Both the position numbers and the translations under genes were made by a program. A stretch of 64,000 nt of DNA, from assembly GCA_024280775.1 (NCBI GenBank), contig JAJRPM010000013.1, forward strand, positions 248,001-312,000, in the 5' to 3' direction. Numbering within the stretch: the first letter of the stretch is position 1; every line of letters begins with the position of its first letter. Of the stretch, positions 1-64,000 are shown piece by piece. Under the pieces are notes generated by a model. The model was not told the origin of the DNA, did no database searches, and saw only the letters and a list, made by a program, of their open reading frames with translations. This DNA comes from Candidatus Zixiibacteriota bacterium (GTDB lineage: Bacteria > Zixibacteria > MSB-5A5 > GN15 > JACZUZ01).

Positions 1-563
1 CAGTGGCCCCGGCTTCGGTTTTTATTCACCTGATAGGAATATCGCGCAACAAAGACGAATACCACCCCGCTCCGATAGATATTTTCAAATCAGCCAGACC
101 ACTGGCGATGTTTTCTTATCTGACCCATATCTTGCGAGACTTCCGTCAGGACGCCGCAGAAGGGCTGGAGTATTTCCCGCTGACAGCCCGAGAGAGTTTT
201 GGTGTCTCTGCAGATAACTGGAACGCTTCGGCAGAGGGAATGCAAACATCAGGCTTTACCTCTATGGTACAACACTATCACTCACTAGCAGACAGATACC
301 GTCTGAAATCAGTCGTGGAAAAAAATCCTGTCTATCCATTTCTGAATGAGTACACCCGCTTTAGTCTGCATTTGATTTGGGATTTGTATTCTCAAATACA
401 TGAATCTATCTCCAAAGCGAACTTCGTACTAGATCCGAAATTGACACATCCAAACAAAGATGATATTTCCCAACGAGTAATGAAACTAGCTGAGAAAATG
501 AAAGTCTCAGATGAAACTCTTATACGTGGTTTGAATCGAGTTGGTCTCGGAGCTGGCAACTAG
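1..563 (+). CDS. Squalene/phytoene synthase family protein, C-terminal part (5' end outside window)
   Basis: The reading frame is open from the left edge and ends at 563, so only the last ~186 residues are present. The segment AMFSYLTHILRDFRQDAAEG matches the second Asp-rich region of trans-isoprenyl diphosphate synthases of the squalene/phytoene synthase family (typically L-T-N-I-L-R-D-x-x-E-D). The upstream VAPASVFIHL fits the helix before it. These enzymes condense two prenyl diphosphates head to head at the membrane surface, giving squalene, dehydrosqualene or phytoene. The GTG at position 3 is probably an internal Val codon, not a start. Which product is made cannot be told from this part. 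The canonical second DxxED is changed to DFRQD, keeping both outer Asp residues. The gene converges on the zinc-ribbon gene at 574 with only 10 bp between stop codons. Confidence 0.8.
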   Translation, partial: VAPASVFIHLIGISRNKDEYHPAPIDIFKSARPLAMFSYLTHILRDFRQDAAEGLEYFPLTARESFGVSADNWNASAEGMQTSGFTSMVQHYHSLADRYRLKSVVEKNPVYPFLNEYTRFSLHLIWDLYSQIHESISKANFVLDPKLTHPNKDDISQRVMKLAEKMKVSDETLIRGLNRVGLGAGN

Positions 564-573
564 CAACGTAGCG

Positions 574-927
574 CTAGTAGGAGCAATCACATATTCCACC
601 AAAGAGACAAAGCGGACAGCTAACTCGCTCATCAGCGTCCAGCTTCATTTTTGCGATGCCACAATTGGGACATAAGGCTCCTATTTCAAAGGACGGCACA
701 GCGACCACATTGCATTCACCGTCTTGATTCTCTGGATGCCGATTCAATTCTGACAGAGACTTATAGTCGCTCAAGTCCGGGCCGCATCCAGCTCCCCAGC
801 CTGTGGGATACCAACGCCCTGGAGCATCCTCGGAGAATACATCAGAATGACCGGGCTTTCCCGGCCAAAGAGAATCTGACGTTTCTCGGGTAGATAGACT
901 TCTCTCATGCAGGTTCCGTCTCGTCAT
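574..927 (-). CDS. Small hypothetical protein with C-terminal zinc-ribbon-like cysteine cluster
   Basis: A 117-residue protein starting at ATG 927. I do not recognise the family. The last 40 residues hold CPNCG, then about 14 residues later CPLC, then CDC close to the C-terminus, which is the layout of a small zinc ribbon (two CxxC knuckles). The N-terminal two thirds are polar, rich in Gly, Pro and Ser, and look disordered. There is no signal peptide or membrane segment. It runs convergent to the synthase gene on its left and away from the DUF4139 gene on its right. The cysteine spacing argues for a real gene; a competing frame on the plus strand (651-893) shows no such pattern. Function unknown. 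Confidence 0.5.
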   Translation of the reverse strand: MTRRNLHERSLSTRETSDSLWPGKPGHSDVFSEDAPGRWYPTGWGAGCGPDLSDYKSLSELNRHPENQDGECNVVAVPSFEIGALCPNCGIAKMKLDADERVSCPLCLFGGICDCSY

Positions 928-1173
928 ACACTAAATATCGGTAGTTTCAAGCTTGAGCGCTATCAAATCCGGCACGAGCAGGGAATCCCACAAGCCATTA
1001 CCTCTCAATCGATTAGTCTTTCTGGGCTGGGCAATATCCATTCTCTTTCGAATTGAGTTGCTCTACTGCTGGCAAAAACCAATCTTTTGGCAACTGTCCC
1101 CCGATTGTATAAGGATTTGCAGCGGGATTATGATTACGAGAATCAATAGCGCCTTCTAATGGAGAAAACAGAA

Positions 1174-2577
1174 ATGACAAGCAAATCAGACTTGAGATAT
1201 TCTCAGGCTATCAGAGCCACTTTCGCGGGAATGGCGTTGTTTTTCGCCGGGTTACTCGCCCCTGGCTTGGTGAGCGCCGCCGATAAACTTTCAGTAACAG
1301 TTTACAATTCCGACTTGGGTGTAGTACATGAAGTCCGCGAATTGGAATTCAATAACGGCATCGGTCAAATAGCGTTTCGCGATGTGCCCGCGATGATCGA
1401 CCCGACATCAGTCGGATTCAAGACTCTAAGCTCAAGGCTCTCAGTTAACATACTAGAGCAGAACTATCAATTCGATTTAGTCAGTCCCGAAAAACTATAT
1501 GACCGCTATATCGACAAGAATATCGAGCTAATCTCCAATGACGGCAAAATCCACAGCGGGAAATTGCTGACATATTCTTCCAGCGCGGTGACTCTACAAG
1601 ATGAGCACGGTCGAATCCAAATTGTCAGGCTCAATGAGATTAGCAACACAAACCTGCCCGAACTACCTGAAGGATTGATTACTCGTCCTACTCTGTTTTG
1701 GAAATACGCCTCTTCTGGTTCCGGCAAGTCAAAATGCGAAGTTAGCTATCAAACTGGCGGGATTTCCTGGCATGCCGAATATGTCGCGGTTCTCGATGAC
1801 GCCGAAAAGAACATAGACCTCTCCGGCTGGTCGTCCATAGACAATCGCTCAGGTAAAACATACAAAGACGCCACCCTGAAACTCGTAGCCGGTGAAATCA
1901 ACCGCGCTCGTCAACCGCAATCCAAACGACTATATCGAAACGCCATGACGGCCTCAGCTATGGAGTATGACGGCGTAGGATTCGACGAGAAGGCTTTTTT
2001 TGAGTATCATCTCTACACCTTGCCGCGCTCCTCTACTATCGCCAACAATGAAATCAAACAGCTTTCACTTTTTGAGCCGGCCTCAACATCAGTCAGCAAG
2101 GAGTACTATTTCGTCGCTGACCGTGGCTCGAAAAACGCCGAAGTAAAGATTCGCTTTGTAAATAGCAAAGAGACCGGGCTGGGAATGCCTTTGCCAGCCG
2201 GACGGGTGCGAGTGTACAAAAACGACTCCGACGGCTCCACGATTCTGATAGGTGAGGACAATCTCCAGCACACTCCCAAAGATGAGGAGATTCTGCTTAC
2301 ATTAGGCAAAGCCTTCGATTTGGTGGTCAAAGAAACCACACTAGCTCGCAGAAAGATAACTGATCGAGTTACCGAAACAGATTTCCAGATAGAGCTACGT
2401 AATCGCAAAGATGAAGACGTAACTATCAATGTCGTAAAATCTCTCGGCAATTTCTGGAAAATCATCAAAAAGACTCACAGTTTCGAGAAGAAGTCGGCCA
2501 ATAAGGTGCAGTTTCAGGTTCCGGTGAAAGCCGGAGAGGAAGTCAAGTTGGAATTCACGGTTCGCCAAGGGGGGTGA
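1174..2577 (+). CDS. DUF4139 domain-containing exported protein
   Basis: About 467 residues. I chose ATG 1174 over ATG 1159 because GGAG (1161-1164) lies 9 nt upstream of it, while 1159 has no Shine-Dalgarno. The N-terminus has a hydrophobic signal segment ending in a VSA-A cleavage site. The mature protein carries family hallmarks: AMIDPTSVGFKT, ILEQNYQFDL, LPEGLITRPTLFW, SYQTGGISWHAEYVAVL and ATLKLVAGEINR. These are characteristic of the DUF4139 family, whose members are predicted extracytoplasmic beta-rich proteins with no settled biochemical role. The C-terminal third (FQIELRNRKDEDVTINVV) looks like the usual beta-sandwich end of the family. Stands alone between unrelated genes; a sigma70-like promoter for the next gene begins 30 bp after its stop. 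Confidence 0.85.
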   Translation: MTSKSDLRYSQAIRATFAGMALFFAGLLAPGLVSAADKLSVTVYNSDLGVVHEVRELEFNNGIGQIAFRDVPAMIDPTSVGFKTLSSRLSVNILEQNYQFDLVSPEKLYDRYIDKNIELISNDGKIHSGKLLTYSSSAVTLQDEHGRIQIVRLNEISNTNLPELPEGLITRPTLFWKYASSGSGKSKCEVSYQTGGISWHAEYVAVLDDAEKNIDLSGWSSIDNRSGKTYKDATLKLVAGEINRARQPQSKRLYRNAMTASAMEYDGVGFDEKAFFEYHLYTLPRSSTIANNEIKQLSLFEPASTSVSKEYYFVADRGSKNAEVKIRFVNSKETGLGMPLPAGRVRVYKNDSDGSTILIGEDNLQHTPKDEEILLTLGKAFDLVVKETTLARRKITDRVTETDFQIELRNRKDEDVTINVVKSLGNFWKIIKKTHSFEKKSANKVQFQVPVKAGEEVKLEFTVRQGG

Positions 2578-2607
2578 GTCTCTCCCGGATTCCATCATTG
2601 AGGGGAA

Positions 2608-2636
2608 TTGACAGCCATAGCTAGATTTTGTAACAT
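2608..2636 (+). promoter_or_regulatory. Sigma70-like promoter upstream of the TPR gene
   Basis: A perfect -35 hexamer TTGACA (2608-2613), a 17-bp spacer, and a -10-like TAACAT (2631-2636, 4 of 6 consensus bases). It lies 92 bp before the GTG of the TPR gene at 2728, in the right orientation, and just downstream of the DUF4139 stop. Confidence 0.5.
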
Positions 2637-2727
2637 TTCGCTGGCGCTTAGTAGCGCAAGATAACTTCTCCCAAAAGCTAAGCTTCGTGGCTGTTTATTG
2701 CTAGCCCGAAGATGGGGATTAACCTAG

Positions 2728-4239
2728 GTGAAGAGAAATCTCAAGAAAGATACGAAGATGAAATCTAACAAAAAGAAATCCGTACCAACGAAGACTGTGT
2801 TCCGTTTTCTTGCCCTTTCGGTAATGACTGCGGCTCTAGTCGTTATGTCACTGCCTGAGCAAGGACTCACCAGGAAACCCCGCAAATTACCAATCAAATC
2901 ATATATCTCCGGAGCGAAAATCGCCTACGGCAAGACAGTTGGTGATGAAGGCGCACGACCTTTGGACGCCCTGCTGTTGCTCGATAGTTGCACTATATGG
3001 TATGGTATGATTCCTGAGGTCTATTTTTGGGAAACCCTGATTCATTCGGACCTCGCTCAACAGGTTGCCGAAACAGATACATCTGGTCGCAGGGAGCGAC
3101 TGACAAAAATGATAGGCGCTTCTGACAGCCTTGAATTGTCCTGTGATAAAGAAAACAAGGATGTTAAGAAAAAGTATAAGAAGAAGTGTAAGCCATACAA
3201 GATAACCGCAGACTCTATTCGAGGCGAGTGGTTCGCCACCTATTACAACTATGCGCAGGACAATAGAACTATTCTGGTTGATGATATTCAACCGACTCTA
3301 AAGAGCGAAACTGATCCCGAAGAGCTAGAGATTTTGCAGGCGCAGAAAGACACCTTGATGCAGTTGATTCGCACCGACTATAGCTTGGCAGGTATGCTCG
3401 CGCCCACTGACTCTCTCTTGCAACTGGTTGATCTGAATCTCGGTAGCTTGTATTCAGAGCTGGAAGATTACGAAAGCGCGCTTCCGTATTTGGCCAAGGC
3501 CGCCGAGAGCGCCAAAGTCTCCGATCCGGACAACTATCTCAATCTTCTAAATCAGATGGCGTTTGCTAATTTTCAGCTTAAAAACTTCCAGGAAGCCGCC
3601 TCAATCTGGGTTGAGGTTTCAAACGAACTCGAAGGTGAAGAAAAGATTGACTTGATAAACAACGTTCTTGCCAGTTTTGCGAGTTTGGGCAATGACGATT
3701 CCCTGTTCCACTATAATCAAGTGATTCTGGATGTTGATCCCGCTAACGCCGGAGCTTTGCGCATGATTGGCGGAACCTGGTTCAACCGCATTCAGGATAT
3801 AAACCGCAAGACTTCCAAAGCCAAGCAAAGCGGCGATGACGCCGCCCTCGCTACACTCAAAGCGGAACTGCAAGTAGCCAATGATAGCGCCATCTTCTAC
3901 CTTAAACGAGCTTTTGAGGCGGATCCAGAAGATGAGCAATCGATAAAACTCTATGGAATCGCTAGCATGCTAAAAGGCGACAGAGTGGCGGCCACTGACG
4001 CCTGGAAGAAGCTAACTGTCTTGAAACCTGCAGAAAAAGCCTATTGGGTCTACCTTGCAGAAAACTACATTGCGCAGAAAGAATTGAAAAACGCCATTCT
4101 ACCTTATGAAAAAGCCATTGAGCTTGATGATACCGATCAGGATATTTGGCTCAGACTGATTGAGCTTTACGGTCCCAATGGTATGAAGGACAAGCAGAAA
4201 AAGGCGCAAGCGAAATACGACGAGTTAACCAAGAAATAG
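2728..4239 (+). CDS. TPR-repeat protein with N-terminal membrane anchor or signal
   Basis: 503 residues from GTG 2728, preceded by GGGG at spacing 10; ATG 2758 is an alternative start. A very basic N-terminus (many Lys) is followed by a hydrophobic stretch around residues 27-43, so the protein is probably exported or anchored by a signal-anchor. Residues ~215 to the end hold several degenerate tetratricopeptide repeats, for example GSLYSELEDYESALPYLAKA, MAFANFQLKNFQEAASIW and YIAQKELKNAILPYEKAIEL, suggesting a protein-binding scaffold. A Lys-rich patch (KKKYKKKC) sits near residue 150. No catalytic motif was recognised. A strong terminator follows the stop directly, so the transcript appears monocistronic. 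Confidence 0.8.
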   Translation: MKRNLKKDTKMKSNKKKSVPTKTVFRFLALSVMTAALVVMSLPEQGLTRKPRKLPIKSYISGAKIAYGKTVGDEGARPLDALLLLDSCTIWYGMIPEVYFWETLIHSDLAQQVAETDTSGRRERLTKMIGASDSLELSCDKENKDVKKKYKKKCKPYKITADSIRGEWFATYYNYAQDNRTILVDDIQPTLKSETDPEELEILQAQKDTLMQLIRTDYSLAGMLAPTDSLLQLVDLNLGSLYSELEDYESALPYLAKAAESAKVSDPDNYLNLLNQMAFANFQLKNFQEAASIWVEVSNELEGEEKIDLINNVLASFASLGNDDSLFHYNQVILDVDPANAGALRMIGGTWFNRIQDINRKTSKAKQSGDDAALATLKAELQVANDSAIFYLKRAFEADPEDEQSIKLYGIASMLKGDRVAATDAWKKLTVLKPAEKAYWVYLAENYIAQKELKNAILPYEKAIELDDTDQDIWLRLIELYGPNGMKDKQKKAQAKYDELTKK

Positions 4240-4275
4240 AATCCTATGTGATTTCAGGAATAAGTGTCGTTATAT

Positions 4276-4308
4276 GGCGGTGAAACCTTGCGGTTTCACC
4301 GCCTTTTT
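4276..4308 (+). terminator. Rho-independent terminator after the TPR gene
   Basis: Perfect 12-bp stem GGCGGTGAAACC (4276-4287) and GGTTTCACCGCC (4292-4303) around a TTGC loop, followed by a T-run (TTTTTCTTT). It lies 36 bp after the TPR stop codon. Confidence 0.92.
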
Positions 4309-4366
4309 CTTTAGCAACTGACTCTGCGCTCTTGCCCAAAGGGCGCTATCTGCAGATATTCCCTCT

Positions 4367-6823
4367 GTGAAACAGAACAAACGCCGAACATACATCAAAA
4401 TCGCAATCAGCGGCCCTTTGCACCGGACATTTACCTACCACACTGATACTGATACACAAACAACACTCACACCCGGAGCTAGAGTCAGCGCGCCATTTGG
4501 CAAGAAATCTGTAATCGGTTTCTACCTGGAGGAAACAACCAAACCTCCCTTTGCCACCAAAGCAATCGAGAGTGTAATTGACGCTCCCTCGCTCTTCGAT
4601 GGTCAAAGTTTCAGCTTCTATAGCTGGCTTGCGGAATACTATTTTGCAAATCTCGCAGATACACTAATGCTGGCTCTGCCGCCGAAGTCTCGCGTAGCTC
4701 AGAAAACCGCATTGTATCTCAAAGACAATATCGAAGAGCGCCAGCTTATCGAATACGGCGCTCCCGAAAGAATCACACGACGTTTATGCCAGGGAAAGCC
4801 ACTGCGGCCCGCTGATGTAAAAGAAATTGATACGCTAACGGTGGGAGGTGTTGAGCGCCTCCTCCAAGACGGCGCCCTCGAAAGTCGCATAACGCTTCCA
4901 TCTACCTCAGCAAAATCCAGCGGAAGACTTCGCGGCTATGTGGCTCGCAACAGTGATGTAGTGACGGCCTATCTAAACGAAACTCCCGAGAACGGTCGCT
5001 CGCTGACAGTTTCCGAGGGCGTAATAGAACGCAAGCGACTTCTCGATGCAGGCCTTAGCGCTTATCGCATTAAGAGTCTGATAGCTGAGAAAGCGCTTGA
5101 GCCTGTCTATGGTGATTCATTCAGCGCTGTTCTTGACTCTCTTTCGGCGCGTAGTGACGTTAGCGGACTAGAACTAAATACCGAACAAAAAGCTGTTTAT
5201 CAAAGTGTTGCTCCCAATATCGGTAAGAAATTCTCCCCGTTTCTCTTGCATGGAATCACAGGCTCAGGAAAAACGTTGGTTTACTGCCATCTCATAGAGC
5301 AAGCGCTCAGCAAAGGTCAAAGCGCTTTGGTTCTCGCTCCGGAAATAGCCCTTGCCGGTGAAGTGTTCCGTTACATTTGTGGCTACTTCGCTAACAGCTC
5401 AACTGAAATTGGTTTCTGGCATTCTGGTCTGACAGGCGCTCAACGGCAACAGTTGTGGAATCGTCTAGACTCCGGAGAAATTAAAGTTCTGGTCGGGCCA
5501 AGATCGGCATTGTTTGCGCCTCTCAAGAACCTCGGAATAATCATTGTTGATGAAGAACATGATGACTCATACAAACAACATGAGCCTGCGCCACGTTTCC
5601 ATGGCCGGGATTCGGCAATCATGCTGGCGAAAATACACCGAATCCCAATAGTCCTCGGCTCGGGCACTCCTTCTATCGAATCATATTACAACGCCTCAAT
5701 CGGTCGTTACACTTTACTGAAATTGACTGCCCGACCATCAGGCGCAAAGAAGCCTTCGATTACTTTGATAGACATGAACAAAGAGCGCCTAGCCGGTGAG
5801 CATCCATTTGTTTCATTGAGCCTGAAGAAAGAAGTGGAAAGTCGTCTAGCTAAGGGTCAGCAGGTCATACTCTATTTGAATCGTCGCGGTTTTGCCCCGC
5901 GTGTGCAATGCTCCGATTGTGGTAGTTCGCCTGAGTGCCCCGATTGCGCATCACGTCTGACTTTTCATAAGCATAACTCACAACTAATCTGTCACCTTTG
6001 TGGTTTCACTCGCTCTGACTATTTGCGCTGTGACGCATGCCAAAGCGCCAAACTTCGCTATGTAGGCGCGGGAACGCAAAAACTGGAGGAGAGCGTCACA
6101 ACTCTATTTGCAGGAGCTCGGGCGGTGCGTTTGGATTCGGACGTAACAAATGTCAAAGGAGCCGCCTGGCAAATTTTCCGAGATTTTGCTTCTGGGAAAT
6201 ACAATTTGCTAATCGGCACCCAAATGATCTCAAAAGGAATAGACTTCCCCAATGTGACTTTAGTTGGCGCAATCTTCTCAGACCACGAGACAATGTCGGT
6301 TGACTTCCGCTCAACTGAGAAAACTTTCTCTCGCCTGACACAAGTTTCCGGCCGCGCCGGACGTTCGGTAACATCAGGCGCTGAAAAAGTCAGTGTGGCA
6401 TTGGCTCAAACCTACAATCCACATTCAGAGTTAATGCAAGCTGTGTCCAAAGGCGACTACGAGTCATTCTATCAAACTGAGATAGCGCCTCGAAGGCAAT
6501 TGAGCTTCCCGCCCTTTTGCCGCATTGTGCGCCTCGTTCTTAGCGCTACTCTTGAAGAACAGCTAACTGAGCAAGCGCTGATGTTGCGTGCGGCTCTTGA
6601 TGATCGTTTGAAATCTCATAGCGAATCGCTAAGAATCCTGGGGCCTGCGCCATGCCAACTGTATCGCATACGCGGTCGTTATCGGAGACACATTCTCCTC
6701 TACACAACTAAGATTCAAGCCCTGGTTGAAACACTATCCCAATGGGAAGAACGCAAGGCGAAATTCGGTTTGCTCGGAACAGTGCGAGTTGCAGTCGATG
6801 TTGATCCTGTTGATTTCTTGTAG
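4367..6823 (+). CDS. priA: Primosomal protein N' (replication restart helicase PriA)
   Basis: 818 residues, close to the usual PriA length, starting at GTG 4367. PriA is a 3'-5' superfamily 2 helicase that recognises stalled forks and reloads the replicative helicase. Visible features: Walker A GITGSGKT (about residue 305), Walker B/DEXH box IIVDEEHD followed by the family signature SYKQHEPAPRFHGRDSAIM, and a zinc-binding insertion with paired cysteines (CSDCG, CPDC, CHLCG, CDAC) in the helicase core. The late motifs FLIGTQMISKGIDFPNVTLV-like and QVSGRAGR are also present. The N-terminal 3'-end-binding domain begins within the first 100 residues. It converges on rplY, with which it shares a bidirectional terminator. 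Confidence 0.97.
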   Translation: MKQNKRRTYIKIAISGPLHRTFTYHTDTDTQTTLTPGARVSAPFGKKSVIGFYLEETTKPPFATKAIESVIDAPSLFDGQSFSFYSWLAEYYFANLADTLMLALPPKSRVAQKTALYLKDNIEERQLIEYGAPERITRRLCQGKPLRPADVKEIDTLTVGGVERLLQDGALESRITLPSTSAKSSGRLRGYVARNSDVVTAYLNETPENGRSLTVSEGVIERKRLLDAGLSAYRIKSLIAEKALEPVYGDSFSAVLDSLSARSDVSGLELNTEQKAVYQSVAPNIGKKFSPFLLHGITGSGKTLVYCHLIEQALSKGQSALVLAPEIALAGEVFRYICGYFANSSTEIGFWHSGLTGAQRQQLWNRLDSGEIKVLVGPRSALFAPLKNLGIIIVDEEHDDSYKQHEPAPRFHGRDSAIMLAKIHRIPIVLGSGTPSIESYYNASIGRYTLLKLTARPSGAKKPSITLIDMNKERLAGEHPFVSLSLKKEVESRLAKGQQVILYLNRRGFAPRVQCSDCGSSPECPDCASRLTFHKHNSQLICHLCGFTRSDYLRCDACQSAKLRYVGAGTQKLEESVTTLFAGARAVRLDSDVTNVKGAAWQIFRDFASGKYNLLIGTQMISKGIDFPNVTLVGAIFSDHETMSVDFRSTEKTFSRLTQVSGRAGRSVTSGAEKVSVALAQTYNPHSELMQAVSKGDYESFYQTEIAPRRQLSFPPFCRIVRLVLSATLEEQLTEQALMLRAALDDRLKSHSESLRILGPAPCQLYRIRGRYRRHILLYTTKIQALVETLSQWEERKAKFGLLGTVRVAVDVDPVDFL

Positions 6824-6855
6824 TTGATTGTTTTCAGGAAAACTGACACATACAA

Positions 6856-6888
6856 AAACAGGGTAGCGCTATCAGCGCTACCCTGTTT
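6856..6888. terminator. Bidirectional terminator between priA and rplY
   Basis: Perfect 15-bp inverted repeat AAACAGGGTAGCGCT (6856-6870) and its complement (6874-6888) around ATC. A T-rich run follows on the plus strand and TTTTTG on the minus strand, so it can serve both convergent genes. Confidence 0.85.
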
Positions 6889-6928
6889 CTTATTGCTACT
6901 TGCTGTTAGAAGATTGTAGGCGGTAATA

Positions 6929-7615
6929 CTAATTACTGTCGCCGGAATCGTCCTTCTTCTCGTCACCGTCCTCAGCAGAGGCATCGGCTCCCACTAAAGC
7001 TGGCTCAGCTGAAGCTTCAGCCTCTTCTTCTTCAGCGGTCTTCTCGGTGCTGACAGTCGGCGGACTGACAATCACGATAGTACGCTGCGGATCAGCAAGA
7101 ATAGTTGCATTCTCAACCTTCACGTCACTAACGTGAATACTACCCTGAATCTCAAGCCCTGTTACATCCAGCTCTAAACTCTCAGGGATGTTAGTCGGCA
7201 GGCATGAGATTTCCAACTCGCGGATGATATGTTGCATCACGCCGCCTTCGTTTTTCACGCCTTCAGGAATTCCATTCAGGTTAATCGGAATGGTCAAATT
7301 GATAGGACGGCTCATTGAAATCTGATGGAAATCCACATGCAGGATGTTGCCACGCACCGGATCACGTTGCATTTGACGGATTAGTGATTTGTCAGATCCG
7401 CCTCCAGCTCCGTCTATATCCAAGGAGAGTAACATGTTGCTACCTCCACCCTCACGCATGAGACGCTCAAGATCTTTTAGCGCCACCGAAACACTCTTAG
7501 GCTCGCGCTCGGGGCCATATAACGCCGCCGGCACACGACCTTCTCTGCGCAATGCGCGCGAAAAGTTTTTGCCGCCTCCATCGCGAGACTTGACTGCTAA
7601 TACTGCTTCTTTCAT
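6929..7615 (-). CDS. rplY: 50S ribosomal protein L25 (bL25), long CTC form
   Basis: 228 residues with the two-domain layout of the CTC form of bL25. The N-terminal 5S rRNA-binding domain is visible in LAVKSRDGGGKNFSRALRRE, GRVPAALYGP and DPVRGNILHVDFHQI. The C-terminal beta-domain follows (PINLNGIPEGVKNEGGVM, CLPTNIPESLELDV, ILADPQRTIVIVSPP). The tail after residue ~185 is acidic and rich in Glu, Asp, Ala and Ser, as often seen in this form. SD GAGGAA lies just upstream of ATG 7615. It is the last gene of the ispE-spoVG-tRNA-prs-rplY block. The neighbourhood prs then ctc is a classic bacterial gene order, which supports both calls. Confidence 0.95.
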   Translation of the reverse strand: MKEAVLAVKSRDGGGKNFSRALRREGRVPAALYGPEREPKSVSVALKDLERLMREGGGSNMLLSLDIDGAGGGSDKSLIRQMQRDPVRGNILHVDFHQISMSRPINLTIPINLNGIPEGVKNEGGVMQHIIRELEISCLPTNIPESLELDVTGLEIQGSIHVSDVKVENATILADPQRTIVIVSPPTVSTEKTAEEEEAEASAEPALVGADASAEDGDEKKDDSGDSN

Positions 7616-7680
7616 AATTCCTCTTTATCCTCCACTAAATTATTTGCAAGTAAGTGTCACTAAGTTTGATTTCTCAATAA

Positions 7681-8673
7681 TTAGAAATCGAATAGTGATG
7701 AAACAGATTTCTCTTCCGAGATTCTTCTAATAGCTTCGCCGAATATCTCGGCGCATGAGACCACAATATACTTATCTGAAAGCCCTTTAGCCGAAACATC
7801 AATTGAATCGGTTATGATAATCTTCTTAATCGGAGAGTTTTCAATTCTTTCCAGCGCTTCACCTGAGAGCACTGCATGAGTGCAAATCGCATAAATGTCT
7901 TTAGCGCCTTGCTCGGCTAGCGCATGCGCCGCCTGTGTCAGTGTCCCGGCGGTGTCAACCATGTCGTCACGAATAATCACATTACGTCCCTCGACCGAGC
8001 CAATGATATTCATAACTTCACATTCATTGGGCTTCGGACGACGTTTATCGATAATCGCTAGTTCGGCGTTAAAAGATGTCGCCATAGCGCGCACAAGTTT
8101 GATTGAGCCTATATCCGGAGTAACAAACACCGGGTCATCAACATTCAATTCCCGCACTGCATCATTGAGTATCGGAGTCGAGTATAGATGGTCATGCGGA
8201 ATATCAAAGAAACCTTGAATCTGTGCGGCGTGTAAGTCCATGGTGATAACCCTATCGGCGCCTGCAGTGGTTATCAGATTTGCCATGAGTTTGGCGGCAA
8301 TTGCGACTCGCGGTCTATCTTTTCTGTCCTGACGCGCATAGCCATAGTAAGGAATCACTGCTGTGATTCGACCGGCCGATGCTCGTCGTGAGGCTTCAAT
8401 TAGCATCAATAGCTCAATGATGTATTCCGCCGGTGGATTTGTCGGCTGGATAATAAACAGGTCTGCGCCACGAATATTATCATCGATCTGTACAAAAATC
8501 TCGCCATCAGAAAAATTCCTGACAACACAATTGCAAAGACCGACGGAAAGATATTTGGCAATAGACTCAGCCAAAGGCCTGTGCGCATTGCCGCAAATCA
8601 ATTTCAGATTCGGCTCGGTTTGTTCAGTGGACATCATCGCAGGTGACACTCTGCTGGCGGTTACTTTGTTCAT
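7681..8673 (-). CDS. prs: Ribose-phosphate pyrophosphokinase (PRPP synthetase)
   Basis: 330 residues. The enzyme makes PRPP from ribose 5-phosphate and ATP for nucleotide, His and Trp synthesis. Diagnostic segments are FSDGEIFVQIDDNIRGADLF, the ATP flexible-loop region YYGYARQDRKDRPR, the metal/PRPP site MDLHAAQIQGFF, and the phosphoribosyl-binding loop VIIRDDMVDTAGT. Note that the usual V-D-D-x-x-D-T-A-G loop reads IRDDMVDTAG, which is normal. The start is uncertain: ATG 8673 gives an N-terminal extension of about 20 residues, while ATG 8637 or 8634 would give the more typical length. No clear SD precedes any of them. Lies between tRNA-Gln and rplY in one orientation. Confidence 0.97.
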   Translation of the reverse strand: MNKVTASRVSPAMMSTEQTEPNLKLICGNAHRPLAESIAKYLSVGLCNCVVRNFSDGEIFVQIDDNIRGADLFIIQPTNPPAEYIIELLMLIEASRRASAGRITAVIPYYGYARQDRKDRPRVAIAAKLMANLITTAGADRVITMDLHAAQIQGFFDIPHDHLYSTPILNDAVRELNVDDPVFVTPDIGSIKLVRAMATSFNAELAIIDKRRPKPNECEVMNIIGSVEGRNVIIRDDMVDTAGTLTQAAHALAEQGAKDIYAICTHAVLSGEALERIENSPIKKIIITDSIDVSAKGLSDKYIVVSCAEIFGEAIRRISEEKSVSSLFDF

Positions 8674-8838
8674 GGCGCTTAATTGCTTTGATAGGGTCTG
8701 ACGGTATTAAAAGGGACGTGAGTTTTCTTATCGTAGGGCTAGCGAGGGCTATCGATCTTTTTGGAATCATTCAGTAGATGGGATAGTAATTTGAATGGTG
8801 AAGTGATAGTGATTATTCAGCTAGCTTTTCTAAATTTA

Positions 8839-8913
8839 TGGCTGGGGCGCCAGGATTCGAACCTGGGTATGCGAGATCCAAAACCTCGTGTCTTGCCACT
8901 TGACGACGCCCCA
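8839..8913 (-). tRNA. tRNA-Gln (anticodon UUG), CCA encoded
   Basis: Folded by hand on the minus strand. Acceptor TGGGGCG (8913-8907) pairs with CGCCCCA (8849-8843), then discriminator G and an encoded CCA (8841-8839). The D arm contains AAGTGGCAAG. The anticodon stem CGAGG/TCTCG (one G-U pair) closes the loop TTTTGGA with anticodon TTG. The T arm has the canonical GGTTCGAATCC. The sequence closely follows bacterial tRNA-Gln. It sits between spoVG and prs in the same orientation. Confidence 0.97.
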
Positions 8914-9000
8914 GTAAACTGAGTTACTGGTTCCAGATATCTATTATGCTACAAATCTGAATCTGTTTCCTAACTCGGCAAATATCTTATTCCTTGATGT

Positions 9001-9351
9001 TCAAAGTGGCTGTTCAGAATCAGTATCTGAGTTTTCACCATTTGAACTTATGTTACTTTGACTGGCGCTACTTTCTGTCGGCATCTTACCTGAACTATTG
9101 CTAACAGTTTCTTCATACGCCATCAAAACCCGCTCTTCAACCATCTTTCGAGCGTCACTGTTCACCGGATGTGCGATATCCTGATGTGAACCGTCCGGCC
9201 TTTTGCGCGATGGCATCGACACAAAAAAGCCATTTGTCCCGGCAATGATTTTCAGCCCGCGAATCACAAACTGATTGTCGAGAGTAATGTTCGCAAAACC
9301 CTTGAGCTTGTCCTCATTACGAAGCGTAACCCGGATGTCCGTTATTTCCAT
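9001..9351 (-). CDS. spoVG: SpoVG family septation/RNA-binding regulator
   Basis: 116 residues. The first ~85 match SpoVG: MEITDIRVTLRNEDKLKGFA, FVIRGLKIIAGTNGFFVSMP, SRKRPDGSHQDIAHPVNSDA. SpoVG proteins are small nucleic-acid-binding regulators known from Firmicutes, spirochaetes and other phyla. The C-terminal ~30 residues are a Ser/Asn-rich acidic tail without pattern. A strong SD GGGAGG stands 5 nt before ATG 9351. It is 40 bp downstream of ispE on the same strand; ispE-spoVG-prs-ctc linkage is the arrangement long known in Bacillus, so co-transcription is likely. Confidence 0.93.
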   Translation of the reverse strand: MEITDIRVTLRNEDKLKGFANITLDNQFVIRGLKIIAGTNGFFVSMPSRKRPDGSHQDIAHPVNSDARKMVEERVLMAYEETVSNSSGKMPTESSASQSNISSNGENSDTDSEQPL

Positions 9352-9391
9352 CGAGACCTCCCTCAGAACCTAATCAGTCCATTCGCACTAG

Positions 9392-10480
9392 CTAGACTGA
9401 AATGTTAGGAAGGGAAATCGGGCGACAAAAATACACACGCCATCCCCTCCGCACAATAGAATCATACCGCTCCTCTTCGATTTCTTTTGCGCAATCAGCG
9501 CGAAAGATACCAAAGACAGTCGAACCGCTACCGCTCACACGAATGAGCGATGCGCCAGACTGCTGGAGACGGCCTTGGATTTGTCGCAGAGCTTCGGCGA
9601 AGCTATTGATAGACTTCGCCTTACAACGGCCCGAGAGATACAAGCTCTCAAAATCACTACCCTCTTCTTCTAGCGCTTGCCACCAATACGTAGCATCGCC
9701 AGAACCCGAAAAGTTAAACCCAATCGGCGAGGATGTCAAGGGCGTATTTTCTGCGTTTTGGCGATTTACACCATCTAATCGATCCCGGAATGCGTCTAAT
9801 TCACCGAATGCCTCAGCGGTAGAAATGTGAATCCCCGGGTTAATCAACACCAGAGAATAATCCAGCGGAATCTCAAGCCCCTCAAAACTTTCCCCGCGTC
9901 CGCCGACCAAAGCCGAACCACCCGAAAAGAAGAACGGCACATCAGAACCCAACTCAGCTCCAATCTCAATCAATTCCTCGCGCGAAAGACCAAGCCCAAA
10001 AAGCTCATTGGCCCCGCGCAACACCGTAGCGCAATCACTCGACCCGCCCCCAAGTCCGCCGCCCACCGGGATAACCTTTTCCAAATCAATATGACAGTAC
10101 GGTAGCTCCGGCCGGCGAATTCGCAGTTTACTCAAAGCGCTCAAGACAAGATTATCTGAAGAAACAAACCCGGAGACTGGTGAACTCGATGAAACATCCC
10201 CGCTGTGTTGTAGCGGGTGTTGTGTCGGGTCTTGATTCTCGCTCTGCGAGAATTGTGACCCGACACTTTCTTCTGGTCTATCAATCAGCCCCGAAGATTC
10301 CGGCCCGGAGATAAACAATTCGTCTGTGTCAGACTCAAGCGGAGAAAGCGTAAGAGTATCAGCAAGCGACACCGCCTGCATAACCGACCGTATCCCATGA
10401 AACCCATCCTCCCGAAGAGGCCCAACCCGCAAAGTCAGATTGATTTTAGCTGGAGCTGTGAGTGTAAGTGAGTCGCGCAT
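9392..10480 (-). CDS. ispE: 4-diphosphocytidyl-2-C-methyl-D-erythritol kinase with a palindrome-encoded insertion
   Basis: GHMP-family kinase of the MEP isoprenoid pathway. Start ATG 10480 gives the expected MRDSLTLTAPAKINLTLRV N-terminus; an upstream TTG at 10537 would add 19 residues. The ATP-binding Gly-rich motif PVGGGLGGGSSDCATVL, the substrate loop ELGSDVPFFFSGG and the third GHMP motif VSGSGSTVFGIF are all intact, so the enzyme should work. At about 362 residues it is some 75 longer than E. coli IspE. Much of the excess is a Ser/Gln-rich segment between the N-terminal strands and SDNLVLSALSKL, and part of that is encoded by a 45-bp dispersed palindrome (10222-10266). The first gene of the block reading to rplY. 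SD is poor: GGAGGA is 18 nt upstream and fits better an out-of-frame ATG at 10491. Confidence 0.95.
   Translation of the reverse strand: MRDSLTLTAPAKINLTLRVGPLREDGFHGIRSVMQAVSLADTLTLSPLESDTDELFISGPESSGLIDRPEESVGSQFSQSENQDPTQHPLQHSGDVSSSSPVSGFVSSDNLVLSALSKLRIRRPELPYCHIDLEKVIPVGGGLGGGSSDCATVLRGANELFGLGLSREELIEIGAELGSDVPFFFSGGSALVGGRGESFEGLEIPLDYSLVLINPGIHISTAEAFGELDAFRDRLDGVNRQNAENTPLTSSPIGFNFSGSGDATYWWQALEEEGSDFESLYLSGRCKAKSINSFAEALRQIQGRLQQSGASLIRVSGSGSTVFGIFRADCAKEIEEERYDSIVRRGWRVYFCRPISLPNISV
10222..10266 (-). repeat. 45-bp palindromic element inserted in frame in ispE (family B core)
   Basis: Outer arms GTGTCGGGTC (10222-10231) and GACCCGACAC (10257-10266) are perfect complements. Inner arms ATTCTCGC (10235-10242) and GCGAGAAT (10246-10253) are also perfect, with a TCT loop. 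The same 45-bp module with the same architecture occurs in intergenic DNA at 10795-10839 and, more diverged, at 59504-59548. Length is exactly 15 codons; read on the coding strand it encodes VGSQFSQSENQDPT. Confidence 0.88.
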
Positions 10481-10551
10481 TTCAAGAACATACGATAATT
10501 CCTCCACTCGGGGAAGCAAGACTCTCCGTGATTCCAACAGCCACTAGAATC

Positions 10552-10634
10552 CGTAGGTGCATAGCGCGCTATGCCCTCTTCTTTCGGGAGACTTGCTTTG
10601 AATCAAAAAAGGCACAGCGCGCTGTGCCCCTACG
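10552..10634. repeat. Palindromic intergenic repeat, family D
   Basis: The outer ends GTAGGTGCATAGCGCGCTAT (from 10553) and CAGCGCGCTGTGCCCCTAC (to 10633) are nearly complementary. Each half also folds on itself around AGCGCGCT. Two facing hairpins separated by ~35 bp is a REP/BIME-like layout. Only one copy was seen in this window. Confidence 0.7.
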
Positions 10635-10680
10635 ACTGGAAAGGGGGCTCTGGTTTCGCCCTCTGTCTTTCCCGCGCAGA

Positions 10681-10865
10681 GGCCTGTTGATAAACCTCGG
10701 TTGAGTTGCGTCTGGTCCTTCGACGACGTTTTCTGCCGTCGTAAGACCTGACGCTTTCTGCCGTCGTAAGACCTGACGCTTTCTCTCGAGAGAAGTGTCG
10801 GGTCCTGATTTTCGCTTTGCGAATATTGAGACCCGACACAACAAACAGGACTTTATCAACAAGCC
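10681..10865. repeat. Composite palindromic element, family B, with internal tandem duplication
   Basis: Ends GGCCTGTTGATAAA and TTTATCAACAAGCC form terminal inverted repeats. Inside are two palindromic modules: a GCGTCTGGTC/GACCTGACGC module in which a 25-bp stretch is repeated exactly head to tail (10730-10754 and 10755-10779), and the 45-bp GTGTCGGGTC/GACCCGACAC module (10795-10839) that also occurs in ispE. A second copy of the whole element lies at 59479-59637. About 185 bp, no coding capacity of note; it is adjacent to family D and E repeats in the ispE/multicopper oxidase divergent intergenic region (10481-11150). Confidence 0.8.
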
Positions 10866-10938
10866 CGCAGGCGGGAATCCAGACAGGTAACGAGAACACT
10901 AATACAAACTCGACTGGATGCCCGCCTCCGCGGGCAAG
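10863..10938. repeat. Palindromic intergenic repeat, family E (CTGGAT-CCCGCC type)
   Basis: CCCGCAGGCGGGAATCCAG (10864-10882) faces CTGGATGCCCGCCTCCGCGG (from 10914), near-perfect inverted arms around ~31 bp. This sequence type (CTGGATTCCCGCC...CGGG) is a common dispersed palindrome in many bacterial genomes. The remaining DNA to 11150 holds the upstream region of the multicopper oxidase gene, with no clear promoter. Confidence 0.7.
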
Positions 10939-11150
10939 ACGGTGTTGATGGTACGTAGAGTTACCTAGTATTCGTACGTGTGGTACCTTGGCACGCCTCG
11001 TTGTGTTAATGCGCAACTGTCAGTTATTGTTGTATTCGTTGGACAACTAGAATATGCTGTGAAAGCATAATATATGGCATAAGCCGGGAGCTTTAGGAGG
11101 CTCTGTACGCTTAACATAAGCGAGCGCAAGATCAAAAAGGGGAAGTATTC

Positions 11151-12368
11151 ATGAAACGAAGGGACTTTATGGCGCTGACAGGTAGTGTCGCCGCTGGCGC
11201 TGTCGGCATGGCGGCTCTGGGGGCTACACCTCTATTGGCTCAAACTGGTGTGGTAGCTCCAAAACGCTTTCCAAAAACGTTGAAGCCAACCATCTTTGGA
11301 GATACGAAAGAGTTCAAACTCTACATAGACATCACTCGTCAGGAGCTCGCTCCCGGCATGGTTATTCATACATTGGCATTCAACGGCTCTGTTCCGGGCC
11401 CTGAAATCCGGGTCAAGCGTGGCGACAAAGTACGAGTTCTCTTTGAGAACCGAACCGAATTGAATCACACAATTCACTGGCATGGAATGTATGTGCCCTG
11501 GCGCATGGATGGAGTGCCATATGTCACACAAATGCCGGTGATGCCCGGTGAGACTTTTGTCTATGAATTTGAAGCGCAACCCTATGGAACACATTTCTAT
11601 CATTGTCATTGGGGGACGCTTTTGCATATGCAAGCCGGCATGTACGGTAGTCTAATTGTCGAGGATGATGACGACCCAATCAAGAAGCGCTTTGATTATG
11701 ACAGGGAATACACACTGGTCTATTCGGCGCATGATGTGAATTTCTTGCGCGAAGAGCTAAATGGGATGCTTGATAGGATGAAAGAGCGCAGATACCTGAT
11801 GAAAAACGGACGGTTCGACGCCAAGAGGTTTTCGCTCTTTGATTCAAAGGAGGAATTGAAAAACGCAATAGAGGAAGGTTACCAACCACCCTACCTCACC
11901 AATCGTCGCTCCTCAGCGCGACTTCCACAACCAAATTGGTTCACCGTAAACGGCAGTTCATATCCAAATACACCCAATTTGGCAATACGTTCGGGAGAAA
12001 ATATCCGGGTGAGACTTATCAACGCCGGAACCGAAGAACATTATCTCCATCTTCACGGACACGATTTTTGGCTGGTATGTGATGATGGTATACCTTTGTC
12101 ACAACCGCAGCAGATGAACACTTTGCGGCTCAGTCCAGGGAAGACATTGGACATGGTGATTGAAGGCACGAATCGGGGTCTGTGGACTTTCCATGATCAT
12201 GATACTCGCAGAGTAACCAATAACGGGCTTTACCCGGGCGGTAACTTGTTGGTTTTGGCCTATGAAGATCTGCCGGATGAAGAGCGTGTGGTTAATCCTA
12301 TGGGCGGAATGAAAATGGATAAGATGGCAAAGATGAATATGCTTCCGAAGGTGGCCCTTGATGAATAA
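11151..12368 (+). CDS. Tat-exported multicopper oxidase, two cupredoxin domains
   Basis: 405 residues from ATG 11151, SD GGGGAAG. The N-terminus MKRRDFMALTGSVAAGAVGM is a twin-arginine signal, with cleavage near LLAQ. Domain 1 (about residues 50-175) has HTIHWHGM (H109, H111) and HFYHCHWGTLLHMQAGM. The latter supplies trinuclear-site His and a full type-1 set (C152, H159, M164, with H106). Domain 2 carries HLHGHDF and TFHDHD, where the usual Cys of HCH is Asp. So the type-1 copper appears to lie in domain 1, as in nitrite-reductase-like two-domain multicopper oxidases. Likely periplasmic oxidation of a metal or organic substrate. The C-terminus is Met-rich (MGGMKMDKMAKMNM), as in copper-handling oxidases. 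Its stop overlaps the next start. Confidence 0.9.
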   Translation: MKRRDFMALTGSVAAGAVGMAALGATPLLAQTGVVAPKRFPKTLKPTIFGDTKEFKLYIDITRQELAPGMVIHTLAFNGSVPGPEIRVKRGDKVRVLFENRTELNHTIHWHGMYVPWRMDGVPYVTQMPVMPGETFVYEFEAQPYGTHFYHCHWGTLLHMQAGMYGSLIVEDDDDPIKKRFDYDREYTLVYSAHDVNFLREELNGMLDRMKERRYLMKNGRFDAKRFSLFDSKEELKNAIEEGYQPPYLTNRRSSARLPQPNWFTVNGSSYPNTPNLAIRSGENIRVRLINAGTEEHYLHLHGHDFWLVCDDGIPLSQPQQMNTLRLSPGKTLDMVIEGTNRGLWTFHDHDTRRVTNNGLYPGGNLLVLAYEDLPDEERVVNPMGGMKMDKMAKMNMLPKVALDE

Positions 12369-13572
12369 TAAATACCTATTAAAAGGAATTCGATTTACCG
12401 TAGCCACTTGTTTATCGATAATAGCGCTAACTGCAACCGACATTCATGGCCAGGTAACTCCTGAATTTGGTATGGCGGCGCGTGGTGTTTTCTCTGGAAA
12501 CTTTGAGGATAGAAATTCAGGCTCACATTCAGCGGTAAGTGATTTTTCCGACTCAGGTCTGTTACTGGGCTTACGGCAAAAACTCTACAGCAATTGGCGG
12601 AGTCGTTTTGTCATGGGAATGCAATTCCCTGACGCCGATTCTGAACTTGGGCAAGTATTCTATCATCAGGTATTCATACAAGTAGAGAATTTACATAACA
12701 TCATTAAGTTCGGACGTTCTCGTGTCAAAGGCTCTTTAATTGAGTTTCCTACTTTACGTGATGATGACGCTTTGCGTTTTACGGAAAAATTGAATCCATT
12801 TGCCACAGGCAAAAATACCGAAGATAGCCAGTATGGCAATGTATTGGAATATACTCGCATATTTGGAAAACGCGTATGGTTGACTGCGCATGGAGAACAC
12901 TATGCTGAATCTGTTTTTTCCATGCCGAATCAGGTAGATGAGTTTGGATTGAATTCCGCCGGAGTCAATTTGGAGTATCGTGTTCCTGCTTCACAGCGTT
13001 GGAATCGCGGTCTGATTCAATACATAGGTGTTGCGGTAAATGCGTTCTTCCTTGAGGATAGACATCTTGGCCCCGAGCGTAGTGAAACGCTGATAAATGT
13101 CATAGCCGCTACCATTATCAACATACACCCCGATCCAGTGAATTTTTGGGACTTCAGGGTTCAGGGTAGTTTTACAAATGGACTAACGGGCATGAAGCGT
13201 TTGCGTAATGAAGTTGACTTGGCCCGGGCGCAATCATCAGCAATATATGCGTCTCTGCGCTATCTCCGCAGGACTCTGGAGAGGCCGTCTATTCAGGTAA
13301 CTTTATCCGGCGGATACAAAATCTATCCTGAGCTATACAATAGCTCGCATCAAGTTCAAGTCACTGGAAACGTGGCAGTGCGAATTGGTGATGGACTTGA
13401 TCTGGTGACACAAGCGCTATACGAAAAGCGAAATGGGCAGGTAAGAAATTTTCTCGGTGAGGACAGGTTCCGTTTCCAGATTGGCTTTGTCTACAGCCTT
13501 GAACAGATATTCAACTCCCAGTTTGGAGATCGCGGTTCATTGTTGAATCTGGAGCACGACTACATTCCCTAG
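12361..13572 (+). CDS. Putative outer-membrane beta-barrel protein coupled to the multicopper oxidase
   Basis: About 403 residues from ATG 12361, which overlaps the oxidase stop by 8 bp; AAGGTGG 6 nt upstream is a strong SD, so translation is coupled. A signal peptide (IRFTVATCLSIIALTATDIHG) is followed by alternating hydrophobic/polar strands with aromatic girdle residues throughout, for example LYSNWRSRFVMGMQF, RVWLTAHGEHYAES and DRFRFQIGFVYSLEQIF. There is no soluble domain. I do not recognise a named family. By context it probably works with the exported oxidase, perhaps as a porin or a surface platform for copper or another metal. That role is inference from the gene overlap only. Confidence 0.75.
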   Translation: MNNKYLLKGIRFTVATCLSIIALTATDIHGQVTPEFGMAARGVFSGNFEDRNSGSHSAVSDFSDSGLLLGLRQKLYSNWRSRFVMGMQFPDADSELGQVFYHQVFIQVENLHNIIKFGRSRVKGSLIEFPTLRDDDALRFTEKLNPFATGKNTEDSQYGNVLEYTRIFGKRVWLTAHGEHYAESVFSMPNQVDEFGLNSAGVNLEYRVPASQRWNRGLIQYIGVAVNAFFLEDRHLGPERSETLINVIAATIINIHPDPVNFWDFRVQGSFTNGLTGMKRLRNEVDLARAQSSAIYASLRYLRRTLERPSIQVTLSGGYKIYPELYNSSHQVQVTGNVAVRIGDGLDLVTQALYEKRNGQVRNFLGEDRFRFQIGFVYSLEQIFNSQFGDRGSLLNLEHDYIP

Positions 13573-13590
13573 TAATTCGTTATTCTGTAG

Positions 13591-13613
13591 GGGCGTCGTT
13601 TCGGCGCCCTTTT
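13591..13613 (+). terminator. Terminator after the oxidase/beta-barrel operon
   Basis: Stem GGGCGTCG (13591-13598) and CGGCGCCC (13602-13609) with one T-G pair and a TTT loop, followed by TTTTCGTTTT. It lies 18 bp after the stop codon. Confidence 0.85.
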
Positions 13614-13677
13614 CGTTTTATGCTGAATCTTGGGCGGGTAAACCCCGCCCATATGGTTTCTGAATTTGGGTTTAGCA

Positions 13678-13769
13678 GTCATTGCGAGCGGAGCGCGGCA
13701 ATCTCGTTGATTCATTGGGCGCATTCGAATCCACGGGATTGCCGCGTCGCTGGCGCTTCTCGCAATGAC
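13678..13769. repeat. Palindromic intergenic repeat, family C (GTCATTGCGAG type)
   Basis: GTCATTGCGAG (13678-13688) and CTCGCAATGAC (13759-13769) are perfect inverted ends. Inner arms GCGGCAATCTCG and GGGATTGCCGCG are near-complementary. This GTCATTGCGAG...CTCGCAATGAC palindrome type is widespread in unrelated bacterial genomes. It lies in the 13573-14130 intergenic stretch, which otherwise holds a small GGGCGGG hairpin at about 13632-13650, the groEL terminator, and ~230 bp in which I see nothing. Confidence 0.8.
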
Positions 13770-13828
13770 AAATTATGCGAACATGGTATCATGCTTGTTG
13801 CAACGTTCCGAAAAAACCGCAAGCCAAC

Positions 13829-13871
13829 AAAAAAAGCCCCCGCCGCTATCGTGATGATAGCGACGAGGGCT
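13829..13871 (-). terminator. Rho-independent terminator of groESL (minus strand)
   Basis: On the minus strand a 16-bp stem with two mismatches (AGCCCTCGTCGCTATC and GATAGCGGCGGGGGCT around ATCAC) is followed by TTTTTTTG. It lies 260 bp downstream of the groEL stop. Confidence 0.8.
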
Positions 13872-14130
13872 GTCTATAGAATCGTAATTACGAATTGATA
13901 AACAACACATCCGTGATTACGCGGCTTGCTCAAACAAGCAAAGAAACAAGATCGGCGTCGCAGTGCCCAATTAGCGTCAGTGTAATCATTAAACTACTAA
14001 CGATGGAAAAATCTCGGATTATCTCTTTAATTCCCATAATTACCACACTTCCTGACAACAACATATTTGTTATCGTTTTTAGAATGTTGGATGTATGACA
14101 CTGCTCGACCGCTTGTCCACATAAATGGCT

Positions 14131-15792
<1,662 letters not shown>

Positions 15793-15853
15793 TTAGTGTT
15801 TGTTGTACTGTCACTATTCGTTGTCTCGAATAAAACAAAAGCGCTACAAGCGC

Positions 15854-16144
15854 TTAGCCTGTGACAACAGCGAGAATATCGGATTCGCGCATGATAAGGA
15901 ATTCATCACCGTTGAGTGAAATCTCAGTGCCGGAATATTTACCGTAGAGAATTTTGTCACCCTTCTTGACTTCAAGATCAATCTTCTTGCCGTCTTCGGT
16001 CATACGACCCGGTCCGACTTCAATGATTTCACCTTCTTGAGGTTTTTCTTTTGCGGTGTCTGGAATAATGATGCCGCCTTTTTTGACTTCACCGGCATCG
16101 AGTGTTTTGACCATTACGCGGTCTGCTAGAGGACGTACTGACAT
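15854..16144 (-). CDS. groES: Co-chaperonin GroES (10 kDa)
   Basis: 96 residues from ATG 16144. I prefer this start to ATG 16153 because the strong SD AAAGGAG ends directly at 16154, only usable for 16144 (9 nt spacing), and it gives the canonical N-terminus [16 protein letters not shown]. Family hallmarks: [18 protein letters not shown], the mobile-loop region, and [20 protein letters not shown]. Caps the GroEL ring. Leader of the two-gene heat-shock operon. Confidence 0.98.
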
Positions 16145-16273
16145 TTGTGTCATCTCCTTTTGATTGGTTCAGATAAGCGTGAAAAACTCTTAAGAAAGAA
16201 ATCCCGCGCCTGCCTGTTTGTGTGGTTAGTTATCGTTTACTCTTTATTTCTATTCTTCTTTGGTACCCGACTA

Positions 16274-16300
16274 TTAGCGCTCAACTCAGATGAGCGCTAA
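16274..16300 (-). promoter_or_regulatory. CIRCE operator (HrcA binding site)
   Basis: TTAGCGCTC (16274-16282), 9-bp spacer, GAGCGCTAA (16292-16300): a perfect 9-bp inverted repeat matching the CIRCE consensus TTAGCACTC-N9-GAGTGCTAA with one symmetric change per arm (A to G and T to C). It overlaps the predicted transcription start region of groESL, as expected for HrcA repression. No hrcA gene lies in the window. Confidence 0.95.
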
Positions 16301-16313
16301 TAAAGCGAGACCA

Positions 16314-16341
16314 AGTATAGAATAGTACCACAGAAAGTCAA
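16314..16341 (-). promoter_or_regulatory. Sigma70-type promoter of groES-groEL
   Basis: On the minus strand TTGACT (16341-16336), a 16-bp spacer, and TATACT (16319-16314). The start point would fall near 16307, just upstream of the CIRCE operator, giving a ~160-nt leader to groES. Confidence 0.8.
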
Positions 16342-16441
16342 GAGAGTTTCAAAAAAACTCGCAATTTGCGACATTGCATATAAGTTGCTGTCTCACAGCT
16401 CATTAGTAAGAGGCCAAGTCTAGATACACGGACCAAAGCAG

Positions 16442-16532
16442 CCGTAGTGGCGTCCCTTGGGGCGCCTCGCACCGAATAACCTCCTCAGTTTACCTGTTGA
16501 CAAACAAGGCGGGGCAAGCCCCGCCACTACGG
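16442..16532. repeat. Bipartite palindromic repeat, family A, copy 1
   Basis: Ends CCGTAGTGGCG and CGCCACTACGG are inverted. Left half folds as GGCGTCCC/GGGGCGCC, right half as GGCGGGGC-AA-GCCCCGCC. Full copies at 18179-18266 and 37554-37640 and a half copy at 22334-22361 share both halves' sequence but differ in the middle ~40 bp. Located between the 3' end of coaX and the groESL promoter. The rest of 16342-16573 shows nothing else. Confidence 0.88.
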
Positions 16533-16573
16533 TTTATGGCGATATTGATTGCGGTGTAACGTGTTAGGTGAGA

Positions 16574-17344
16574 CTATGGGGTTTGGAATTCAGTTATCAG
16601 CCGGATTCCGTGGAGTGTCAGATGCGGATTAACCGCCGAAAACAAATCGCAATGCTCAGCAATTATTCCTGCCAGTCCTCCGGTAGCTATAGCTTTCGGA
16701 GATACGCCTAACTCGGAGCTGATTCGTTTCAAGAGGTATTCGATTCCGCCGATTGTGCCGTAGAACATTCCGGATTTGATTGCATCATTAGTATTACGAG
16801 CGATAACTCCGCCCGAGGGCGGCTCAATTGGCACTGATTCCAGCAGGGCGGCTTTCTTCGCGAGAGTCGCCACTGCTGTTTTCGGGCCGGGGCAGATTAT
16901 TCCGCCAATATAGTCGCCGTCAGAGGACAGAATATCAAAAGTAGTAGCAGTGCCGAAATCCACCACAACAGTCGGTTGTCCTTCAAGGTGATAGATTCTT
17001 TTGGCCGCCACGGCATTGCAAATCCTATCAGCGCCAACCTGGCGCGGATCATCAAAATCCAATTTCAGCGGCAGTTTGACATCGGCGCTAATCAAAAGCG
17101 GCGGTTTATGCGACGCCCCAATCACAAACGCCTCCAGCGCCCGGCTCAACTCCGGCACAACCGATGCAATTGCAATCTCAGGCGTCTCTGTACCGGAATT
17201 CTCCAACCACTCAGCAAACGGCCGAATCAAAGTCTCCGGCGCCCGACCACGCTCAGACTCAAACCTCTCGGTGGCCACAAGTTTTTCCCCGTCAAAGATT
17301 CCGGCCACGGTGTTTGTATTGCCTATGTCGACTGTTATTAGCAT
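16574..17344 (-). CDS. coaX: Type III pantothenate kinase
   Basis: 256 residues. CoaX phosphorylates pantothenate in the first step of coenzyme A synthesis and belongs to the ASKHA fold. Signatures: N-terminal phosphate loop MLITVDIGNTNTVAGIFDGE, DPRQVGADRICNAVAA, VVDFGTATTFDIL and GGIICPGPKTAVATLAKKAA with the adenosine-site ATGGLAGII near the end. It is transcribed divergently from the unknown gene at 17448. The ATG has no SD, and a TATAAT sits only 6 nt upstream, suggesting a leaderless or near-leaderless message. Confidence 0.96.
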   Translation of the reverse strand: MLITVDIGNTNTVAGIFDGEKLVATERFESERGRAPETLIRPFAEWLENSGTETPEIAIASVVPELSRALEAFVIGASHKPPLLISADVKLPLKLDFDDPRQVGADRICNAVAAKRIYHLEGQPTVVVDFGTATTFDILSSDGDYIGGIICPGPKTAVATLAKKAALLESVPIEPPSGGVIARNTNDAIKSGMFYGTIGGIEYLLKRISSELGVSPKAIATGGLAGIIAEHCDLFSAVNPHLTLHGIRLITEFQTP

Positions 17345-17345
17345 A

Positions 17346-17360
17346 ATACTATTATAGTAT
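17346..17360. promoter_or_regulatory. AT-rich palindrome containing divergent -10 elements
   Basis: ATACTAT and ATAGTAT are perfect arms around a single T. On the minus strand it contains TATAAT (17356-17351), 6 nt before the coaX ATG; on the plus strand it contains TATAGT, about 90 bp before the gene at 17448. No convincing -35 is seen for either direction. Confidence 0.4.
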
Positions 17361-17447
17361 GTAATGAGATTGTCCGGTAGTCGCCTGGGTTGGATTTGCG
17401 AATGCGGGTCAAAGCGTACACCTTGTATCCTAGACTAGGACCTGAGA

Positions 17448-18122
17448 ATGGAAACAACGCCTCCGCCACTAACAACCTTAGAAACCGTTTTACTTTTTGC
17501 AGGTCTACTGGCTTTGTTGACTGTCTTCGTCGGTTATATGAAGAAGACCGGAAGAAAAATGGCCCCGCCTTTTTTCTCACTTGATGATTGTGACTGGTTT
17601 GTGTTGAGTTTCTATGTTCTCGAGAAGACTGTCCTTTCCGACGCGGTATCTCTCGTTGTTGTTGGGAAGTCAGGAGTCATGGAAAGATTGATAAAGTTTG
17701 AGATTCTAATCTCGAGAGAATGGGAGCCTCTTACCGGAAGCGTGATGAATGAGGGTGAGTTGAATGGAGAAGAGGTTCGGATAATTGAGGAAACGCTAAA
17801 TCTACAAGGAGGCGCTGTAGTCATACAGTCAATGGGAAGAAAAAGCGACTTGTTCATTCGGCATCTGGATAAGAAGCTCGGCACGAAGTTCAATCCAAGG
17901 GGTATGAGAAGTGAGCCAATAGAATTCGGAGCTATCTGCTTAGGTGGCGATCCAAATGGTATCGAGCATTCGGTGGTTAGAATCAAGTTGTTCGCAGACA
18001 AAGGAGAAGAAGAAAACTACGCGGAAGTGTACCTGAATGTTGACTTAGCTAATAGGCGCATAGATTTCAATGAAAAAGACTATTACTATCGCGAACCTCT
18101 AGTGAGATACCTAGCTGGTTAG
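17448..18122 (+). CDS. Hypothetical membrane-anchored protein
   Basis: 224 residues from ATG 17448 with SD AGGA at spacing 7. One N-terminal hydrophobic segment (residues ~12-30, LETVLLFAGLLALLTVFVGY) followed by a basic stretch suggests a single anchor. The remainder is soluble with mixed alpha/beta character, including EVRIIEETLNLQGGAVVIQS and AEVYLNVDLANRRIDFNEKD. I do not recognise a family and see no catalytic motif or cysteines apart from two. It is flanked by divergent coaX and, after a family A repeat, by the convergent carbonic anhydrase. Codon use resembles the neighbours. Function unknown. Confidence 0.6.
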   Translation: METTPPPLTTLETVLLFAGLLALLTVFVGYMKKTGRKMAPPFFSLDDCDWFVLSFYVLEKTVLSDAVSLVVVGKSGVMERLIKFEILISREWEPLTGSVMNEGELNGEEVRIIEETLNLQGGAVVIQSMGRKSDLFIRHLDKKLGTKFNPRGMRSEPIEFGAICLGGDPNGIEHSVVRIKLFADKGEEENYAEVYLNVDLANRRIDFNEKDYYYREPLVRYLAG

Positions 18123-18178
18123 CAGCTTGTCTGTGATGCTTTTCTAACCGTCTTACAAAGAGTATCTATACCGAGACT

Positions 18179-18266
18179 CGTAGTGGCGTCCCTTGGGGCG
18201 CCTTGCACCGAATAATCTCAACGGTTTCGTCCTTATTAGCAAGGCGGGGCAAGCCCCGCCACTACG
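18179..18266. repeat. Bipartite palindromic repeat, family A, copy 2
   Basis: CGTAGTGGCGTCCCTTGGGG at the left and the GGCGGGGC-AA-GCCCCGCC hairpin followed by ACTACG at the right. Nearly identical to copy 1 in both halves, including CACCGAATAA next to the left half. Located between two convergent genes. Confidence 0.88.
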
Positions 18267-18296
18267 GTTGTGGTTGCAGCTTTGCTAAACTATCCT

Positions 18297-18839
18297 CTAC
18301 TCCATCACCTGATACAGCTTCCCGTCCTCTACATCATAGATCAACGGCGCGAACAGGATTTCTGTGTAGCGCCTGCGCAGGAGCTGGCATTGGTTAATTA
18401 TTAGCTGAACCGGGTCGGTGAACGAATGCGTCGGCGCCTGACTCTCGAAATATTCCTTGGCGCTTTGGCGACTCCAGCCGGATTGGCTTAATCCTTCGAC
18501 GAATTTATCTGGATCATCGGTTATCTTGGTCATCGCACAATCGGTATGACCAATTATCGCCACAGCTCGAATGCCTCCCAACGCCACCGCGGTGGCCAAG
18601 CCAAATTCAGAATCCAGCAAATTCGCGCCCGGGGTGCGGATGATGAAGGTATATCTTGCTGGAATATTCAGCTTTATCCGATAATCCATGCAAGTGCAAA
18701 TCAGCAATTCCGGACGCTCGTATTCCCGCATCACTACTCCGAGATTATGCGAAGACAATAGACTGGCTATTGGAGTCCCCTGCAATTCCGGGGAAATGTC
18801 ATCTTCTTTGGTAACTGTTTTTAGTTTATCTGAGCTCAT
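18297..18839 (-). CDS. Beta-class carbonic anhydrase family protein
   Basis: 180 residues. The beta-carbonic anhydrase zinc ligands are all visible: C50-x-D52-x-R54 in ICTCMDYRI and H98-x-x-C101 in IIGHTDCAM. The D/R dyad that controls the zinc site is intact. The family segment FIIRTPGANLLDSEFGLATA with VALGGIRAVAIIGHTDC fits the core fold. Such enzymes interconvert CO2 and bicarbonate in the cytoplasm, though this short form could also use another substrate such as COS or CS2. The stop is near the family A repeat, and the 5' side faces the narK gene divergently (294 bp gap). Confidence 0.88.
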   Translation of the reverse strand: MSSDKLKTVTKEDDISPELQGTPIASLLSSHNLGVVMREYERPELLICTCMDYRIKLNIPARYTFIIRTPGANLLDSEFGLATAVALGGIRAVAIIGHTDCAMTKITDDPDKFVEGLSQSGWSRQSAKEYFESQAPTHSFTDPVQLIINQCQLLRRRYTEILFAPLIYDVEDGKLYQVME

Positions 18840-18942
18840 AACCGGTTACCTGTAAATAAGATAGGTGATTGACGGCAGTTGAGAGCGCCTTTTGGCGCTC
18901 ATCATGGATGGCGAAATGTCGATATTTACGATATTCATGTCT

Positions 18943-18958
18943 TGTATTCTGAAATACA
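18943..18958. promoter_or_regulatory. Inverted repeat in the carbonic anhydrase/narK divergent region
   Basis: TGTATT-CTGA-AATACA, a perfect 6-bp inverted repeat. The right half-site TGAAATACA is the same 9-mer found in the larger inverted repeat at 46561-46588 upstream of the metal efflux operon. It lies 175 bp before narK. In the same gap (18840-19133) a weak TTGACC-N17-TATTGA pair (19009-19037) could be the narK promoter; no FNR-like box was found. Confidence 0.35.
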
Positions 18959-19133
18959 TTGATTATCATTGCTAATGTGGGAATCGATAGTTTTACGAAA
19001 CACGAATGTTGACCGACCACAGATTGAGAGATATTGAGATTAGCTCGCGACATCGCTTCGAACGATAAGGTTAAAGTTCCATGAAGGTCAAGAGCAAAGG
19101 GATGAAAATCATTCATTATTGAGGAAGCGCATC

Positions 19134-20636
19134 ATGACCGAGAAAGGTAAAAGAATAACAGTTTTGACGATGAACACTCTGGCGTTCACAGTGTGTTTCG
19201 CTAGTTGGATGATGAATGGTGTTTTGATAACCTTTCTTGTCGATAACGGCATTTACGATTGGAACAAGGTGGAAATGGGATGGCTCTTCGGAATTCCGGT
19301 TCTCAGCGGCGCCCTTCTTCGGCTACCTATCGGGATACTCACCGATAAATATGGTGGCCGTGTTGTTTACGCGGTCGTTATGATTCTCGCCGCAATTCCC
19401 ATGTATTTGATGAGCGTAGTAGATAGTTATTGGGCATTTTTCTTTGCCAGCCTAGGATTCGGATTGGCGGGCGCGTCCTTTGCCGTCGGAATTGCATATA
19501 CGTCAGTATGGTTTGACAAGGAGCATCAGGGTACAGCGCTGGGGATTTTCGGAGCGGGCAATGCCGGCGCGGCGCTAACTAGCATGTTTGCGCCCCAATT
19601 GTTGGCATCGTTGACGGACGGTGGCAACAATCTCGATGGGTGGAGGACTTTGCCGATAATCTATTCAATATCGCTTGTTGTAATGACCGCGATTTTCTTA
19701 CTATTTACATACTATAAACGCGCCGATGATTCTCACATCAAGAGTTTCAGCGATAGGTTGGAGCCATTGAGACGCGTACGAGTTTGGCGTTTCGGTCTCT
19801 ACTATTTTCTAGTCTTCGGAGGTTTCGTAGCGCTCGCTCAATGGCTCATTCCGTATTATGTCAATGCGTATTCGATGACGGTTGCAACAGCCGGATTCAT
19901 GGCGGCCATTTTCAGTTTTCCCTCCGGTGTAGTTCGAGCCTTCGGTGGATACTTATCTGACAAATGGGGAGCGCGCAAGGTAATGTATCTTGTTCTAGGA
20001 ACCTGTTTAGTTGCCAGCGTTCTGCTTATAGTCCCGCAAATGGATATTGAATCACCCGGAAAGGGCGTCATGTCAAGCAAATCCGGCACAGTTACTGCCG
20101 TTGATGATTCAGAGATTTCCGTAGACGGAGTTTCCTATTCTCTGATCACTCGAAACGGTGAAACTCTGACCGATGAAGAACGTCGCACCGGTGTTTTAGT
20201 GTGGCCTAGAAGTGGTAGATGGCAGGAACCGGTCGTCAAAGTCGGCGATCAGGTTCGAAAGAAACAACTACTGGCTAGAGGTGTTACACACATCTATTTT
20301 CAAGCGAACGTTTGGATATTCACTGCCTTGGTGTTCGTAATTGGTTTCATGATGGGAATAGGCAAGGCCGCCGTCTATAAACACATTCCAGATTACTTCC
20401 CGCGTGACATTGGTGTCGTCGGAGGAATTGTCGGAGTCCTGGGAGGTCTAGGAGGATTCTTCTTTCCTATACTCTTCGGGTACATGCTTGAGTCAACCGG
20501 AATCTGGACTACTAGCTGGATGTTTTTCGCATTGCTATCCGCGGTATGCCTCTGGTGGATGCATTCGGTGATTCAAAAGATGCTCCGAAAGGAAGCGCCG
20601 AAAGTCGCCACCGACATCGAACACAGCAGGGGCTAG
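19134..20636 (+). CDS. narK: NarK-type nitrate/nitrite MFS transporter with a soluble insertion
   Basis: About 500 residues from ATG 19134 (SD GAGGAAG, spacing ~6-9); TTG 19119 is a weaker alternative. Twelve-helix major facilitator of the nitrate/nitrite porter family. The first conserved stretch is AFTVCFASWMMNGVLITFLV, and the nitrate signature regions are GFGLAGASFAVGIAYTSVWF with GIFGAGNAGAALTS and the later GIGKAAVYKHIPDYFP. Between helices ~8 and 9 there is an insertion of about 80 residues (SKSGTVTAVDDSEISVDGVS through VVKVGDQVRKKQLLARGVTH) resembling a small beta-barrel. Followed 72 bp later by a second NarK-type gene. No nitrate reductase is in the window, so the physiological role (uptake for respiration or assimilation) is open. 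Confidence 0.9.
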   Translation: MTEKGKRITVLTMNTLAFTVCFASWMMNGVLITFLVDNGIYDWNKVEMGWLFGIPVLSGALLRLPIGILTDKYGGRVVYAVVMILAAIPMYLMSVVDSYWAFFFASLGFGLAGASFAVGIAYTSVWFDKEHQGTALGIFGAGNAGAALTSMFAPQLLASLTDGGNNLDGWRTLPIIYSISLVVMTAIFLLFTYYKRADDSHIKSFSDRLEPLRRVRVWRFGLYYFLVFGGFVALAQWLIPYYVNAYSMTVATAGFMAAIFSFPSGVVRAFGGYLSDKWGARKVMYLVLGTCLVASVLLIVPQMDIESPGKGVMSSKSGTVTAVDDSEISVDGVSYSLITRNGETLTDEERRTGVLVWPRSGRWQEPVVKVGDQVRKKQLLARGVTHIYFQANVWIFTALVFVIGFMMGIGKAAVYKHIPDYFPRDIGVVGGIVGVLGGLGGFFFPILFGYMLESTGIWTTSWMFFALLSAVCLWWMHSVIQKMLRKEAPKVATDIEHSRG

Positions 20637-20708
20637 CTCTCATCATCAAAATAGGATCCGTCAATGGCCGAACATATTGGAGTCATAGCAAGATAAAAGG
20701 AATCATAC

Positions 20709-22322
20709 ATGAAGACGCTCACAAGATGGGATGTAGAGGACAATCAATTCTGGGAGAGTACAGGCAAAAAAATTGCCAACCGTAATCTTTGGGTTTCTAT
20801 TCCAAATCTTCTACTAGGTTTTGCAGTATGGATTTATTGGGGTGTAATTGTTGGCCTGATGCAAGGCGTTCACGATGTGAATCCGGTCCTATTTGCCTTT
20901 AGCTGGGGAAATGACGGCGTTCCGTTGACCGGCAATGCATACCGCGCCTTGCTCTATACTCTTCCGGCGGTCGCTGGACTCTCGGGAGCGACACTGCGCA
21001 TTCCTAATTCATTTATGATTGCGATTTGCGGTGGACGAAATGTGAAATTCATGACGACCCTGCTGATGATTCTACCAGCCCTGGGAGCCGGATTCGCTCT
21101 TCAGGCGCCGGACACCGGCTTTGGAACCTTCATCATCCTCGCGGCGCTCTCAGGAATCGGCGGTGGAGCATTTGCCTCGTCTATGTCCAACATAAGTTTC
21201 TTCTTCCCCAAACGTATGCAGGGTCTGTCACTGGGGCTAAACGCTGGAATTGGCAACCTGGGCGTGGCTGTCATGCAGGTCACAATCCCGCTGATTATCA
21301 CCGTTGGTGTTTTTGGTGGAGAGTCCAGTATTCTCAAAGGCAGTCCAATTTGGCTTCACAACGCAGCGTTTGTCTGGGTTCCAGTGCTGGCGTTCTTTGC
21401 TATCCTGGCATTCTTCTTCATGAACAATTTGCCACAGCACAAATGCGGCCCAACGCCGATTGCAATCGGCAAATATCTCTGGCTCCAATTCTTGGGTTTC
21501 GCTGGAGCGGCGATTGGTATCTATCTCCTCATAATATCATGGGGTTCATTTCCCGTACTGCTGAAGATCTTTGTGATATTGGTAGTTGCGGTAGTTTGCA
21601 CCTTACTTTTTATGCGTTATTTAACTCCCAAAGCCACCAAGCAAAGTTTGATTAGTCAGTTTGATATTTTCAGCGACAAGCACAATTGGATAATGACCTG
21701 GCTCTATGTAATGACATTTGGCTCATTCATCGGCTATGCCAACGCCTTCCCGAAACTTCTCAAAGACGTATTCGGCTATATTCGAGTTGGCGCCGACGGA
21801 CTACCATTGGCTGAGTCAATCGTAAATCCTAATGCGCCGAATATTTTGGCTTTTGCGTTCCTGGGAGCCGCGATGGGCGCGGCTATTCGACCTGTGGGCG
21901 GATGGCTCTCTGACAAGCTAGGTGGAGCGCGAGTTACCCATTGGGATACAATTGTCATGATTATCTCGGCGGTTGCCTGTGGTTACACTATTAGCCTGGC
22001 GAATTCTTCGCCGACTCCCGAGACATACTTTTGGCCGTTCCTACTGTTGTTTACCTTGTTGTTTGCTACTACAGGTATAGGAAATGGCTCAACGTTCCGC
22101 ATGATTGCGGTTATTTTCGACAAAGAGAAAGCCGGTCCGGTTCTAGGATGGACCTCGGCGATTGCCGCCTATGGCGCATTCTTAATCCCGAAGATTTTCG
22201 CTACCCAGATTAAGGCCGGAACTCCTGAGAATGCGCTTTATGGATTCGCGGTGTACTATCTTACTTGTCTAGCTGTCAACTGGTGGTTCTACGCGCGCAA
22301 GAATGCGGAGATTTCCTGTTAG
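20709..22322 (+). CDS. Second NarK-type nitrate/nitrite MFS transporter
   Basis: 537 residues from ATG 20709, SD AAAGGA. Nitrate/nitrite porter family again but a different subtype: GNAYRALLYTLPAVAGLSGA, ATLRIPNSFMIAICGGRNVK, GIGGGAFASSMSNISFFFPK and GLSLGLNAGIGNLGVAVMQ in the N-half, FGSFIGYANAFPKLL and GAAIRPVGGWLSDKLGGARV in the C-half. This matches the NarK2-like, probably nitrate/nitrite exchange, type that is often paired or fused with a NarK1-like protein, as here. Likely co-transcribed with the upstream narK. It ends near a half copy of the family A repeat and converges on the FAD-domain gene. Confidence 0.9.
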   Translation: MKTLTRWDVEDNQFWESTGKKIANRNLWVSIPNLLLGFAVWIYWGVIVGLMQGVHDVNPVLFAFSWGNDGVPLTGNAYRALLYTLPAVAGLSGATLRIPNSFMIAICGGRNVKFMTTLLMILPALGAGFALQAPDTGFGTFIILAALSGIGGGAFASSMSNISFFFPKRMQGLSLGLNAGIGNLGVAVMQVTIPLIITVGVFGGESSILKGSPIWLHNAAFVWVPVLAFFAILAFFFMNNLPQHKCGPTPIAIGKYLWLQFLGFAGAAIGIYLLIISWGSFPVLLKIFVILVVAVVCTLLFMRYLTPKATKQSLISQFDIFSDKHNWIMTWLYVMTFGSFIGYANAFPKLLKDVFGYIRVGADGLPLAESIVNPNAPNILAFAFLGAAMGAAIRPVGGWLSDKLGGARVTHWDTIVMIISAVACGYTISLANSSPTPETYFWPFLLLFTLLFATTGIGNGSTFRMIAVIFDKEKAGPVLGWTSAIAAYGAFLIPKIFATQIKAGTPENALYGFAVYYLTCLAVNWWFYARKNAEISC

Positions 22323-22333
22323 TAACAACCAAT

Positions 22334-22361
22334 GTAGTGGCGTCCCTTGGGGCGCCTTGTT
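22334..22361. repeat. Half copy of family A repeat
   Basis: GTAGTGGCGTCCCTTGGGGC followed by GCCTTG is identical to the left half of copy 2, but the right-hand GGCGGGGC-AA-GCCCCGCC hairpin is missing before the FAD-domain gene ends at 22402. The left half alone folds as a hairpin. Confidence 0.8.
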
Positions 22362-22401
22362 GGCGAAGACAACATCGTTGGAGATTGCAGGGAAGGCAAC
22401 C

Positions 22402-23244
22402 TTACTTTGCGCCTTCAATAATCGGGAAGATTTCCTGCGGGTCGAGTTTTTGGCGTAGCTGTGAAAAATAGCGGGCTTTGACTGTCTTGTTTGCGTTTTC
22501 ATCGTCTTTGGAAACTGCGGTCTTGAGTTGTTCTGCAAATTGCCGATGAGAGATTTCGATTTCTCGCATATCTAGGTACTCGGGTTTGGCAGATAGTGGA
22601 GCCACACGAAATTTTGCGCTGGCGATGAAACCCAAAAGCCCCCATGAACCGCAGAAAATGTGCGCATAATTCTCTCCCGCAGGTTGTTTGGCTGTCGGAA
22701 CACCATAGGACTTGACCTCACCGACGGGAGTAGCCACATCCAGACGCAAGATATACCTTTCAATGGATATCCTGGGCGCCGTATTGCCCTCCGACTCCTT
22801 GCTCATATCGGCCCTTTGCTCCCAGTGTTTGGCGTTAAGGTGCGAGCTGAGTCCGACCGAAATAGCTCCGCCTACCGAGCCTACATAGGGCAATTCGCCA
22901 ATAGGAAGAAACAGCCCGTAAGATTTGATTTTGGCGTTGATTTCGCGAAGTGGAAATCCGGCCCCAACTACCACGCTTAACTCGCTTTCGTTGACCTCAA
23001 TCAACTGCCCCAGGAAATCAGTGCGCAACACAACCAGGCTCTCAAAGTCAGGGCCCAATGGGTCGATGTTATTGCCAAACCCGGTTATGTAGAGCTTTTG
23101 GTCGTGGCCTCTGGCAAGAGCGATAAGAGCGGCGGCTTCAGAGATATTATCGGGATGAAAAGTGGCTATTCCCTTTTGGTAAGTTAGACGATTATCGGGG
23201 AAAGTCTCGCCGATTGCACAGATGAAGTTCTCCAGTGAGTTCAT
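22402..23244 (-). CDS. FAD-binding oxidase family protein (PCMH-type, GlcE-like)
   Basis: 280 residues. The N-terminal two thirds match the FAD-binding PCMH domain of FAD-linked oxidases: AAALIALARGHDQKLYITGF, FGNNIDPLGPDF, LSVVVGAGFPLREINAKIKS, GLFLPIGELPYVGSVGGAIS and a later YAHIFCGSWGLLGFIASAKF. The length and lack of a full C-terminal substrate domain resemble glycolate oxidase subunit GlcE rather than GlcD or lactate dehydrogenases. The genes for glcD and glcF partners are not adjacent, so substrate is unknown. Start ATG 23244. It is divergent from acnA (289-bp gap) and convergent with the NarK pair. Confidence 0.8.
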   Translation of the reverse strand: MNSLENFICAIGETFPDNRLTYQKGIATFHPDNISEAAALIALARGHDQKLYITGFGNNIDPLGPDFESLVVLRTDFLGQLIEVNESELSVVVGAGFPLREINAKIKSYGLFLPIGELPYVGSVGGAISVGLSSHLNAKHWEQRADMSKESEGNTAPRISIERYILRLDVATPVGEVKSYGVPTAKQPAGENYAHIFCGSWGLLGFIASAKFRVAPLSAKPEYLDMREIEISHRQFAEQLKTAVSKDDENANKTVKARYFSQLRQKLDPQEIFPIIEGAK

Positions 23245-23354
23245 GTGGAGCAGTATACAGCGAGAGCCAGATGAAACAAAATACCCCGATGGATGTTAGT
23301 TTGAAAGACGCTGCAGACGACCTGCGCCGGAAGCGCCTCAAGAGCCAAACCGAG

Positions 23355-23383
23355 TTGATTTAGCGCTCAAGTTGGAGTACTAT
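23355..23383 (+). promoter_or_regulatory. Candidate promoter of acnA
   Basis: TTGATT (23355-23360), 17-bp spacer, TACTAT (23378-23383), 150 bp before the acnA ATG and in the correct direction. The rest of the 23245-23533 gap shows no gene; AAGGTG about 11 nt before ATG 23534 may be the ribosome binding site. Confidence 0.4.
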
Positions 23384-23533
23384 TTCAGAGGAAGTTTGGG
23401 GCAAAGATATTGCCCGCCGGAAAAAAAGTTCCCGGCAGAGTAACTTCCATTTGGACCAATGATATTCGTCTGTGACGATTACAAAGCAAAGCGCTCAAAT
23501 CGCCGGCGAGGAAAGCAAGGTGTTTAACACATT

Positions 23534-26287
23534 ATGAACGACCATTTCAAAGCATTGAAAACGCTTCAAACTGACTCGGGACCGAAAAAATATTGCTCGC
23601 TGGCGTCTCTGGAGGAACAAGGTTTTGGTCCGATGAGCCGCCTGCCCTACTCAATCCGCATCCTGCTGGAAGCCGCTTTGCGAAACTATGATGGTTTTGC
23701 AACCACTGAAGAGCATGTGCACAGTTTGGCCGGCTGGAAATCAGTTGAGCCGAATCGCAGTGAGACTCCTTTTATGCCAGCGAGGATTCTGTTGCAGGAT
23801 TTCACCGGAGTTCCGGCCCTAGTCGATCTTGCGGCCATGCGCTCGGCGCTGGCCCGTATGGGCGGCGACCCGAAACTGATTCAGCCGAAGATTCCAGTTG
23901 ACTTAGTGATAGATCATTCGGTGCAGGTGGACAGCTTCGGCTTGGCTGAAGCTCTTGCGCGTAATACTCATCGCGAGTTTGAACGTAATCACGAGCGCTA
24001 TGAGTTTCTAAAATGGGGTCAGGAGTCAATCGACGGCCTGCGAGTAGCGCCACCCTCGACAGGTATAGTGCATCAGGTAAATCTCGAATACCTCGGCAGA
24101 GTCGTCTTTGAAGATGACTCCGACAAGAACACTGCAGAAGAGCCAATGGTATACCCTGATACATTGATTGGCACAGACTCACACACTCCGATGATTAACG
24201 GATTAGGAATAATTGGCTGGGGTGTTGGAGGTATTGAGGCCGAGTCAACGATGCTTGGGCAACCTATGTCAATGCTTATCCCCGATGTCATTGGATTCAA
24301 ACTTACCGGTAAATTACCCGAAGGCGCCACTGCGACTGACATGGTTTTGACCATCACCGAAAAACTTCGTGAAGTTGGTGTGGTTGGGAAATTTGTAGAA
24401 TTTTTCGGAGACGGTGTCACTAGCATGTCATTAACCGATCGCGCCACTATCTCCAATATGTCACCTGAGCAAGGAGCAACTGTCGGCTATTTCCCGGTGG
24501 ATAATGAAACCCTGCGCTATCTAACACTAAGCGGCCGCCCAACAGCTCTAGTCAACTTGGTTGAACGATACTACAAACAACAGGGGCTATTCAGAACTGA
24601 CGAAAGTCCTGTCCCAGAATATACATCAGTAGTAGAGCTTGACCTGGGTTATATAAAGCCATCACTAGCCGGACCTCGTCGTCCACAAGACCGTATTGAA
24701 CTGCCCAATATGAAAACCGCATTTGATAGAGGCCTCATCGCGTCAGTCAAGGACGGAGGTTTTGCAATTCCCGCTGAGAGAATCTCAGAGGAATCACCAA
24801 TCAAATGGGAAGCCGACAAACAGGTGGCGCCTGATGCGCAAGCGCTAAAGCATGGTTCAACAGTCATAGCGGCAATAACCAGTTGCACCAACACCAGTAA
24901 TCCGTCGGTGATGCTAGCCGCTGGCTTACTGGCGAAAAAAGCCGTTGAGCGGGGCCTGAAAGTTCCGGCCTATGTCAAGACTTCACTAGCGCCCGGCTCG
25001 CAAGTTGTCACTGAGTATCTCAAAGACGCAGGACTTCTTACGTATCTGGAGAAACTGGGTTTCTATGTAGTCGCCTATGGGTGCACAACCTGTATTGGAA
25101 ACAGCGGCCCATTGCCTGAGCCAATTGTCGAGGCTATCAATGATAAAAACATGGTAGTGGCCTCAGTTCTCTCAGGTAATCGAAATTTCGAAGGACGTGT
25201 CAGTCCGCATACATCCGCGAACTATCTATGTTCACCTCCACTGGTTGTGGCTTTCGCACTCGCTGGCAAAGTTGATATTGATTTGAAAACCGAGCCACTG
25301 GGAACCGGAAGTGATGGAGAGCCGGTGTTCCTGAAAGATATTTGGCCGTCAAGCGCCGAGACGTTAGAGACTGTCACAACACATGTGACACGAGAGATGT
25401 TTGTAGCGCGTTATGCCGATGTTTGGAACGGCAATCAGGAGTGGAACAAGATTCCCGGCTCAGGCAGTGAGTTGTACCAGTGGAATTCAGAATCCACCTA
25501 CATACAAGAGCCGCCATTTTTCGAAGGCTTGACCAAAGCGACTCCGTCAATTTCGGAATTCGAGAACCTGCGTCCTCTGGCGATATTCGGTGACACTATC
25601 ACTACCGACCATATTTCTCCGGCAGGAGCTATTCCAGTCGATGGACCAGCTGGACAATACCTGCAATCATTGGGTGTCACACCCCGCGAGTTCAATTCAT
25701 TCGGCTCACGTCGTGGAAACGACAGGGTAATGACACGAGGCACATTTGGGAATATTCGTATTAAGAACCGAATGGTCCCTGGAGTTGAGGGTGGTTACAC
25801 CATTCATCAACCTAGCGGCGAGCAAATGAGCATTTATGATGCGTCACTGAAGTACCGACAGGAAAACACTCAGCTGTTGGTAATTGCCGGAAAAGAATAT
25901 GGAACCGGTTCATCAAGAGACTGGGCGGCCAAAGGCACGTTCTTACTGGGAGTCAAAGCTGTTCTTACCGAAAGTTTTGAGCGCATTCATCGCAGTAATC
26001 TAGTTGGTATGGGTGTGCTTCCGCTCCAGTTCCTGCCGAATCAAAGCGCTGATTTCCATAAGCTCAATGGCAGTGAGCAATTTAATATACTGGGATTGGA
26101 TGACAATCTAAAACCACAACAGAAATTGCAGATTGTCGCGCATCGCGCCGACGGAACAACCACTGAGTTTGAAGTCATAGCCAGAATAGACACACCACTG
26201 GAAGTTGAATACTATCGCCACGGTGGAATTTTGCACGCGGCATTGCGCGGCATGGCCTCACAAGAAAAACAAACAACATCTGTATAG
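23534..26287 (+). CDS. acnA: Aconitate hydratase A
   Basis: 917 residues, typical for the AcnA/IRP1 class of monomeric aconitases, which isomerise citrate to isocitrate in the TCA cycle. The 4Fe-4S cluster cysteines are visible in ITSCTNTSNPSVMLAAGLLA and in YGCTTCIGNSGPL. Substrate-binding segments include GIVHQVNLEYL, TLIGTDSHTPMINGLGIIGW and the swivel-domain EYGTGSSRDWAAKGTFLLGV. First gene of an acnA-gcvT-comB series on one strand; the gap to gcvT is only 21 bp. Confidence 0.98.
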   Translation: MNDHFKALKTLQTDSGPKKYCSLASLEEQGFGPMSRLPYSIRILLEAALRNYDGFATTEEHVHSLAGWKSVEPNRSETPFMPARILLQDFTGVPALVDLAAMRSALARMGGDPKLIQPKIPVDLVIDHSVQVDSFGLAEALARNTHREFERNHERYEFLKWGQESIDGLRVAPPSTGIVHQVNLEYLGRVVFEDDSDKNTAEEPMVYPDTLIGTDSHTPMINGLGIIGWGVGGIEAESTMLGQPMSMLIPDVIGFKLTGKLPEGATATDMVLTITEKLREVGVVGKFVEFFGDGVTSMSLTDRATISNMSPEQGATVGYFPVDNETLRYLTLSGRPTALVNLVERYYKQQGLFRTDESPVPEYTSVVELDLGYIKPSLAGPRRPQDRIELPNMKTAFDRGLIASVKDGGFAIPAERISEESPIKWEADKQVAPDAQALKHGSTVIAAITSCTNTSNPSVMLAAGLLAKKAVERGLKVPAYVKTSLAPGSQVVTEYLKDAGLLTYLEKLGFYVVAYGCTTCIGNSGPLPEPIVEAINDKNMVVASVLSGNRNFEGRVSPHTSANYLCSPPLVVAFALAGKVDIDLKTEPLGTGSDGEPVFLKDIWPSSAETLETVTTHVTREMFVARYADVWNGNQEWNKIPGSGSELYQWNSESTYIQEPPFFEGLTKATPSISEFENLRPLAIFGDTITTDHISPAGAIPVDGPAGQYLQSLGVTPREFNSFGSRRGNDRVMTRGTFGNIRIKNRMVPGVEGGYTIHQPSGEQMSIYDASLKYRQENTQLLVIAGKEYGTGSSRDWAAKGTFLLGVKAVLTESFERIHRSNLVGMGVLPLQFLPNQSADFHKLNGSEQFNILGLDDNLKPQQKLQIVAHRADGTTTEFEVIARIDTPLEVEYYRHGGILHAALRGMASQEKQTTSV

Positions 26288-26308
26288 CAACACAAAGGGC
26301 GCTAACTA

Positions 26309-27436
26309 GTGACTGAAGCAACCAAAGAGAAGACGGCTCTCAAGCAAACCCCGTTTACCAAATTTCATATTCAGGCTGGCGCCAAGATGGTTCCGTTTGC
26401 CGGCTTTGAAATGCCAATACAATTCACCGGCATAACTGCAGAACATCTGGCAGTCAGAGACAACGTTGGTCTATTCGACCTATCGCACATGGGAGAGTTC
26501 AAAGTCGCGGGAGCTGATTCATTGGCGTTTCTGCAACGTGTCACCTGCAATGATGTCTCAGCGCTTGTCCCGGGGAAGATTCAATACAGCGCTATTCTCG
26601 ATAACAACGGATGTTTCGTCGATGACTTACTGGTTTATCGAATGCAGGATAGCTGGTTTCTGGTTGTAAACGCCTCGAACATTGAAAAAGATTTCAGTTG
26701 GTTGGAGAGTCATTTATCTGGTGATGTGACACTAGCCAATCAAAGTGATGAATACAGTTTGCTGGCGATTCAGGGACCAAAGGCGCAGGAGCTAATGGCC
26801 CAAGTCACAGACTACGACCTAGATACTCTTACTTACTACACCCATGCAGAAATGGACATCGACGGCCAAGCCACACTTGTCTCGCGCACCGGCTATACCG
26901 GCGAAGACGGTTTCGAGATTTATCTTAAGCCTGCACAAGCGGCGCAGGTTTGGGAAAAGGTAGCAGAGCTAGGTAAGGCGCTTGATGCAGCCAATATCGG
27001 CCTTGCCGCTCGTGACTCATTGCGGATGGAAATGAAAATGGCGCTATACGGCAATGACATCGATGCCGAACATAACGCTCTGGAAGCCGGGCTTTCCTGG
27101 ATAGTCAAGTTTGACAAGGGTGACTTCATCGGCAAGGATGCATTGCTCAAACAAAAGGAAGCAGGTTTGACCCGCAGATTGGTGTGTCTGGTATTTGCCG
27201 ATAGATGTGTGCCGCGTCATGGTTATCCTCTAGTCGATGACAATGGTGACGAAATCGGTATTGTAACATCAGGTATGCACTCGCCCTCATTGGGAAAACC
27301 AATTGCCCTAGGCTATGTCACTAAGGCCTTAAGCAAAGCAGGCTCGCAGGTAGGGATCAAGATTCGTAATCGCATTATCAAAGGCGAAGTGGTAAAGCCT
27401 CCATTTATCACACCCAAATCAAAACGGAAAACCTGA
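26309..27436 (+). CDS. gcvT: Aminomethyltransferase (glycine cleavage system T protein)
   Basis: 375 residues from GTG 26309 with AAAGGG upstream. GcvT transfers the aminomethyl methylene from the H protein lipoyl arm to tetrahydrofolate, releasing ammonia. Hallmarks: MVPFAGFEMPIQFTGITAEH, VGLFDLSHMGEFKVAG, the folate-site region SRTGYTGEDGFEIYL and GLAARDSLRMEMKMALYGND, ending with PSLGKPIALGYV. No gcvH or gcvP lies in the window, so the rest of the complex is elsewhere. Start overlaps nothing; its TGA overlaps the ATG of comB by one base, showing a tight operon. Confidence 0.97.
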   Translation: MTEATKEKTALKQTPFTKFHIQAGAKMVPFAGFEMPIQFTGITAEHLAVRDNVGLFDLSHMGEFKVAGADSLAFLQRVTCNDVSALVPGKIQYSAILDNNGCFVDDLLVYRMQDSWFLVVNASNIEKDFSWLESHLSGDVTLANQSDEYSLLAIQGPKAQELMAQVTDYDLDTLTYYTHAEMDIDGQATLVSRTGYTGEDGFEIYLKPAQAAQVWEKVAELGKALDAANIGLAARDSLRMEMKMALYGNDIDAEHNALEAGLSWIVKFDKGDFIGKDALLKQKEAGLTRRLVCLVFADRCVPRHGYPLVDDNGDEIGIVTSGMHSPSLGKPIALGYVTKALSKAGSQVGIKIRNRIIKGEVVKPPFITPKSKRKT

Positions 27437-28212
27437 TGCGAATAGACGTATACTTTACACCTAACTCTGTAACGCAGAAAAAAGTCGAAGACTGTCAGGT
27501 TGTCATAATTGATGCACTTCGAGCCAGCACTACAATTGTCACAGCGTTAGCCAATGGAGCGCGCGCTATAATTCCCGTGGCGGAAACTTCGGCGGCCGTT
27601 GAAGTGCGGGCCAAACTTGGCGTGGAACATGTTTTGCTTGGTGGTGAACATCAAGGAGTGAAAATCGAAAATTTCGATTTGGGGAACTCGCCGCTTGAGT
27701 ACACAAAGGAAGTTGTCAAAGATAAAGTTATCGCCATGCGCACCACCAATGGAACCCGTCCCTACACAATGCTACGCTACAACCGCGCTGTGCGAGTTGG
27801 CTCATTTTTGAATCTGTCGGCGACAGTCAAATATGTTTGCGGTAACGGGGCCGACCTGGCCCTAATCTGCGCCGGCAACAACGGCGACTTCTCACTGGAA
27901 GATACTCTAGCGGCAGGAGCCATCATCGACGGACTCGCAGATTCAATGGTGTGTGAGATTGCGCTCAATGACTCCGCAAAACTCGCGGCTCTGCATTTCA
28001 ACGCCAGTCGTGAGAGATTATTAGCTACCATTACAGAGAGTGAACATGGAAAACATCTGACGTCTCTGGGATTCGCTGATGACATCGCCTTTGCCGCCCA
28101 GGTCGATACTTATGATGTTTCTCCTCGCTTCGAGGGCGGGCAGATATCGATCGCCGATCCTGATGATTCTTCGACAGATGATACCATGCGCATCAAGGGC
28201 TTGGAACTTTGA
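27436..28212 (+). CDS. comB: 2-phosphosulfolactate phosphatase family protein (ComB)
   Basis: 258 residues. Family features: VVIIDALRASTTIVTALANG at residues ~23-42, LGGEHQGVKIENFDLGNSPL, MRTTNGTRPYTML and LICAGNNGDFSLEDTLAAGA. ComB removes phosphate from 2-phosphosulfolactate in coenzyme M synthesis in methanogens, and homologues in bacteria act in sulfonate metabolism or have unknown substrates. The other sulfolactate genes (comA, comC) are not in the window, so the substrate here is uncertain. Its ATG shares a base with the gcvT stop (TGATG), so translation is probably coupled. The pairing with gcvT is unusual for this pathway. Confidence 0.9.
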   Translation: MRIDVYFTPNSVTQKKVEDCQVVIIDALRASTTIVTALANGARAIIPVAETSAAVEVRAKLGVEHVLLGGEHQGVKIENFDLGNSPLEYTKEVVKDKVIAMRTTNGTRPYTMLRYNRAVRVGSFLNLSATVKYVCGNGADLALICAGNNGDFSLEDTLAAGAIIDGLADSMVCEIALNDSAKLAALHFNASRERLLATITESEHGKHLTSLGFADDIAFAAQVDTYDVSPRFEGGQISIADPDDSSTDDTMRIKGLEL

Positions 28213-28319
28213 TTCCCAGGCGCTGTATCAGCGATGGGCCAATCTCTTCTGATTCAAGACGCGCGCTCAACAAGAAATCGTTCCGAACAAGAAAATCTAG
28301 CTCAAAGAGTTTCTCCAAT

Positions 28320-30338
28320 ATGAAGAGCAGTACAATTTTCAAGAAACATACCCCGACACGGGCCCTAGGCGTCGCTCTAGTCTGGATAACTTTAGTGAGT
28401 AGTCTGGCTGTCGCTCAGGACAAGTCTGCAGCAAGCTACGATTCTAATGACGCAGTGGAAATGAGTGTCAAAGTTCATCTCCGCTCAGCTGATAGCTCAA
28501 AAACCGTATTGGTCGAAGACAGAATCTGGAATATCCCTCTGGATAAGCGATTCAGCGGGTTTCTGGCGAATATGTCGGTGGAGCTAAATGTTGAACGCAC
28601 AGATTCTATTCATCTCAATATGAAAGTGTTTCTGACAACAGTTGGATCGCGACCAGATTCACGCACCCGGCGCTTCAACTATGAATTGGGTTTACCCGCC
28701 AAAATTCCAAATCTACGCGGCAAAGAGGGTGCGACCTATGAAATAACTTTTGCTCCCAACCGTTTTGTCACATTGGATACGATCAATTGTGAATACAATC
28801 ATCGCGATAGCGGCTGGTTCAGCATTGATCCAACTGCAAATTTTGATTTGCATTTTGTCAAGAATTCATTGGGTGACTACCATTGGAACAAAATGAAAGA
28901 GCTACTCGAATCAGAGTATCGTCCTTTCAAAAAGGGATTCGATATAACTCACCCCGGAAAAATCCATTACTACCTGTATCCTTGCGCTACCCCCACAGTC
29001 GCCTGGGATCCGCGCTTCGGATTTGCAATCGACCCCACTCGCTCACAAGCTTTAGGAGTGTACAACCATGACTACATGGCTCCGGCGCATTTGATTTCGA
29101 TATTGACACAAGTGATGCGAATCTACGGCCATGCGCCGCCATTATTGGCCGAGGGGATTTCCAGCTATTTCTATTTCTTTGATTTTGAAGCAATGAGCGC
29201 TGTTCGTGATAGCGCTATTATTCCATTGAAGAGTATTCTCACGACTCAGGGGTATTACAGCGCTGACCCGATTCTGGCGACCGCCGAAGCTGGCTCTTTC
29301 TGTAGATTTCTGGCTGACACTTATGGCATAGATCGTTTTCGCTCTCTCTACAAAGCAAGCGATGATTTAAACATCGAAGATAAGATCAAAGAAATCTATC
29401 AGGCGGACATAGACGAACTTGAAGGTCAATGGGTTAGATACTTGTTGCAACTGAGACCGGCGAAATCTCGTTTCACAAAACGAGCGAGACTCGAAGGCGC
29501 AGGAAACAATATCGATATGGCAATCACCGTAATGCAAAGCGCTCTAACCTGGGACTCGACATTCGCTGATACTTTGGTAACTCTTGCAGAGTTGGCTCCG
29601 TATTATTCTGAAGCAGGGGAGTATGAAATCGCGCTGCGAACCAACGAGACTCTCTTTGCGCGCGCCGATGCCAGAAACCCCAAGCGAACGTTTTTCTTGT
29701 TACGCGTCGGCTATTTGCAATCTTTGCTTGGTGACTATGACGCCGCCGCCGAATCATATCGTTCGCTCAAGGAGTTGGACTCGAGCCTCACCGGCGCATC
29801 GGATTTCAATCTAGCGCGTCTGGACATATTTTCAGGTGACACTGCCGCGGCTATTGATAAACTGCAAGAACTGATGGAAGTGACAACCAATCAGGTTCTA
29901 ATGGCCGAGGCGGGGATTACTTTGGGAATGTTATTGGGTGTTCCTGGAAAGTATAACGACCCATCAGGCGCTTTAGAGGCCTTTGAACGCGCCGAATCCT
30001 CTGGTAGGTTTATCGTCAAGAACTCACCGGGCGATGGTGTTAGTCGCTACAGACTGGGTGTTGCTTACCTTGGATTGGGTAGCAATGACTTGGCGAGTGA
30101 CTATCTGAGCTTGGCGCTGTTTTTAGAGTTTCGTCCCCGCTATCTCGGTCGTGAACTAGTTGCATTAGGCAACCTTGCCGATATACAGGGCAACAGGAAA
30201 CTAGCGCTGGAATACTATCGCCGCGCAGACTCATTGGATAATTCCGTACCTGGGAAGAATGCATCAGCAATTTGGCTAAAGAGGCCATTCAAACTCAAAG
30301 TTAAGAAGCCGGCAAGCCCCAAGAAAAAAAGTAAATGA
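28320..30338 (+). CDS. Exported TPR protein with a degenerate peptidase-MA-like region
   Basis: About 672 residues from ATG 28320; an in-frame TTG at 28209 exists, but the Met gives a clean signal peptide (ALGVALVWITLVSSLAVAQ). Residues ~170-320 (HYYLYPCATPTV, LISILTQVMRIYGHAPPLLA, EGISSYFYFFDFEAM, AGSFCRFLADTYGIDRFRSL) follow the layout of gluzincin-like peptidase-MA domains, where an HExxH is followed by a P-x-x-L-x-E-G segment. Here the HExxH position reads HLISI, so the catalytic site looks lost. The C-terminal half has TPR-like repeats (AELAPYYSEAGEYEIALRTN, YLGLGSNDLASDYLSLALFL). Probably periplasmic; function unknown. Follows comB by 107 bp. Confidence 0.75.
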   Translation: MKSSTIFKKHTPTRALGVALVWITLVSSLAVAQDKSAASYDSNDAVEMSVKVHLRSADSSKTVLVEDRIWNIPLDKRFSGFLANMSVELNVERTDSIHLNMKVFLTTVGSRPDSRTRRFNYELGLPAKIPNLRGKEGATYEITFAPNRFVTLDTINCEYNHRDSGWFSIDPTANFDLHFVKNSLGDYHWNKMKELLESEYRPFKKGFDITHPGKIHYYLYPCATPTVAWDPRFGFAIDPTRSQALGVYNHDYMAPAHLISILTQVMRIYGHAPPLLAEGISSYFYFFDFEAMSAVRDSAIIPLKSILTTQGYYSADPILATAEAGSFCRFLADTYGIDRFRSLYKASDDLNIEDKIKEIYQADIDELEGQWVRYLLQLRPAKSRFTKRARLEGAGNNIDMAITVMQSALTWDSTFADTLVTLAELAPYYSEAGEYEIALRTNETLFARADARNPKRTFFLLRVGYLQSLLGDYDAAAESYRSLKELDSSLTGASDFNLARLDIFSGDTAAAIDKLQELMEVTTNQVLMAEAGITLGMLLGVPGKYNDPSGALEAFERAESSGRFIVKNSPGDGVSRYRLGVAYLGLGSNDLASDYLSLALFLEFRPRYLGRELVALGNLADIQGNRKLALEYYRRADSLDNSVPGKNASAIWLKRPFKLKVKKPASPKKKSK

Positions 30339-30392
30339 TTTGCGCGCCTAACTTCACGGCAATCACATCAACGGAAGTAATACAAAGTTACA

Positions 30393-32510
30393 ATGTTTAG
30401 TTTTCTAAATAGCGCCATTCTGGCCGCCGCCGCAACAGCTCTTATTCCGCTGATAATACACTTGTTTTCCAAAAGGAAAATGAAAGTGGTTGAGTTTTCT
30501 TCGTTGCGCTACCTGCATGGAATGCAAAAACGTCAGGTGCGCCGGATAAAGATTCGTCAGATTTTACTGCTGGCGTTGAGAACTATGATACTTCTTCTGG
30601 CGGTAATGGCGTTTGCGCGACCGGTTACCGAGTCGGGTTATCTCGGTTCACACGCAGGAGTCTCGGCGGTCATTGCGTTAGATGTATCAGCCTCAATGTC
30701 ACAACAAACCAACGACGGCCCTCTTTTCGACGCCGCGCGACGGCAGGCTCTGGAGATCGTCAAGAACTTCGGTGAGGCCGACGAAGTAGCGCTCATAGCC
30801 TTCGGTGGCGCAGCAGAAGAAACAATTGCTTTTGGTTCGGCGTCACGTATTCAGGAGGCGCTCAATGAAATTGAAGTCACTGATGGATCAGGTTCATTGA
30901 ACGCCGCGACTACTCATGCTCTTGAACTGTTCAAATCCGCCAGCAACTTCAATCGCGAACTATATTTGATTACAGACCTGCAGGCGAACAGTTTGCCGGA
31001 CACCACGCTCAAACTGGCGGAGCAAATAGACAATTCCAAAGGCGCATTCCGAATCTACCTGACAGACCCTTCAGCGCTTCACGGTAACTCAAGCGCCGGA
31101 TTTGACAATGTTGGAATTACCGGGGTTGATTTTGGTGGTCAGCTAATTGAAGTTGGCTCAGAATTCACAGTCGGATATTCATTGCAGAATTATTCTACTG
31201 ATAACAAGCAGAATCTAATCGCTTCATTATTCATTGAAGACCAGCGTGTTGCGCAATCCGATTTTTCACTGGCGCCCCATGAACAAAAGCGCCTGACTTT
31301 TAATTATCGCCTGAGTCACGCAGGACGAACCTCGGCGCGCATAGAAATCTCCAGCGATGATTATGCAGCAGATAACGCCTATTACTTCGCTTTCTATGTG
31401 CCGGAGTTATTCAATTTGCTAATTGTGAACAATAACGCCGGAGGAGAATTTCTGCGGCTGGCGCTTGAGCCAACCAGATCCGGGGTTCGGCATTGGATAG
31501 TCAAACAAGTTAACCGCGCGAACCTCGCCGGCTTGGCTCTTGATGCGTATGATGCCGTAGCGCTCCTGGGTATTGACCAACTCAATCGCTCAGAGTCGGC
31601 GTCACTAAGTCGCTTTGTGCGTAAAGGTGGTGGTGTCCTATTTTTCCCGGGACCGTCATTGACCGCCGATAAATTTCAAGGCGCTTTGGCGGAATTCACC
31701 GGCCTGCAACTATCCGATGATATAGTCTTCAATCCGCCCGGTAGCGGCTACTACACTTTGGAGGAGCTAGACTATTCCCACGCGGCGCTAGCGCCATTCG
31801 CCGGACTTCACCAGGAAGGTTTGCCCGGATACAAATTCTTCTCAATCCCAAAGTTTGGTGTCAGTCCGGGTGTAAAGACTCTAGCGCGTTTCTCCGGCGG
31901 TCATCCTGCGTTAACTGAGCGCAAATTGGGTCGCGGTAAAGTTATTGTCTTTGCCGGAATGTTGCGTCCGGATATGAGTAACTTTGTTACTCGCAGTTTC
32001 TTTGTTCCATTTGCAATACGTCTGGCAGAATACGCCGCATCTGACCTGTCCAACTACGACTACCGAAGATATGTGGGGGAGGCGACATCAGTTCCCCTGC
32101 CGAAACGCGCCAGCCCGAATGAAGCGCTGACTCTGCTAACGCCCGATAAACAAAGAATCCGTATTCAGCCTCGTGCAAACGACGGAGCTTATGAGGTAAA
32201 CTTACCGCCATTCACGAAAGCTGGGATCTACAACTTGCGCAGCTCCTCGCGCGTGGTTGAACGCTTTGCGGTGAATGTCAATCCGCGCGAAGGCGACTTG
32301 CAGTCAATAGCCCCGGAGCAAGCTCAGCGAATCCTTGGTATTGAACTTGAGACTCTGCCGGTGCGTGATGAAGTCGCAGGTTTCCTGGAGAGCCAGCGCA
32401 CCGGTAAAGAACTTTGGCGAATGTTGCTATGGCTTGCAGTCTTGGCGCTTTTGATTGAAACTGTTCTCTCGGGCGATTGGTTTGGCAGAAAAGCTGGCGA
32501 CAAAGCCTAA
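30393..32510 (+). CDS. BatA-type membrane protein with von Willebrand factor A domain
   Basis: 705 residues. The N-terminal ~80 residues are the double-helix BatA/aerotolerance domain (SAILAAAATALIPLIIHLFS, RQILLLALRTMILLLAVMAF). A VWA domain follows with MIDAS motif DVSAS at ~residue 99 and LYLITDLQ. After a linker, a large extracytoplasmic region containing a DUF4159/GATase-like stretch (AVALLGIDQLNRSESASLSR, FVRKGGGVLFFPGP) ends in a C-terminal membrane helix (ELWRMLLWLAVLALLIETVL). Members of this family accompany MoxR ATPases in membrane-linked stress or assembly systems. No moxR or DUF58 gene is adjacent here; DUF4159 and DUF4175 genes typical of the same neighbourhoods appear at 60.6-64 kb instead. 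Confidence 0.85.
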   Translation: MFSFLNSAILAAAATALIPLIIHLFSKRKMKVVEFSSLRYLHGMQKRQVRRIKIRQILLLALRTMILLLAVMAFARPVTESGYLGSHAGVSAVIALDVSASMSQQTNDGPLFDAARRQALEIVKNFGEADEVALIAFGGAAEETIAFGSASRIQEALNEIEVTDGSGSLNAATTHALELFKSASNFNRELYLITDLQANSLPDTTLKLAEQIDNSKGAFRIYLTDPSALHGNSSAGFDNVGITGVDFGGQLIEVGSEFTVGYSLQNYSTDNKQNLIASLFIEDQRVAQSDFSLAPHEQKRLTFNYRLSHAGRTSARIEISSDDYAADNAYYFAFYVPELFNLLIVNNNAGGEFLRLALEPTRSGVRHWIVKQVNRANLAGLALDAYDAVALLGIDQLNRSESASLSRFVRKGGGVLFFPGPSLTADKFQGALAEFTGLQLSDDIVFNPPGSGYYTLEELDYSHAALAPFAGLHQEGLPGYKFFSIPKFGVSPGVKTLARFSGGHPALTERKLGRGKVIVFAGMLRPDMSNFVTRSFFVPFAIRLAEYAASDLSNYDYRRYVGEATSVPLPKRASPNEALTLLTPDKQRIRIQPRANDGAYEVNLPPFTKAGIYNLRSSSRVVERFAVNVNPREGDLQSIAPEQAQRILGIELETLPVRDEVAGFLESQRTGKELWRMLLWLAVLALLIETVLSGDWFGRKAGDKA

Positions 32511-32576
32511 TAGCTGATTTCCACTTGTCAAGAAGTTGCTCACTCCTCACACACCGAATCACAAGACTAGGCCAGC

Positions 32577-34478
32577 ATGTCACTAATCTCCGCAGAACGC
32601 ATCAGCAAACGCTTCGGCGATAGAACCGCCTTTAGCCAGATATCACTTACCATAGAGCCAGCAGACCGGATTGCATTGGTGGGGCGAAACGGAGCGGGAA
32701 AAACAACTTTGTTGCAAGCTCTCGCGGGGGAATTGCTACCGGACTCCGGCGCCGTTTACAAATCCGGCAAGCTGAAAATAGACTTCGTTAAACAGGAAAT
32801 CGAAGTAGAGGCAACCCATAATCTTCGCGCCTTTGTGGAGAGCGCACGTGAGGATTTGCAAAAACTCTCGGCCAGCATAAGCTCTCTCACAGAACAGCTG
32901 GCCCAGGACCCAAACAATTCAACAACTCTAAGCCGCTATGAAGAGCTCAGTCATAAATTTGAAATCGAGGGCGGTTTTGATTTCGAAAACGATGTCAATA
33001 TCTCTTTGGCGGCTTTCGGTTTTCCGCAGGAGCGCTGGGGAGCGCCACTGAGTTCGTTCTCCGGCGGAGAGAAAAATCGCGCGGCGCTATTGCGAGCTTT
33101 GCTTGGCTCAGGTGATGTTCTCTTTCTCGATGAACCGACAAACCATCTTGATATAGAATCCACCGAATGGCTGGAGAAGCGCTTGCTTGACTTACAACGC
33201 GCGTTTGTAATTGTGAGTCATGACCGGACATTTCTGAGCAACTTGGTAAATGTGGTTTGGGATTTATCATTCGGAACGCTCGATGTATACCACGAAGGGT
33301 TTGCAACTTACTTGCGCGAGAGACCACTGCGTTGGGAGAGGCGTCTGGTAGAGTACCAACGTCAGCAAGCGCATATACAAAAGACAGAGCAATTCATTCG
33401 CAAGAACTTAGCAGGACAGAAAACCAAACAAGCGCAATCACGACGCAAGCAACTGGCCAAAGTCCAACGCATTGAAGCCCCTAAAACCGATGAGAAATCA
33501 CCGGGGATGAAAATCGCCGCCGGGGGACGTTCTTTTTCGCATGTGCTTTCGGTGATGAATCTTTCCACTGGTTACGGAGAGACGGCGTTGCTGGAAAACA
33601 TCAATCTGGACGTCTACCGCGGTGATAGTGTAGGTCTCATTGGAAAAAACGGCTCCGGCAAGACAACTTTGATAAAGACTCTGCTGGGCGAGTTACCGGC
33701 GATGGCCGGTGAGTGTCGCTTCGGGCGCAATGTAGAAATAGGGTACTTCGACCAAACCCTTGGTGAGCTGGAGGAACCGCTTACTGCATTGGAGCACATG
33801 GTCGAGCTGGACCCGCTGGCCAAAGAGGAGGCCTTGCGTTCCTATCTAGCGCGTTACGGATTCTTCAGTGATGAAACTATGAAACCTGTCGGAACGCTGT
33901 CCGGCGGCGAGAAAACCAAACTCTCTCTGGCGATACTGATGTACCGCCCCACTAATTTGTTGATATTCGATGAACCTACAAATCATTTGGATATCGAATC
34001 CCGCGAGGCGCTGGAGAAGGCGCTGAAAAGTTATGACGGAGCATACATAGTCATCAGTCACGACAGATATTTCCTGGATAACGCAACACAGAAAACTCTC
34101 GCGATTGAGGGCTCCACAATTCGCGAATACGCCGGCCCATACAGTTATTATGTGCGCAAGAAAGCAGAGCGTGAAGGAGCGCTAACGCCTCAAACAGCAT
34201 CGCGTGATAATGGCTATAGAAGTTTCAAAGAGCAGGCTCGCAAAAAATCGGCCCTCCAAAAGAAAGTACAAACAGTTGGCGATGAAATCTCTGGGCTGGA
34301 ACTTGAGTTAGAGCAACTAGATGAATCACTTCGAGGTGGAATCCCAAGCTCAGATTGGGAGCGCCTGACGGAAACCTCAGCGCGCAAAACTGAAGTTGAG
34401 CAAACCCTGCTGGAATTGTACCAATCGCAGGAAGACCTGAAAGCCGAACTTGAACAACTAATCGGTGATGCGCCGTGA
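32577..34478 (+). CDS. ABC-F family ATPase
   Basis: 633 residues, two ABC cassettes on one chain and no membrane segments. First cassette: Walker A GRNGAGKTT, signature LSSFSGGEKNRAALLRALL, Walker B VLFLDEPTNHLDIES. Second: Walker A GKNGSGKTT, signature LSGGEKTKLSLAILM, Walker B LLIFDEPTNHLDIES. The linker (residues ~240-300) is rich in Arg, Gln and Lys, and the C-terminal ~80 residues form a coiled coil, as in Uup/YdiF-type proteins. ABC-F proteins act on the ribosome during translation or resistance rather than as transporters. The stop overlaps the start of the FMN reductase gene (GTGA). Confidence 0.95.
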   Translation: MSLISAERISKRFGDRTAFSQISLTIEPADRIALVGRNGAGKTTLLQALAGELLPDSGAVYKSGKLKIDFVKQEIEVEATHNLRAFVESAREDLQKLSASISSLTEQLAQDPNNSTTLSRYEELSHKFEIEGGFDFENDVNISLAAFGFPQERWGAPLSSFSGGEKNRAALLRALLGSGDVLFLDEPTNHLDIESTEWLEKRLLDLQRAFVIVSHDRTFLSNLVNVVWDLSFGTLDVYHEGFATYLRERPLRWERRLVEYQRQQAHIQKTEQFIRKNLAGQKTKQAQSRRKQLAKVQRIEAPKTDEKSPGMKIAAGGRSFSHVLSVMNLSTGYGETALLENINLDVYRGDSVGLIGKNGSGKTTLIKTLLGELPAMAGECRFGRNVEIGYFDQTLGELEEPLTALEHMVELDPLAKEEALRSYLARYGFFSDETMKPVGTLSGGEKTKLSLAILMYRPTNLLIFDEPTNHLDIESREALEKALKSYDGAYIVISHDRYFLDNATQKTLAIEGSTIREYAGPYSYYVRKKAEREGALTPQTASRDNGYRSFKEQARKKSALQKKVQTVGDEISGLELELEQLDESLRGGIPSSDWERLTETSARKTEVEQTLLELYQSQEDLKAELEQLIGDAP

Positions 34479-35083
34479 AGATACTGCTGATTTCCGGAAG
34501 CCCGATTGCTGATGGTTCTACTGAGATACTGTTACGGCATATTGGGAAAAGTATCAGCGCTGATGTTCGAAGCGACAACGCCGCGGAAGTAGAATTCGTT
34601 CGCCTGAATGACCTAAAATTTATTCCCTGCCAATCCTGCGCTCGCTCTCCCGAACCGGAAGTATGTTTCTACGAAGATGAACTCTGGCCGGTATACAAGT
34701 CATTGATAGCCGCAGACATTGTTGTGCTAGGCTCGCCGGTATTCTTTGATTCGGTATCTGCGCAGACCAAGATGTTCATTGATCGTTGCAGTTGCTTTCG
34801 GCCGCCTGATTTCGCTAATGAAACCGATCGTGATTTCAAGAAACTTGGTTTCCGAAAACGTATAGGCGCCGGAGTTTTGGTGGCTGGCGAGCGAGGCAGG
34901 TTTGATTTGGCTCGCTCGGTGATGAAAGGCTTCTTCAAATGGACCGAAATCGAGGCCATTGATTTCATAACATATGAGTCGCCGGATTTCTTGCGCGCAG
35001 GCCAGGTACAAGAATCGCCACAGGCGCTTTCTGACGCCGACAAGCTCGCCAAGCTGTTACTAGCCAGCTATTTACGCGCCTAA
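34475..35083 (+). CDS. Flavodoxin-like NAD(P)H-dependent FMN reductase family protein
   Basis: 202 residues from GTG 34475, overlapping the ABC-F stop by 4 bases. The N-terminal KILLISGSPIADGSTEILLR is the FMN phosphate loop of the iron-sulfur flavoprotein/FMN reductase family. PCQSCARSPEPEVCFYEDEL provides the Cys-rich segment that in some relatives binds an Fe-S cluster (C-x-x-C, then C), and ADIVVLGSPVFFDSVSAQTK with FIDRC completes the FMN site. Expected to be a cytoplasmic electron-transfer flavoprotein; the partner is unknown. Confidence 0.85.
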   Translation: MKILLISGSPIADGSTEILLRHIGKSISADVRSDNAAEVEFVRLNDLKFIPCQSCARSPEPEVCFYEDELWPVYKSLIAADIVVLGSPVFFDSVSAQTKMFIDRCSCFRPPDFANETDRDFKKLGFRKRIGAGVLVAGERGRFDLARSVMKGFFKWTEIEAIDFITYESPDFLRAGQVQESPQALSDADKLAKLLLASYLRA

Positions 35084-35096
35084 TAGGCCTTCTTGC

Positions 35097-35124
35097 TTGC
35101 CAAAGCCGTCTTTTCTACTATATT
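35097..35124 (+). promoter_or_regulatory. Candidate promoter of rpmE
   Basis: TTGCCA (35097-35102), 16-bp spacer, TATATT (35119-35124), 84 bp before the rpmE ATG, just after the preceding stop codon. Confidence 0.45.
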
Positions 35125-35208
35125 GCTTGGCTTCTGCGCTTTTGCTGTAAGCAAGAACGCCGATTCGTAAGTATCAAATAGCCTTAACATAGATTCGAGG
35201 ATTAGATA

Positions 35209-35424
35209 ATGAAAAAGGGTATTCATCCTAAATATCACGAAGTGACTGTCACTTGTTCATGCGGGAATTCTTTCTCGACACGTTCAACTGTGAAAGAGCT
35301 TAAGGTTGAGATTTGTTCAGCCTGTCATCCGTTCTTCACCGGAAAAGAAAAACTTCTCGATAGCGCCGGACGTGTTGAGCGCTTCAAGAGAAAGTACGAG
35401 AAGTTCAACAAAGACAAGAAGTAG
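35209..35424 (+). CDS. rpmE: 50S ribosomal protein L31 (bL31), zinc-binding form
   Basis: 71 residues. [20 protein letters not shown] and [20 protein letters not shown] match bL31. The cysteines CSC (16, 18) and CSAC (37, 40) form the zinc site of the C+ paralogue, so a zinc-free form may exist elsewhere. The protein bridges the two ribosomal subunits. Starts a block rpmE-prfA-prmC, a common bacterial order; a terminator separates rpmE from prfA. Confidence 0.98.
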
Positions 35425-35490
35425 CTACATAGTTTCGCAAATCCAAAATCTGTGCGGATGTGTGTTGCATTTGAACAGGTTCTGGATAAA

Positions 35491-35524
35491 GCCCCATTGC
35501 GTTTAGTCGCCGGTGGGGTTTTTT
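35491..35524 (+). terminator. Terminator between rpmE and prfA
   Basis: CCCCA (35492-35496) and TGGGG (35514-35518) close an imperfect hairpin with further GCG/CGC pairing, followed by TTTTTT. Located 67 bp after the rpmE stop. Confidence 0.7.
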
Positions 35525-35564
35525 GTATCAGGTAGAGAAAGTAACTTAGGAGTTTCAAAAATAT

Positions 35565-36647
35565 ATGCTCAAGGCGCTGGAAGAAATAGAACGCAAACAC
35601 GCGGAATTGCTGGAGGAGCTGGGAAAACCAGAAACGCTTTCAAGTCCCACCTTGCTCAAAGTCAAATCGCGCGAGCTAAAGCAATTAGAGACGCGTATGG
35701 CCGCCGGCAAAGAGTTCGCCAAGCTCAACGCGGCAGTTGAGGAATCCAAGAGCATCCTTCAAACCAGTGACGACGCCGAGCTGAAAGAATTCGCCCGGGA
35801 AGAATTAGAAGAAGTAGAACCAAAACTAATTGAAGCTCGTGAGAAGTTTGAAGAACTGCTGGCGCCACGTGACCCCGACGACAGCCGCAATGCGGTTTTC
35901 GAGATTCGCGCGGGAACCGGAGGTGACGAGGCCGCTCTCTTTGCAGGTGACCTGTATCGAATGTACACTCGCTATATCGAAGGACATGGCTGGAAAATCG
36001 ATGTGCTTTCCTCAAGCCCTACTCCCGGCGGCGGTGTCAAGGAAGTGATTTTCTCAGTTGATGGTGATTCAGCATATGGGATACTCAAATACGAATCCGG
36101 AGTGCATCGCGTGCAACGTGTGCCGGCAACTGAAACGCAGGGGCGAGTGCATACCTCTGCGGCGTCAGTGGCGGTGTTGCCGGAAGTTGAAGATGTGGAT
36201 GTGACAATTGATCCTTCCGAAGTCAAAGTCGACGTATATCGCAGTTCCGGCCCGGGCGGTCAGTCGGTTAACACAACTGACTCTGCTGTGCGTTTGACGC
36301 ATATCCCTACCGGGTTGGTTGTGATGTGTCAGGATGAAAAATCACAACTCAAGAACAAGAACAAGGCTTTCAAGGTTCTGCGCGCACGCCTGTATGACAA
36401 GGCGCAACAGGAGCATCATGACAAAATCGCCAAAGACCGTAAGTCAATGGTCGGTTCAGGTGACAGGTCTGAGAAAATCCGCACCTATAATTTCCCGCAA
36501 TCACGAGTGACAGATCATCGCATTGGTTTGACTTTGTACAAACTGGATCAAGTGATGGAAGGTGATCTCAGCGAGTTAATACAAGCGTTGGCTCGTGAGG
36601 AGCGCGACAAAATGCTGGCCGCCCAAAGCAAGAGCAACAAAAGCTAG
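35565..36647 (+). CDS. prfA: Peptide chain release factor 1
   Basis: 360 residues, standard length. RF1 reads UAA and UAG and triggers peptide release. The GGQ motif is in [20 protein letters not shown], and the codon-recognition tripeptide region lies around [20 protein letters not shown], which contains the P-A-T anticodon-like PAT motif of RF1. Start ATG 35565 with TAGGAG 12 nt upstream. Followed directly by prmC, which methylates the GGQ glutamine. Confidence 0.98.
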
Positions 36648-36682
36648 TAGCAATTCTCCTTTGCTTAGCTCTATTGGATAGT

Positions 36683-37543
36683 ATGGAATCGCCAAATCTA
36701 AACAAGATTCTCCAAAACGCCGCTGAACGTCTGCGCAAAGTCGGTATTGATGCTGGCGAAGCCGAAGCGGAAATCATACTTTCTCATTTGCTGTTGACCG
36801 AGCGCTTGCAAATGTATCTCGAAGGCGCCAGCAAAATCACTCCGGAGATTTTGGAGAAATTTGAAGAAATCATCAAGCGTCGCGAAACACGATACCCATT
36901 GCAGTTTATTTTGGGTGAACAATATTTTTATGGCCGCAGGTTTTATGTCAATGAAGCTGTGATGATTCCGACTCCGGAAACTGAATTGCTTTGCGAAAAT
37001 GCTGTTCGTTATCTTGGTACACTATCCTGTGATTCTCCTGCAGTATTGGATATTGGAACCGGCGCTGGTGTGATTGCAGTAACTGTGGCGCTTGAAGCGC
37101 CGAAGTGCAAGATGACTGCATTAGATATTTCCTCCGAGGCGCTGGAAGTTGCGCGCAAAAATGCAAATGACCTTGGGGCGAATCCTATAGAGTTTCGTGA
37201 ATCAGATTTGTTTTCCGCTCTACAAAGCGCTGAGACCTTTGATTTGATTCTTTCTAATCCTCCTTACATTGCTGACGGTGAGTATGAGGGACTTCCACCT
37301 GAAGTCAAAGCTGATCCAAGAATCGCGTTGACCTCTGGTGACCGGGGTTTGGATATTATCGAGAAGCTGATAGCCCAAGCCCCAAAGTATCTCAAACCCG
37401 GCGGGAAGTTCATGTTTGAAATCGGCTATGATCAGGCCGAGTGGATTGCTGAGATTGTCGATAAAGATGAGCGTTATCGTTCGCATGTGCTTTTCAAAGA
37501 CCTCAATGACATTGACCGGATGTTCATTCTAAGTGTACACTGA
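36683..37543 (+). CDS. prmC: Release factor glutamine methyltransferase PrmC
   Basis: About 286 residues from ATG 36683; TTG 36674 in frame is less likely. PrmC methylates the GGQ glutamine of release factors using AdoMet. Motifs: VLDIGTGAGVIAVTVALEAP (AdoMet site), catalytic NPPY in DLILSNPPYIADGEYEGLPP, and YPLQFILGEQYFYGRRFYVN with MIPTPETELL, which is the family's substrate region (usually I-P-R-P-E-T-E; here an R-to-T change). Downstream of prfA by 35 bp, so probably one operon. A family A repeat begins 11 bp after the stop. Confidence 0.97.
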   Translation: MESPNLNKILQNAAERLRKVGIDAGEAEAEIILSHLLLTERLQMYLEGASKITPEILEKFEEIIKRRETRYPLQFILGEQYFYGRRFYVNEAVMIPTPETELLCENAVRYLGTLSCDSPAVLDIGTGAGVIAVTVALEAPKCKMTALDISSEALEVARKNANDLGANPIEFRESDLFSALQSAETFDLILSNPPYIADGEYEGLPPEVKADPRIALTSGDRGLDIIEKLIAQAPKYLKPGGKFMFEIGYDQAEWIAEIVDKDERYRSHVLFKDLNDIDRMFILSVH

Positions 37544-37553
37544 ACCACTAGTT

Positions 37554-37640
37554 GTAGTGGCGTCCCTTGGGGCGCCTGGTTACGAATTTAATCAATAGAC
37601 GCCTTTTTGCGAGCAAGGCGGGGCAAGCCCCGCCACTACG
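37554..37640. repeat. Bipartite palindromic repeat, family A, copy 3
   Basis: GTAGTGGCGTCCCTTGGGGC at the left and the GGCGGGGC-AA-GCCCCGCC hairpin plus ACTACG at the right, 87 bp. Lies between prmC and nth (same direction), where its hairpins would be transcribed. Confidence 0.88.
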
Positions 37641-37696
37641 TTTATATCCACAATGTTTATCTCCATTACGTTTATGTCCAATAGCTTGTATCCTAT

Positions 37697-38356
37697 ATGA
37701 ATTCCTTCAACAAAACTGAAACTGCGCGGGAAAAGAAATCGCGTGCGCGCAAAATCATCACTCGCCTAAAGCGCGCCTATCCTGATGCGAAATGTTCATT
37801 GTCACACAAAAACCCCTATCAACTGATGGTTGCCACAATTCTTTCGGCGCAATGCACGGACGAACGTGTCAACATGGTCACACCGGAGCTTTTCAAGCGT
37901 TTCCCAAAGCCAAAGGCAATGGCCGCGGCGCCTATTGAAGAGATTGAAGAAATAATCCGCTCAACTGGTTTCTATCGTAACAAAGCCAAATCAATCAAGA
38001 ACAACGCTATTATGTTACTAGCTGATTTCGGCGGAGAAATCCCGCGAACGCTCGCTGAGCTGACAAAACTTCCCGGAGTGGGACGTAAGACCGGCTCGGT
38101 AGTTCTCGGCGCAGGGTTTGGCCTCGCCGAAGGAGTTGTCGTCGACACTCATGTAGTTCGCATAAGTCGACTACTGGGCTTGACTAATGAGAAAACACCC
38201 GTAAAAATCGAACGTGATTTAATAAGCTTACTCCCGAAGAAAGATTGGATTCTCTGGACGCATCTGATAATTGACCACGGGCGCGCTGTTTGCATAGCAC
38301 GGCGTCCTCAATGTCAGGAGTGTCCTCTTCACAAATTGTGTCCCTCTGCTTTATAG
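37697..38356 (+). CDS. nth: Endonuclease III
   Basis: 219 residues. Bifunctional DNA glycosylase/AP lyase for oxidised pyrimidines. The helix-hairpin-helix LTKLPGVGRKTGSVVLGAGF holds the catalytic Lys, VVVDTHVVRISRLLGL holds the catalytic Asp, and the C-terminal 4Fe-4S cluster cysteines are spaced C-x6-C-x2-C-x5-C in VCIARRPQCQECPLHKLC. LVATILSAQCTDERVN-type N-terminal segment is present. Monocistronic appearance, ~56 bp after a family A repeat. Confidence 0.98.
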   Translation: MNSFNKTETAREKKSRARKIITRLKRAYPDAKCSLSHKNPYQLMVATILSAQCTDERVNMVTPELFKRFPKPKAMAAAPIEEIEEIIRSTGFYRNKAKSIKNNAIMLLADFGGEIPRTLAELTKLPGVGRKTGSVVLGAGFGLAEGVVVDTHVVRISRLLGLTNEKTPVKIERDLISLLPKKDWILWTHLIIDHGRAVCIARRPQCQECPLHKLCPSAL

Positions 38357-38604
38357 ATATTAGCCATTCAAAATTGATAGCAAATGGGTTCGTTGGGCAA
38401 ATATGGGTTGTCCTGTCAAGAATGTTGTAGCGATTTTGCAAAATTGCCGGGTTCTGGATTGCCCTTTGAGCATTGCTTCACTAATGGTGAATGTCGGATT
38501 CTGCATCGAGTTGGCGCTGATTTTGTAGAGCGAATTTGGACCTGTCGTGATGAGCATGGCAAGAAAAACACTTGCCCGGCCACGCTGACCTTGGTATTGT
38601 GACA

Positions 38605-39342
38605 ATGATGTCTAGACAGCGAATCGAATATCGGACTAAGTTGTTGATTCTGTACGCGCTCTGGTGGGCGCTGTGGGCTTATCAGCCATGGGATATGGCT
38701 GACTGGGCACTGGAGAATGTCCTGCCGGTTATTTTTGTGCCGGGCTTGATTCTTACTCGCAAGAAATTTTGTTTTAGCAATATATCCTATACTCTGATGT
38801 TCGTCTTTCTTTGCCTCCATGCAATCGGCTCGCATTACACCTACGCGGAAGTTCCTTACGAGCAATGGGCCGCGACGCTGGGGTTTTCTCTCAACGACCT
38901 GCTGGGTTTCACGCGCAACAATTTTGACCGTCTAGTGCATTTTTCATTTGGACTGCTAATGGCTTATCCAATCTTGGAAATTTTTGCGCGAGTCGCCGAC
39001 ACTAAAGGCGCCTGGAGCTATTATTTCCCACTAGAGTGGGTAATGTCGCTCTCGATGATTTACGAGTTGGTAGAGTGGGCCGCCGCGGAAATTGTTGGAG
39101 GTGATTTGGGTATGGCTTATCTTGGAACTCAGGGCGATGTATGGGATGCGCATAAGGATATGGGGCTTGCGACTCTTGGCGCAATTATCGCTGTTTCGGT
39201 TGTGGCATGGGTTAATTTTCGCTACAATCGCGATTTCCGTAGCGAACTTTCTGAAAGTATACGAGTCAAGGACAATACTCCGCTAGGCGAAGTCAAACTG
39301 CGCGAGCTCAAGGACAAGAGCCGGGATGAGGAGATGCCGTAG
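38605..39342 (+). CDS. DUF2238 family integral membrane protein (YjdF-like)
   Basis: About 245 residues from ATG 38605 (ATG 38608 also possible; an upstream TTG 38572 is unlikely). Five or six membrane helices. Family signature residues: LHAIGSHYTYAEVPYEQW, RNNFDRLVHFSFGLLMAYPI, YELVEWAAAEIVGG and YLGTQGDVWDAHKDMGLATL, with conserved His, Glu and Asp in membrane positions. Function of the family is unknown. Its last base overlaps the GTG start of the DinB-like gene (TAGTG), so the two are co-transcribed. The 38357-38604 gap shows no gene I can support. Confidence 0.85.
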   Translation: MMSRQRIEYRTKLLILYALWWALWAYQPWDMADWALENVLPVIFVPGLILTRKKFCFSNISYTLMFVFLCLHAIGSHYTYAEVPYEQWAATLGFSLNDLLGFTRNNFDRLVHFSFGLLMAYPILEIFARVADTKGAWSYYFPLEWVMSLSMIYELVEWAAAEIVGGDLGMAYLGTQGDVWDAHKDMGLATLGAIIAVSVVAWVNFRYNRDFRSELSESIRVKDNTPLGEVKLRELKDKSRDEEMP

Positions 39343-39875
39343 TGGGGCCTGAATTGTACAATGTCGTCCCCTTGGAAGGTTTCTCGCCTCGAATCGGAGC
39401 ATATCTTTCCATGATGGACGATGTCAGCGCGCGCGTGTTAGGCTATGTCGAAGGTCTTAGCGGTGAGCAATTGTCGTGGTTTCCCAATGAGCGCTGTGAA
39501 TCAATTGGCACATTGCTATTACATATTGCCGCGGTAGAACGCTCATGGATTGGCGAAGACATCAGTCGGCGGCCAATGGGTGAGGAGTGGCTTCCGGCTT
39601 TTGCTATTAGATTCGACGTTCCGCAAATCAATGGCAAAGAATTACCATATTTTGTAGAAATCCTCAAGAAAACCCGCGCAGAGACCAAGGCCGATTTGGC
39701 AAAACTCACTGACGATGATCTGGCGCGAGAGATAACTCCGCTAGATCCTAGCGAAGAAGAGAATACAAAGAAGCGCTTCACGATAGAGTGGATTCTCTAT
39801 CACGTCCTTGAACACGAAGCACATCACAAAGGGCAGATTGCCTTGATGAAAAGACTATTGAGCGCCGCTCAATAG
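39342..39875 (+). CDS. DinB-fold metalloprotein, possible thiol-dependent enzyme
   Basis: 177 residues from GTG 39342. Four-helix DinB/DUF664 fold with three metal-binding His: H61 in LLLHIAAVERSWI and H154, H158 in YHVLEHEAHHKGQI, the usual H and H-x3-H layout. DinB-superfamily enzymes include thiol S-transferases and isomerases that use mycothiol, bacillithiol or glutathione. The EgtB made nearby begins with the same fold. Gene position, one gene before the transporter and ergothioneine synthesis genes, suggests but does not show that it may use ergothioneine. Coupled to the DUF2238 gene upstream; 38 bp gap to the ABC ATPase gene. Confidence 0.8.
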   Translation: MGPELYNVVPLEGFSPRIGAYLSMMDDVSARVLGYVEGLSGEQLSWFPNERCESIGTLLLHIAAVERSWIGEDISRRPMGEEWLPAFAIRFDVPQINGKELPYFVEILKKTRAETKADLAKLTDDDLAREITPLDPSEEENTKKRFTIEWILYHVLEHEAHHKGQIALMKRLLSAAQ

Positions 39876-39913
39876 GAACTTTCGTAAACTCTCCATACGC
39901 TACACTACTTAAT

Positions 39914-40699
39914 ATGATCTCGCTAAAACAGCTCTCCAAATCCTACGACAACGGCGCGACATTTGCGGTGCGCGAGATTGACCTTGAGATTAGAAGTGGC
40001 GAATTGCTGGCGCTTGTTGGTGAATCCGGTTGTGGTAAGACTACTACTTTGAAAATGATCAATCGTTTGATTGAACCTGACGCCGGTACAATCGAGATTG
40101 ACGGCCGTGATGTTTTGGCGCTGGAGCCAGTTGAGCTCAGGCGTAGTATCGGCTATGTGTTTCAGCAAATCGGCTTGTTTCCTCACATGACTATAGCGGA
40201 GAACATAGCGATAACCCCGCGTCTGCTGGGTTGGAGCGCTGAGAAAATGCAAGACAGAGTAAGCGAGTTATTGGAGCTGGTTGAGCTTAACCCTGTCGAG
40301 ATTCGCAATCGTTTTCCACGCGAGCTTTCAGGTGGTCAACAGCAACGTATTGGTGTTGCTCGCGCTTTGGCGGTTGCTCCGTCGGTGATGTTAATGGATG
40401 AGCCATTCGGGGCGCTGGATCCATTGACACGCGCAGGCTTGCAAAAGGAGTTGACTCGTCTGCATAAGTTGATGTCTGTCACTATTATTCTGGTTACTCA
40501 TGATATGAGTGAAGCGTTGACACTAGCTGATAGAGTCGCTGTGATGGAGCGCGGAAAGATTGTCAGGCTCGACACTCCGGCAAATATTCTGCGCGACCCG
40601 GGGCATCCCTATGCAAAACGTCTGCTGGAGGCGCCAATGAATCAAATGGAAGCGCTATCGAAGCTCATGCAAGATAACCGAAGCGCAGGCGCCGAATGA
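39914..40699 (+). CDS. ABC transporter ATPase of the osmoprotectant/ergothioneine (OpuC/EgtV) type
   Basis: 261 residues. Walker A GESGCGKTT, Q-loop VFQQIGLFPHMTIAEN, signature LSGGQQQRIGVARAL, Walker B MLMDEPFGALDPLTR, H-loop ILVTHDMSEAL. Closest in style to ProV/OpuCA/EgtV ATPases. It lacks an extended C-terminal CBS pair, which osmoregulatory OpuCA and ProV normally carry, and stops soon after the ABC domain. Its TGA overlaps the permease ATG by 4 bases (ATGA), so the two are certainly one system. See the permease entry for substrate. Confidence 0.93.
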   Translation: MISLKQLSKSYDNGATFAVREIDLEIRSGELLALVGESGCGKTTTLKMINRLIEPDAGTIEIDGRDVLALEPVELRRSIGYVFQQIGLFPHMTIAENIAITPRLLGWSAEKMQDRVSELLELVELNPVEIRNRFPRELSGGQQQRIGVARALAVAPSVMLMDEPFGALDPLTRAGLQKELTRLHKLMSVTIILVTHDMSEALTLADRVAVMERGKIVRLDTPANILRDPGHPYAKRLLEAPMNQMEALSKLMQDNRSAGAE

Positions 40700-42213
40700 A
40701 CGAACGCCTGGTTGAGCAACTGGACCTGCTTCCCAATTACTTGTCACATCATATAGCGTTGACACTAGCGGCGCTGGTGATAGGAATACTAATCTGTTTG
40801 CCGCTTGCGGCATTAGTGACACGAGTTAAATCTCTCCAGTGGCCGGTGATGACTTTTGCTAGCGTATTGCAGACTATACCGGGTATTGCGATGTTGGCTC
40901 TGATGGTGCCACTGCTGGGACAAATCGGCGCTTTGCCGGCGTTGATAGCTTTGGTGCTCTACAGTATGCTGCCAATGATTCGCAATACTGTCACGGGTAT
41001 TCTTGATGTTGACGCATCACTAACCGAGGCGGCGCGCGGAGCGGGGATGACAGATATGCAAGTATTGCGTTTAGTCGAACTGCCTTTGGCGGCTCCGGTG
41101 ATTATAGCGGGGATTCGCACCTCGGCGGTATGGATAGTCGGGACTGCAACTTTGGCTACACCGGTCGGGGCCACTTCGCTGGGTAATTACATTTTCAGCG
41201 GACTGCAAACACAAAACTATACGTCAGTAATTGTAGGAAGCATCAGCGCGGCGGCGCTCGCAATAGTTCTGGATCAGTTTATTCATCTAATAGAAATCGC
41301 AGTTAGTAAACGTAAGAAGGCTCTGGCTTATGGGGCCGGAATTGGTTTGCTGGTTTTGCTTACAGCTGGACTGTTTCCACTATTGCAACGCGCAAATAGC
41401 GCATCAGAGAACGAGCGAATTGTCATAGGCGCGAAAACTTTTACCGAACAATATGTGCTCGCAGAGCTAATGAGCGAGATGCTCAGCGATGCGGGATTTG
41501 AAGTGGAGGTTCGGTCTGGTATGGGTTCTACTATTCTCTTTGAGGCGCTGGTTAACAATGAGGTCGATTGTTATGTTGATTATTCCGGTACAATTTGGGC
41601 GAATTATATGGAGCGCACGCAGGTTCCCAAGGGCGATACGATCTTGACTGAGCTTACCGCCTGGCTTAAGAGTCAACACAACACTCTCTGTCTCGGCGCA
41701 TTGGGTTTTGAAAACACGTATGCGCTGGCTGTCCCGCGAGAATTTGCCGAGAGCGAGAGCCTTAAGTCCGTTGCGGATATCAGTCGGCTTTCAAAGAATA
41801 TGAAAATGGGCAGTGACTATGAATTCTTCGGAAGGCCTGAGTGGGAATCTTTGCGGGAGGCCTACGATTTGCAATTCACCGACTTGCTCAGCATGGATCA
41901 CAGCTTGATGTATGCGGCAATCAAAGAAGGCGCTGTCGAAGTGATTGCCGCTTATTCGACCGATGGAAGTATCGCGGCCTTTGATCTGGTCACTCTTGCT
42001 GACCCGCAACAAGCTCTTCCACCTTATGATGCAACCCTGTTACTTTCACCGAAAGCCGCAAAGAATATGCGACTTGTCGCGACACTCAGGAAATTAGTCG
42101 GAAACATCACCGCCGAGGAGATGCGATCAGCTAACAAAGCTGTGGACCTCGATGGATTATCTGTTAGCGAGAGCGCCAGAGAATTGCGGAAGTCTCTTGA
42201 AGATAACAATTGA
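40696..42213 (+). CDS. ABC permease fused to its substrate-binding domain (EgtU/OpuC-like)
   Basis: 505 residues in one chain. The N-terminal ~235 residues form a 5-6 helix permease with the EAA loop SLTEAARGAGMTDMQVLRLV and LQTIPGIAMLALMVPLLG. The C-terminal ~260 residues are a periplasmic binding domain of the glycine-betaine/OpuAC type: IVIGAKTFTEQYVLAELMSE, NNEVDCYVDYSGTIWANYM, MGSDYEFFGRPEWESLREAY, LPPYDATLLLSPKA. This single-chain layout is that of EgtU (ergothioneine uptake) and of some OpuC/Yeh-type systems. The binding loop reads YVDYSGTIW, which is a variant of the Y-P-E-Y-T-G-T type, so the ligand cannot be fixed from sequence alone. Followed 202 bp later by egtB and egtD, which is the main argument for ergothioneine. 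Confidence 0.88.
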   Translation: MNERLVEQLDLLPNYLSHHIALTLAALVIGILICLPLAALVTRVKSLQWPVMTFASVLQTIPGIAMLALMVPLLGQIGALPALIALVLYSMLPMIRNTVTGILDVDASLTEAARGAGMTDMQVLRLVELPLAAPVIIAGIRTSAVWIVGTATLATPVGATSLGNYIFSGLQTQNYTSVIVGSISAAALAIVLDQFIHLIEIAVSKRKKALAYGAGIGLLVLLTAGLFPLLQRANSASENERIVIGAKTFTEQYVLAELMSEMLSDAGFEVEVRSGMGSTILFEALVNNEVDCYVDYSGTIWANYMERTQVPKGDTILTELTAWLKSQHNTLCLGALGFENTYALAVPREFAESESLKSVADISRLSKNMKMGSDYEFFGRPEWESLREAYDLQFTDLLSMDHSLMYAAIKEGAVEVIAAYSTDGSIAAFDLVTLADPQQALPPYDATLLLSPKAAKNMRLVATLRKLVGNITAEEMRSANKAVDLDGLSVSESARELRKSLEDNN

Positions 42214-42225
42214 CTAATTGTTATC
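42202..42225 (+). other. Hairpin spanning the permease stop codon
   Basis: GATAACAAT (42202-42210) and ATTGTTATC (42217-42225) flank TGACTA, whose TGA is the stop codon. A 9-bp AT-rich stem with only a broken T-run after it; it could be a weak terminator or an mRNA 3' structure ahead of egtB. The remaining 42226-42414 shows only a weak TTGACG -35-like hexamer at 42288. Confidence 0.4.
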
Positions 42226-42414
42226 GCACAGTCTTTTCTTGCGTGTTTTTTGCGTTTTCATCTCCATCACTGATTTTGTTTCAGCCCTTGACGAATGATT
42301 TCTATTTTGCGAATATGTATGTGCAAGCAAACTGGTTCGGATTCGTGGCTACCGTAGTACGGATGGGATTAGAATGACGCACACCGGCTGACAAGTCATA
42401 TACAGGTAAAGGCC

Positions 42415-43737
42415 ATGACACAACCAGCAACTACAGTTGACCAGGACAGAAAGCACCTGATTGAGAAGTTCAAGGCTATTCGAGCTCACTCTGAAGCTTT
42501 GGTAAGACCTCTTCAACCTGAAGATTGTGTTGTGCAGTCTATGGCTGATGTCAGTCCAACCAAATGGCATTTGGCGCATGTGACCTGGTTTTACGAGCGT
42601 GTGATTCTGCAACAATTCGTGAAGGACTATCATCCCTTCAACGAATCCTATTACTACATATTCAATTCCTATTACAATTCTCTCGGTCAGCAGGTCGAGA
42701 GAGAGCGTCGCGGTACACTGTCGCGCCCGACAGTTATGGAAGTCATGGAATATCGTGTGGCAATTGATTATCGTGTGGAAAAGTTTATCGAAGACGTTTC
42801 AGATAAAGACTGGGATGAAGTTGTAAAGCTATTCAGGATAGGATTCAATCACGAACAACAGCATCAGGAATTACTCCTGACAGATATCAAGAATGTCTTC
42901 GCTCTCAACCCACTACGACCCGCGTATTTAGAAATAATCAACAATCCCGCCGAAAAAGAAGCCTCTGTTTTGCGGGACAACTATCTCACTATCGGAGGCG
43001 GGCTATGTGAAGTTGGCGCTCCGCGGGATGGGTCTGGTGGAAGCGAATTCTCCTATGACAATGAACATGCTCGCCACAAAGTTTACCTTGAGGATTTCAA
43101 GCTTCTACCGAGGTTAGTAACCTGCGGAGAGTTTATCAGTTTTATTGAAGACGGCGGATACGAAAATCCGAGTCTGTGGCTTTCAGATGCCTGGGCGTTG
43201 ATACAACAGGCTCATTGGAAACATCCCCTGTATTGGGAGAAGAACGAAAACGGCTGGGAGATTATGACGCTGGCAGGGATGCGTCCTTTGAACCTCGCTG
43301 AGCCGGTGTGTCATGTTAGCTACTACGAAAGCTGGGCTTTTGCTCGTTGGGCTGGTAAGCGGCTTCCCACTGAATTCGAATGGGAAGTTGCCGCTGGAAC
43401 GCTCGATGAGTTGCAACAGGGTGGTAACTTCGTGGAGAGCTCGATTTTGCATCCGGTAGCTGATAGTCCTGTCTGTGGTAAGAACGATATGTCTTTATCT
43501 CAGATGTTTGGTGATGTCTGGGAATGGACAACCAGCTCGTATTTGCCTTATCCCCGTTACAAACAAGAGGCCGGGCCACTCGGTGAATACAATGGCAAGT
43601 TTATGTCCGACCAGATGATTCTTCGCGGCGGCTCCTGCCTGACTCCGCAATCACACATACGTAAAAGCTATCGCAATTTCTTTCAATGTGATAAGCGTTG
43701 GCAGATGAGTGGATTCCGTTTGGCTGATAACGCCTAG
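42415..43737 (+). CDS. egtB: Ergothioneine biosynthesis protein EgtB (iron-dependent sulfoxide synthase)
   Basis: 440 residues. EgtB joins a thiol donor to hercynine with oxygen. The N-terminal DinB-like domain contributes the three-His iron site: H52 in SPTKWHLAHVTWFYERV and H146/H150 in FNHEQQHQELLLTDI. The C-terminal formylglycine-generating-enzyme-like domain has GWEIMTLAGMRPLN, VCHVSYYESWAFARWAGKRL, PTEFEWEVAAG, FGDVWEWTTSSY, LRGGSCLTPQSHIRKSYRNF and MSGFRLADNA. Mycobacterial pathways also need EgtA and EgtC for gamma-glutamylcysteine; neither is in the window, so a cysteine-using EgtB of the Egt1/EgtB-II kind is possible. Followed 62 bp later by egtD. Confidence 0.95.
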   Translation: MTQPATTVDQDRKHLIEKFKAIRAHSEALVRPLQPEDCVVQSMADVSPTKWHLAHVTWFYERVILQQFVKDYHPFNESYYYIFNSYYNSLGQQVERERRGTLSRPTVMEVMEYRVAIDYRVEKFIEDVSDKDWDEVVKLFRIGFNHEQQHQELLLTDIKNVFALNPLRPAYLEIINNPAEKEASVLRDNYLTIGGGLCEVGAPRDGSGGSEFSYDNEHARHKVYLEDFKLLPRLVTCGEFISFIEDGGYENPSLWLSDAWALIQQAHWKHPLYWEKNENGWEIMTLAGMRPLNLAEPVCHVSYYESWAFARWAGKRLPTEFEWEVAAGTLDELQQGGNFVESSILHPVADSPVCGKNDMSLSQMFGDVWEWTTSSYLPYPRYKQEAGPLGEYNGKFMSDQMILRGGSCLTPQSHIRKSYRNFFQCDKRWQMSGFRLADNA

Positions 43738-43799
43738 CTGAGCGCCGGTATACATCCCAATACAATAGAGCGACCACGCTAAAGAAAACTCTACTGCAT

Positions 43800-44807
43800 A
43801 TGTCTATTACTTACAAAAAACTTGACCCTAAGGATTTTGAAGATTCCTTTGACGAAGTACAGTCGTTTGCGCTGGATGTGCTAGTTGGGCTCTCTGAAAC
43901 TAGCAAGGCGCTGCCATCGAAGTATCTGTACGATAGCGCTGGAAGTGATTTGTTCACTGCAATAACAAAATCTCCTGACTACTACCTTACGAATTGCGAG
44001 CGGGAGATTTTGGAGAAGAATGCCAGCGAAATAGCTAAGCAATTTCATGGAGCGCCATTGAATCTTATCGAACTCGGCGCGGGCATTGGAGAGAAAACCA
44101 AGATTCTTTTGAAGCGGTTCACTGAACTAGGTATTGAGTTTCAATACGTGCCCATTGACATATCTGAAGGGGCGATGAAAGAGCTAATTGCCGACCTAAA
44201 AACGTCTATGCCCGAAGTTGAAACTAATGGTTTGGTTTCTGACTATTTTAGCGGCATGAAATGGTTAAACAACAGATATAAGCGCCGCAACTTTGTGCTT
44301 TTCCTGGGTTCGAGCGTTGGAAACTTTAATCACATGGGTTCACGCACCTTCTTGCGTAACGTATGGAACTCACTAAATCACCAGGATTGTTTGTTGACCG
44401 GTTTTGATTTGAAGAAGGACATAGAAGCGCTTTTGCTGGCTTACAATGACACTGCCGGAGTTACCGCCAAATTCAATCTTAATTTGTTGACGAGAATCAA
44501 TAATGAGCTTGGCGGGACTTTTGATCTGACGAGATTCCGTCACTATGGCACCTACAATGTTAACAGAGGCGCTATGGAAAGTTTTCTTGTGAGCACTGAA
44601 AATCAGGACGTGTACATCGAGACCATAGGTCGCTCATTCAGTTTCCGCGAATGGGAGCCGATTCACACTGAATACTCCTACAAATATCTTGAATCAGATA
44701 TCAGAACTCTCGCAGTGGAAACAGGATTTCGGGTAGAGAGCCTGCTCTTTGACTCGCGATATTTCTTCACAGATTCGATTTGGCGAGTACATAAGCCGGG
44801 CGCATAG
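43800..44807 (+). CDS. egtD: L-histidine N-alpha-methyltransferase EgtD
   Basis: 335 residues. EgtD trimethylates histidine to hercynine, the first step of ergothioneine synthesis. Motifs: LPSKYLYDSAGSDLFTAITK, YYLTNCEREILEKNASEIAK, AdoMet loop NLIELGAGIGEKTKILLKRF and LFLGSSVGNFNHMGSRTFLR, plus the C-terminal MTALEYSYKYLE-type region (IHTEYSYKYLESDIRTLAVE). Same strand as egtB, so egtB-egtD form the synthetic core. The EgtE lyase that completes the pathway is not in the window. Confidence 0.96.
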   Translation: MSITYKKLDPKDFEDSFDEVQSFALDVLVGLSETSKALPSKYLYDSAGSDLFTAITKSPDYYLTNCEREILEKNASEIAKQFHGAPLNLIELGAGIGEKTKILLKRFTELGIEFQYVPIDISEGAMKELIADLKTSMPEVETNGLVSDYFSGMKWLNNRYKRRNFVLFLGSSVGNFNHMGSRTFLRNVWNSLNHQDCLLTGFDLKKDIEALLLAYNDTAGVTAKFNLNLLTRINNELGGTFDLTRFRHYGTYNVNRGAMESFLVSTENQDVYIETIGRSFSFREWEPIHTEYSYKYLESDIRTLAVETGFRVESLLFDSRYFFTDSIWRVHKPGA

Positions 44808-44849
44808 TTTGCGTTGTTTTTGTCTGGATACGGCTGACCCTAATAGTGA

Positions 44850-44878
44850 TTGACCTTTTGGACAGCACAGGGTATAAT
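44850..44878 (+). promoter_or_regulatory. Strong sigma70 promoter of the dockerin protein gene
   Basis: TTGACC (44850-44855), 17-bp spacer, perfect TATAAT (44873-44878), the best promoter in the window. It would give a ~180-nt untranslated leader before ATG 45063; the leader contains a small CTCGCA/TGCGAG hairpin (about 45024-45050). Lies 43 bp after egtD. Confidence 0.75.
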
Positions 44879-45062
44879 TGTCGTGGATGATAGACCTTGA
44901 GCCTGTCTCAGTACCTTGTGATACGAATACTTATTGTTTGCCGATGTTCCGCCTTACGTCAGGAGTGGAGCAACTTTCCTCACAATTTCAGCTAATCAGC
45001 GACCTCGGATAAGCCTCAGGCTATGCTCGCAGGCAATCGCTTTGCGAGAAACGACTTCACAG

Positions 45063-45575
45063 ATGATGACTAACAAGAATCTCTTAACTATCAGAATTTT
45101 TCTTCTTCTGCTATTGGTAGCCGGGGCTCTGTTTTTGAGAGCGAATGTGGTTTTCGCGGATGCCCTGGCGATTGGGAATATCGACGACTGCGGTACTTTA
45201 CGCCTAACTGGAGATGGTTGTCTAGTTTTTGCGCCTGACCACCATGCAGGTGTATATTCTCTCGATAACTTCGGAGGCTTCGGGCCCGGTGATAGGGTGC
45301 ATGTAACCGGTAATCATGACTCGAACTACTATTGCGACTGCCAAAGTCGTTGTATACGGCAAAATACGATAATTGGTGGTTGCTCTACGTTATGTAGTGG
45401 TATTGCAAACGATGCCAATAATGATGGGCGTATGAATATTGCCGATGTTGGGGTTATCATAAGCCTTATTTTTCAGGGCGGTGACGCCCTTACGTGCGTG
45501 GAGCAGGGAGACTGTAACTCCAATGGCCGTATAGACATAGGCGACGTAACCTGCCTGATTGCGAAGATATTTTAG
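45063..45575 (+). CDS. Secreted protein with a dockerin type I-like domain
   Basis: 171 residues from ATG 45063 (ATG 45066 alternative). The upstream in-frame extension to 44934 is not signal-like. Signal peptide IRIFLLLLLVAGALFLRANV ends in VFA-DA. The middle carries several Cys (CDCQSRC, GGCSTLC) suggesting disulfides. The last ~60 residues hold two dockerin-type calcium loops: DANNDGRMNIADVGVIISLI and DCNSNGRIDIGDVTCLIAKI. Dockerins bind cohesins in cellulosomes, but in many environmental bacteria single dockerin domains occur on secreted proteins without known cohesins; their role there is unclear. Expressed from a strong promoter at 44850. The short middle region has no recognised domain. 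Confidence 0.8.
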   Translation: MMTNKNLLTIRIFLLLLLVAGALFLRANVVFADALAIGNIDDCGTLRLTGDGCLVFAPDHHAGVYSLDNFGGFGPGDRVHVTGNHDSNYYCDCQSRCIRQNTIIGGCSTLCSGIANDANNDGRMNIADVGVIISLIFQGGDALTCVEQGDCNSNGRIDIGDVTCLIAKIF

Positions 45576-45676
45576 CGCTGAGATTGCAATAGAGGCTAAT
45601 TGGGCCAGATTGTTGCTCGGGTAACTTGTGCCTGTTGCCAGGAGGGTGAGATGCCGATAGCTTACTATAATATAAC

Positions 45677-45702
45677 GCTTAATGTGAATGCTTAACGTGA
45701 AT
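45677..45702 (+). promoter_or_regulatory. Tandem 13-bp direct repeat behind a TATAAT, upstream of the metal locus
   Basis: GCTTAATGTGAAT (45677-45689) and GCTTAACGTGAAT (45690-45702), head to tail with one mismatch, begin 5 bp after a perfect TATAAT (45666-45671). No good -35 is seen. Tandem direct repeats overlapping a start site are typical for response-regulator operators. The 45576-45860 stretch contains no other element except a second tandem repeat at the next start codon. Confidence 0.4.
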
Positions 45703-45860
45703 TCGAGATAAATTAGTCTTTAATTCATGGAACTGGCATTTACAAATCGCGGTATAAGTGTTTAGTTGTAGCGTGGACATTGGATGTCGATATATATTGG
45801 GAAGGCGTCCATTGGGAGGCGCAGTCCGCAAGTAAGAAACTGCAATGATAAGAAACTGTA

Positions 45861-46499
45861 ATGAATAAGAGCCTGATGACATATTTGAGATCCTCGCGGG
45901 CGCTACGCGTCGTTTCGGCGTTAGTGTTTGTGGTTTTGACTGGCTCATCAGTCATTGCCGGGACTTGCTCAAGTTGCTCTGTTGATACGCAGGAAGCCAG
46001 CCAACCGGCCTTATGCCCGATGTCGCAATCTTCCGCGGATAATGATTCACAATCTCCAATGGCCCAAGGTGGATCCTGCTGTTGCTCAGGAATCGCGACT
46101 AAGCCTGAAGTAACACCTACAAATAACCCATCGAGCTCATGCTGTTCTCAAGGTAATAGTGACGGTGTAGAAACTGCATCACCGAATATCTTATCCCAGC
46201 AGATAGAACAATTTTTACTTATTCCTGAAAGTTTTGCTACCAATAGCTCTGAGAATTCGACCTGCAACCATTTTGGGTCGTGCCAGAGACAATTCCAGGC
46301 TGAAACACACACTACATCACCGCCGCCTACCAGAAGTGTTGAACAGGAGCGGCTTGACAAAATTTCAATTCAAATTGATTTCCCCAACGCCCCAATTTCT
46401 TTGGAGCGTCTCACGCGCCGTTTCAACAGCGCGGACTTTGTCCTCTCCGGTGTTCCACCGTCCCAATCGGGAATTGGTTCACTTCTTCTTATTTGCTGA
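45861..46499 (+). CDS. Cysteine-rich secreted protein upstream of a metal efflux operon
   Basis: 212 residues. Signal peptide (RVVSALVFVVLTGSSVIAG, cleavage after VIA) is followed by CSSC, then CPM, CCC, CC, and more cysteines, 11 in total, and a final residue Cys. The Cys are embedded in a polar, Ser/Gln/Asn-rich low-complexity chain. This suggests a periplasmic or surface metal-binding protein, perhaps a copper or silver sponge or sensor. I recognise no Pfam domain. Small Cys/Met proteins are common next to Cus-type systems, which fits the neighbours at 46657-53929. No SD is obvious; a 16-bp tandem duplication (45833-45848, 45849-45864) repeats the start region and creates a 7-codon ORF at 45845. 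Confidence 0.6.
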   Translation: MNKSLMTYLRSSRALRVVSALVFVVLTGSSVIAGTCSSCSVDTQEASQPALCPMSQSSADNDSQSPMAQGGSCCCSGIATKPEVTPTNNPSSSCCSQGNSDGVETASPNILSQQIEQFLLIPESFATNSSENSTCNHFGSCQRQFQAETHTTSPPPTRSVEQERLDKISIQIDFPNAPISLERLTRRFNSADFVLSGVPPSQSGIGSLLLIC

Positions 46500-46560
46500 T
46501 CTTCTCTTAATCTCTAGTAGCTAGTTGCATACGCAAGGCTGAATAGTATTCAGTCCGCGG

Positions 46561-46588
46561 GTGTATTTCATATTTTCGTGAAATACAC
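46561..46588. promoter_or_regulatory. Perfect inverted repeat upstream of cusC-like gene
   Basis: GTGTATTTCA (46561-46570), 8-bp spacer, TGAAATACAC (46579-46588). Perfect 10-bp arms and no T-run after it, so more like a regulator site than a terminator. Half-site TGAAATACA recurs at 18950-18958 before narK. Confidence 0.55.
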
Positions 46589-46619
46589 ATGGCCACCAAA
46601 GTAAGCCACTAAAGTGTTG

Positions 46620-46636
46620 TGACGCATGATGCGTCA
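46620..46636. promoter_or_regulatory. Perfect palindrome directly upstream of cusC-like start
   Basis: TGACGCAT-G-ATGCGTCA, 8-bp arms around one G, ending 20 bp before the GTG start of the TolC-like gene and next to its SD. A compact dyad of this type could be a repressor operator. Confidence 0.5.
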
Positions 46637-46656
46637 AAGAGAGGAATTAAGCGATT

Positions 46657-47979
46657 GTGTGTTACACAAAAGCCAAAAATAAGCAGAGCATACTAACCGT
46701 ATTGCTCTTAATCGCAATTATCGGGTCGTCACTAACATTGACTCCTGGTAGCGCCAGCGCTGAGCCGGTCGAAGTGACTCTCGCCAAGGATGCTACCTTA
46801 GCTGACTATCTTGCCTATGCCGAGGCGAATTCACCAACAGTCAGCTCGGCGTATCACAATTGGCAGGCGGCTCTTGAAAGAGCACCGCAAGTTGGGTCGC
46901 TTCCAGATCCAAAGCTGGGATTCGCCGAACAATTGGAGTCGGTGGAGACTCGAGTTGGACCGCAACAGCGCAAGTTTTCCCTGAGTCAGACATTGCCCTG
47001 GTTCGGAAAACTCGGCTTGCGAAAATCAGTTGCGCAGGAGCGAGCTAATGCGTTTGAACAGCGTTATATCGCGCGCAAACTGCAACTTGAAGCGCAGGTA
47101 ACCAATTTGTATTTCGAATTGTATTACCTAAGCCAATCGATATCTATTGTTCAGGACAATCTGACACTGATAAACGAATGGGAAAACGTAGCGGAGACAA
47201 AGTATCGCTCAGCTATTCTATCTCAGGGTAAATTGGCGCAGATACAAATTGAGCAAGCTCGTCTCTCTGATGATCTCCAAACGCAGAAAGAGCGCTTCGC
47301 TGATGTCAGTGTCGCTTTTAATGCCGCCTTGGATAGAGAGACTGGCGCTGACATTTCTTTGGTAACCGAACCTGTCACTTCAGCGATTGGCCTATCTGAC
47401 GATGAGATCGTCACTTTGGCTTTGGAGCGAAGTCCTGCATTGCAGGAGCATGACAAGCTGATACTCGCATCTATTGCCGGAATTAAACTCGCCAATAGAG
47501 GAGCGGCTCCGAATTTGACATTCGGAGTGGATTATGTTCAAACCGGTGAAGCTCTAACACCTGGAGTTTTTGAGAGCGGCAAAGATCCTATCATTGCTAA
47601 AATCGGTTTAAGTGTTCCACTGTGGTTTGGGAAATACAAAGCAGAGAAACGCGAAGCCAGAGCGCGTAACCTTTCGGCCCTTGATTCCAAAAAGGCCACC
47701 GAAAATATGTTGCGTACAGCGCTTTCGAGACAGTTGTTCAAATTTCATGACGCATCACGCAAAATCGATCTATACAAAAATGCGATGATCCCCCGGGCAA
47801 ATCAAGCGTTGACAGTTACGCAACGTGAGTTTGGAACCGGTAAAACCGATTTTCGCAATTATATAGATTTGCAAAGAGAGCTATTCGGATATTTGCTCTC
47901 ATTGCAACGTGCGCTTACTAACTACAGACAAAGCTTGGCTAATGTTGAAGCATTGGCCGGAGCAAAAATAACGCAATAA
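46657..47979 (+). CDS. TolC-family outer-membrane efflux protein (CusC-like)
   Basis: 440 residues from GTG 46657, with GAGAGG 12 nt upstream. Signal peptide (TVLLLIAIIGSSLTLTPGSA) and the two homologous coiled-coil/beta-strand repeats of TolC proteins: ADYLAYAEANSPTVSSAYHN at the start of the first, QTLPWFGKLGLRKSVAQERA, and DEIVTLALERSPALQEHDKL at the start of the second, with SVPLWFGKYKAEKREARARN. Forms the outer-membrane channel of a three-part metal efflux pump with the two genes that follow. Same strand, 35 bp gap to the next gene. Confidence 0.93.
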   Translation: MCYTKAKNKQSILTVLLLIAIIGSSLTLTPGSASAEPVEVTLAKDATLADYLAYAEANSPTVSSAYHNWQAALERAPQVGSLPDPKLGFAEQLESVETRVGPQQRKFSLSQTLPWFGKLGLRKSVAQERANAFEQRYIARKLQLEAQVTNLYFELYYLSQSISIVQDNLTLINEWENVAETKYRSAILSQGKLAQIQIEQARLSDDLQTQKERFADVSVAFNAALDRETGADISLVTEPVTSAIGLSDDEIVTLALERSPALQEHDKLILASIAGIKLANRGAAPNLTFGVDYVQTGEALTPGVFESGKDPIIAKIGLSVPLWFGKYKAEKREARARNLSALDSKKATENMLRTALSRQLFKFHDASRKIDLYKNAMIPRANQALTVTQREFGTGKTDFRNYIDLQRELFGYLLSLQRALTNYRQSLANVEALAGAKITQ

Positions 47980-48014
47980 ATCATTCTGAAGTAATAAAGA
48001 GAAAGAGTAGCACA

Positions 48015-49967
48015 ATGAACAGCCAAACAAGAAAAACAAGTAGCGCTCTAAGCGCACTACAAATCATTGCGTTGATTTCTACCATAGGTGTGGCAAGCCT
48101 GCTGAGCGCATGTAGCTCAAGTGATGTCGAAACCGGCGCTAGCGCTAAGACCGATGTTACCGCTGTATCTGAGTCCTCAACAGAAGCAACAATTTGGACT
48201 TGTTCAATGCATCCGCAAATCAGAATGCTCGAACCTGGTAACTGTCCGATTTGTGGTATGGAGTTGATTCCGGCCACTACAGGGGAAGACACCGGCGGGG
48301 AGCGTTCAATCAAGCTTGGCGAAACTGCGCGCAAGCTCGCCAGTATTCAGGTTACTCCTGTTGAGCGTCATGTAATAACTCGCGAGCTGCGGATGGTTGG
48401 TGTAGTCGAATATGACGAAACCACTTTGCGCAATATCAACGCCTGGATCCCGGGAAGACTCGACAAGCTAGTGGTGAACTTCACTGGTGTGACAGTTGAA
48501 AAGGGCGAGCCGATGGTTGAGATCTACAGCCCAGAGCTAATCTCAGCACAAGAAGAGCTGTTGCAGGCAATTAAGTCTCGATATGAGCTTAAAGACAGTC
48601 GCATTGCAGTCGTTCGTGAGAGCGCCGAGTCTACTATCAATGCGGCCAAAGAAAAACTGCGTTTGTGGGGAATCACTAGAGAACAGATTGCGGAAGTAGA
48701 ACGCACTGGAGAAGTTCGTGATCATTTCACTATCTACGCGCCGGTCAAGGGTGTGGTAATTACTCGAAATGCGAGTGAAGGTGATTACGTTAAGGCCGGG
48801 TCAAGAATCTTCACGTTGGCAGACCTTTCAACAGTGTGGCTGTCACTTGACGCTTACGAGTCAGACATCGACTACCTAAGAGAGAATCAGGAAGTGACTT
48901 TTACAACTAACACTTATCCCGGCGAAACTTTCGTTGGCATAATCACCTTCATTGATCCAACCCTAAACCCCAGGTCACGCACAGTCCGTGCGCGAGTAGA
49001 GGTTAATAACGAAGACGGTCGTTTGAAACCCGGTATGTTCGCCAATGCTATTGCCTATTCTGATTTGGAAGCTCCTGATGCGGGAATACCGCTAGTGATT
49101 CCAGCCAGCGCGCCGCTGATTACCGGCAAACGCGCATTAGTGTATGTTCAAGACCCGAATGACCCGGCGCTATTCAGTGGCCGTGAAGTAACTCTCGGCC
49201 CTAGAAGCTCCGACAGATATATTGTCAAAGAGGGCCTGCTCGAAGGTGAGAAGGTTGTCACCAACGGCGCTTTCAAGATTGACGCGGCTATGCAGATTCA
49301 AGCCAAGCCGAGCATGATGTACGCATCCGGAAACGGCCCCAAAGCTGGCCACGATCATGGCGCTATGAAAATGAGTGATACAACCGCAAGTCGAGGCGGC
49401 AAAATGGATCATTCGAAAATGGATATGACGAAACAGATGAAGGCGCCGAAGGATTTGACACCTGTATTCGACGCATACTTTGAGGTGCAAGAAGCGCTAC
49501 GTTCTGATAATCTCGAAGCGGCGAAATCAGCGGCCAAGAAATTGGTTAAGACATACAAGACTTTTTGCGCTGATAGTCTCACCAGCTCAGGTCACACTAT
49601 GTTCGACTCTTTGAGCAGAAAAGGACTGGATGTATCTACCGTGCTGTCAGGTTCTTCGGACATCGCGGCCGCCAGAGCTGAATTTGTGGCTCTCACTTCT
49701 GCAATGACTACATTTGCAGACCACTACGGTATGGGAGATTTCAAAGCCACGTATGAATTTTTCTGCCCGATGGCCGACGGTGGCAAAGGCGCCAACTGGT
49801 TACAGAGAGATGATAATAAACAGAATCCGTACTTTGGATCGGCAATGTCAAAGTGTGGCACACTCAAGCGCGTCATCGGTGATACGACATCCTCCGACGA
49901 CAAGGGCATGGACAAGATGAAGGGCATGAAGCATTCATCAGACTCAATGGAACATAAAGGTCACTAA
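48015..49967 (+). CDS. Heavy-metal efflux periplasmic adaptor (CusB-like) with metal-binding domains
   Basis: 650 residues. Signal with lipobox-like LLSACSSS (residues ~28-35), so probably a lipoprotein. Then a heavy-metal-binding domain WTCSMHPQIRMLEPGNCPIC-GM of the type fused to many CusB proteins, then the HlyD/CusB adaptor body (LRMVGVVEYDETTLRNINAW, GRLDKLVVNFTGVTVEKGEP, KGVVITRNASEGDYVKAGSR, WLSLDAYESDIDYLRENQEV). A Met/His-rich linker (HDHGAMKMSD, KMDHSKMDMTKQM) follows, then a DUF3347-like helical domain (LTPVFDAYFEVQEALRSDNL). The C-terminus is again Met/His/Lys-rich. The metal ligands point to Cu(I)/Ag(I), but Zn/Co is not excluded. Confidence 0.93.
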   Translation: MNSQTRKTSSALSALQIIALISTIGVASLLSACSSSDVETGASAKTDVTAVSESSTEATIWTCSMHPQIRMLEPGNCPICGMELIPATTGEDTGGERSIKLGETARKLASIQVTPVERHVITRELRMVGVVEYDETTLRNINAWIPGRLDKLVVNFTGVTVEKGEPMVEIYSPELISAQEELLQAIKSRYELKDSRIAVVRESAESTINAAKEKLRLWGITREQIAEVERTGEVRDHFTIYAPVKGVVITRNASEGDYVKAGSRIFTLADLSTVWLSLDAYESDIDYLRENQEVTFTTNTYPGETFVGIITFIDPTLNPRSRTVRARVEVNNEDGRLKPGMFANAIAYSDLEAPDAGIPLVIPASAPLITGKRALVYVQDPNDPALFSGREVTLGPRSSDRYIVKEGLLEGEKVVTNGAFKIDAAMQIQAKPSMMYASGNGPKAGHDHGAMKMSDTTASRGGKMDHSKMDMTKQMKAPKDLTPVFDAYFEVQEALRSDNLEAAKSAAKKLVKTYKTFCADSLTSSGHTMFDSLSRKGLDVSTVLSGSSDIAAARAEFVALTSAMTTFADHYGMGDFKATYEFFCPMADGGKGANWLQRDDNKQNPYFGSAMSKCGTLKRVIGDTTSSDDKGMDKMKGMKHSSDSMEHKGH

Positions 49968-49969
49968 AT

Positions 49970-52900
49970 ATGACTGAACTAGATGATGGCGCCCCTTCCA
50001 CTGGCTCTCCGGGTTCGGATGAGATTACTCCCAAGGGCGCTATTGGCAAACTCATACTGTTTTGCATCGACAACAAATTCATTGTCGGTGTAATGGCGGT
50101 AGCCCTGATGTTCTGGGGTGTGATGGTAGCGCCGTTCGATTGGGATATCGCCGGCCTACCGCGTGATCCGATTCCGGTGGATGCAATTCCGGATATCGGC
50201 GAGAATCAACAGATTGTCTTTACCAAATGGCCCGGACACTCTCCTCAGGATATTGAAGATCAAGTTACATATCCTTTGACGGTGTCACTATTGGGGCTGC
50301 CGGATGTGAAGACTGTTCGCAGTTTCTCGATGTTTGGCTTCTCTTCGATTTATGTCATTTTCAAAGAGAACGTTGACTTCTATTGGTCTCGATCTCGAAT
50401 TCTGGAGAAGCTAAACAGTTTACCACCAAATACAATTCCACCGGGCATAACTCCCGGACTCGGCCCGGACGCCACCGGGCTGGGGCAAGTGTATTGGTAT
50501 ACGCTTGAGGGGTTTGACACCAAAACCGGTGAACAAACCGGCGGTTGGGATCTTGACGAGTTACGCTCGGTGCAGGACTTCTATGTCCGCTATGGATTGC
50601 AGGCGGTTGATGGCATAAGTGAAGTCGCCTCTATTGGCGGTTTCGTGAGTGAATATCAAATCGATGTTGATCCTGATGCTATGCGCGCTTATGGTGTGAC
50701 ACTTGCGCAGGTATTCCATGCGGTTAAGATGGCCAACAAGGACATCGGCGCTCGCACAATCGAAGTGAACAGTGTCGAATATGTCATTCGTGGTCTCGGC
50801 TTTATCAAGAACCTCAGTGACATTGAGAACGCAGTTGTCAGAGTCGAAGGCGCCACTCCGATATACGTAAAGAATGTTGCAAATGTAATTCGTGGTCCCG
50901 AACCACGACGCGGCATTTTGGATAAGGGTGGCTCAGAGGCGGTTGGCGGAGTGGCTGTTGTTCGCTATGGGGCCAACCCGTTGGCAGCTATCAAGAGTCT
51001 CAAGAAGAAAATCGAAGAGATTTCTCCGGGTCTACCGAAGAAGACTCTTGTCAATGGTCAAGTGAGTCAGCTTAAGATTGTTCCGTTTTATGATCGCACA
51101 ATTCTGATTCATGAAACATTGGAAACACTCGACGAAGCTCTCACAGAAGAGATACTGGTTACCATTATCGTAGTCATAATTTCTCTGATGAGCCTGCGGA
51201 GTTCATTACTGGTTTCCGGCCTGTTGCCTGTCGCCGTGTTGATGACTTTTGCGTCCATGAAAGTGTTTTCCATTGACGCCAATATTGTAGCGTTATCAGG
51301 TATTGCGATTGCCATTGGCACAATGGTGGATATGGGCATTGTTATGTCGGAGAATATAATAAGTGGAATTGCGCGCGCCCCTGCCGGGGCTAACATGCGC
51401 AAAGTAATCTACGAAGCCGCTGAAGAAGTTGGTAGCGCGGTGTTAACTGCGGTCGCAACAACTGTGGTGAGTTTTCTGCCGGTATTTACTATGATCGCCG
51501 CCGAGGGCAAACTTTTCAAACCTTTGGCTTACACTAAGACCTTTGCGCTAATAGCTTCGGTGATTGTCGCATTGACGATCATCCCGGCGTTTGCACAGGT
51601 CGTTTTGATTATACGCAAGAAGAATCGCGGATTAAGAGCCACCGATCGGTCTCGTTTTATCGCTCCGGCGATTTATATTCTCGGTGGCGTGATTCTGATG
51701 TTCTTTATGACCTGGTGGGTGGGTCTATCTATTGCTCTGATTGGCGTATGGCGTCTACTTGCTGATCGTCTTCCGGAGAATTTCAAACGCTTCATTCCGT
51801 GGGTTACAAACGGAATGGCGATTACGCTGGCGATGGGGCTTCTCTCTAAGCGCTGGTCGCCTTTGGGTATTGAGGACGGACTGATTATCAATTTCGTCTT
51901 TGTGGCGCTTTTGATTGGGGTGTTGATGTATTCATTCCATCTTTTGAAGCGTTACTATGTTCCGATATTGAATTGGATGTTGGATCACAAGACCCTGTTT
52001 CTCTCTGCGACATCGGGTTTGGTTTTGATGGGGATGATGACTTGGGTTGGGTTTGGCGCTATCTTCGGCTGGTTACCGAATTTCATCAAGTCAGCGCCGG
52101 GTATTAGCTCAATTGCGCATGCGTTCCCCGGTCTAGGGAAAGAGTTCATGCCGCCACTTGAAGAGGGTTCGTTCCTCTTTATGCCGACTACTATGCCGCA
52201 TGCAGGTGTTAGTGAGGCCTATGATATGCTCTCAAAGCAGGATGCGTTAATAGCTTCAATTCCTGAAGTTACAACTGTAGTCGGTAAACTAGGACGCACC
52301 GAAAGCGCTTTGGATCCGGCTCCTGTTTCGATGTTTGAGACTGTTATCAATTATCATAGTGAATATTACACTGATGCCGATGGTAACATGGAGTTCAAAT
52401 ATACCGATGATGAGAATGATCTTTTCCGCAACATCGCAGGTGACCCTGTTCCGGCGAAGGATGGTGAGCCATACTACGTTCATGGCAAGTTCATCCGCGA
52501 TGAATTCGGAGCGCTCATACCTGACGACGGTGGCAAGCCATTCAGACTCTGGCGCAGGCCGTTGGATCCTGATCTAAACGACGGACGAACGGCGTGGTCG
52601 GGGATTAACAAGACTAAAGACATCTGGGACCAAGTTGTAACCGTTACAGCTTTGCCGGGAGTGACTTCAGCGCCATTTCTTGAGCCGATTGCCGCGCGCT
52701 TAGTGATGCTTCAAAGTGGCATGCGCGCGCCAATGGGAATCAAGGTCAAGGGGCCGGATTTGAAGACTATCGAGGATGTCGGTGTTCAGATGGAGCGCTT
52801 CCTAAAGGAAGTCCCGTCAGTTAATCCAGCCGCAGTTTTTGCTGATAGAATCATCGGTAAACCATATTTGGAGATCAGCATTGACCGCGAAGCAATTGCG

Positions 52901-53929
52901 CGCTACGGTGTCAAACTCCAATCAGCTTTGGATGTTCTTGAAGTTGCAATTGGGGGTAAGCCGGTGACGATGACAGTCGAAGGCCGTGAGCGTTATCCGG
53001 TGCGAGTTCGTTATATGCGCGAGTTACGTGACAATCTTGAGAGCTTGTATCGTATTCTCATACCTGCGTCAAACGGCGCTCAAATACCGTTGGAACAACT
53101 TGCAACTATCAATTTTGTAAGTGGTCCGCAGAATATTAAGAGCGAGGATACATTTTTGACAGGTTATGTGCTCTTTGATAAGATGCCGGGGTACGCTGAG
53201 GTGGATGTTGTCGAAGCGAGTCAGGCGTATTTGCAGAAAAAAATCGACAGTGGCGAATTGGTGATTCCCAATGGAGTCAACTACGCTTTTGCCGGTTCGT
53301 ATGAGAATCAGATTAGAGCGGCGAAGACACTGTCAGTTGTAGTGCCAATCGCTTTGTTGGTTATCATGTTCATTCTGTACCTGCAATTCAAATCCTTCTC
53401 CACAACTTTGCTGGTTTTCGCTGGTGTGTTTGTTGCCTGGGCGGGTGGTTTTGTGATGATTTGGGCTTATGGTCAGGAATGGTTTATGAACTTCAGCTTC
53501 TTCGGAGAGAATATGCGTGATCTGTTTGGCATGCATCAAATCAATCTCTCGGTTGCAGTTTGGGTTGGGTTCCTGGCGCTCTTTGGTATTGCCTCTGACA
53601 ATGGAGTCGTGATTTCGACCTTCTTAGACCAAAGTTTCGCAAGAAACAAGCCTAAGACACTGAAGGAAGTTCGGCACAGTATTGTTGAGGGTTCCGAACG
53701 TAGAATCAGACCGGCGTTGATGACGACCGCGACTACGCTTCTTGCGTTGTTGCCGGTGCTGGCTTCAACAGGGCGCGGGTCGGATATTTTGATTCCGATG
53801 GCTATACCGTCGTTTGGCGGTATGGTGGTTGCGATTCTTACTGTCTTTACTGTTCCGGTATTATATTCAATGATTCAAGAGAACAAGCTCAAACGCAGAC
53901 TTGCTCTGGAGGCAAGAACAACTCGTTAG
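49970..53929 (+). CDS. Heavy-metal RND efflux pump (CusA/CzcA-like), expanded form
   Basis: 1319 residues, roughly 270 more than E. coli CusA. Core family segments: RDPIPVDAIPDIGENQQIVF, MFGFSSIYVIFKENVDFYWS, SGIAIAIGTMVDMGIVMSEN (charged helix 4), GKEFMPPLEEGSFLFMPTTM and IASDNGVVISTFLDQSF. The sequence GSGMRAPMGIKVKG-like stretch VMLQSGMRAPMGIKVKGPDL holds a Met of the Cus methionine path. The extra length is in two places: additional membrane segments after helix 6 (about residues 555-660) and a Tyr/Asp-rich periplasmic insert (about residues 790-880). Forms a proton-driven trimer with the CusB- and CusC-like proteins; only 2 bp separate it from the adaptor gene. Confidence 0.93.
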   Translation: MTELDDGAPSTGSPGSDEITPKGAIGKLILFCIDNKFIVGVMAVALMFWGVMVAPFDWDIAGLPRDPIPVDAIPDIGENQQIVFTKWPGHSPQDIEDQVTYPLTVSLLGLPDVKTVRSFSMFGFSSIYVIFKENVDFYWSRSRILEKLNSLPPNTIPPGITPGLGPDATGLGQVYWYTLEGFDTKTGEQTGGWDLDELRSVQDFYVRYGLQAVDGISEVASIGGFVSEYQIDVDPDAMRAYGVTLAQVFHAVKMANKDIGARTIEVNSVEYVIRGLGFIKNLSDIENAVVRVEGATPIYVKNVANVIRGPEPRRGILDKGGSEAVGGVAVVRYGANPLAAIKSLKKKIEEISPGLPKKTLVNGQVSQLKIVPFYDRTILIHETLETLDEALTEEILVTIIVVIISLMSLRSSLLVSGLLPVAVLMTFASMKVFSIDANIVALSGIAIAIGTMVDMGIVMSENIISGIARAPAGANMRKVIYEAAEEVGSAVLTAVATTVVSFLPVFTMIAAEGKLFKPLAYTKTFALIASVIVALTIIPAFAQVVLIIRKKNRGLRATDRSRFIAPAIYILGGVILMFFMTWWVGLSIALIGVWRLLADRLPENFKRFIPWVTNGMAITLAMGLLSKRWSPLGIEDGLIINFVFVALLIGVLMYSFHLLKRYYVPILNWMLDHKTLFLSATSGLVLMGMMTWVGFGAIFGWLPNFIKSAPGISSIAHAFPGLGKEFMPPLEEGSFLFMPTTMPHAGVSEAYDMLSKQDALIASIPEVTTVVGKLGRTESALDPAPVSMFETVINYHSEYYTDADGNMEFKYTDDENDLFRNIAGDPVPAKDGEPYYVHGKFIRDEFGALIPDDGGKPFRLWRRPLDPDLNDGRTAWSGINKTKDIWDQVVTVTALPGVTSAPFLEPIAARLVMLQSGMRAPMGIKVKGPDLKTIEDVGVQMERFLKEVPSVNPAAVFADRIIGKPYLEISIDREAIARYGVKLQSALDVLEVAIGGKPVTMTVEGRERYPVRVRYMRELRDNLESLYRILIPASNGAQIPLEQLATINFVSGPQNIKSEDTFLTGYVLFDKMPGYAEVDVVEASQAYLQKKIDSGELVIPNGVNYAFAGSYENQIRAAKTLSVVVPIALLVIMFILYLQFKSFSTTLLVFAGVFVAWAGGFVMIWAYGQEWFMNFSFFGENMRDLFGMHQINLSVAVWVGFLALFGIASDNGVVISTFLDQSFARNKPKTLKEVRHSIVEGSERRIRPALMTTATTLLALLPVLASTGRGSDILIPMAIPSFGGMVVAILTVFTVPVLYSMIQENKLKRRLALEARTTR

Positions 53930-53954
53930 AGATTATTCTCAGCTTTCAAAAACG

Positions 53955-53990
53955 AGAGGCGTAGCGCTAATATGCGCTACGCCTCTTTTT
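53955..53990. terminator. Terminator after the metal efflux operon (probably bidirectional)
   Basis: Perfect 13-bp stem AGAGGCGTAGCGC (53955-53967) and GCGCTACGCCTCT (53974-53986) around TAATAT, with TTTTT behind it on the plus strand. On the minus strand CGTTTTTG follows, so it may also end the methyltransferase transcript. Confidence 0.92.
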
Positions 53991-54028
53991 GTTTGTAACT
54001 TTGAGTAGAGATGAGTCGGCTATGATAC

Positions 54029-55012
54029 TTACAGTCTTAGTTCGCGGAATAGTTCTTTAGCAACCGCTTCAATCATTGGGGCGGGAACCGCATTGCCGGT
54101 TTGACGGCGCGCTTGAGTGTAGCTTGAAGTGATTTCATATGAATCAGGGAACCCTTGCAGTCGCAACAATTCACGTTCGGTCAATCTTCTTTCCCCGTTC
54201 ACCAGTAAATAGTTATGACTGGACCCTGAACGCAATGCACAAGCAAACGGATAGGCAGAGACATGGCCGGACTTGTTCTCATGATAGATCAACGGAGCGC
54301 TGCCATTGACTCCATTGCCCTTCACATTGGCCTTCACATTGGCTTTGCGTGACTCCCTGATGCGATCACTGGTGTAATACTTTTCCGCCACGTCCGCAGT
54401 CAGTATCTCTGAAAGCGGTTTCATAGGTACTATGTATTCCGGCCATCGAAAATCAGCGAAGCCTGTCTCAGGTGCGAGGTCGTTTCGTCTGCCTATAAAA
54501 ATCACTCGTTCACGTTTTTGTGGCAGACCAAAATCACGCGCATCTAACGCCCGAAACTCCACGGTATAGTCCAACGACTTCAATGCTTCTAGGATAACCG
54601 AAATCGTCTTTCCCTGATGATGTGTCATTAACTGCTTCACGTTTTCCAGAATAAACATCGCCGGACGTTTTGCTTCTAGTACACGAGCGATATCGAAAAA
54701 CAATGTGCCGCGAGTGTCGGCAAAGCCCTGCATCTTACCAAAGACACTGAAGGCCTGACAAGGAAACCCGGCGCATAGTAAGTCATGGTCGGGAATGTCC
54801 TGCGCTTCGATTTTTGTAATGTCATCCTGAACTTCGACACCGAAATTTGCGTGATATGTTTCTTTCGCCCAGCGATCAATATCGCATGCCCATACGCACT
54901 CGGCGTTCAGCTTTAGCGCTGAGGCCGCAGAAGTGACTCCCAAGTGAAATCCACCGATACCACAAAACAAGTCAATGAAGTTGATAGAGCTACAAGATGT
55001 ATCGTTAGGCAT
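54029..55012 (-). CDS. DNA (cytosine-5-)-methyltransferase
   Basis: 327 residues. Motif I FIDLFCGIGGFHLGV, motif IV with catalytic Cys in CAGFPCQAFSVFG, motif VI FILENVKQL, motif VIII LPQKRERVIFIGRR and motif X TQARRQTGNAVPAPMIEAVA are all present, so it should be active. The variable target-recognition domain between VIII and X is short (~100 residues). No restriction endonuclease gene is adjacent, only the Vsr-like gene with which it overlaps by 8 bp. That pairing is that of Dcm-Vsr, in which Vsr repairs T-G mismatches arising from 5-methylcytosine. Target sequence unknown. Confidence 0.95.
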   Translation of the reverse strand: MPNDTSCSSINFIDLFCGIGGFHLGVTSAASALKLNAECVWACDIDRWAKETYHANFGVEVQDDITKIEAQDIPDHDLLCAGFPCQAFSVFGKMQGFADTRGTLFFDIARVLEAKRPAMFILENVKQLMTHHQGKTISVILEALKSLDYTVEFRALDARDFGLPQKRERVIFIGRRNDLAPETGFADFRWPEYIVPMKPLSEILTADVAEKYYTSDRIRESRKANVKANVKGNGVNGSAPLIYHENKSGHVSAYPFACALRSGSSHNYLLVNGERRLTERELLRLQGFPDSYEITSSYTQARRQTGNAVPAPMIEAVAKELFRELRL

Positions 55013-55514
55013 TTTCTACTTCTCGAATTTTCCGAATGACTGTTTTGACTACTCTTTGCTGGTTTTTCTTGATGTCACTCTCCCAGACTCGAATCACTTT
55101 CCAGCCTAAAGCTCGTAGCTTGCGGTTGTTCTTCTTATCACGGGCGATATTGCCGCTTATTTTCTTTATCCAATATTCCGAATTATTGACTCCGCTCATT
55201 TGAGCTTCCAAAGATTGGAAGCCGCGTTTTTTCCATTGGCGCCCGTGCCAATAGTCACCGTCAATAAACAACGCAACCCTGCGTGAGGGAAACACTAAAT
55301 CTGGTTTTCCTGGTAGATTTTTCCGGTGCAACCGATAACGATACCCTTGCGCCCAAAGAGCTTTACGAAGCGCCAACTCCGGACTAGTATTCTCACTTCT
55401 CACGGCCTTCATCGCTTTGCTAACCACAGTCTTTGGGCGGCGGCGCCTCATAGAAACAGACTTATGTATTGTCTCATGGGCTTTCATAGTTATTACAGTT
55501 TTCATAACTTTCAC
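55005..55514 (-). CDS. vsr: Very short patch repair endonuclease (Vsr-like)
   Basis: 169 residues. MKAVRSENTSPELALRKALW, GYRYRLHRKNLPGKPDLVFP, RRVALFIDGDYWHGRQWKKR and NIARDKKNNRKLRALGWKVI follow Vsr, a nicking enzyme that starts repair of T-G mismatches. The catalytic Asp of the PD-(D/E)xK-like site is in GKPDLVF and the following FIDGDYWHG. The cysteines I recall as structural zinc ligands in E. coli Vsr (GCFWHxHxC and WEC) are absent: DGDYWHG and VWESD replace them, so this is a zinc-free variant. Several ATG codons at the N-terminus make the start uncertain; M22 gives the best match to relatives. Translated with the methyltransferase through an 8-bp overlap. Confidence 0.9.
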   Translation of the reverse strand: MKVMKTVITMKAHETIHKSVSMRRRRPKTVVSKAMKAVRSENTSPELALRKALWAQGYRYRLHRKNLPGKPDLVFPSRRVALFIDGDYWHGRQWKKRGFQSLEAQMSGVNNSEYWIKKISGNIARDKKNNRKLRALGWKVIRVWESDIKKNQQRVVKTVIRKIREVENA

Positions 55515-55574
55515 AAAACATGATTAGTTACAGTGACTCTGATGTCAAGCTATGATGTCAAGTTGACCATATAC

Positions 55575-55610
55575 ACAAAAAGTCTCTCCGATAGTTTCAT
55601 CGGAGAGACT
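55575..55610 (-). terminator. Terminator of the minor pilin operon
   Basis: AGTCTCTCCGAT (55581-55592) and ATCGGAGAGACT (55599-55610) form a perfect 12-bp stem. On the minus strand it is followed by TTTTTG, 45 bp beyond the pilX-like stop. The intergenic DNA between this and vsr holds a 13-bp-period direct repeat of GATGTCAAG (55541, 55554), whose complement resembles two -35 hexamers. Confidence 0.85.
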
Positions 55611-55654
55611 TCTGTTAGAAATGGAGCAGAACTACTGCTCAATCTGGTGATTAC

Positions 55655-57766
55655 TTATTCAGCGAACCAACCCACCTGCGCTAGTCCGATTTCGCTATCA
55701 TCCTGCAACTTGAGGAAGTCTTTCAAGCGCTGGTCATAGTTCAGATTCAGACCATTACCCACCAGCATGCCGATGTCCGCGGCCACAATAGAGCCGTTGA
55801 CTATCATTTTGCCTGTGGTATTTGAAGCTTTGCGCGATAGAGCAAAGATTGAGTTATTAGTATACATCAAACCGTCAATCTGGAAAGGCGTGCCCGGTGG
55901 ACGAGTCGCCTCGTCGGCAATCCACATATCTTTTAGCTGGGTCGCCGAAATCCAGTTGTTGGACGAACTCAAAGGGTTGATTGAGGCGCCTGTCAGTTGC
56001 GGATCACCGGGTGTTAGCATAGTCAGAGTGTTCATATCGTAACTACTGGCGTGCTCTTTACCTTTCCAACTTTGAGTGACTGGATCGAAATACGTTCCTT
56101 TCTCTTTACCTTTTGAATCCTTGAAGCTCTTGTTAAACATATAGACCGGGTCACCCGGGTTCATGACATAGTAGCGCGGCGTGTAGCTGGGCACATAAGT
56201 CGGATTAGGTTGCGGCGCTCCGTTTACGTCGGGCAATGTCGGCTGGGTCTTGGCCCATTCACCGCGGTTGAACAACGTTACCTCAGACATCGCGAATGAA
56301 AAGTTTTCACCGCCAGATAAATTGCCCGGGTCGATAACGGAGTTATCCAGAATATCTCCTTTTTTCGGAGTCAGATAGTCTCCGACCAGAATGTTCTTAC
56401 CTGCGGCGATAGAGATGGCATTTGTTTTGCCGGTTTGTGTTTTGCCGAAAGTTCGATTACCGGCTGAGTTGCCATCGTTGTAGGTTAGATCGCCTGTAAC
56501 ATACACATTACCGCGGGCCATAATTTGCCCGGTGCCTTCCACGGTTCCCTGAATAATCACGTCACCGTCTACGGCGATTGTGCTGTTGAGCTTGATGGGA
56601 TTGGCCGGAGTGCCAACTAGAATCAAGTTACCGCTGTAACTGCCGCTAATACTTGAAACATTGCCCGAGCCAGGTAGACCGGTTCCGCTATAGGTTCCAC
56701 CACTCGAGACGCCGTAAATTACTCCGCCTGTAATTGTACCACTTGAACTATTTGCCACACCATCAAATTCTGCGTCATCAACGAGCTTGTTGCCATTGTC
56801 ATCTGAGAAAGGAGGCGGGAATTTGTCCGGGAGGGCGCCGTCGGTCATATCTCCCGATGCGGTAGGATAGTTCATGTATAGGTTTCCATTTGTCGGCAAT
56901 GGGGAGCCTGAGGTGTTGGACAACTTGACTGAGGTCATTGGCTCAGCGATTTTACCGTCTGTACTATTGAAGTCAAAACCGTCGAGTCCCATACCTGTTG
57001 GTGAGAGGTCAGTTATAGGATTGCCGGCTTTGTCGGTTACGATTCCTCTTGTGTACAAAGTGCCCGCAATTTTTGAATCCGCTTTGCCAGCGCGCAGAAG
57101 CATTGACTCAAGCGAGGCGATTTTCACTCGGTCAAATGTTCCTACTTTTGCGGGGTCGGTATTGTAGACTCGGTCAACGTTATCAATTGTCGCGTGACAC
57201 ATGATGCAGTTAATGTTGTTGGCCAGCACGGCAAATTCGAATCCCTTAAAAGCGCCGCCCTGAACGCGAAGCAGGGACTTGATTACCTGCTGTCCATGCT
57301 CGCTGGAACCGCCAACTGATGTGACAAGCAGGTTGATACCGCCATTCTCATCGGTGCGCTCAACATAGACAGAGTCTATTCTGTCATGAGCGCTCAAGTC
57401 CACATTGGACGCCACAAGAATTTTGCCACTATCAGGCAGATTGATGCTCAGAAGGTATTTCTCATAAGCGGCTTTGTTTCCTGCTTCTCCTGCGAGTTTT
57501 TGCGGACTGGTTGAAGTCCAGTTCAAATAGTCATTCCATAATTGGGAACGCGCCAAAGCCACACCTGACTCCGCAGAGTACAAAGCGCGGGTAGCGTCCT
57601 GATTGTTAAAAGATATGTTCATGTCATCACTGGATACCGAAAACATCTGCATCGCGACTATTGAAGCCATCAGCAAGACCGAAATCGCGACAATAAGCGC
57701 GCTTCCCTCTTCCTTTTGCAATCGATGTAATCGTTGCATTTGGTTTTGAATATGTTCTTGTCTCAT
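55655..57766 (-). CDS. PilX-like pilus assembly protein with a CxxCH motif and a bactofilin-like passenger region
   Basis: 703 residues. The N-terminus EEGSALIVAISVLLMASIVA is the PilX-type helix of minor pilins, preceded by a basic leader. The large soluble part has NINCIMCHATIDNVDRVYNT with C187-x-x-C190-H191, the covalent haem-attachment signature, and a long Gly/Ser/Asn-rich stretch of strand-turn repeats (VDGDVIIQGTVEGTGQIMAR, GNVYVTGDLTY) resembling bactofilins or other solenoids. PilX-family proteins normally cap or stabilise type IV pili; haem attachment in them is not something I know as standard. Last gene of pilV-pilW-pilX on the minus strand, with a terminator behind it. Confidence 0.8.
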   Translation of the reverse strand: MRQEHIQNQMQRLHRLQKEEGSALIVAISVLLMASIVAMQMFSVSSDDMNISFNNQDATRALYSAESGVALARSQLWNDYLNWTSTSPQKLAGEAGNKAAYEKYLLSINLPDSGKILVASNVDLSAHDRIDSVYVERTDENGGINLLVTSVGGSSEHGQQVIKSLLRVQGGAFKGFEFAVLANNINCIMCHATIDNVDRVYNTDPAKVGTFDRVKIASLESMLLRAGKADSKIAGTLYTRGIVTDKAGNPITDLSPTGMGLDGFDFNSTDGKIAEPMTSVKLSNTSGSPLPTNGNLYMNYPTASGDMTDGALPDKFPPPFSDDNGNKLVDDAEFDGVANSSSGTITGGVIYGVSSGGTYSGTGLPGSGNVSSISGSYSGNLILVGTPANPIKLNSTIAVDGDVIIQGTVEGTGQIMARGNVYVTGDLTYNDGNSAGNRTFGKTQTGKTNAISIAAGKNILVGDYLTPKKGDILDNSVIDPGNLSGGENFSFAMSEVTLFNRGEWAKTQPTLPDVNGAPQPNPTYVPSYTPRYYVMNPGDPVYMFNKSFKDSKGKEKGTYFDPVTQSWKGKEHASSYDMNTLTMLTPGDPQLTGASINPLSSSNNWISATQLKDMWIADEATRPPGTPFQIDGLMYTNNSIFALSRKASNTTGKMIVNGSIVAADIGMLVGNGLNLNYDQRLKDFLKLQDDSEIGLAQVGWFAE

Positions 57767-57841
57767 TCTTCTCGCCTCCCGGCTTTGTTATGTATAGGTT
57801 ACACTATGTGCTATGCGTTTGTGCTGTATTGTTTCAGGCGC

Positions 57842-58705
57842 CTATTGTAGGTGATTTCTGATTGAGACTTCCGAACTAAGAGAGCGCCGCCGCCGACCGT
57901 CATTACCCAGGGCTTTCATATTGTAATCGATTTGCGCAGTGTGCGCAGTCATTGAGACAAACCCGACTAAAGCTGTATCAATAGCGGAAAGGGTTGTGAC
58001 TGTATCTAATGTGGTGCGCATGAAACTCAACTGAAAATCGTCGATATTGTCAGCGTAAACATCGGGGGCAGCGCCATTTTTCTGAAGCATGAACAGCGGA
58101 TTGGCTGTGTCTGCGGCGTTGATAAAGTATTTTAGCTCTTCAAGTAGCAGAACCTTATCACCCGGTTGTGGATCAAAAGCGAAATCTTGCCCTGAGTGAT
58201 GTATTTCTTCCCAACCTGCGCCGAGATTAGTTGTGATGTTGGTGATAGTAAACCATTCAGGTGTATTGATTCCTGTGTGCCAAAGTTGTACGCGCATTCC
58301 GACTTGGAATTTACTTAGGTCTGACCCTAGAGCCACTCGAATTGGAGCGCTTGATAAGGCTTGAGTGTGATCACCAACATTGACAGCGCCACCGAAGGGA
58401 GCGTAGCGAATAGTCAAAGTATCAGGGTTAGAGTTACTCATCTCTATTGGCTGAATACCGTTTGGCAAGTTGGCCCCGGCGTTTCTCAAGTTGCGGATTA
58501 CTTCATCAACACTTGCACGCAGATTCTGTTGCATATCCGAGACGTTCTGCTGAATTATCAGTGTGTTGTGTTCGGCAGAGTAGAAATTGAGCGCGGCGAT
58601 TCCTATGACACTTGTCAGGAAAGTAGCTAAGAGCACTTCGACCACTGTGAACCCGCGCTCACCAAGACCGTCAAGCCGTTTTCTGGATTTTATCTTAATC
58701 ATCAT
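57842..58705 (-). CDS. PilW-like minor pilin / type IV prepilin
   Basis: About 288 residues from ATG 58705, with SD AGAGGA only 5 nt upstream; the longer in-frame start at 58777 would overlap pilV and is less likely. Prepilin cleavage motif G-FTVVEVLLATFLTSVIGI with a Glu at position +5 marks a type IV pilin-like protein. The remaining ~240 residues are mostly beta-rich and show the PilW size. Sits between pilV (8 bp gap) and the pilX-like gene, so its role is in pilus assembly or priming. Confidence 0.85.
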   Translation of the reverse strand: MMIKIKSRKRLDGLGERGFTVVEVLLATFLTSVIGIAALNFYSAEHNTLIIQQNVSDMQQNLRASVDEVIRNLRNAGANLPNGIQPIEMSNSNPDTLTIRYAPFGGAVNVGDHTQALSSAPIRVALGSDLSKFQVGMRVQLWHTGINTPEWFTITNITTNLGAGWEEIHHSGQDFAFDPQPGDKVLLLEELKYFINAADTANPLFMLQKNGAAPDVYADNIDDFQLSFMRTTLDTVTTLSAIDTALVGFVSMTAHTAQIDYNMKALGNDGRRRRSLSSEVSIRNHLQ

Positions 58706-58713
58706 GCAATCCT

Positions 58714-59124
58714 CTATGACTTGGGTTTGAAAATCGAATAGTCTATTGAACGTTGCTTTTGTTTCGCATCGGTCCATTTGATATTCACACTAAGCTTGAA
58801 TACTCCCGGCGGCACCGATGCCAGCGCTGCATTATCATCAACGCGACGGTTAACCTGATATGAACCTGAAACAGAATCACGAGTGTCTATCATCGGCAAA
58901 GTACCATAGGTTTGCTGAGCGACTAGAGACTCAAGCTCCTTCTGAGCCAAAGCGTTCGCGACAGTCAAGTCATTGGCATAGGAGTTATTGTGGACAGCTA
59001 TGCCAATCAGGGGAGCCAATCCCAGAACGCCGATTGTCAGAATCAGAATACTGACCATGACTTCCAACATGGTGACGCCCTTCTCACTGCGGAGTTTTGC
59101 TGGCTTGGTCTGCAATTGTCTCAT
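58714..59124 (-). CDS. PilV-like minor pilin / type IV prepilin
   Basis: 136 residues. A basic leader ends in KG-VTMLEVMVSILILTIGVL, a classic prepilin cleavage site with Glu at +5, and the helix is followed by ANALAQKELESLVAQQ, a motif usual in PilV minor pilins. First gene of the operon. Upstream DNA has a weak sigma54-like TTGGCA/TTGA pair near 59238-59254 on the minus strand that I did not accept. The operon pilV-pilW-pilX lacks a fimU or pilE neighbour here. Confidence 0.88.
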   Translation of the reverse strand: MRQLQTKPAKLRSEKGVTMLEVMVSILILTIGVLGLAPLIGIAVHNNSYANDLTVANALAQKELESLVAQQTYGTLPMIDTRDSVSGSYQVNRRVDDNAALASVPPGVFKLSVNIKWTDAKQKQRSIDYSIFKPKS

Positions 59125-59478
59125 CTATCTGTCCTCTTCTTCTAAAAGAATCTTTTCCTATTCACGAAAAACCACCTGGCAACTCTCGCTTTTTGCAATA
59201 CTTCATGCAGAAACTCCAATTGCCCGACTTACAACGTTTCAAATCGGTTGCCAAACTGACGAACGCTTTGGCCAAGAGCTGATTTATGGATTTTTGAGCG
59301 GCGGGAAATATTGTAAGCTGTAAGATGCTAATAGCTTAGGAGAGGCAAAGTTTTCTTAGAAAACTCGAATGAACTGTCTGCGCAAGGCCTCGAATCAACT
59401 GCAAAATGGCGATTGTGCAACAAAAGAGCAGGGCGCGCCCAACAGGTATGGGGTATTCCATATTGAAACACCCTAAAT

Positions 59479-59637
59479 GGCTTGTTGACAAAGTTTTTTT
59501 GTTGTGTGAGGTCTTGATTTTCGCTTTTTGAAAATTGTGACCTCGCACTTTTTCATAGAGAAAGCGTCGGGTCACACTACGGCAAAAAACGCCGCTGCAA
59601 GACCCGACGCAACAAAACTCGGGTTAATCAACAAGCC
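59479..59637. repeat. Composite palindromic element, family B, second copy
   Basis: Terminal repeats GGCTTGTTGA (59479-59488) and TCAACAAGCC (59628-59637) are perfect complements. Inside are a diverged 45-bp module (59504-59548, GTGTGAGGTC ... GACCTCGCAC) and a second palindrome GCGTCGGGTC (59564-59573) / GACCCGACGC (59601-59610). Same architecture as 10681-10865, without the tandem duplication. It lies in the 59125-59680 gap between pilV and the Bax-inhibitor gene, which otherwise holds nothing I can name. Confidence 0.85.
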
Positions 59638-59680
59638 CTAAAGGTAGAACCCGGGAGGAATACTGGATTTGTGGAGCTAT

Positions 59681-60418
59681 CTAGCGACGATTGCCCATTA
59701 TACGCAGTAGCAATAAAAATAGATTGATAAAGTCCAGGTAGAGCTTGAGCGCCCCAATAATGGCGAGTTTCTGACCGCTTTCACCGGTGGCGAGTTGCGA
59801 CTGGCCTATCTTTTTGAGTTGCTGAGTGTCATAGGCGGTTAGGCCGACAAAGATCAAGACTCCGATATAGGTGGTAATCCAGTACAGCCCGGAACTCGCA
59901 ATAAAAATATTGGCTATCGAGGCCAGCACAAACCCGATTAGGGCCATGCGTAGCATTCCTCCCATGCCACTGAGGTCGCGCTTGGTGATATATCCATAGG
60001 CCGCAGTTACCCCAAAAGTGCCGCCGGCTACTATGAAAGTGGAGAATAATGACGCCTGGGTGTAGATCAGGAAAATTGTGGAGAGAGTGTAGCCGGTGAG
60101 GGCTGAATAAGCCAGGAACGTTAGACGCGCTGTGGTCACCGACATTTTCTGAATCCGCGCCATCAGGAAAATCACCGCTCCGAATTGAGCGATTATCAAT
60201 CCCCAACGCAGTGCGCTGTTTTCTAGAAGCGGGTTAATCAAGCCCGGGGAGACTGCAACGAGCATCGCGATAAAGCCGGAAAGCAACAACCCGGCGGTCA
60301 TCCACATGTAAACTGAATTGAGAAACGAACGGTCTATGGCAATCGCCGGATTAGCGCTTGCAGTCGGGAGAGCATACTCTCCGGCGGTTCCATCATTTGA
60401 TCTTCCAAAACCTAACAT
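59681..60418 (-). CDS. Bax inhibitor-1 / YccA family membrane protein
   Basis: 245 residues, seven predicted helices. The N-terminal ~30 residues are soluble and polar. Family segments: FLNSVYMWMTAGLLLSGFIA (helix 1), FLAYSALTGYTLSTIFLIYT, TFGVTAAYGYITKRDLSG, and LTAYDTQQLKK in the penultimate loop followed by ALKLYLDFINLFLLLLRIMG. These proteins form membrane channels or leaks and, in bacteria, modulate FtsH or ion balance, but the exact bacterial role is unsettled. Stands alone; divergent from the DUF4159 gene. Confidence 0.94.
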   Translation of the reverse strand: MLGFGRSNDGTAGEYALPTASANPAIAIDRSFLNSVYMWMTAGLLLSGFIAMLVAVSPGLINPLLENSALRWGLIIAQFGAVIFLMARIQKMSVTTARLTFLAYSALTGYTLSTIFLIYTQASLFSTFIVAGGTFGVTAAYGYITKRDLSGMGGMLRMALIGFVLASIANIFIASSGLYWITTYIGVLIFVGLTAYDTQQLKKIGQSQLATGESGQKLAIIGALKLYLDFINLFLLLLRIMGNRR

Positions 60419-60610
60419 TATTCCACTTCCTTTTTTTCTAGTCTATTGGCTATCAATCAAAACACTCAGCTACCAGTTTTACCAACGAAACACCGGAAAA
60501 GAGGTGTTTTTCTGTAGGTAGAGCGTCAAACAACTTCATGGACGAGAAAAACCTCTCTTTACGCCACAAAAAGCCGTCTATTTGGCGGATTTCATGGTAT
60601 ATTATAGTGT

Positions 60611-61357
60611 ATGAGTGTATCTACGAGAAAATCTCCCCGGGCGACCTATTTGCTTTTTGGCATCATGCTTCTAATGGCGCTTGCTGTTACTAATGAGTCA
60701 AAGGCTCAGGTAAGCAGTTCCAATATTTCCCCTGCGCAAATCTCAGTCTCAACCAAAGACCCATCGGCGGTTTCGATAGCGAGATTGCATTACACCGGAG
60801 GGGGAGATTGGTATTGGGGTTCTTCGGCTTTGCCGAATTTGCTAAGATTTGTGCGTGAGAACACCAATTGGCCTGTAGATACAATTGAATCTCAGGTTTC
60901 GGTATCTGATGCGGAGCTATTTGACTTTCCCTTCCTTTTTGCCACAGGGCATGGGAAAATGCGTTTCAGTGAAACTGACCGTGAAAGGCTTCGCGCGTAT
61001 CTTGCCGCCGGAGGAACGCTGTTTATCAACGATTCCTATGGTATGGCCGCGGGAGTCAAAGAGGAATTGCGCCATTTATATCCCGACCGTGAGCTAGTAG
61101 AATTGCCATTTTCACATCCGATCTATCACTCATATTTTGATTTTCCAGGCGGCGCTCCCAAGATTCATGAGCATGACAACAAGCCGCCGCAGGGATTCGC
61201 CATATTGCTTGACGGTCGGGTGGCGGTGTATTTTCTGGTTGAGTCCGATATCGGCGACGGCTGGGAGGATGCTCAAGTGCATAATGACCCGCAAAACAAG
61301 CGTCTTGCGGCATTCAAAATGGGCGTAAATCTACTTGCCTACGCCCTTACCGAGTGA
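60611..61357 (+). CDS. DUF4159 domain-containing exported protein
   Basis: 248 residues. Signal peptide ATYLLFGIMLLMALAVTNES is followed by the DUF4159 domain: RLHYTGGGDWYWGSSALPNL, FPFLFATGHGKMRFSETDRE, LRAYLAAGGTLFINDSYGMA, PIYHSYFDFPGGAPKIHEHD and DIGDGWEDAQVHNDPQNKRL with a final KMGVNLLAYAL. The fold is GATase-like without a recognised catalytic triad. Genes of this kind sit next to MoxR/DUF58/BatA/DUF4175 sets. No SD precedes ATG 60611, and TATATT (60598-60603) is 7 nt upstream, which suggests a leaderless message. Followed by a DUF4175-type gene 213 bp downstream. Confidence 0.88.
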   Translation: MSVSTRKSPRATYLLFGIMLLMALAVTNESKAQVSSSNISPAQISVSTKDPSAVSIARLHYTGGGDWYWGSSALPNLLRFVRENTNWPVDTIESQVSVSDAELFDFPFLFATGHGKMRFSETDRERLRAYLAAGGTLFINDSYGMAAGVKEELRHLYPDRELVELPFSHPIYHSYFDFPGGAPKIHEHDNKPPQGFAILLDGRVAVYFLVESDIGDGWEDAQVHNDPQNKRLAAFKMGVNLLAYALTE

Positions 61358-61570
61358 AAAACATAGTTCCTCTGCAGAACAGATAAGAGGAAATACCAAA
61401 ACTATGAACCCCTGGGCGTCGATATACGTTATAGGAGAATAGACCTCATACCGGCAAGAGAATTGCGGATTTGAGGCTTATCAGAAACATCAGTTAAGAG
61501 CGGGGCGATTCACCCGGGTATAGTGATTCTAGTCTGAATCGTCATAGATATATTTTGAGAGGTTGCGACA

Positions 61571-64000
61571 ATGGATAACACTAAGAAGACACAACAATGG
61601 AATAACATCCAGCAACTTGTAGGTCGCCTTCAATCACTGCTTTGGACTCAACGCTTAATAAGCGCCTCAGCCGGCGCAGTGTTGGCTCTTGCGGCTCTGG
61701 GGGGAGTATGGACTGTATTGGTGTTAGTTGCGGCTCTTGCTACTTTGCCGGTGTGGTTCAAAGTTTCTTTGCTGACTTTGTCTTTGTTAGCTGTGGCCTT
61801 TGTCGTCTGGCGTTTTTCAATCACTTCATTGTTCCAAGGTGATGTAGACCTGGTGGCGTCGCGTTTGGAGAAGCGTTTCTCACAACTCAAAGGTCGCTTG
61901 ATTGCCGCAGTGCAATTTCAACAAGACCCCGAATCACTACCGGCGGGAACCAGCCCTGAATTGGTAGACCTTACCGCCCGCCAGACATTGGAAATCTCCA
62001 AATCGATTGAGCTAAAGAAATCACTGAACTACAGCGCCGTAAGGCGATTTTGGAAACCTGCGGTTTCTTTGGCGGCGATAGTGACACTCTCGCTGGTGTT
62101 CGCGCCAGAGTATAACTCTCATGCGCTGGCAGTCTATTCCAAACCATTGGTAGAGATAGCCCCACCGCTGGGATACACTCTCAGCGCCAGCCCGCAATCA
62201 GCAACGGCAATTCGCTTTCGTGATTTGACATTGACCGGACATGTTCTTGGCGTGGATTTCCCCAAGAAAGGCGCGGTGCATTTTCGTTATGAGGGCGGTA
62301 GTTGGCAAGAAGAGGAATTCGACCTGCGCAAGTTACCCAAGACTCAAACCACAGCAGGTGATAGTCTTGCTTTCAGCGCGCGTTTGCGCGAGGTGCGTCG
62401 CTCGTTAGAATTCTATGTAACCTCAGGTCGACGTCAGACCGAACCGGTGAAAATAGAAGTTGTCGATTTGCCACGAATTGAAAACATTGCAATCTCGATT
62501 GTAGCGCCGTCATATACTGGTCTTGAACCAGTTTTGCTGAACGACAACACCGGCTCTTTTGCCGCTGTAGTTGGTAGTCACGCCAAATTGCAAATGGAAA
62601 CCAATGTGCCGCTCGCCGAGGCGCAAATCGTTTTTGAAGCCACTGAATCAGGCGCCGAAGAGTTGGAGCTCGAGCCAGTTGGAACTTCACTTAGCGCGGA
62701 TATCACAGTCAAAGAAAACCGCATTTACACTTTGGAGCTAACAGACTCACAAGGCGAAAAGAACCCCGACCCGATTGAATACTATATCACCGCGATAGAG
62801 GATAGAAACCCGGAAGTCACAGTTATCAAACCCGGGGCGGATATTGACATTGACGAGTCAATGCTCCTGCCGCTAAAGGCGCGAATCTCTGATGATTTCG
62901 GTTTCAGTTCATTGGCTCTGAAATACACTGTTGTCTCCAGTGGCCAACAGGGCGATGAGAATGTCATCATCATAAACTTCTCCGATAATATCAAAACCGA
63001 TGGCGAAATCGAATTCACCTGGGACCTTGAAAAAGTTGACATTGAACCCGGTGATTATCTCTCCTACTATTTCGAAGTCTTTGATAATGACGAAATCAAC
63101 GGCCCCAAGCAAGGTCTCTCCAAAGTATATCGCGCGCGATTACCCTCTATTGAAGAGCTAATAGCCGATATGGAAACCGAGTCGGAAGATAGAATCTCCG
63201 AAACCGAGGAGATTATCAGGCAAGAGCGCAAGCTCCGTGAGCAAATGCAGGAAGCCCAGCGCAAGCTTCAACAAAGTCAGGACGGCAAAAAGCTAGACTG
63301 GCAAAGACAGAAAGCTCTCGAAGACCTCGCTGACAAAAACGAAGAGCTGATGTCACAGATGGAACAACTTGCTGATCAAATGAAACAGCAATTGCAGGAA
63401 AAAGAAAACTCATCGCTATACTCTCAAGAGCTTCTTGAAAAACTTAAACGAGTGCAGGAATTATATAATGAAGTCGCCACTGACGAGATGAAAGATTCTC
63501 AGAAGAAACTTCAGGAAGCGCTCGAAAAGATGGACAAGGATGAGTTAGCCGATGCGATGGAAGACTATCAGCTCTCACAAGAAGAGATGCTGGATCGTCT
63601 GGAGCGCACGTTGGACTTGTTGAAGAAGCTCCAGGTTGAGCAGAAGATCAATGCGATGACCGAAGCGGCAAAGCAACTGCTCGACAGGCAAATGGAGAAC
63701 AACGATAAGACCGAAAAGTCCGAAGAGGACAAGCTCGCAGGTCTGGCCAAGGAAGAAGACAAAATCAAGAAGGGCATGGACGACCTCAAGAAGCAGGCTG
63801 AAGAGCTGGACAAGATGCTCGAAGAGTCTGATATGGATGATGTTCCCGAGGCCAAGAAATTCAGTGAGGCTGTAAAGAAAAGTGACGCTGATGGTGATAT
63901 GCAGGAAATGTCCAAAGCCCTGACTAAGAGCGAGAAGAAGCAATCCAGCGAAAGCGGAGAAAAAGCCGAGACCAAACTCAAAGGAATGCTTGATGAGATG
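61571..64000 (+). CDS. DUF4175-type large membrane protein with coiled-coil tail (3' end outside window)
   Basis: The frame is open from ATG 61571 (SD GAGAGG, spacing ~8) to the right edge, 810 codons so far. Two N-terminal membrane helices (ASAGAVLALAALGGVWTVLV and FKVSLLTLSLLAVAFVVWRF) are followed by a soluble stretch ending in a third helix (PAVSLAAIVTLSLVFAPEY). Next come several beta-sandwich-like segments (~190-500). From residue ~530 the protein becomes a long, highly charged Glu/Lys/Gln-rich coiled coil. This is the layout of DUF4175 proteins, which accompany MoxR/BatA and DUF4159. The role is unknown, probably a cell-envelope scaffold. Truncated by the window edge. Confidence 0.85.
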   Translation, partial: MDNTKKTQQWNNIQQLVGRLQSLLWTQRLISASAGAVLALAALGGVWTVLVLVAALATLPVWFKVSLLTLSLLAVAFVVWRFSITSLFQGDVDLVASRLEKRFSQLKGRLIAAVQFQQDPESLPAGTSPELVDLTARQTLEISKSIELKKSLNYSAVRRFWKPAVSLAAIVTLSLVFAPEYNSHALAVYSKPLVEIAPPLGYTLSASPQSATAIRFRDLTLTGHVLGVDFPKKGAVHFRYEGGSWQEEEFDLRKLPKTQTTAGDSLAFSARLREVRRSLEFYVTSGRRQTEPVKIEVVDLPRIENIAISIVAPSYTGLEPVLLNDNTGSFAAVVGSHAKLQMETNVPLAEAQIVFEATESGAEELELEPVGTSLSADITVKENRIYTLELTDSQGEKNPDPIEYYITAIEDRNPEVTVIKPGADIDIDESMLLPLKARISDDFGFSSLALKYTVVSSGQQGDENVIIINFSDNIKTDGEIEFTWDLEKVDIEPGDYLSYYFEVFDNDEINGPKQGLSKVYRARLPSIEELIADMETESEDRISETEEIIRQERKLREQMQEAQRKLQQSQDGKKLDWQRQKALEDLADKNEELMSQMEQLADQMKQQLQEKENSSLYSQELLEKLKRVQELYNEVATDEMKDSQKKLQEALEKMDKDELADAMEDYQLSQEEMLDRLERTLDLLKKLQVEQKINAMTEAAKQLLDRQMENNDKTEKSEEDKLAGLAKEEDKIKKGMDDLKKQAEELDKMLEESDMDDVPEAKKFSEAVKKSDADGDMQEMSKALTKSEKKQSSESGEKAETKLKGMLDEM

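Follow-up and report, generated by a model that had tools for sequence, protein, structure and literature searches.

The ispE gene and its insert

The window, a 64,000-nt stretch of the draft genome of a Candidatus Zixiibacteriota bacterium (own genome, G000; 3.17 Mb, 17 contigs), was examined alongside a same-genus sister, Candidatus Zixiibacteriota isolate Dive100_bin1.50 (G001), kinship with which points to the phylum. On its minus strand lies a gene for the kinase IspE, and inside that gene, within a segment peculiar to this species, sits a hairpin-forming palindrome of the REP type. The features at the locus are:

9392-10480, minus strand: ispE (4-diphosphocytidyl-2-C-methyl-D-erythritol kinase), recognised by TIGR00154 and GHMP_kinases_N/C, start placed via sister alignment
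10172-10285, minus strand: species-specific insert of about 114 nt (38 codons), without counterpart in the sister and in all other aligned IspEs
10199-10217, plus strand: small second hairpin in the insert, CCCGCT-GTGTTGT-AGCGGG, found by folding; no other copy
10218-10269, plus strand: single REP unit with TGTT head, two-stem hairpin and TTT tail (covariance model R1, 77.1 bits, E 1.9e-18)
10222-10231, plus strand: left arm of the outer stem, GTGTCGGGTC, paired with 10257-10266 (fold, pair counts)
10235-10253, plus strand: inner 8-bp stem, 10235-10242 with 10246-10253, around a 3-nt loop (fold, pair counts)
10232-10234 and 10254-10256: 3x3 mismatch flanking the inner stem (fold, pair counts)

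The identity of the gene is supported by a profile search (168 bits against TIGR00154, cut-off 138.7) and by matches of its product to the GHMP_kinases_N/C domains, and the best PDB matches of the predicted structure are IspE structures. Judging by the sister's aligned start codon, translation probably begins at ATG 10480 rather than at TTG 10537, to which the longest open reading frame reaches. In a draft genome of 17 contigs, an artefact of assembly or binning has to be considered, as has a palindrome formed by chance; both are extremely improbable, because the two halves of the gene make up one IspE on a 352-kb contig with the neighbours SpoVG and Prs, as in the sister, and because the palindrome scores as a family member with an E value of 1.9e-18 while shuffling predicts 0 chance matches to its 45-nt unit.

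The extent of the insert is given relative to the same-genus sister, and its ends at 10172 and 10285 depend on the alignment. At the insert site the 38 codons are missing from the IspE of the sister, which is 71% identical over residues 125-380. With about 75% DNA identity the sister is too diverged to display a clean empty site at ispE. The insert is also missing from all other IspEs in two aligned sets of 25 and 29 sequences, which have a short turn instead. The initial annotation had anticipated a lineage-restricted insert of 40-75 residues at a loop whose length varies among IspEs. The restriction to this lineage was borne out and the size comes to 38 codons relative to the sister, whereas the supposed loop variability is contradicted by a loop that is short in all aligned relatives.

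The REP contributes about 50 of the 114 nt and about 15-16 of the 38 residues, thus less than half of the insert, and the non-REP part has no further copy in the own or the sister genome. Read on the minus strand, the unit at 10218-10269 yields the peptide (S)VGSQFSQSENQDPT(Q). As first annotated, the palindrome is read without a stop in ispE and the catalytic core of the kinase is kept. None of the three frames on the minus strand of the unit contains a stop codon, so that an open frame is to be expected in the ispE orientation and a net multiple of three is the sole constraint on insertion. In an AlphaFold prediction run on the alignment, pLDDT is mostly above 90 in the core and below 50 for insert residues 67-101, and the model together with the alignment places the insert between a strand and a helix whose first residue is an invariant Asn. 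IspE is thus predicted to be an intact kinase that carries the insert as a disordered loop.

The upstream flank of ispE is crowded with repeats. A second kind of repeat, a GTAG-tagged inverted pair (CGTAGGGGCACAGCGCGCTGTGCC), lies at 10550-10639 of the window, just upstream of the gene; the same repeat occurs near the sister's ispE (G001:C8:430906-430935), with many further copies in both genomes.

A dispersed family of two-stem hairpins

Copies of the REP were sought with blastn and with the covariance model R1, built from 25 aligned units. These share a plan of a GTT head, a 10-bp outer stem, a conserved 3x3 internal loop and an 8-bp inner stem. Under this two-stem structure 96% of the cells pair, double changes occur at 14 of the 18 pairs, and this level is reached in 0 of 500 shuffles; covariation is seen at each of the 8 inner-stem pairs, while the outer stem is nearly invariant in its inner part. 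The head reads TGTT followed by G or A, mostly G, with T3 and T4 invariant, and the canonical GTAG/GTGG tetranucleotide 5' of the stem is absent from the 25 units. Absent, too, are the CGTC end and the 8-9 bp stem of CGTC-tagged REPs and of RPE-4 and RPE-6, the stems here being of 10 and 8 bp; an Rfam scan returned sub-threshold matches only. The initial description of a 45-nt module with perfect arms therefore needs amending: the core at 10222-10266 stands, the full unit extends over 10218-10269 with its head and tail, and the perfect arms are two perfect stems separated by the 3x3 mismatch.

About 40 full REP sites and 3 mini sites of 31 nt were found in the own genome with the covariance model. 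The ispE copy is the best match among them (77.1 bits), a rank that is partly by construction since the 25 model sequences include the ispE unit; the blastn matches in the same genome are independent of the model. Among the tested relatives of the order, 8 of 11 contain matches of the family to the covariance model. The initial reading had hung on the segment being absent from relatives and on the module recurring in the genome; no aligned relative has the insert, and the genome holds about 40 full copies. REPs occur as inverted pairs at the RAYT locus and in MITEs (both described below), the ispE copy itself being single, as are REPs at C7:311891, C7:47366 and C16:61406, which have no MITE ends. 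At two sites with shared flanks (L008/L151 and L124/L141), the sister's gap is shorter and gives no model match. These differences between the species, and one at the RAYT locus described below, are compatible with activity of the REP family after the split from the sister.

Linkage to one clade of RAYT genes

REP pairs lie on either side of a Y1 transposase gene of the own genome, G000:C8:72408-72887. The product of this gene passes the cut-off of NF047646 (REP_Tyr_transpos, NCBIfam) and possesses the HUH and Y motifs. RAYT orthologues and more distant RAYTs were drawn from the order and their flanks searched with R1: matches lie beside the gene at 20 of 21 orthologous loci (L239-L259), usually on both sides, and at none of 16 other Y1/RAYT loci, seven of them in the own genome. 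Four of the model sequences come from the own C8 locus and none from the other RAYT loci. At the one orthologous locus without a match (L250), diverged hairpins of the same plan can be seen by eye. Linkage to a single RAYT clade identifies the family and names its probable mobiliser, and we regard it as the strongest evidence that the palindrome in ispE is a REP of this clade. The initial suggestion of a dispersed and probably once mobile element is supported.

The own C8 locus (72230-73160) has the same neighbour genes as a site on C8 of the sister (L138). A full REPtron stands at the former; at the latter, the same intergenic site holds one REP, 92% identical, and no RAYT.

Intergenic composites and a possible MITE route

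The unit at 10222-10266 matches 10795-10839 in register (87% identity), and 59504-59548 also in register, so that the common length and module plan first noted for the three places was confirmed. The two intergenic places belong to composites, in which the elements are:

10680-10866, no strand assigned: composite, best read as a MITE; terminal repeats 10680-10694 and 10852-10866, REP B 10704-10757 (plus), REP A 10792-10843 (minus)
59478-59638, no strand assigned: composite, best read as a MITE; terminal repeats 59478-59492 and 59624-59638, REP A 59500-59551 (plus), REP B 59561-59614 (minus)

Both are bounded by GGGCTTGTTGATAAA and its complement, ends that also enclose an intact element of contig C13 (L235, G000:C13:4300-6600), the transposase of which is IS1182-like (DUF772 and DDE_Tnp_1; 265 bits, under the cut-off of 270). 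Several contigs break off about 120-140 nt from IS1182-like ends, as expected for a multicopy IS. From their ends and contents, the composites are best read as MITEs with IS1182-like ends around an inverted REP pair. No clean boundary emerged when sister intergenic regions were aligned in search of exact MITE boundaries. IS1182-type MITEs that carry REP pairs suggest two unrelated transposition systems sharing one vehicle.

The abundance of such MITEs opens another route into ispE, in which the REP arrived within a MITE, or through recombination or gene conversion with a nearby one, and the rest was lost, an IS1182-like transposase being the agent. Many REPs here sit in MITEs of this kind, one of them directly upstream of ispE (573 nt away), and over half of the ispE insert is not REP. 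We nonetheless consider this route unlikely: the terminal repeat GGGCTTGTTGATAAA is absent from the insert, the ispE REP is only 87% identical to the neighbouring A unit and has an inner stem of its own, and the single REPs at C7 and C16 show that units occur elsewhere without MITE ends. Since the composites are MITEs that carry REP pairs, the ispE copy is not, as was initially assumed, a module of the mobile unit seen in them.

Apart from this, IS1182-like copies seem to break the assembly, at ends of contigs C2, C3, C6, C7, C8, C9, C12, C16 and C17, and the element has two end variants, GGGCCTGTTGATAAA and GGGCTTGTTGAAGAA.

A lone intragenic copy

As codon-bias gene finding lacked the power to call genes, open reading frames running through the REP were examined instead, at the sites of the own genome, at about 57 in the sister and at 20 from other genomes (about 100 in total). 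The ispE copy is the only REP within a recognisable protein at these sites, and the initially proposed search for further modules inside genes thus yielded no second case. At two candidate loci the unit lies upstream of the probable start and both were rejected, one with a protein that by eye resembles D-Tyr-tRNA deacylase (L006), the other with a metallo-beta-lactamase-like protein, also by eye (L127). Five more (L116, L140, L152, L100 and L104) were rejected as their open reading frames look spurious, as judged without a library scan. With one convincing case in about 100 sites, the many in-frame genic copies typical of Rickettsia RPEs are absent, and there is no evidence at these sites of a REP family adapted to coding regions. 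Being alone among about 100 sites, the ispE REP appears to be the survivor of a rare event.

The insert could also have been retained by selection, the loop regulating or modifying IspE or the hairpin acting in the mRNA by attenuation or processing. The hairpin in the coding strand is strong (z -6, DNA parameters), and for other bacteria REPs are reported to influence the stability of mRNA and its termination (PMC6006769). Set against this are a single copy in one genome with no sign of conservation, a loop that is disordered in the AlphaFold model and the lack of another intragenic copy, and we judge selection to be very unlikely.

How the REP may have entered ispE

In our assessment the palindrome is, with good confidence, a single REP of the RAYT-associated family, probably placed in ispE by the RAYT after the split from the genus sister. 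The enzyme encoded at G000:C8:72408-72887 (TnpA-REP, HUH/Y1) would recognise the single-stranded REP hairpin by its head, outer stem and internal loop, nick beside it and join it to a single-stranded site elsewhere; a single event of this kind after the split would have put the REP into ispE. Survival would then have been permitted by three circumstances: a position on the surface, in the turn from a beta strand to a helix and away from the catalytic motifs; a net length change that is a multiple of three; and use of the strand that has no stop in three frames. IspE would have retained its activity and would carry a flexible Ser/Gln-rich loop, most likely neutral. Against this reading speak the larger part of the insert, which is not REP and has no second copy, and the missing GTAG/GTGG head.

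Relation to known systems

In-frame intragenic insertion of REPs had been thought undescribed when the locus was first annotated. GTAG- and CGTC-tagged REPs in this position were catalogued in 2013, for example in uvrA and uvrB, with cases from Opitutus terrae, Rickettsia conorii (RPE-4, RPE-6) and others (PMC3733652), besides the RPE insertions of Rickettsia, summarised together with an effect on guanylate kinase (PMC2229807). The ispE event thus adds one more case to an established class. Its novelty lies in the phylum, in the host gene and in a RAYT/REP family that has no GTAG/GTGG head, and our literature search found no report of REPs in the phylum Zixibacteria.

The intragenic REPs catalogued earlier (PMC3733652) are, like the present one, short dispersed palindromes in protein genes that are read through and add a peptide; loops or linkers are presumed to accommodate them, and the GTAG families are tied to RAYT genes in REPtrons, as here. 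The present unit differs in its head (GTT, then mostly G), its host gene, its phylum and its one intragenic copy against many. Rickettsia palindromic elements (RPE-1; PMC2229807) are also in-frame inserts in conserved enzymes, but they span 105-146 bp and have many intragenic copies, unlike a REP of 45-52 nt with a linked RAYT and one such copy. MITEs of IS1182/IS5-type match the two intergenic composites, whereas the ispE insert has no such ends.

Long REPs with an internal mismatch, and subclasses of RAYTs, have been described (PMC6006769, PMC8266576). To E. coli REP and its TnpA-REP (RAYT group 2, subclass 2.2; PMC8266576, PMC6006769) the family is similar in its long hairpin with internal mismatch, its inverted, BIME-like pairs and a RAYT gene flanked by REPs; it differs in the 3x3 internal loop, the freely covarying inner stem and the lack of a GTAG guide. 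In this RAYT clade the conserved Trp is followed by a variable residue (mostly M/E, also T/A/Q), as opposed to the WQ/WE reported for canonical subclasses (PMC8266576, PMC6006769). Short palindromes in many copies, flanking of a RAYT gene and inverted pairs are general marks of RAYT-associated REPs and are all present; the family, lacking the GT[AG]G head, is therefore a variant of these. A head that departs from the GT[AG]G rule is relevant to the choice of cleavage sites by RAYTs, and a single REP insertion in an essential metabolic gene makes loop tolerance testable on one soluble enzyme. More tentatively, we raise the possibility of a RAYT clade widespread in Zixibacteria that, with a non-canonical GTT-N guide, an internal-loop hairpin and an evolving inner stem, might write REPs in frame into essential genes and so give rise to new disordered loops.

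Further hairpin repeats

Contig C15 of the own genome (L123) carries a third, GTAG-headed hairpin family (TAGTAGGTCGGGTTCCG...) at 265163-265211, 266159-266207 and 266230-266281, about 1 kb apart; this contig has no Y1 transposase in the PF01797 list. The mini REP of 31 nt has no inner stem and reads GCGTCAGGTC-loop-GACCTGACGC; it lies at C7:246659, C6:14856 and C13:141689 in the own genome, and the sister has it on the flanks of the RAYT itself (G001 C10:345822-346298, L242). In some type B units a further 20-nt hairpin (GTCGCTGACACCCxGTGGGTGTGACC) is inserted in the right arm. Such units are found at G000:C1:148374-148446 and C5:49689-49761 and several times in the sister, and are thus repeated in both species.

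Follow-up and report, generated by a model that had tools for sequence, protein, structure and literature searches.

What does a multicopper oxidase do when its gene runs directly into that of an outer-membrane barrel, and do the two products belong together? The question is raised by a locus in a 64,000-nt stretch of DNA from Candidatus Zixiibacteriota bacterium (positions 248,001 to 312,000 of contig JAJRPM010000013.1, in the 3.17 Mb assembly GCA_024280775.1). We call this whole stretch the window; all coordinates below are window positions.

The two genes and their products

The first gene (11151..12368, + strand, stop codon included) encodes a 405-aa protein which, judged from its open reading frame, Pfam matches and alignment to PDB entries, is on sequence a type-C two-domain multicopper oxidase. 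Pfam places Cu-oxidase_3 at residues 73-173 (E = 3.4e-39) and Cu-oxidase_2 at residues 260-350 (E = 1.7e-24). The top PDB sequence relatives, covering both domains, are 2zwn (6.9e-57) and 3g5w (3.3e-56), the latter of which we take to be BCO from Nitrosomonas europaea; a profile search with the oxidase also supports this alignment. Together, the Pfam spans and the alignment to these two-domain proteins indicate that the window oxidase has two cupredoxin domains only.

All copper motifs align with those of 2zwn and 3g5w, both of type C: LNHTIHWHG (H106, H109, H111), YHCH (151-153), H159 and M164 in domain 1, and HxxHxHGH (297/300/302/304) and HDH (348-350) in domain 2. This alignment implies that the type-1 (T1) set, H106, C152, H159 and M164, lies in domain 1, and that Asp takes the place of the T1 Cys in domain 2, where H297 and D349 form a degenerate T1 site with D349 at the position of the lost Cys. 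Both solved structures show the identical pattern of T1 in domain 1 and HDH in domain 2. The original prediction had put a Cys-His-Met T1 site in domain 1 with HDH in domain 2 and called this the type-C arrangement; the alignment bears out both. In a family alignment of 45 oxidases, all eight trinuclear-site His are present (H109, H111, H151, H153, H300, H302, H348 and H350), and the ligand positions are invariant save for H297 to Y in one sequence, H304 to T in another, and gaps in truncated copies. Because the positions are near-invariant in these 45 sequences, the distribution of ligands over the two domains is not a matter of chance.

On the + strand, the ligands fall in four short segments. 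The first (11466..11483) carries H106 of T1 and H109 and H111 of the trinuclear site (His in 43/45 rows, two gapped), and the second (11601..11642) carries H151-C152-H153, H159 and M164, that is, the T1 Cys, His and Met with two T3 His (44/45 rows, one gapped). In domain 2, H297xxH300xH302xH304 (12039..12062) supplies trinuclear His and the relic T1 His, as seen in both the PDB and the 45-row alignments, while H348-D349-H350 (12192..12200) supplies T3 His around the Asp that replaces the T1 Cys and is found in 45/45 rows. In assigning positions as T1, T2 or T3 ligands we follow established knowledge of the family. According to the passages cited, type C is defined by a T1 site in the N-terminal domain and no complete one in the C-terminal domain, and bacterial two-domain oxidases are trimeric (PMC13151041).

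Two neighbouring classes were considered, and by the NCBI cut-offs the protein belongs to neither. The window oxidase scores 145.4 bits against TIGR01480 (PcoA/CopA; cut-off 478.95) and 96.6 bits against TIGR02376 (copper nitrite reductase; cut-off 296.3), and it keeps the T3 His pairs of HCH and HDH, unlike copper nitrite reductases, whose criterion is the lack of a T3 pair. An AF2 model built from 43 of the 45 aligned rows (L030 and L049 left out) reached a mean pLDDT of 58 and a pTM of 0.50, which is too poor for ligand geometry or for placing the Met-rich helix described below; the T1 assignment therefore rests on the alignment to solved structures.

Three features outside the ligand set are conserved. 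At the N-terminus lies a twin-arginine-like signal region (MKRRDFMALTGSVAAG..., approximate extent 11151..11240, + strand), in which R3, R4 and F6 are each kept in at least 90% of 43 oxidase rows; the NCBIfam TAT model TIGR01409 gives the window oxidase 10.8 bits, under its cut-off of 16.7. The conserved motif implies a periplasmic oxidase. The idea, put forward originally, that the pair is an export or surface system is for this reason unsupported; a 16-strand porin channel, moreover, would not pass a folded oxidase.

Between the domains, a stretch of 77 residues (184-261) compares with 26 in 2zwn and ~22 in 3g5w, which the alignments resolve into an insert of ~51-55 residues. Within this insert (~51 residues when counted against 2zwn) lies a predicted Met-rich helix (residues 203-220; 11757..11810, + strand), with M206, M210 and M217 in the window oxidase and M214 in most homologues. 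This ladder is well kept over the 45 rows (M206 and M210 in 44 each, M217 in 38, M214 in 35), and when the truncated copies L030, L035 and L049 are set aside, Met makes up 21.3% of the helix as against 4.2% of the domain-1 core and 1.5% of the other domain core. A 42-residue Met-rich region near T1 is described as conferring cuprous oxidase activity on CueO (PMC6155172, in the part cited). Finally, the oxidase ends in a conserved tail, LPKVALDE (12342..12365, + strand), with the family form LPxVALDE; over 43 rows P399, L403 and D404 are invariant, and L398, A402 and E405 are conserved in at least 90%.

The second gene (12361..13572, + strand, stop codon included) encodes, from its ATG, a 403-aa protein that its reading frame and an AF2 model suggest is a 16-strand outer-membrane porin-like barrel. 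An alternative TTG start at 12358 would give 404 aa. The direct gene overlap noted originally is present in the window and spans 8 nt from the ATG (12361-12368) or 11 nt from the TTG. An in-frame ATG at the overlap position recurs in only 6 of 44 homologous loci (L007, L011, L013, L014, L022 and L028), all six of which hold another in-frame ATG further down, and overlap as a conserved family trait was accordingly rejected.

The barrel belongs to a conserved protein family without a match in Pfam and NCBIfam. In the window protein neither database yields a family at E<=1, so the original description of the barrel as unrecognised still holds, and a search of PDB sequences with the family profile gives nothing at E<=1. 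Weak Porin_4 matches occur in 3 of 44 family members (best E 0.0019), the window barrel not among them. The AF2 model, from 44 of 45 rows (L049 left out), has a pLDDT of 80, a pTM of 0.76 and 16 strands. Compared with solved structures it gives Z scores of ~23-24 over ~280-320 residues aligned to OprB, OmpT, OprO, OmpC and Omp32, among them 4gey (Z 24.3, rmsd 3.6, 319 aligned) and 6ehf and 4rjw (Z 24.1 each), from which we predict a general-porin fold.

Two parts of the barrel stand out. The loop joining strands 5 and 6 (residues 121-158; 12721..12834, + strand), which carries an invariant LRDDDA, is at the position of constriction loop L3; in porins the constriction loop lies between these same strands. 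Twelve of its 38 columns are invariant, D134-D136 among them, and its charge averages -5.0 over the family and is only -1 in the window protein. Past the last strand, as mapped by alignment on the AF2 strands, a predicted periplasmic C-terminal tail (residues 385-403; 13513..13569, + strand) has a mean identity of 0.91, the highest among segments of at least 10 residues, with 8 of 19 positions invariant.

Membership of the PcoB family was examined and rejected. PcoB is described as 12-stranded (PMC9210255, as far as the cited text goes), not 16-stranded, and its family PF05275 matches neither the window barrel at E<=1 nor any of the 44 members; it is also absent from 132 genomes of the window phylum, while a control was found in Caulobacter. 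No PcoB structure appears among the 50 matches listed in either fold list, which by itself proves nothing.

Pairing and distribution

In a scan of genome contigs, the oxidase gene lies directly upstream and on the same strand in 44/44 barrel loci; the scan used two peptide patterns and misses barrels that lack them. This supports the coupling of oxidase to barrel that the original prediction had drawn from a single locus, and a check for barrel homologues without an adjacent oxidase found none among the 44. By their titles, the records come from Zixiibacteriota, Calditrichota, Marinimicrobia, KSB1, Nitrospirota, Bacteroidetes, Chlorobiota, Poribacteria and others. A profile search of 132 genomes of the window phylum, which is free of the peptide-pattern limit, found the barrel in seven, the same seven that hold an oxidase of more than 760 bits; seven further genomes gave remote, partial oxidase matches only (at most 102 bits). 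In the phylum of L010, 12 of 40 genomes carry an oxidase of at least 720 bits, with the barrel alongside in 12/12. Over both phylum-wide searches (172 genomes), a full-length oxidase was thus accompanied by an adjacent barrel in 19/19 genomes, and seven genomes searched whole each held one such oxidase, of at least 681 bits; these sets overlap one another and loci L007-L050 and are not independent evidence. We conclude that oxidase and barrel form an obligate module across several phyla.

The distance matrices of the two proteins correlate with r=0.86 over 42 pairs, where the maximum of 2000 permutations was 0.45, and phylum labels on the barrel tree require 13 changes for 9 groups against a minimum possible of 8 (both analyses exclude the truncated copies L030, L035 and L049). 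The module has likely been transferred between phyla, with the caveat that bins may be mislabelled. A genome of the same genus carries both genes, with a barrel 75% and an oxidase 95% identical to those in the window. A plasmid or phage origin was considered and set aside: the barrel has no match among 72,556 plasmid and 50,697 phage records, and plasmid relatives of the oxidase are remote only, all below 60% identity.

Genomic surroundings and function

The genes around the pair point to copper. Flanking the 44 loci (389 kb in all), we found 14 P-type ATPase ORFs at 12 loci where 0.43 were expected, a ~33-fold enrichment; observed genes were recognised by their DKTGT motif, and the expectation was taken from PF00122 (65 matches in 58.9 Mb from 16 of the 44 genomes, one match being below the family cut-off). 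This background is conservative, because several of the hand-picked genomes had been chosen for loci that hold such genes. That an ATPase is seen at only 12/44 loci is to be read with many of the contigs being short. Five of the 14 are of CPC type, five of CPH type and four SPC or APC, and the one at L016 carries YHS and HMBD metal-binding domains. YHS proteins recur near the pair across loci, a DUF302 cluster is found in 10 loci and a DUF5676 cluster in 7 (each family named from one representative), and in two loci (L033 and L037) the gene directly after the barrel codes for a further multicopper oxidase. A sister genome has a CPC-type ATPase downstream of the pair; a two-component system, judged by eye, is also seen there. 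In the window itself the pair is not beside copper genes, its neighbours looking by eye to be housekeeping, and the three P-type ATPases of the genome are all on other contigs.

We think it reasonably probable that the pair couples periplasmic Cu(I) oxidation to a copper-conducting porin, as a PcoAB-like copper defence. The logic of PcoAB, the precedent of the Met-rich region in CueO and the same arrangement here together lead us to this commitment. The oxidase would be exported to the periplasm by the Tat route, where the Met-rich helix beside the type-1 copper would receive Cu(I). Oxidation would convert it to the less toxic Cu(II), with electrons passing to O2 at a trinuclear site that lies between subunits. 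The 16-strand outer-membrane porin encoded with the oxidase would then conduct Cu(II) via its acidic constriction loop, and the periplasmic tail of the barrel would probably keep the oxidase in place at the mouth of the channel. In this scheme we infer the Cu(I) substrate, the nearness of the Met helix to T1, the direction of copper movement, the docking and a trimer-on-trimer stoichiometry. Several observations count against copper defence: the window pair is away from copper genes, its loop charge is only -1, an ATPase is seen at only 12/44 loci, and four of the 14 ATPases have SPC or APC where CPC or CPH would be expected.

General porins are trimeric, and a more elaborate arrangement can be imagined, which we regard as possible but doubtful: a trimeric 16-strand porin would receive, on its periplasmic face, a trimeric two-domain oxidase docked by symmetry, the barrel tail and the VALDE tail forming the joint. 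Cu(II) would go straight into the channel of this copper-oxidising outer-membrane complex, and the pair would be a second PcoAB-like machine, put together in several phyla outside Proteobacteria. The three-on-three docking is only an idea.

The closest competitor keeps copper and reverses its purpose: the porin would import Cu(II), and the oxidase would load or store periplasmic copper for cuproenzymes. Copper-importing outer-membrane proteins do exist, as described in parts for RopAe (PMC6011978) and OprC (PMC8610252), and PcoB itself has been argued to be an importer (PMC9210255, in the section cited). However, the Met-rich insert and the CPC/CPH-type ATPases fit excess copper better, and we consider acquisition unlikely.

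A second competitor has the pair oxidise extracellular Fe(II) or Mn(II) as a porin-oxidase conduit, in which the barrel would give the oxidase access to metal outside the cell and couple it to a cytochrome chain. He et al. hypothesised a porin-multicopper oxidase pair (PcoAB) for Fe(II) oxidation (PMC5566968, from the part of the text cited), and c-type cytochrome genes do lie near the pair in 7/44 loci: a Haem_bd cytochrome gene after the barrel in three (L034, L043 and L044), a monohaem cytochrome c nearby in three (L008, L016 and L033), and an MtrC/F-like 5-CxxCH protein upstream in one (L039). Cytochromes are not needed for copper detoxification, and their presence at these seven loci counts against copper defence. 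On the other hand, by the CxxCH motif no cytochrome gene was found within the span examined at 37/44 loci (a lone CxxCH in the L040 ATPase is left out of the count), a multihaem protein occurs at only one of the 44 and at none of the window ORFs adjoining the pair, the surroundings are enriched for P-type ATPases, and the barrel is predicted to have a general-porin fold. Porin-cytochrome complexes have a larger, cytochrome-filled barrel. We judge this reading distinctly improbable; an electron conduit as the general function, with cytochromes near 7/44 loci only, is rejected, and electron transfer by the pair is largely unsupported. The metal-oxidation role tentatively suggested at the outset probably stands, with the neighbourhoods pointing to copper handling more than to Fe or Mn oxidation outside the cell.

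Very unlikely, in our view, is a laccase-like role in which the porin would import phenols or other organics for the oxidase to act on. The nearest structure, 2zwn, is named a two-domain type laccase and small solutes pass porins, but none of 19 distinct neighbour representatives scanned belongs to a plainly aromatic-catabolic family, and in CueO a Met-rich cover over T1 is described as restricting bulky organics (PMC6155172, in the passage cited). Equally hard to credit is co-inheritance of two mechanistically unconnected genes linked by transfer only, which the phylum labels (13 changes for 9 groups, minimum 8) would allow, yet the flanks vary widely from locus to locus over the 44 loci and the pair never separates.

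Periplasmic copper defence thus remains the reading we prefer, and most likely the pair arose independently as a second form of a copper-detoxification pair already known. Oxidase and barrel are known kinds of parts, and their arrangement is new; in the titles and abstracts searched in the open-licence PMC literature we found no paper that describes a porin as the partner of a type-C oxidase. To our knowledge, the structures of type-C two-domain oxidases are known and their physiology is little known. The strict porin partner and the copper islands suggest a testable job for them.

Comparison with known systems

The window oxidase shares with 2zwn (metagenomic, mgLAC) and 3g5w two cupredoxin domains, T1 in domain 1, HDH and the eight trinuclear His, and adds to them the ~51-55 inter-domain residues with the Met-ladder helix, the LPxVALDE tail and the porin partner. 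With CueO it has in common a Met-rich helical insert next to the T1-bearing domain, an analogy that we propose. The T1 copper of CueO is in domain 3, and we know of no barrel partner for it. CueO also differs in being a three-domain protein with its Met-rich region in domain 3 (PMC6155172, in the part cited).

The barrel resembles OmpF/OmpC, OmpT, Omp32, OprB and OprO in its predicted 16-strand fold and in the long loop that joins strand 5 to strand 6. It differs from these general porins in sequence (7-14% identity among the matches listed), in having no Pfam porin match, and in its conserved 19-residue tail past the last strand. RopAe of Rhizobium etli is likewise a porin-like outer-membrane protein tied to copper movement, but it is a copper-uptake porin of the Porin_2 family (PF02530), and the cited part of the source mentions no oxidase partner (PMC6011978).

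The closest parallel is PcoA-PcoB / CopA-CopB of Proteobacteria, where a periplasmic multicopper oxidase and an outer-membrane barrel are likewise encoded side by side. PcoB is described as having an electronegative pore and as always accompanied by PcoA (PMC9210255, within the text cited). In both systems the barrel is never without the oxidase, the oxidase is Met-rich, and the surroundings are those of copper resistance. The parts differ: PcoA is a member of TIGR01480, a 593-position model on which the two-domain window oxidase scores 145 bits against a cut-off of 479, and PcoB has 12 strands, whereas the window barrel is predicted to have 16 and lacks a PF05275 match. The pairing differs as well, in that PcoA sometimes occurs without a barrel while the full-length oxidase here never does in 172 genomes of two phyla. 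If the pair is indeed PcoAB-like and built from different parts, combining an oxidase with a barrel would be an answer to periplasmic copper that recurs among bacteria. The pair would also offer a second system for asking which part the barrel plays, be it import, export or docking.

Flanks of the pair in the window

A dispersed palindromic repeat, CATTGCGAGCGNAGCGNGGCAATCTC, lies immediately 3' of the barrel gene (13675-13770) and carries inverted arms. Its pattern has 16 exact matches in the window's genome, while the reversed pattern, run as a control, has 0 matches in that genome. Inverted repeats are also found 5' of the oxidase gene (10669-10877), and the pair is therefore flanked by repeat elements. 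When the window is compared with the sister genome of the same genus, the flanks around the pair differ. Elsewhere in the window, two membrane transporter ORFs stand side by side (19119-22322) and, named by eye, presumably resemble nitrate/nitrite transporters; the ORF at 18297-18839 we take, likewise by eye, to be carbonic-anhydrase-like.

Genes adjoining the pair at homologous loci

At two loci from other genomes a FAD oxidoreductase-methyltransferase fusion directly follows the barrel (L019:6924-8777; L023:3853-5724), and there a gene with a lycopene-cyclase domain lies 5' of the oxidase (the domains were assigned by Pfam on L023 and L025). A second multicopper oxidase gene, distinct from that of the pair, is directly 3' of the barrel at L033:9263-10327 and L037:4380-5954. 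Three loci, all Nitrospirota, have a YHS-plus-HD gene beside the pair (L048:8802-9671, by Pfam scan; L040:2301-3200 and L041:490-1371, assigned via similarity), whose product is possibly a metal-sensing signalling enzyme. Separately, L049:7096-8396 is a truncated copy of the pair: the barrel gene continues past the end of the available sequence, and the N-terminal portion of the oxidase is missing from its ORF.

Cytochromes beside the pair

At three loci, all Zixiibacteriota, the next gene after the barrel encodes a haem-binding cytochrome (L034:9183-9800; L043:9194-9787; L044:9211-9783); its counterpart at L003 matches PF14376. Perhaps the cytochrome is a third subunit at those three loci. 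Directly 5' of the pair at L039:5359-6594 is an MtrC/MtrF-like protein with 5 CxxCH motifs.
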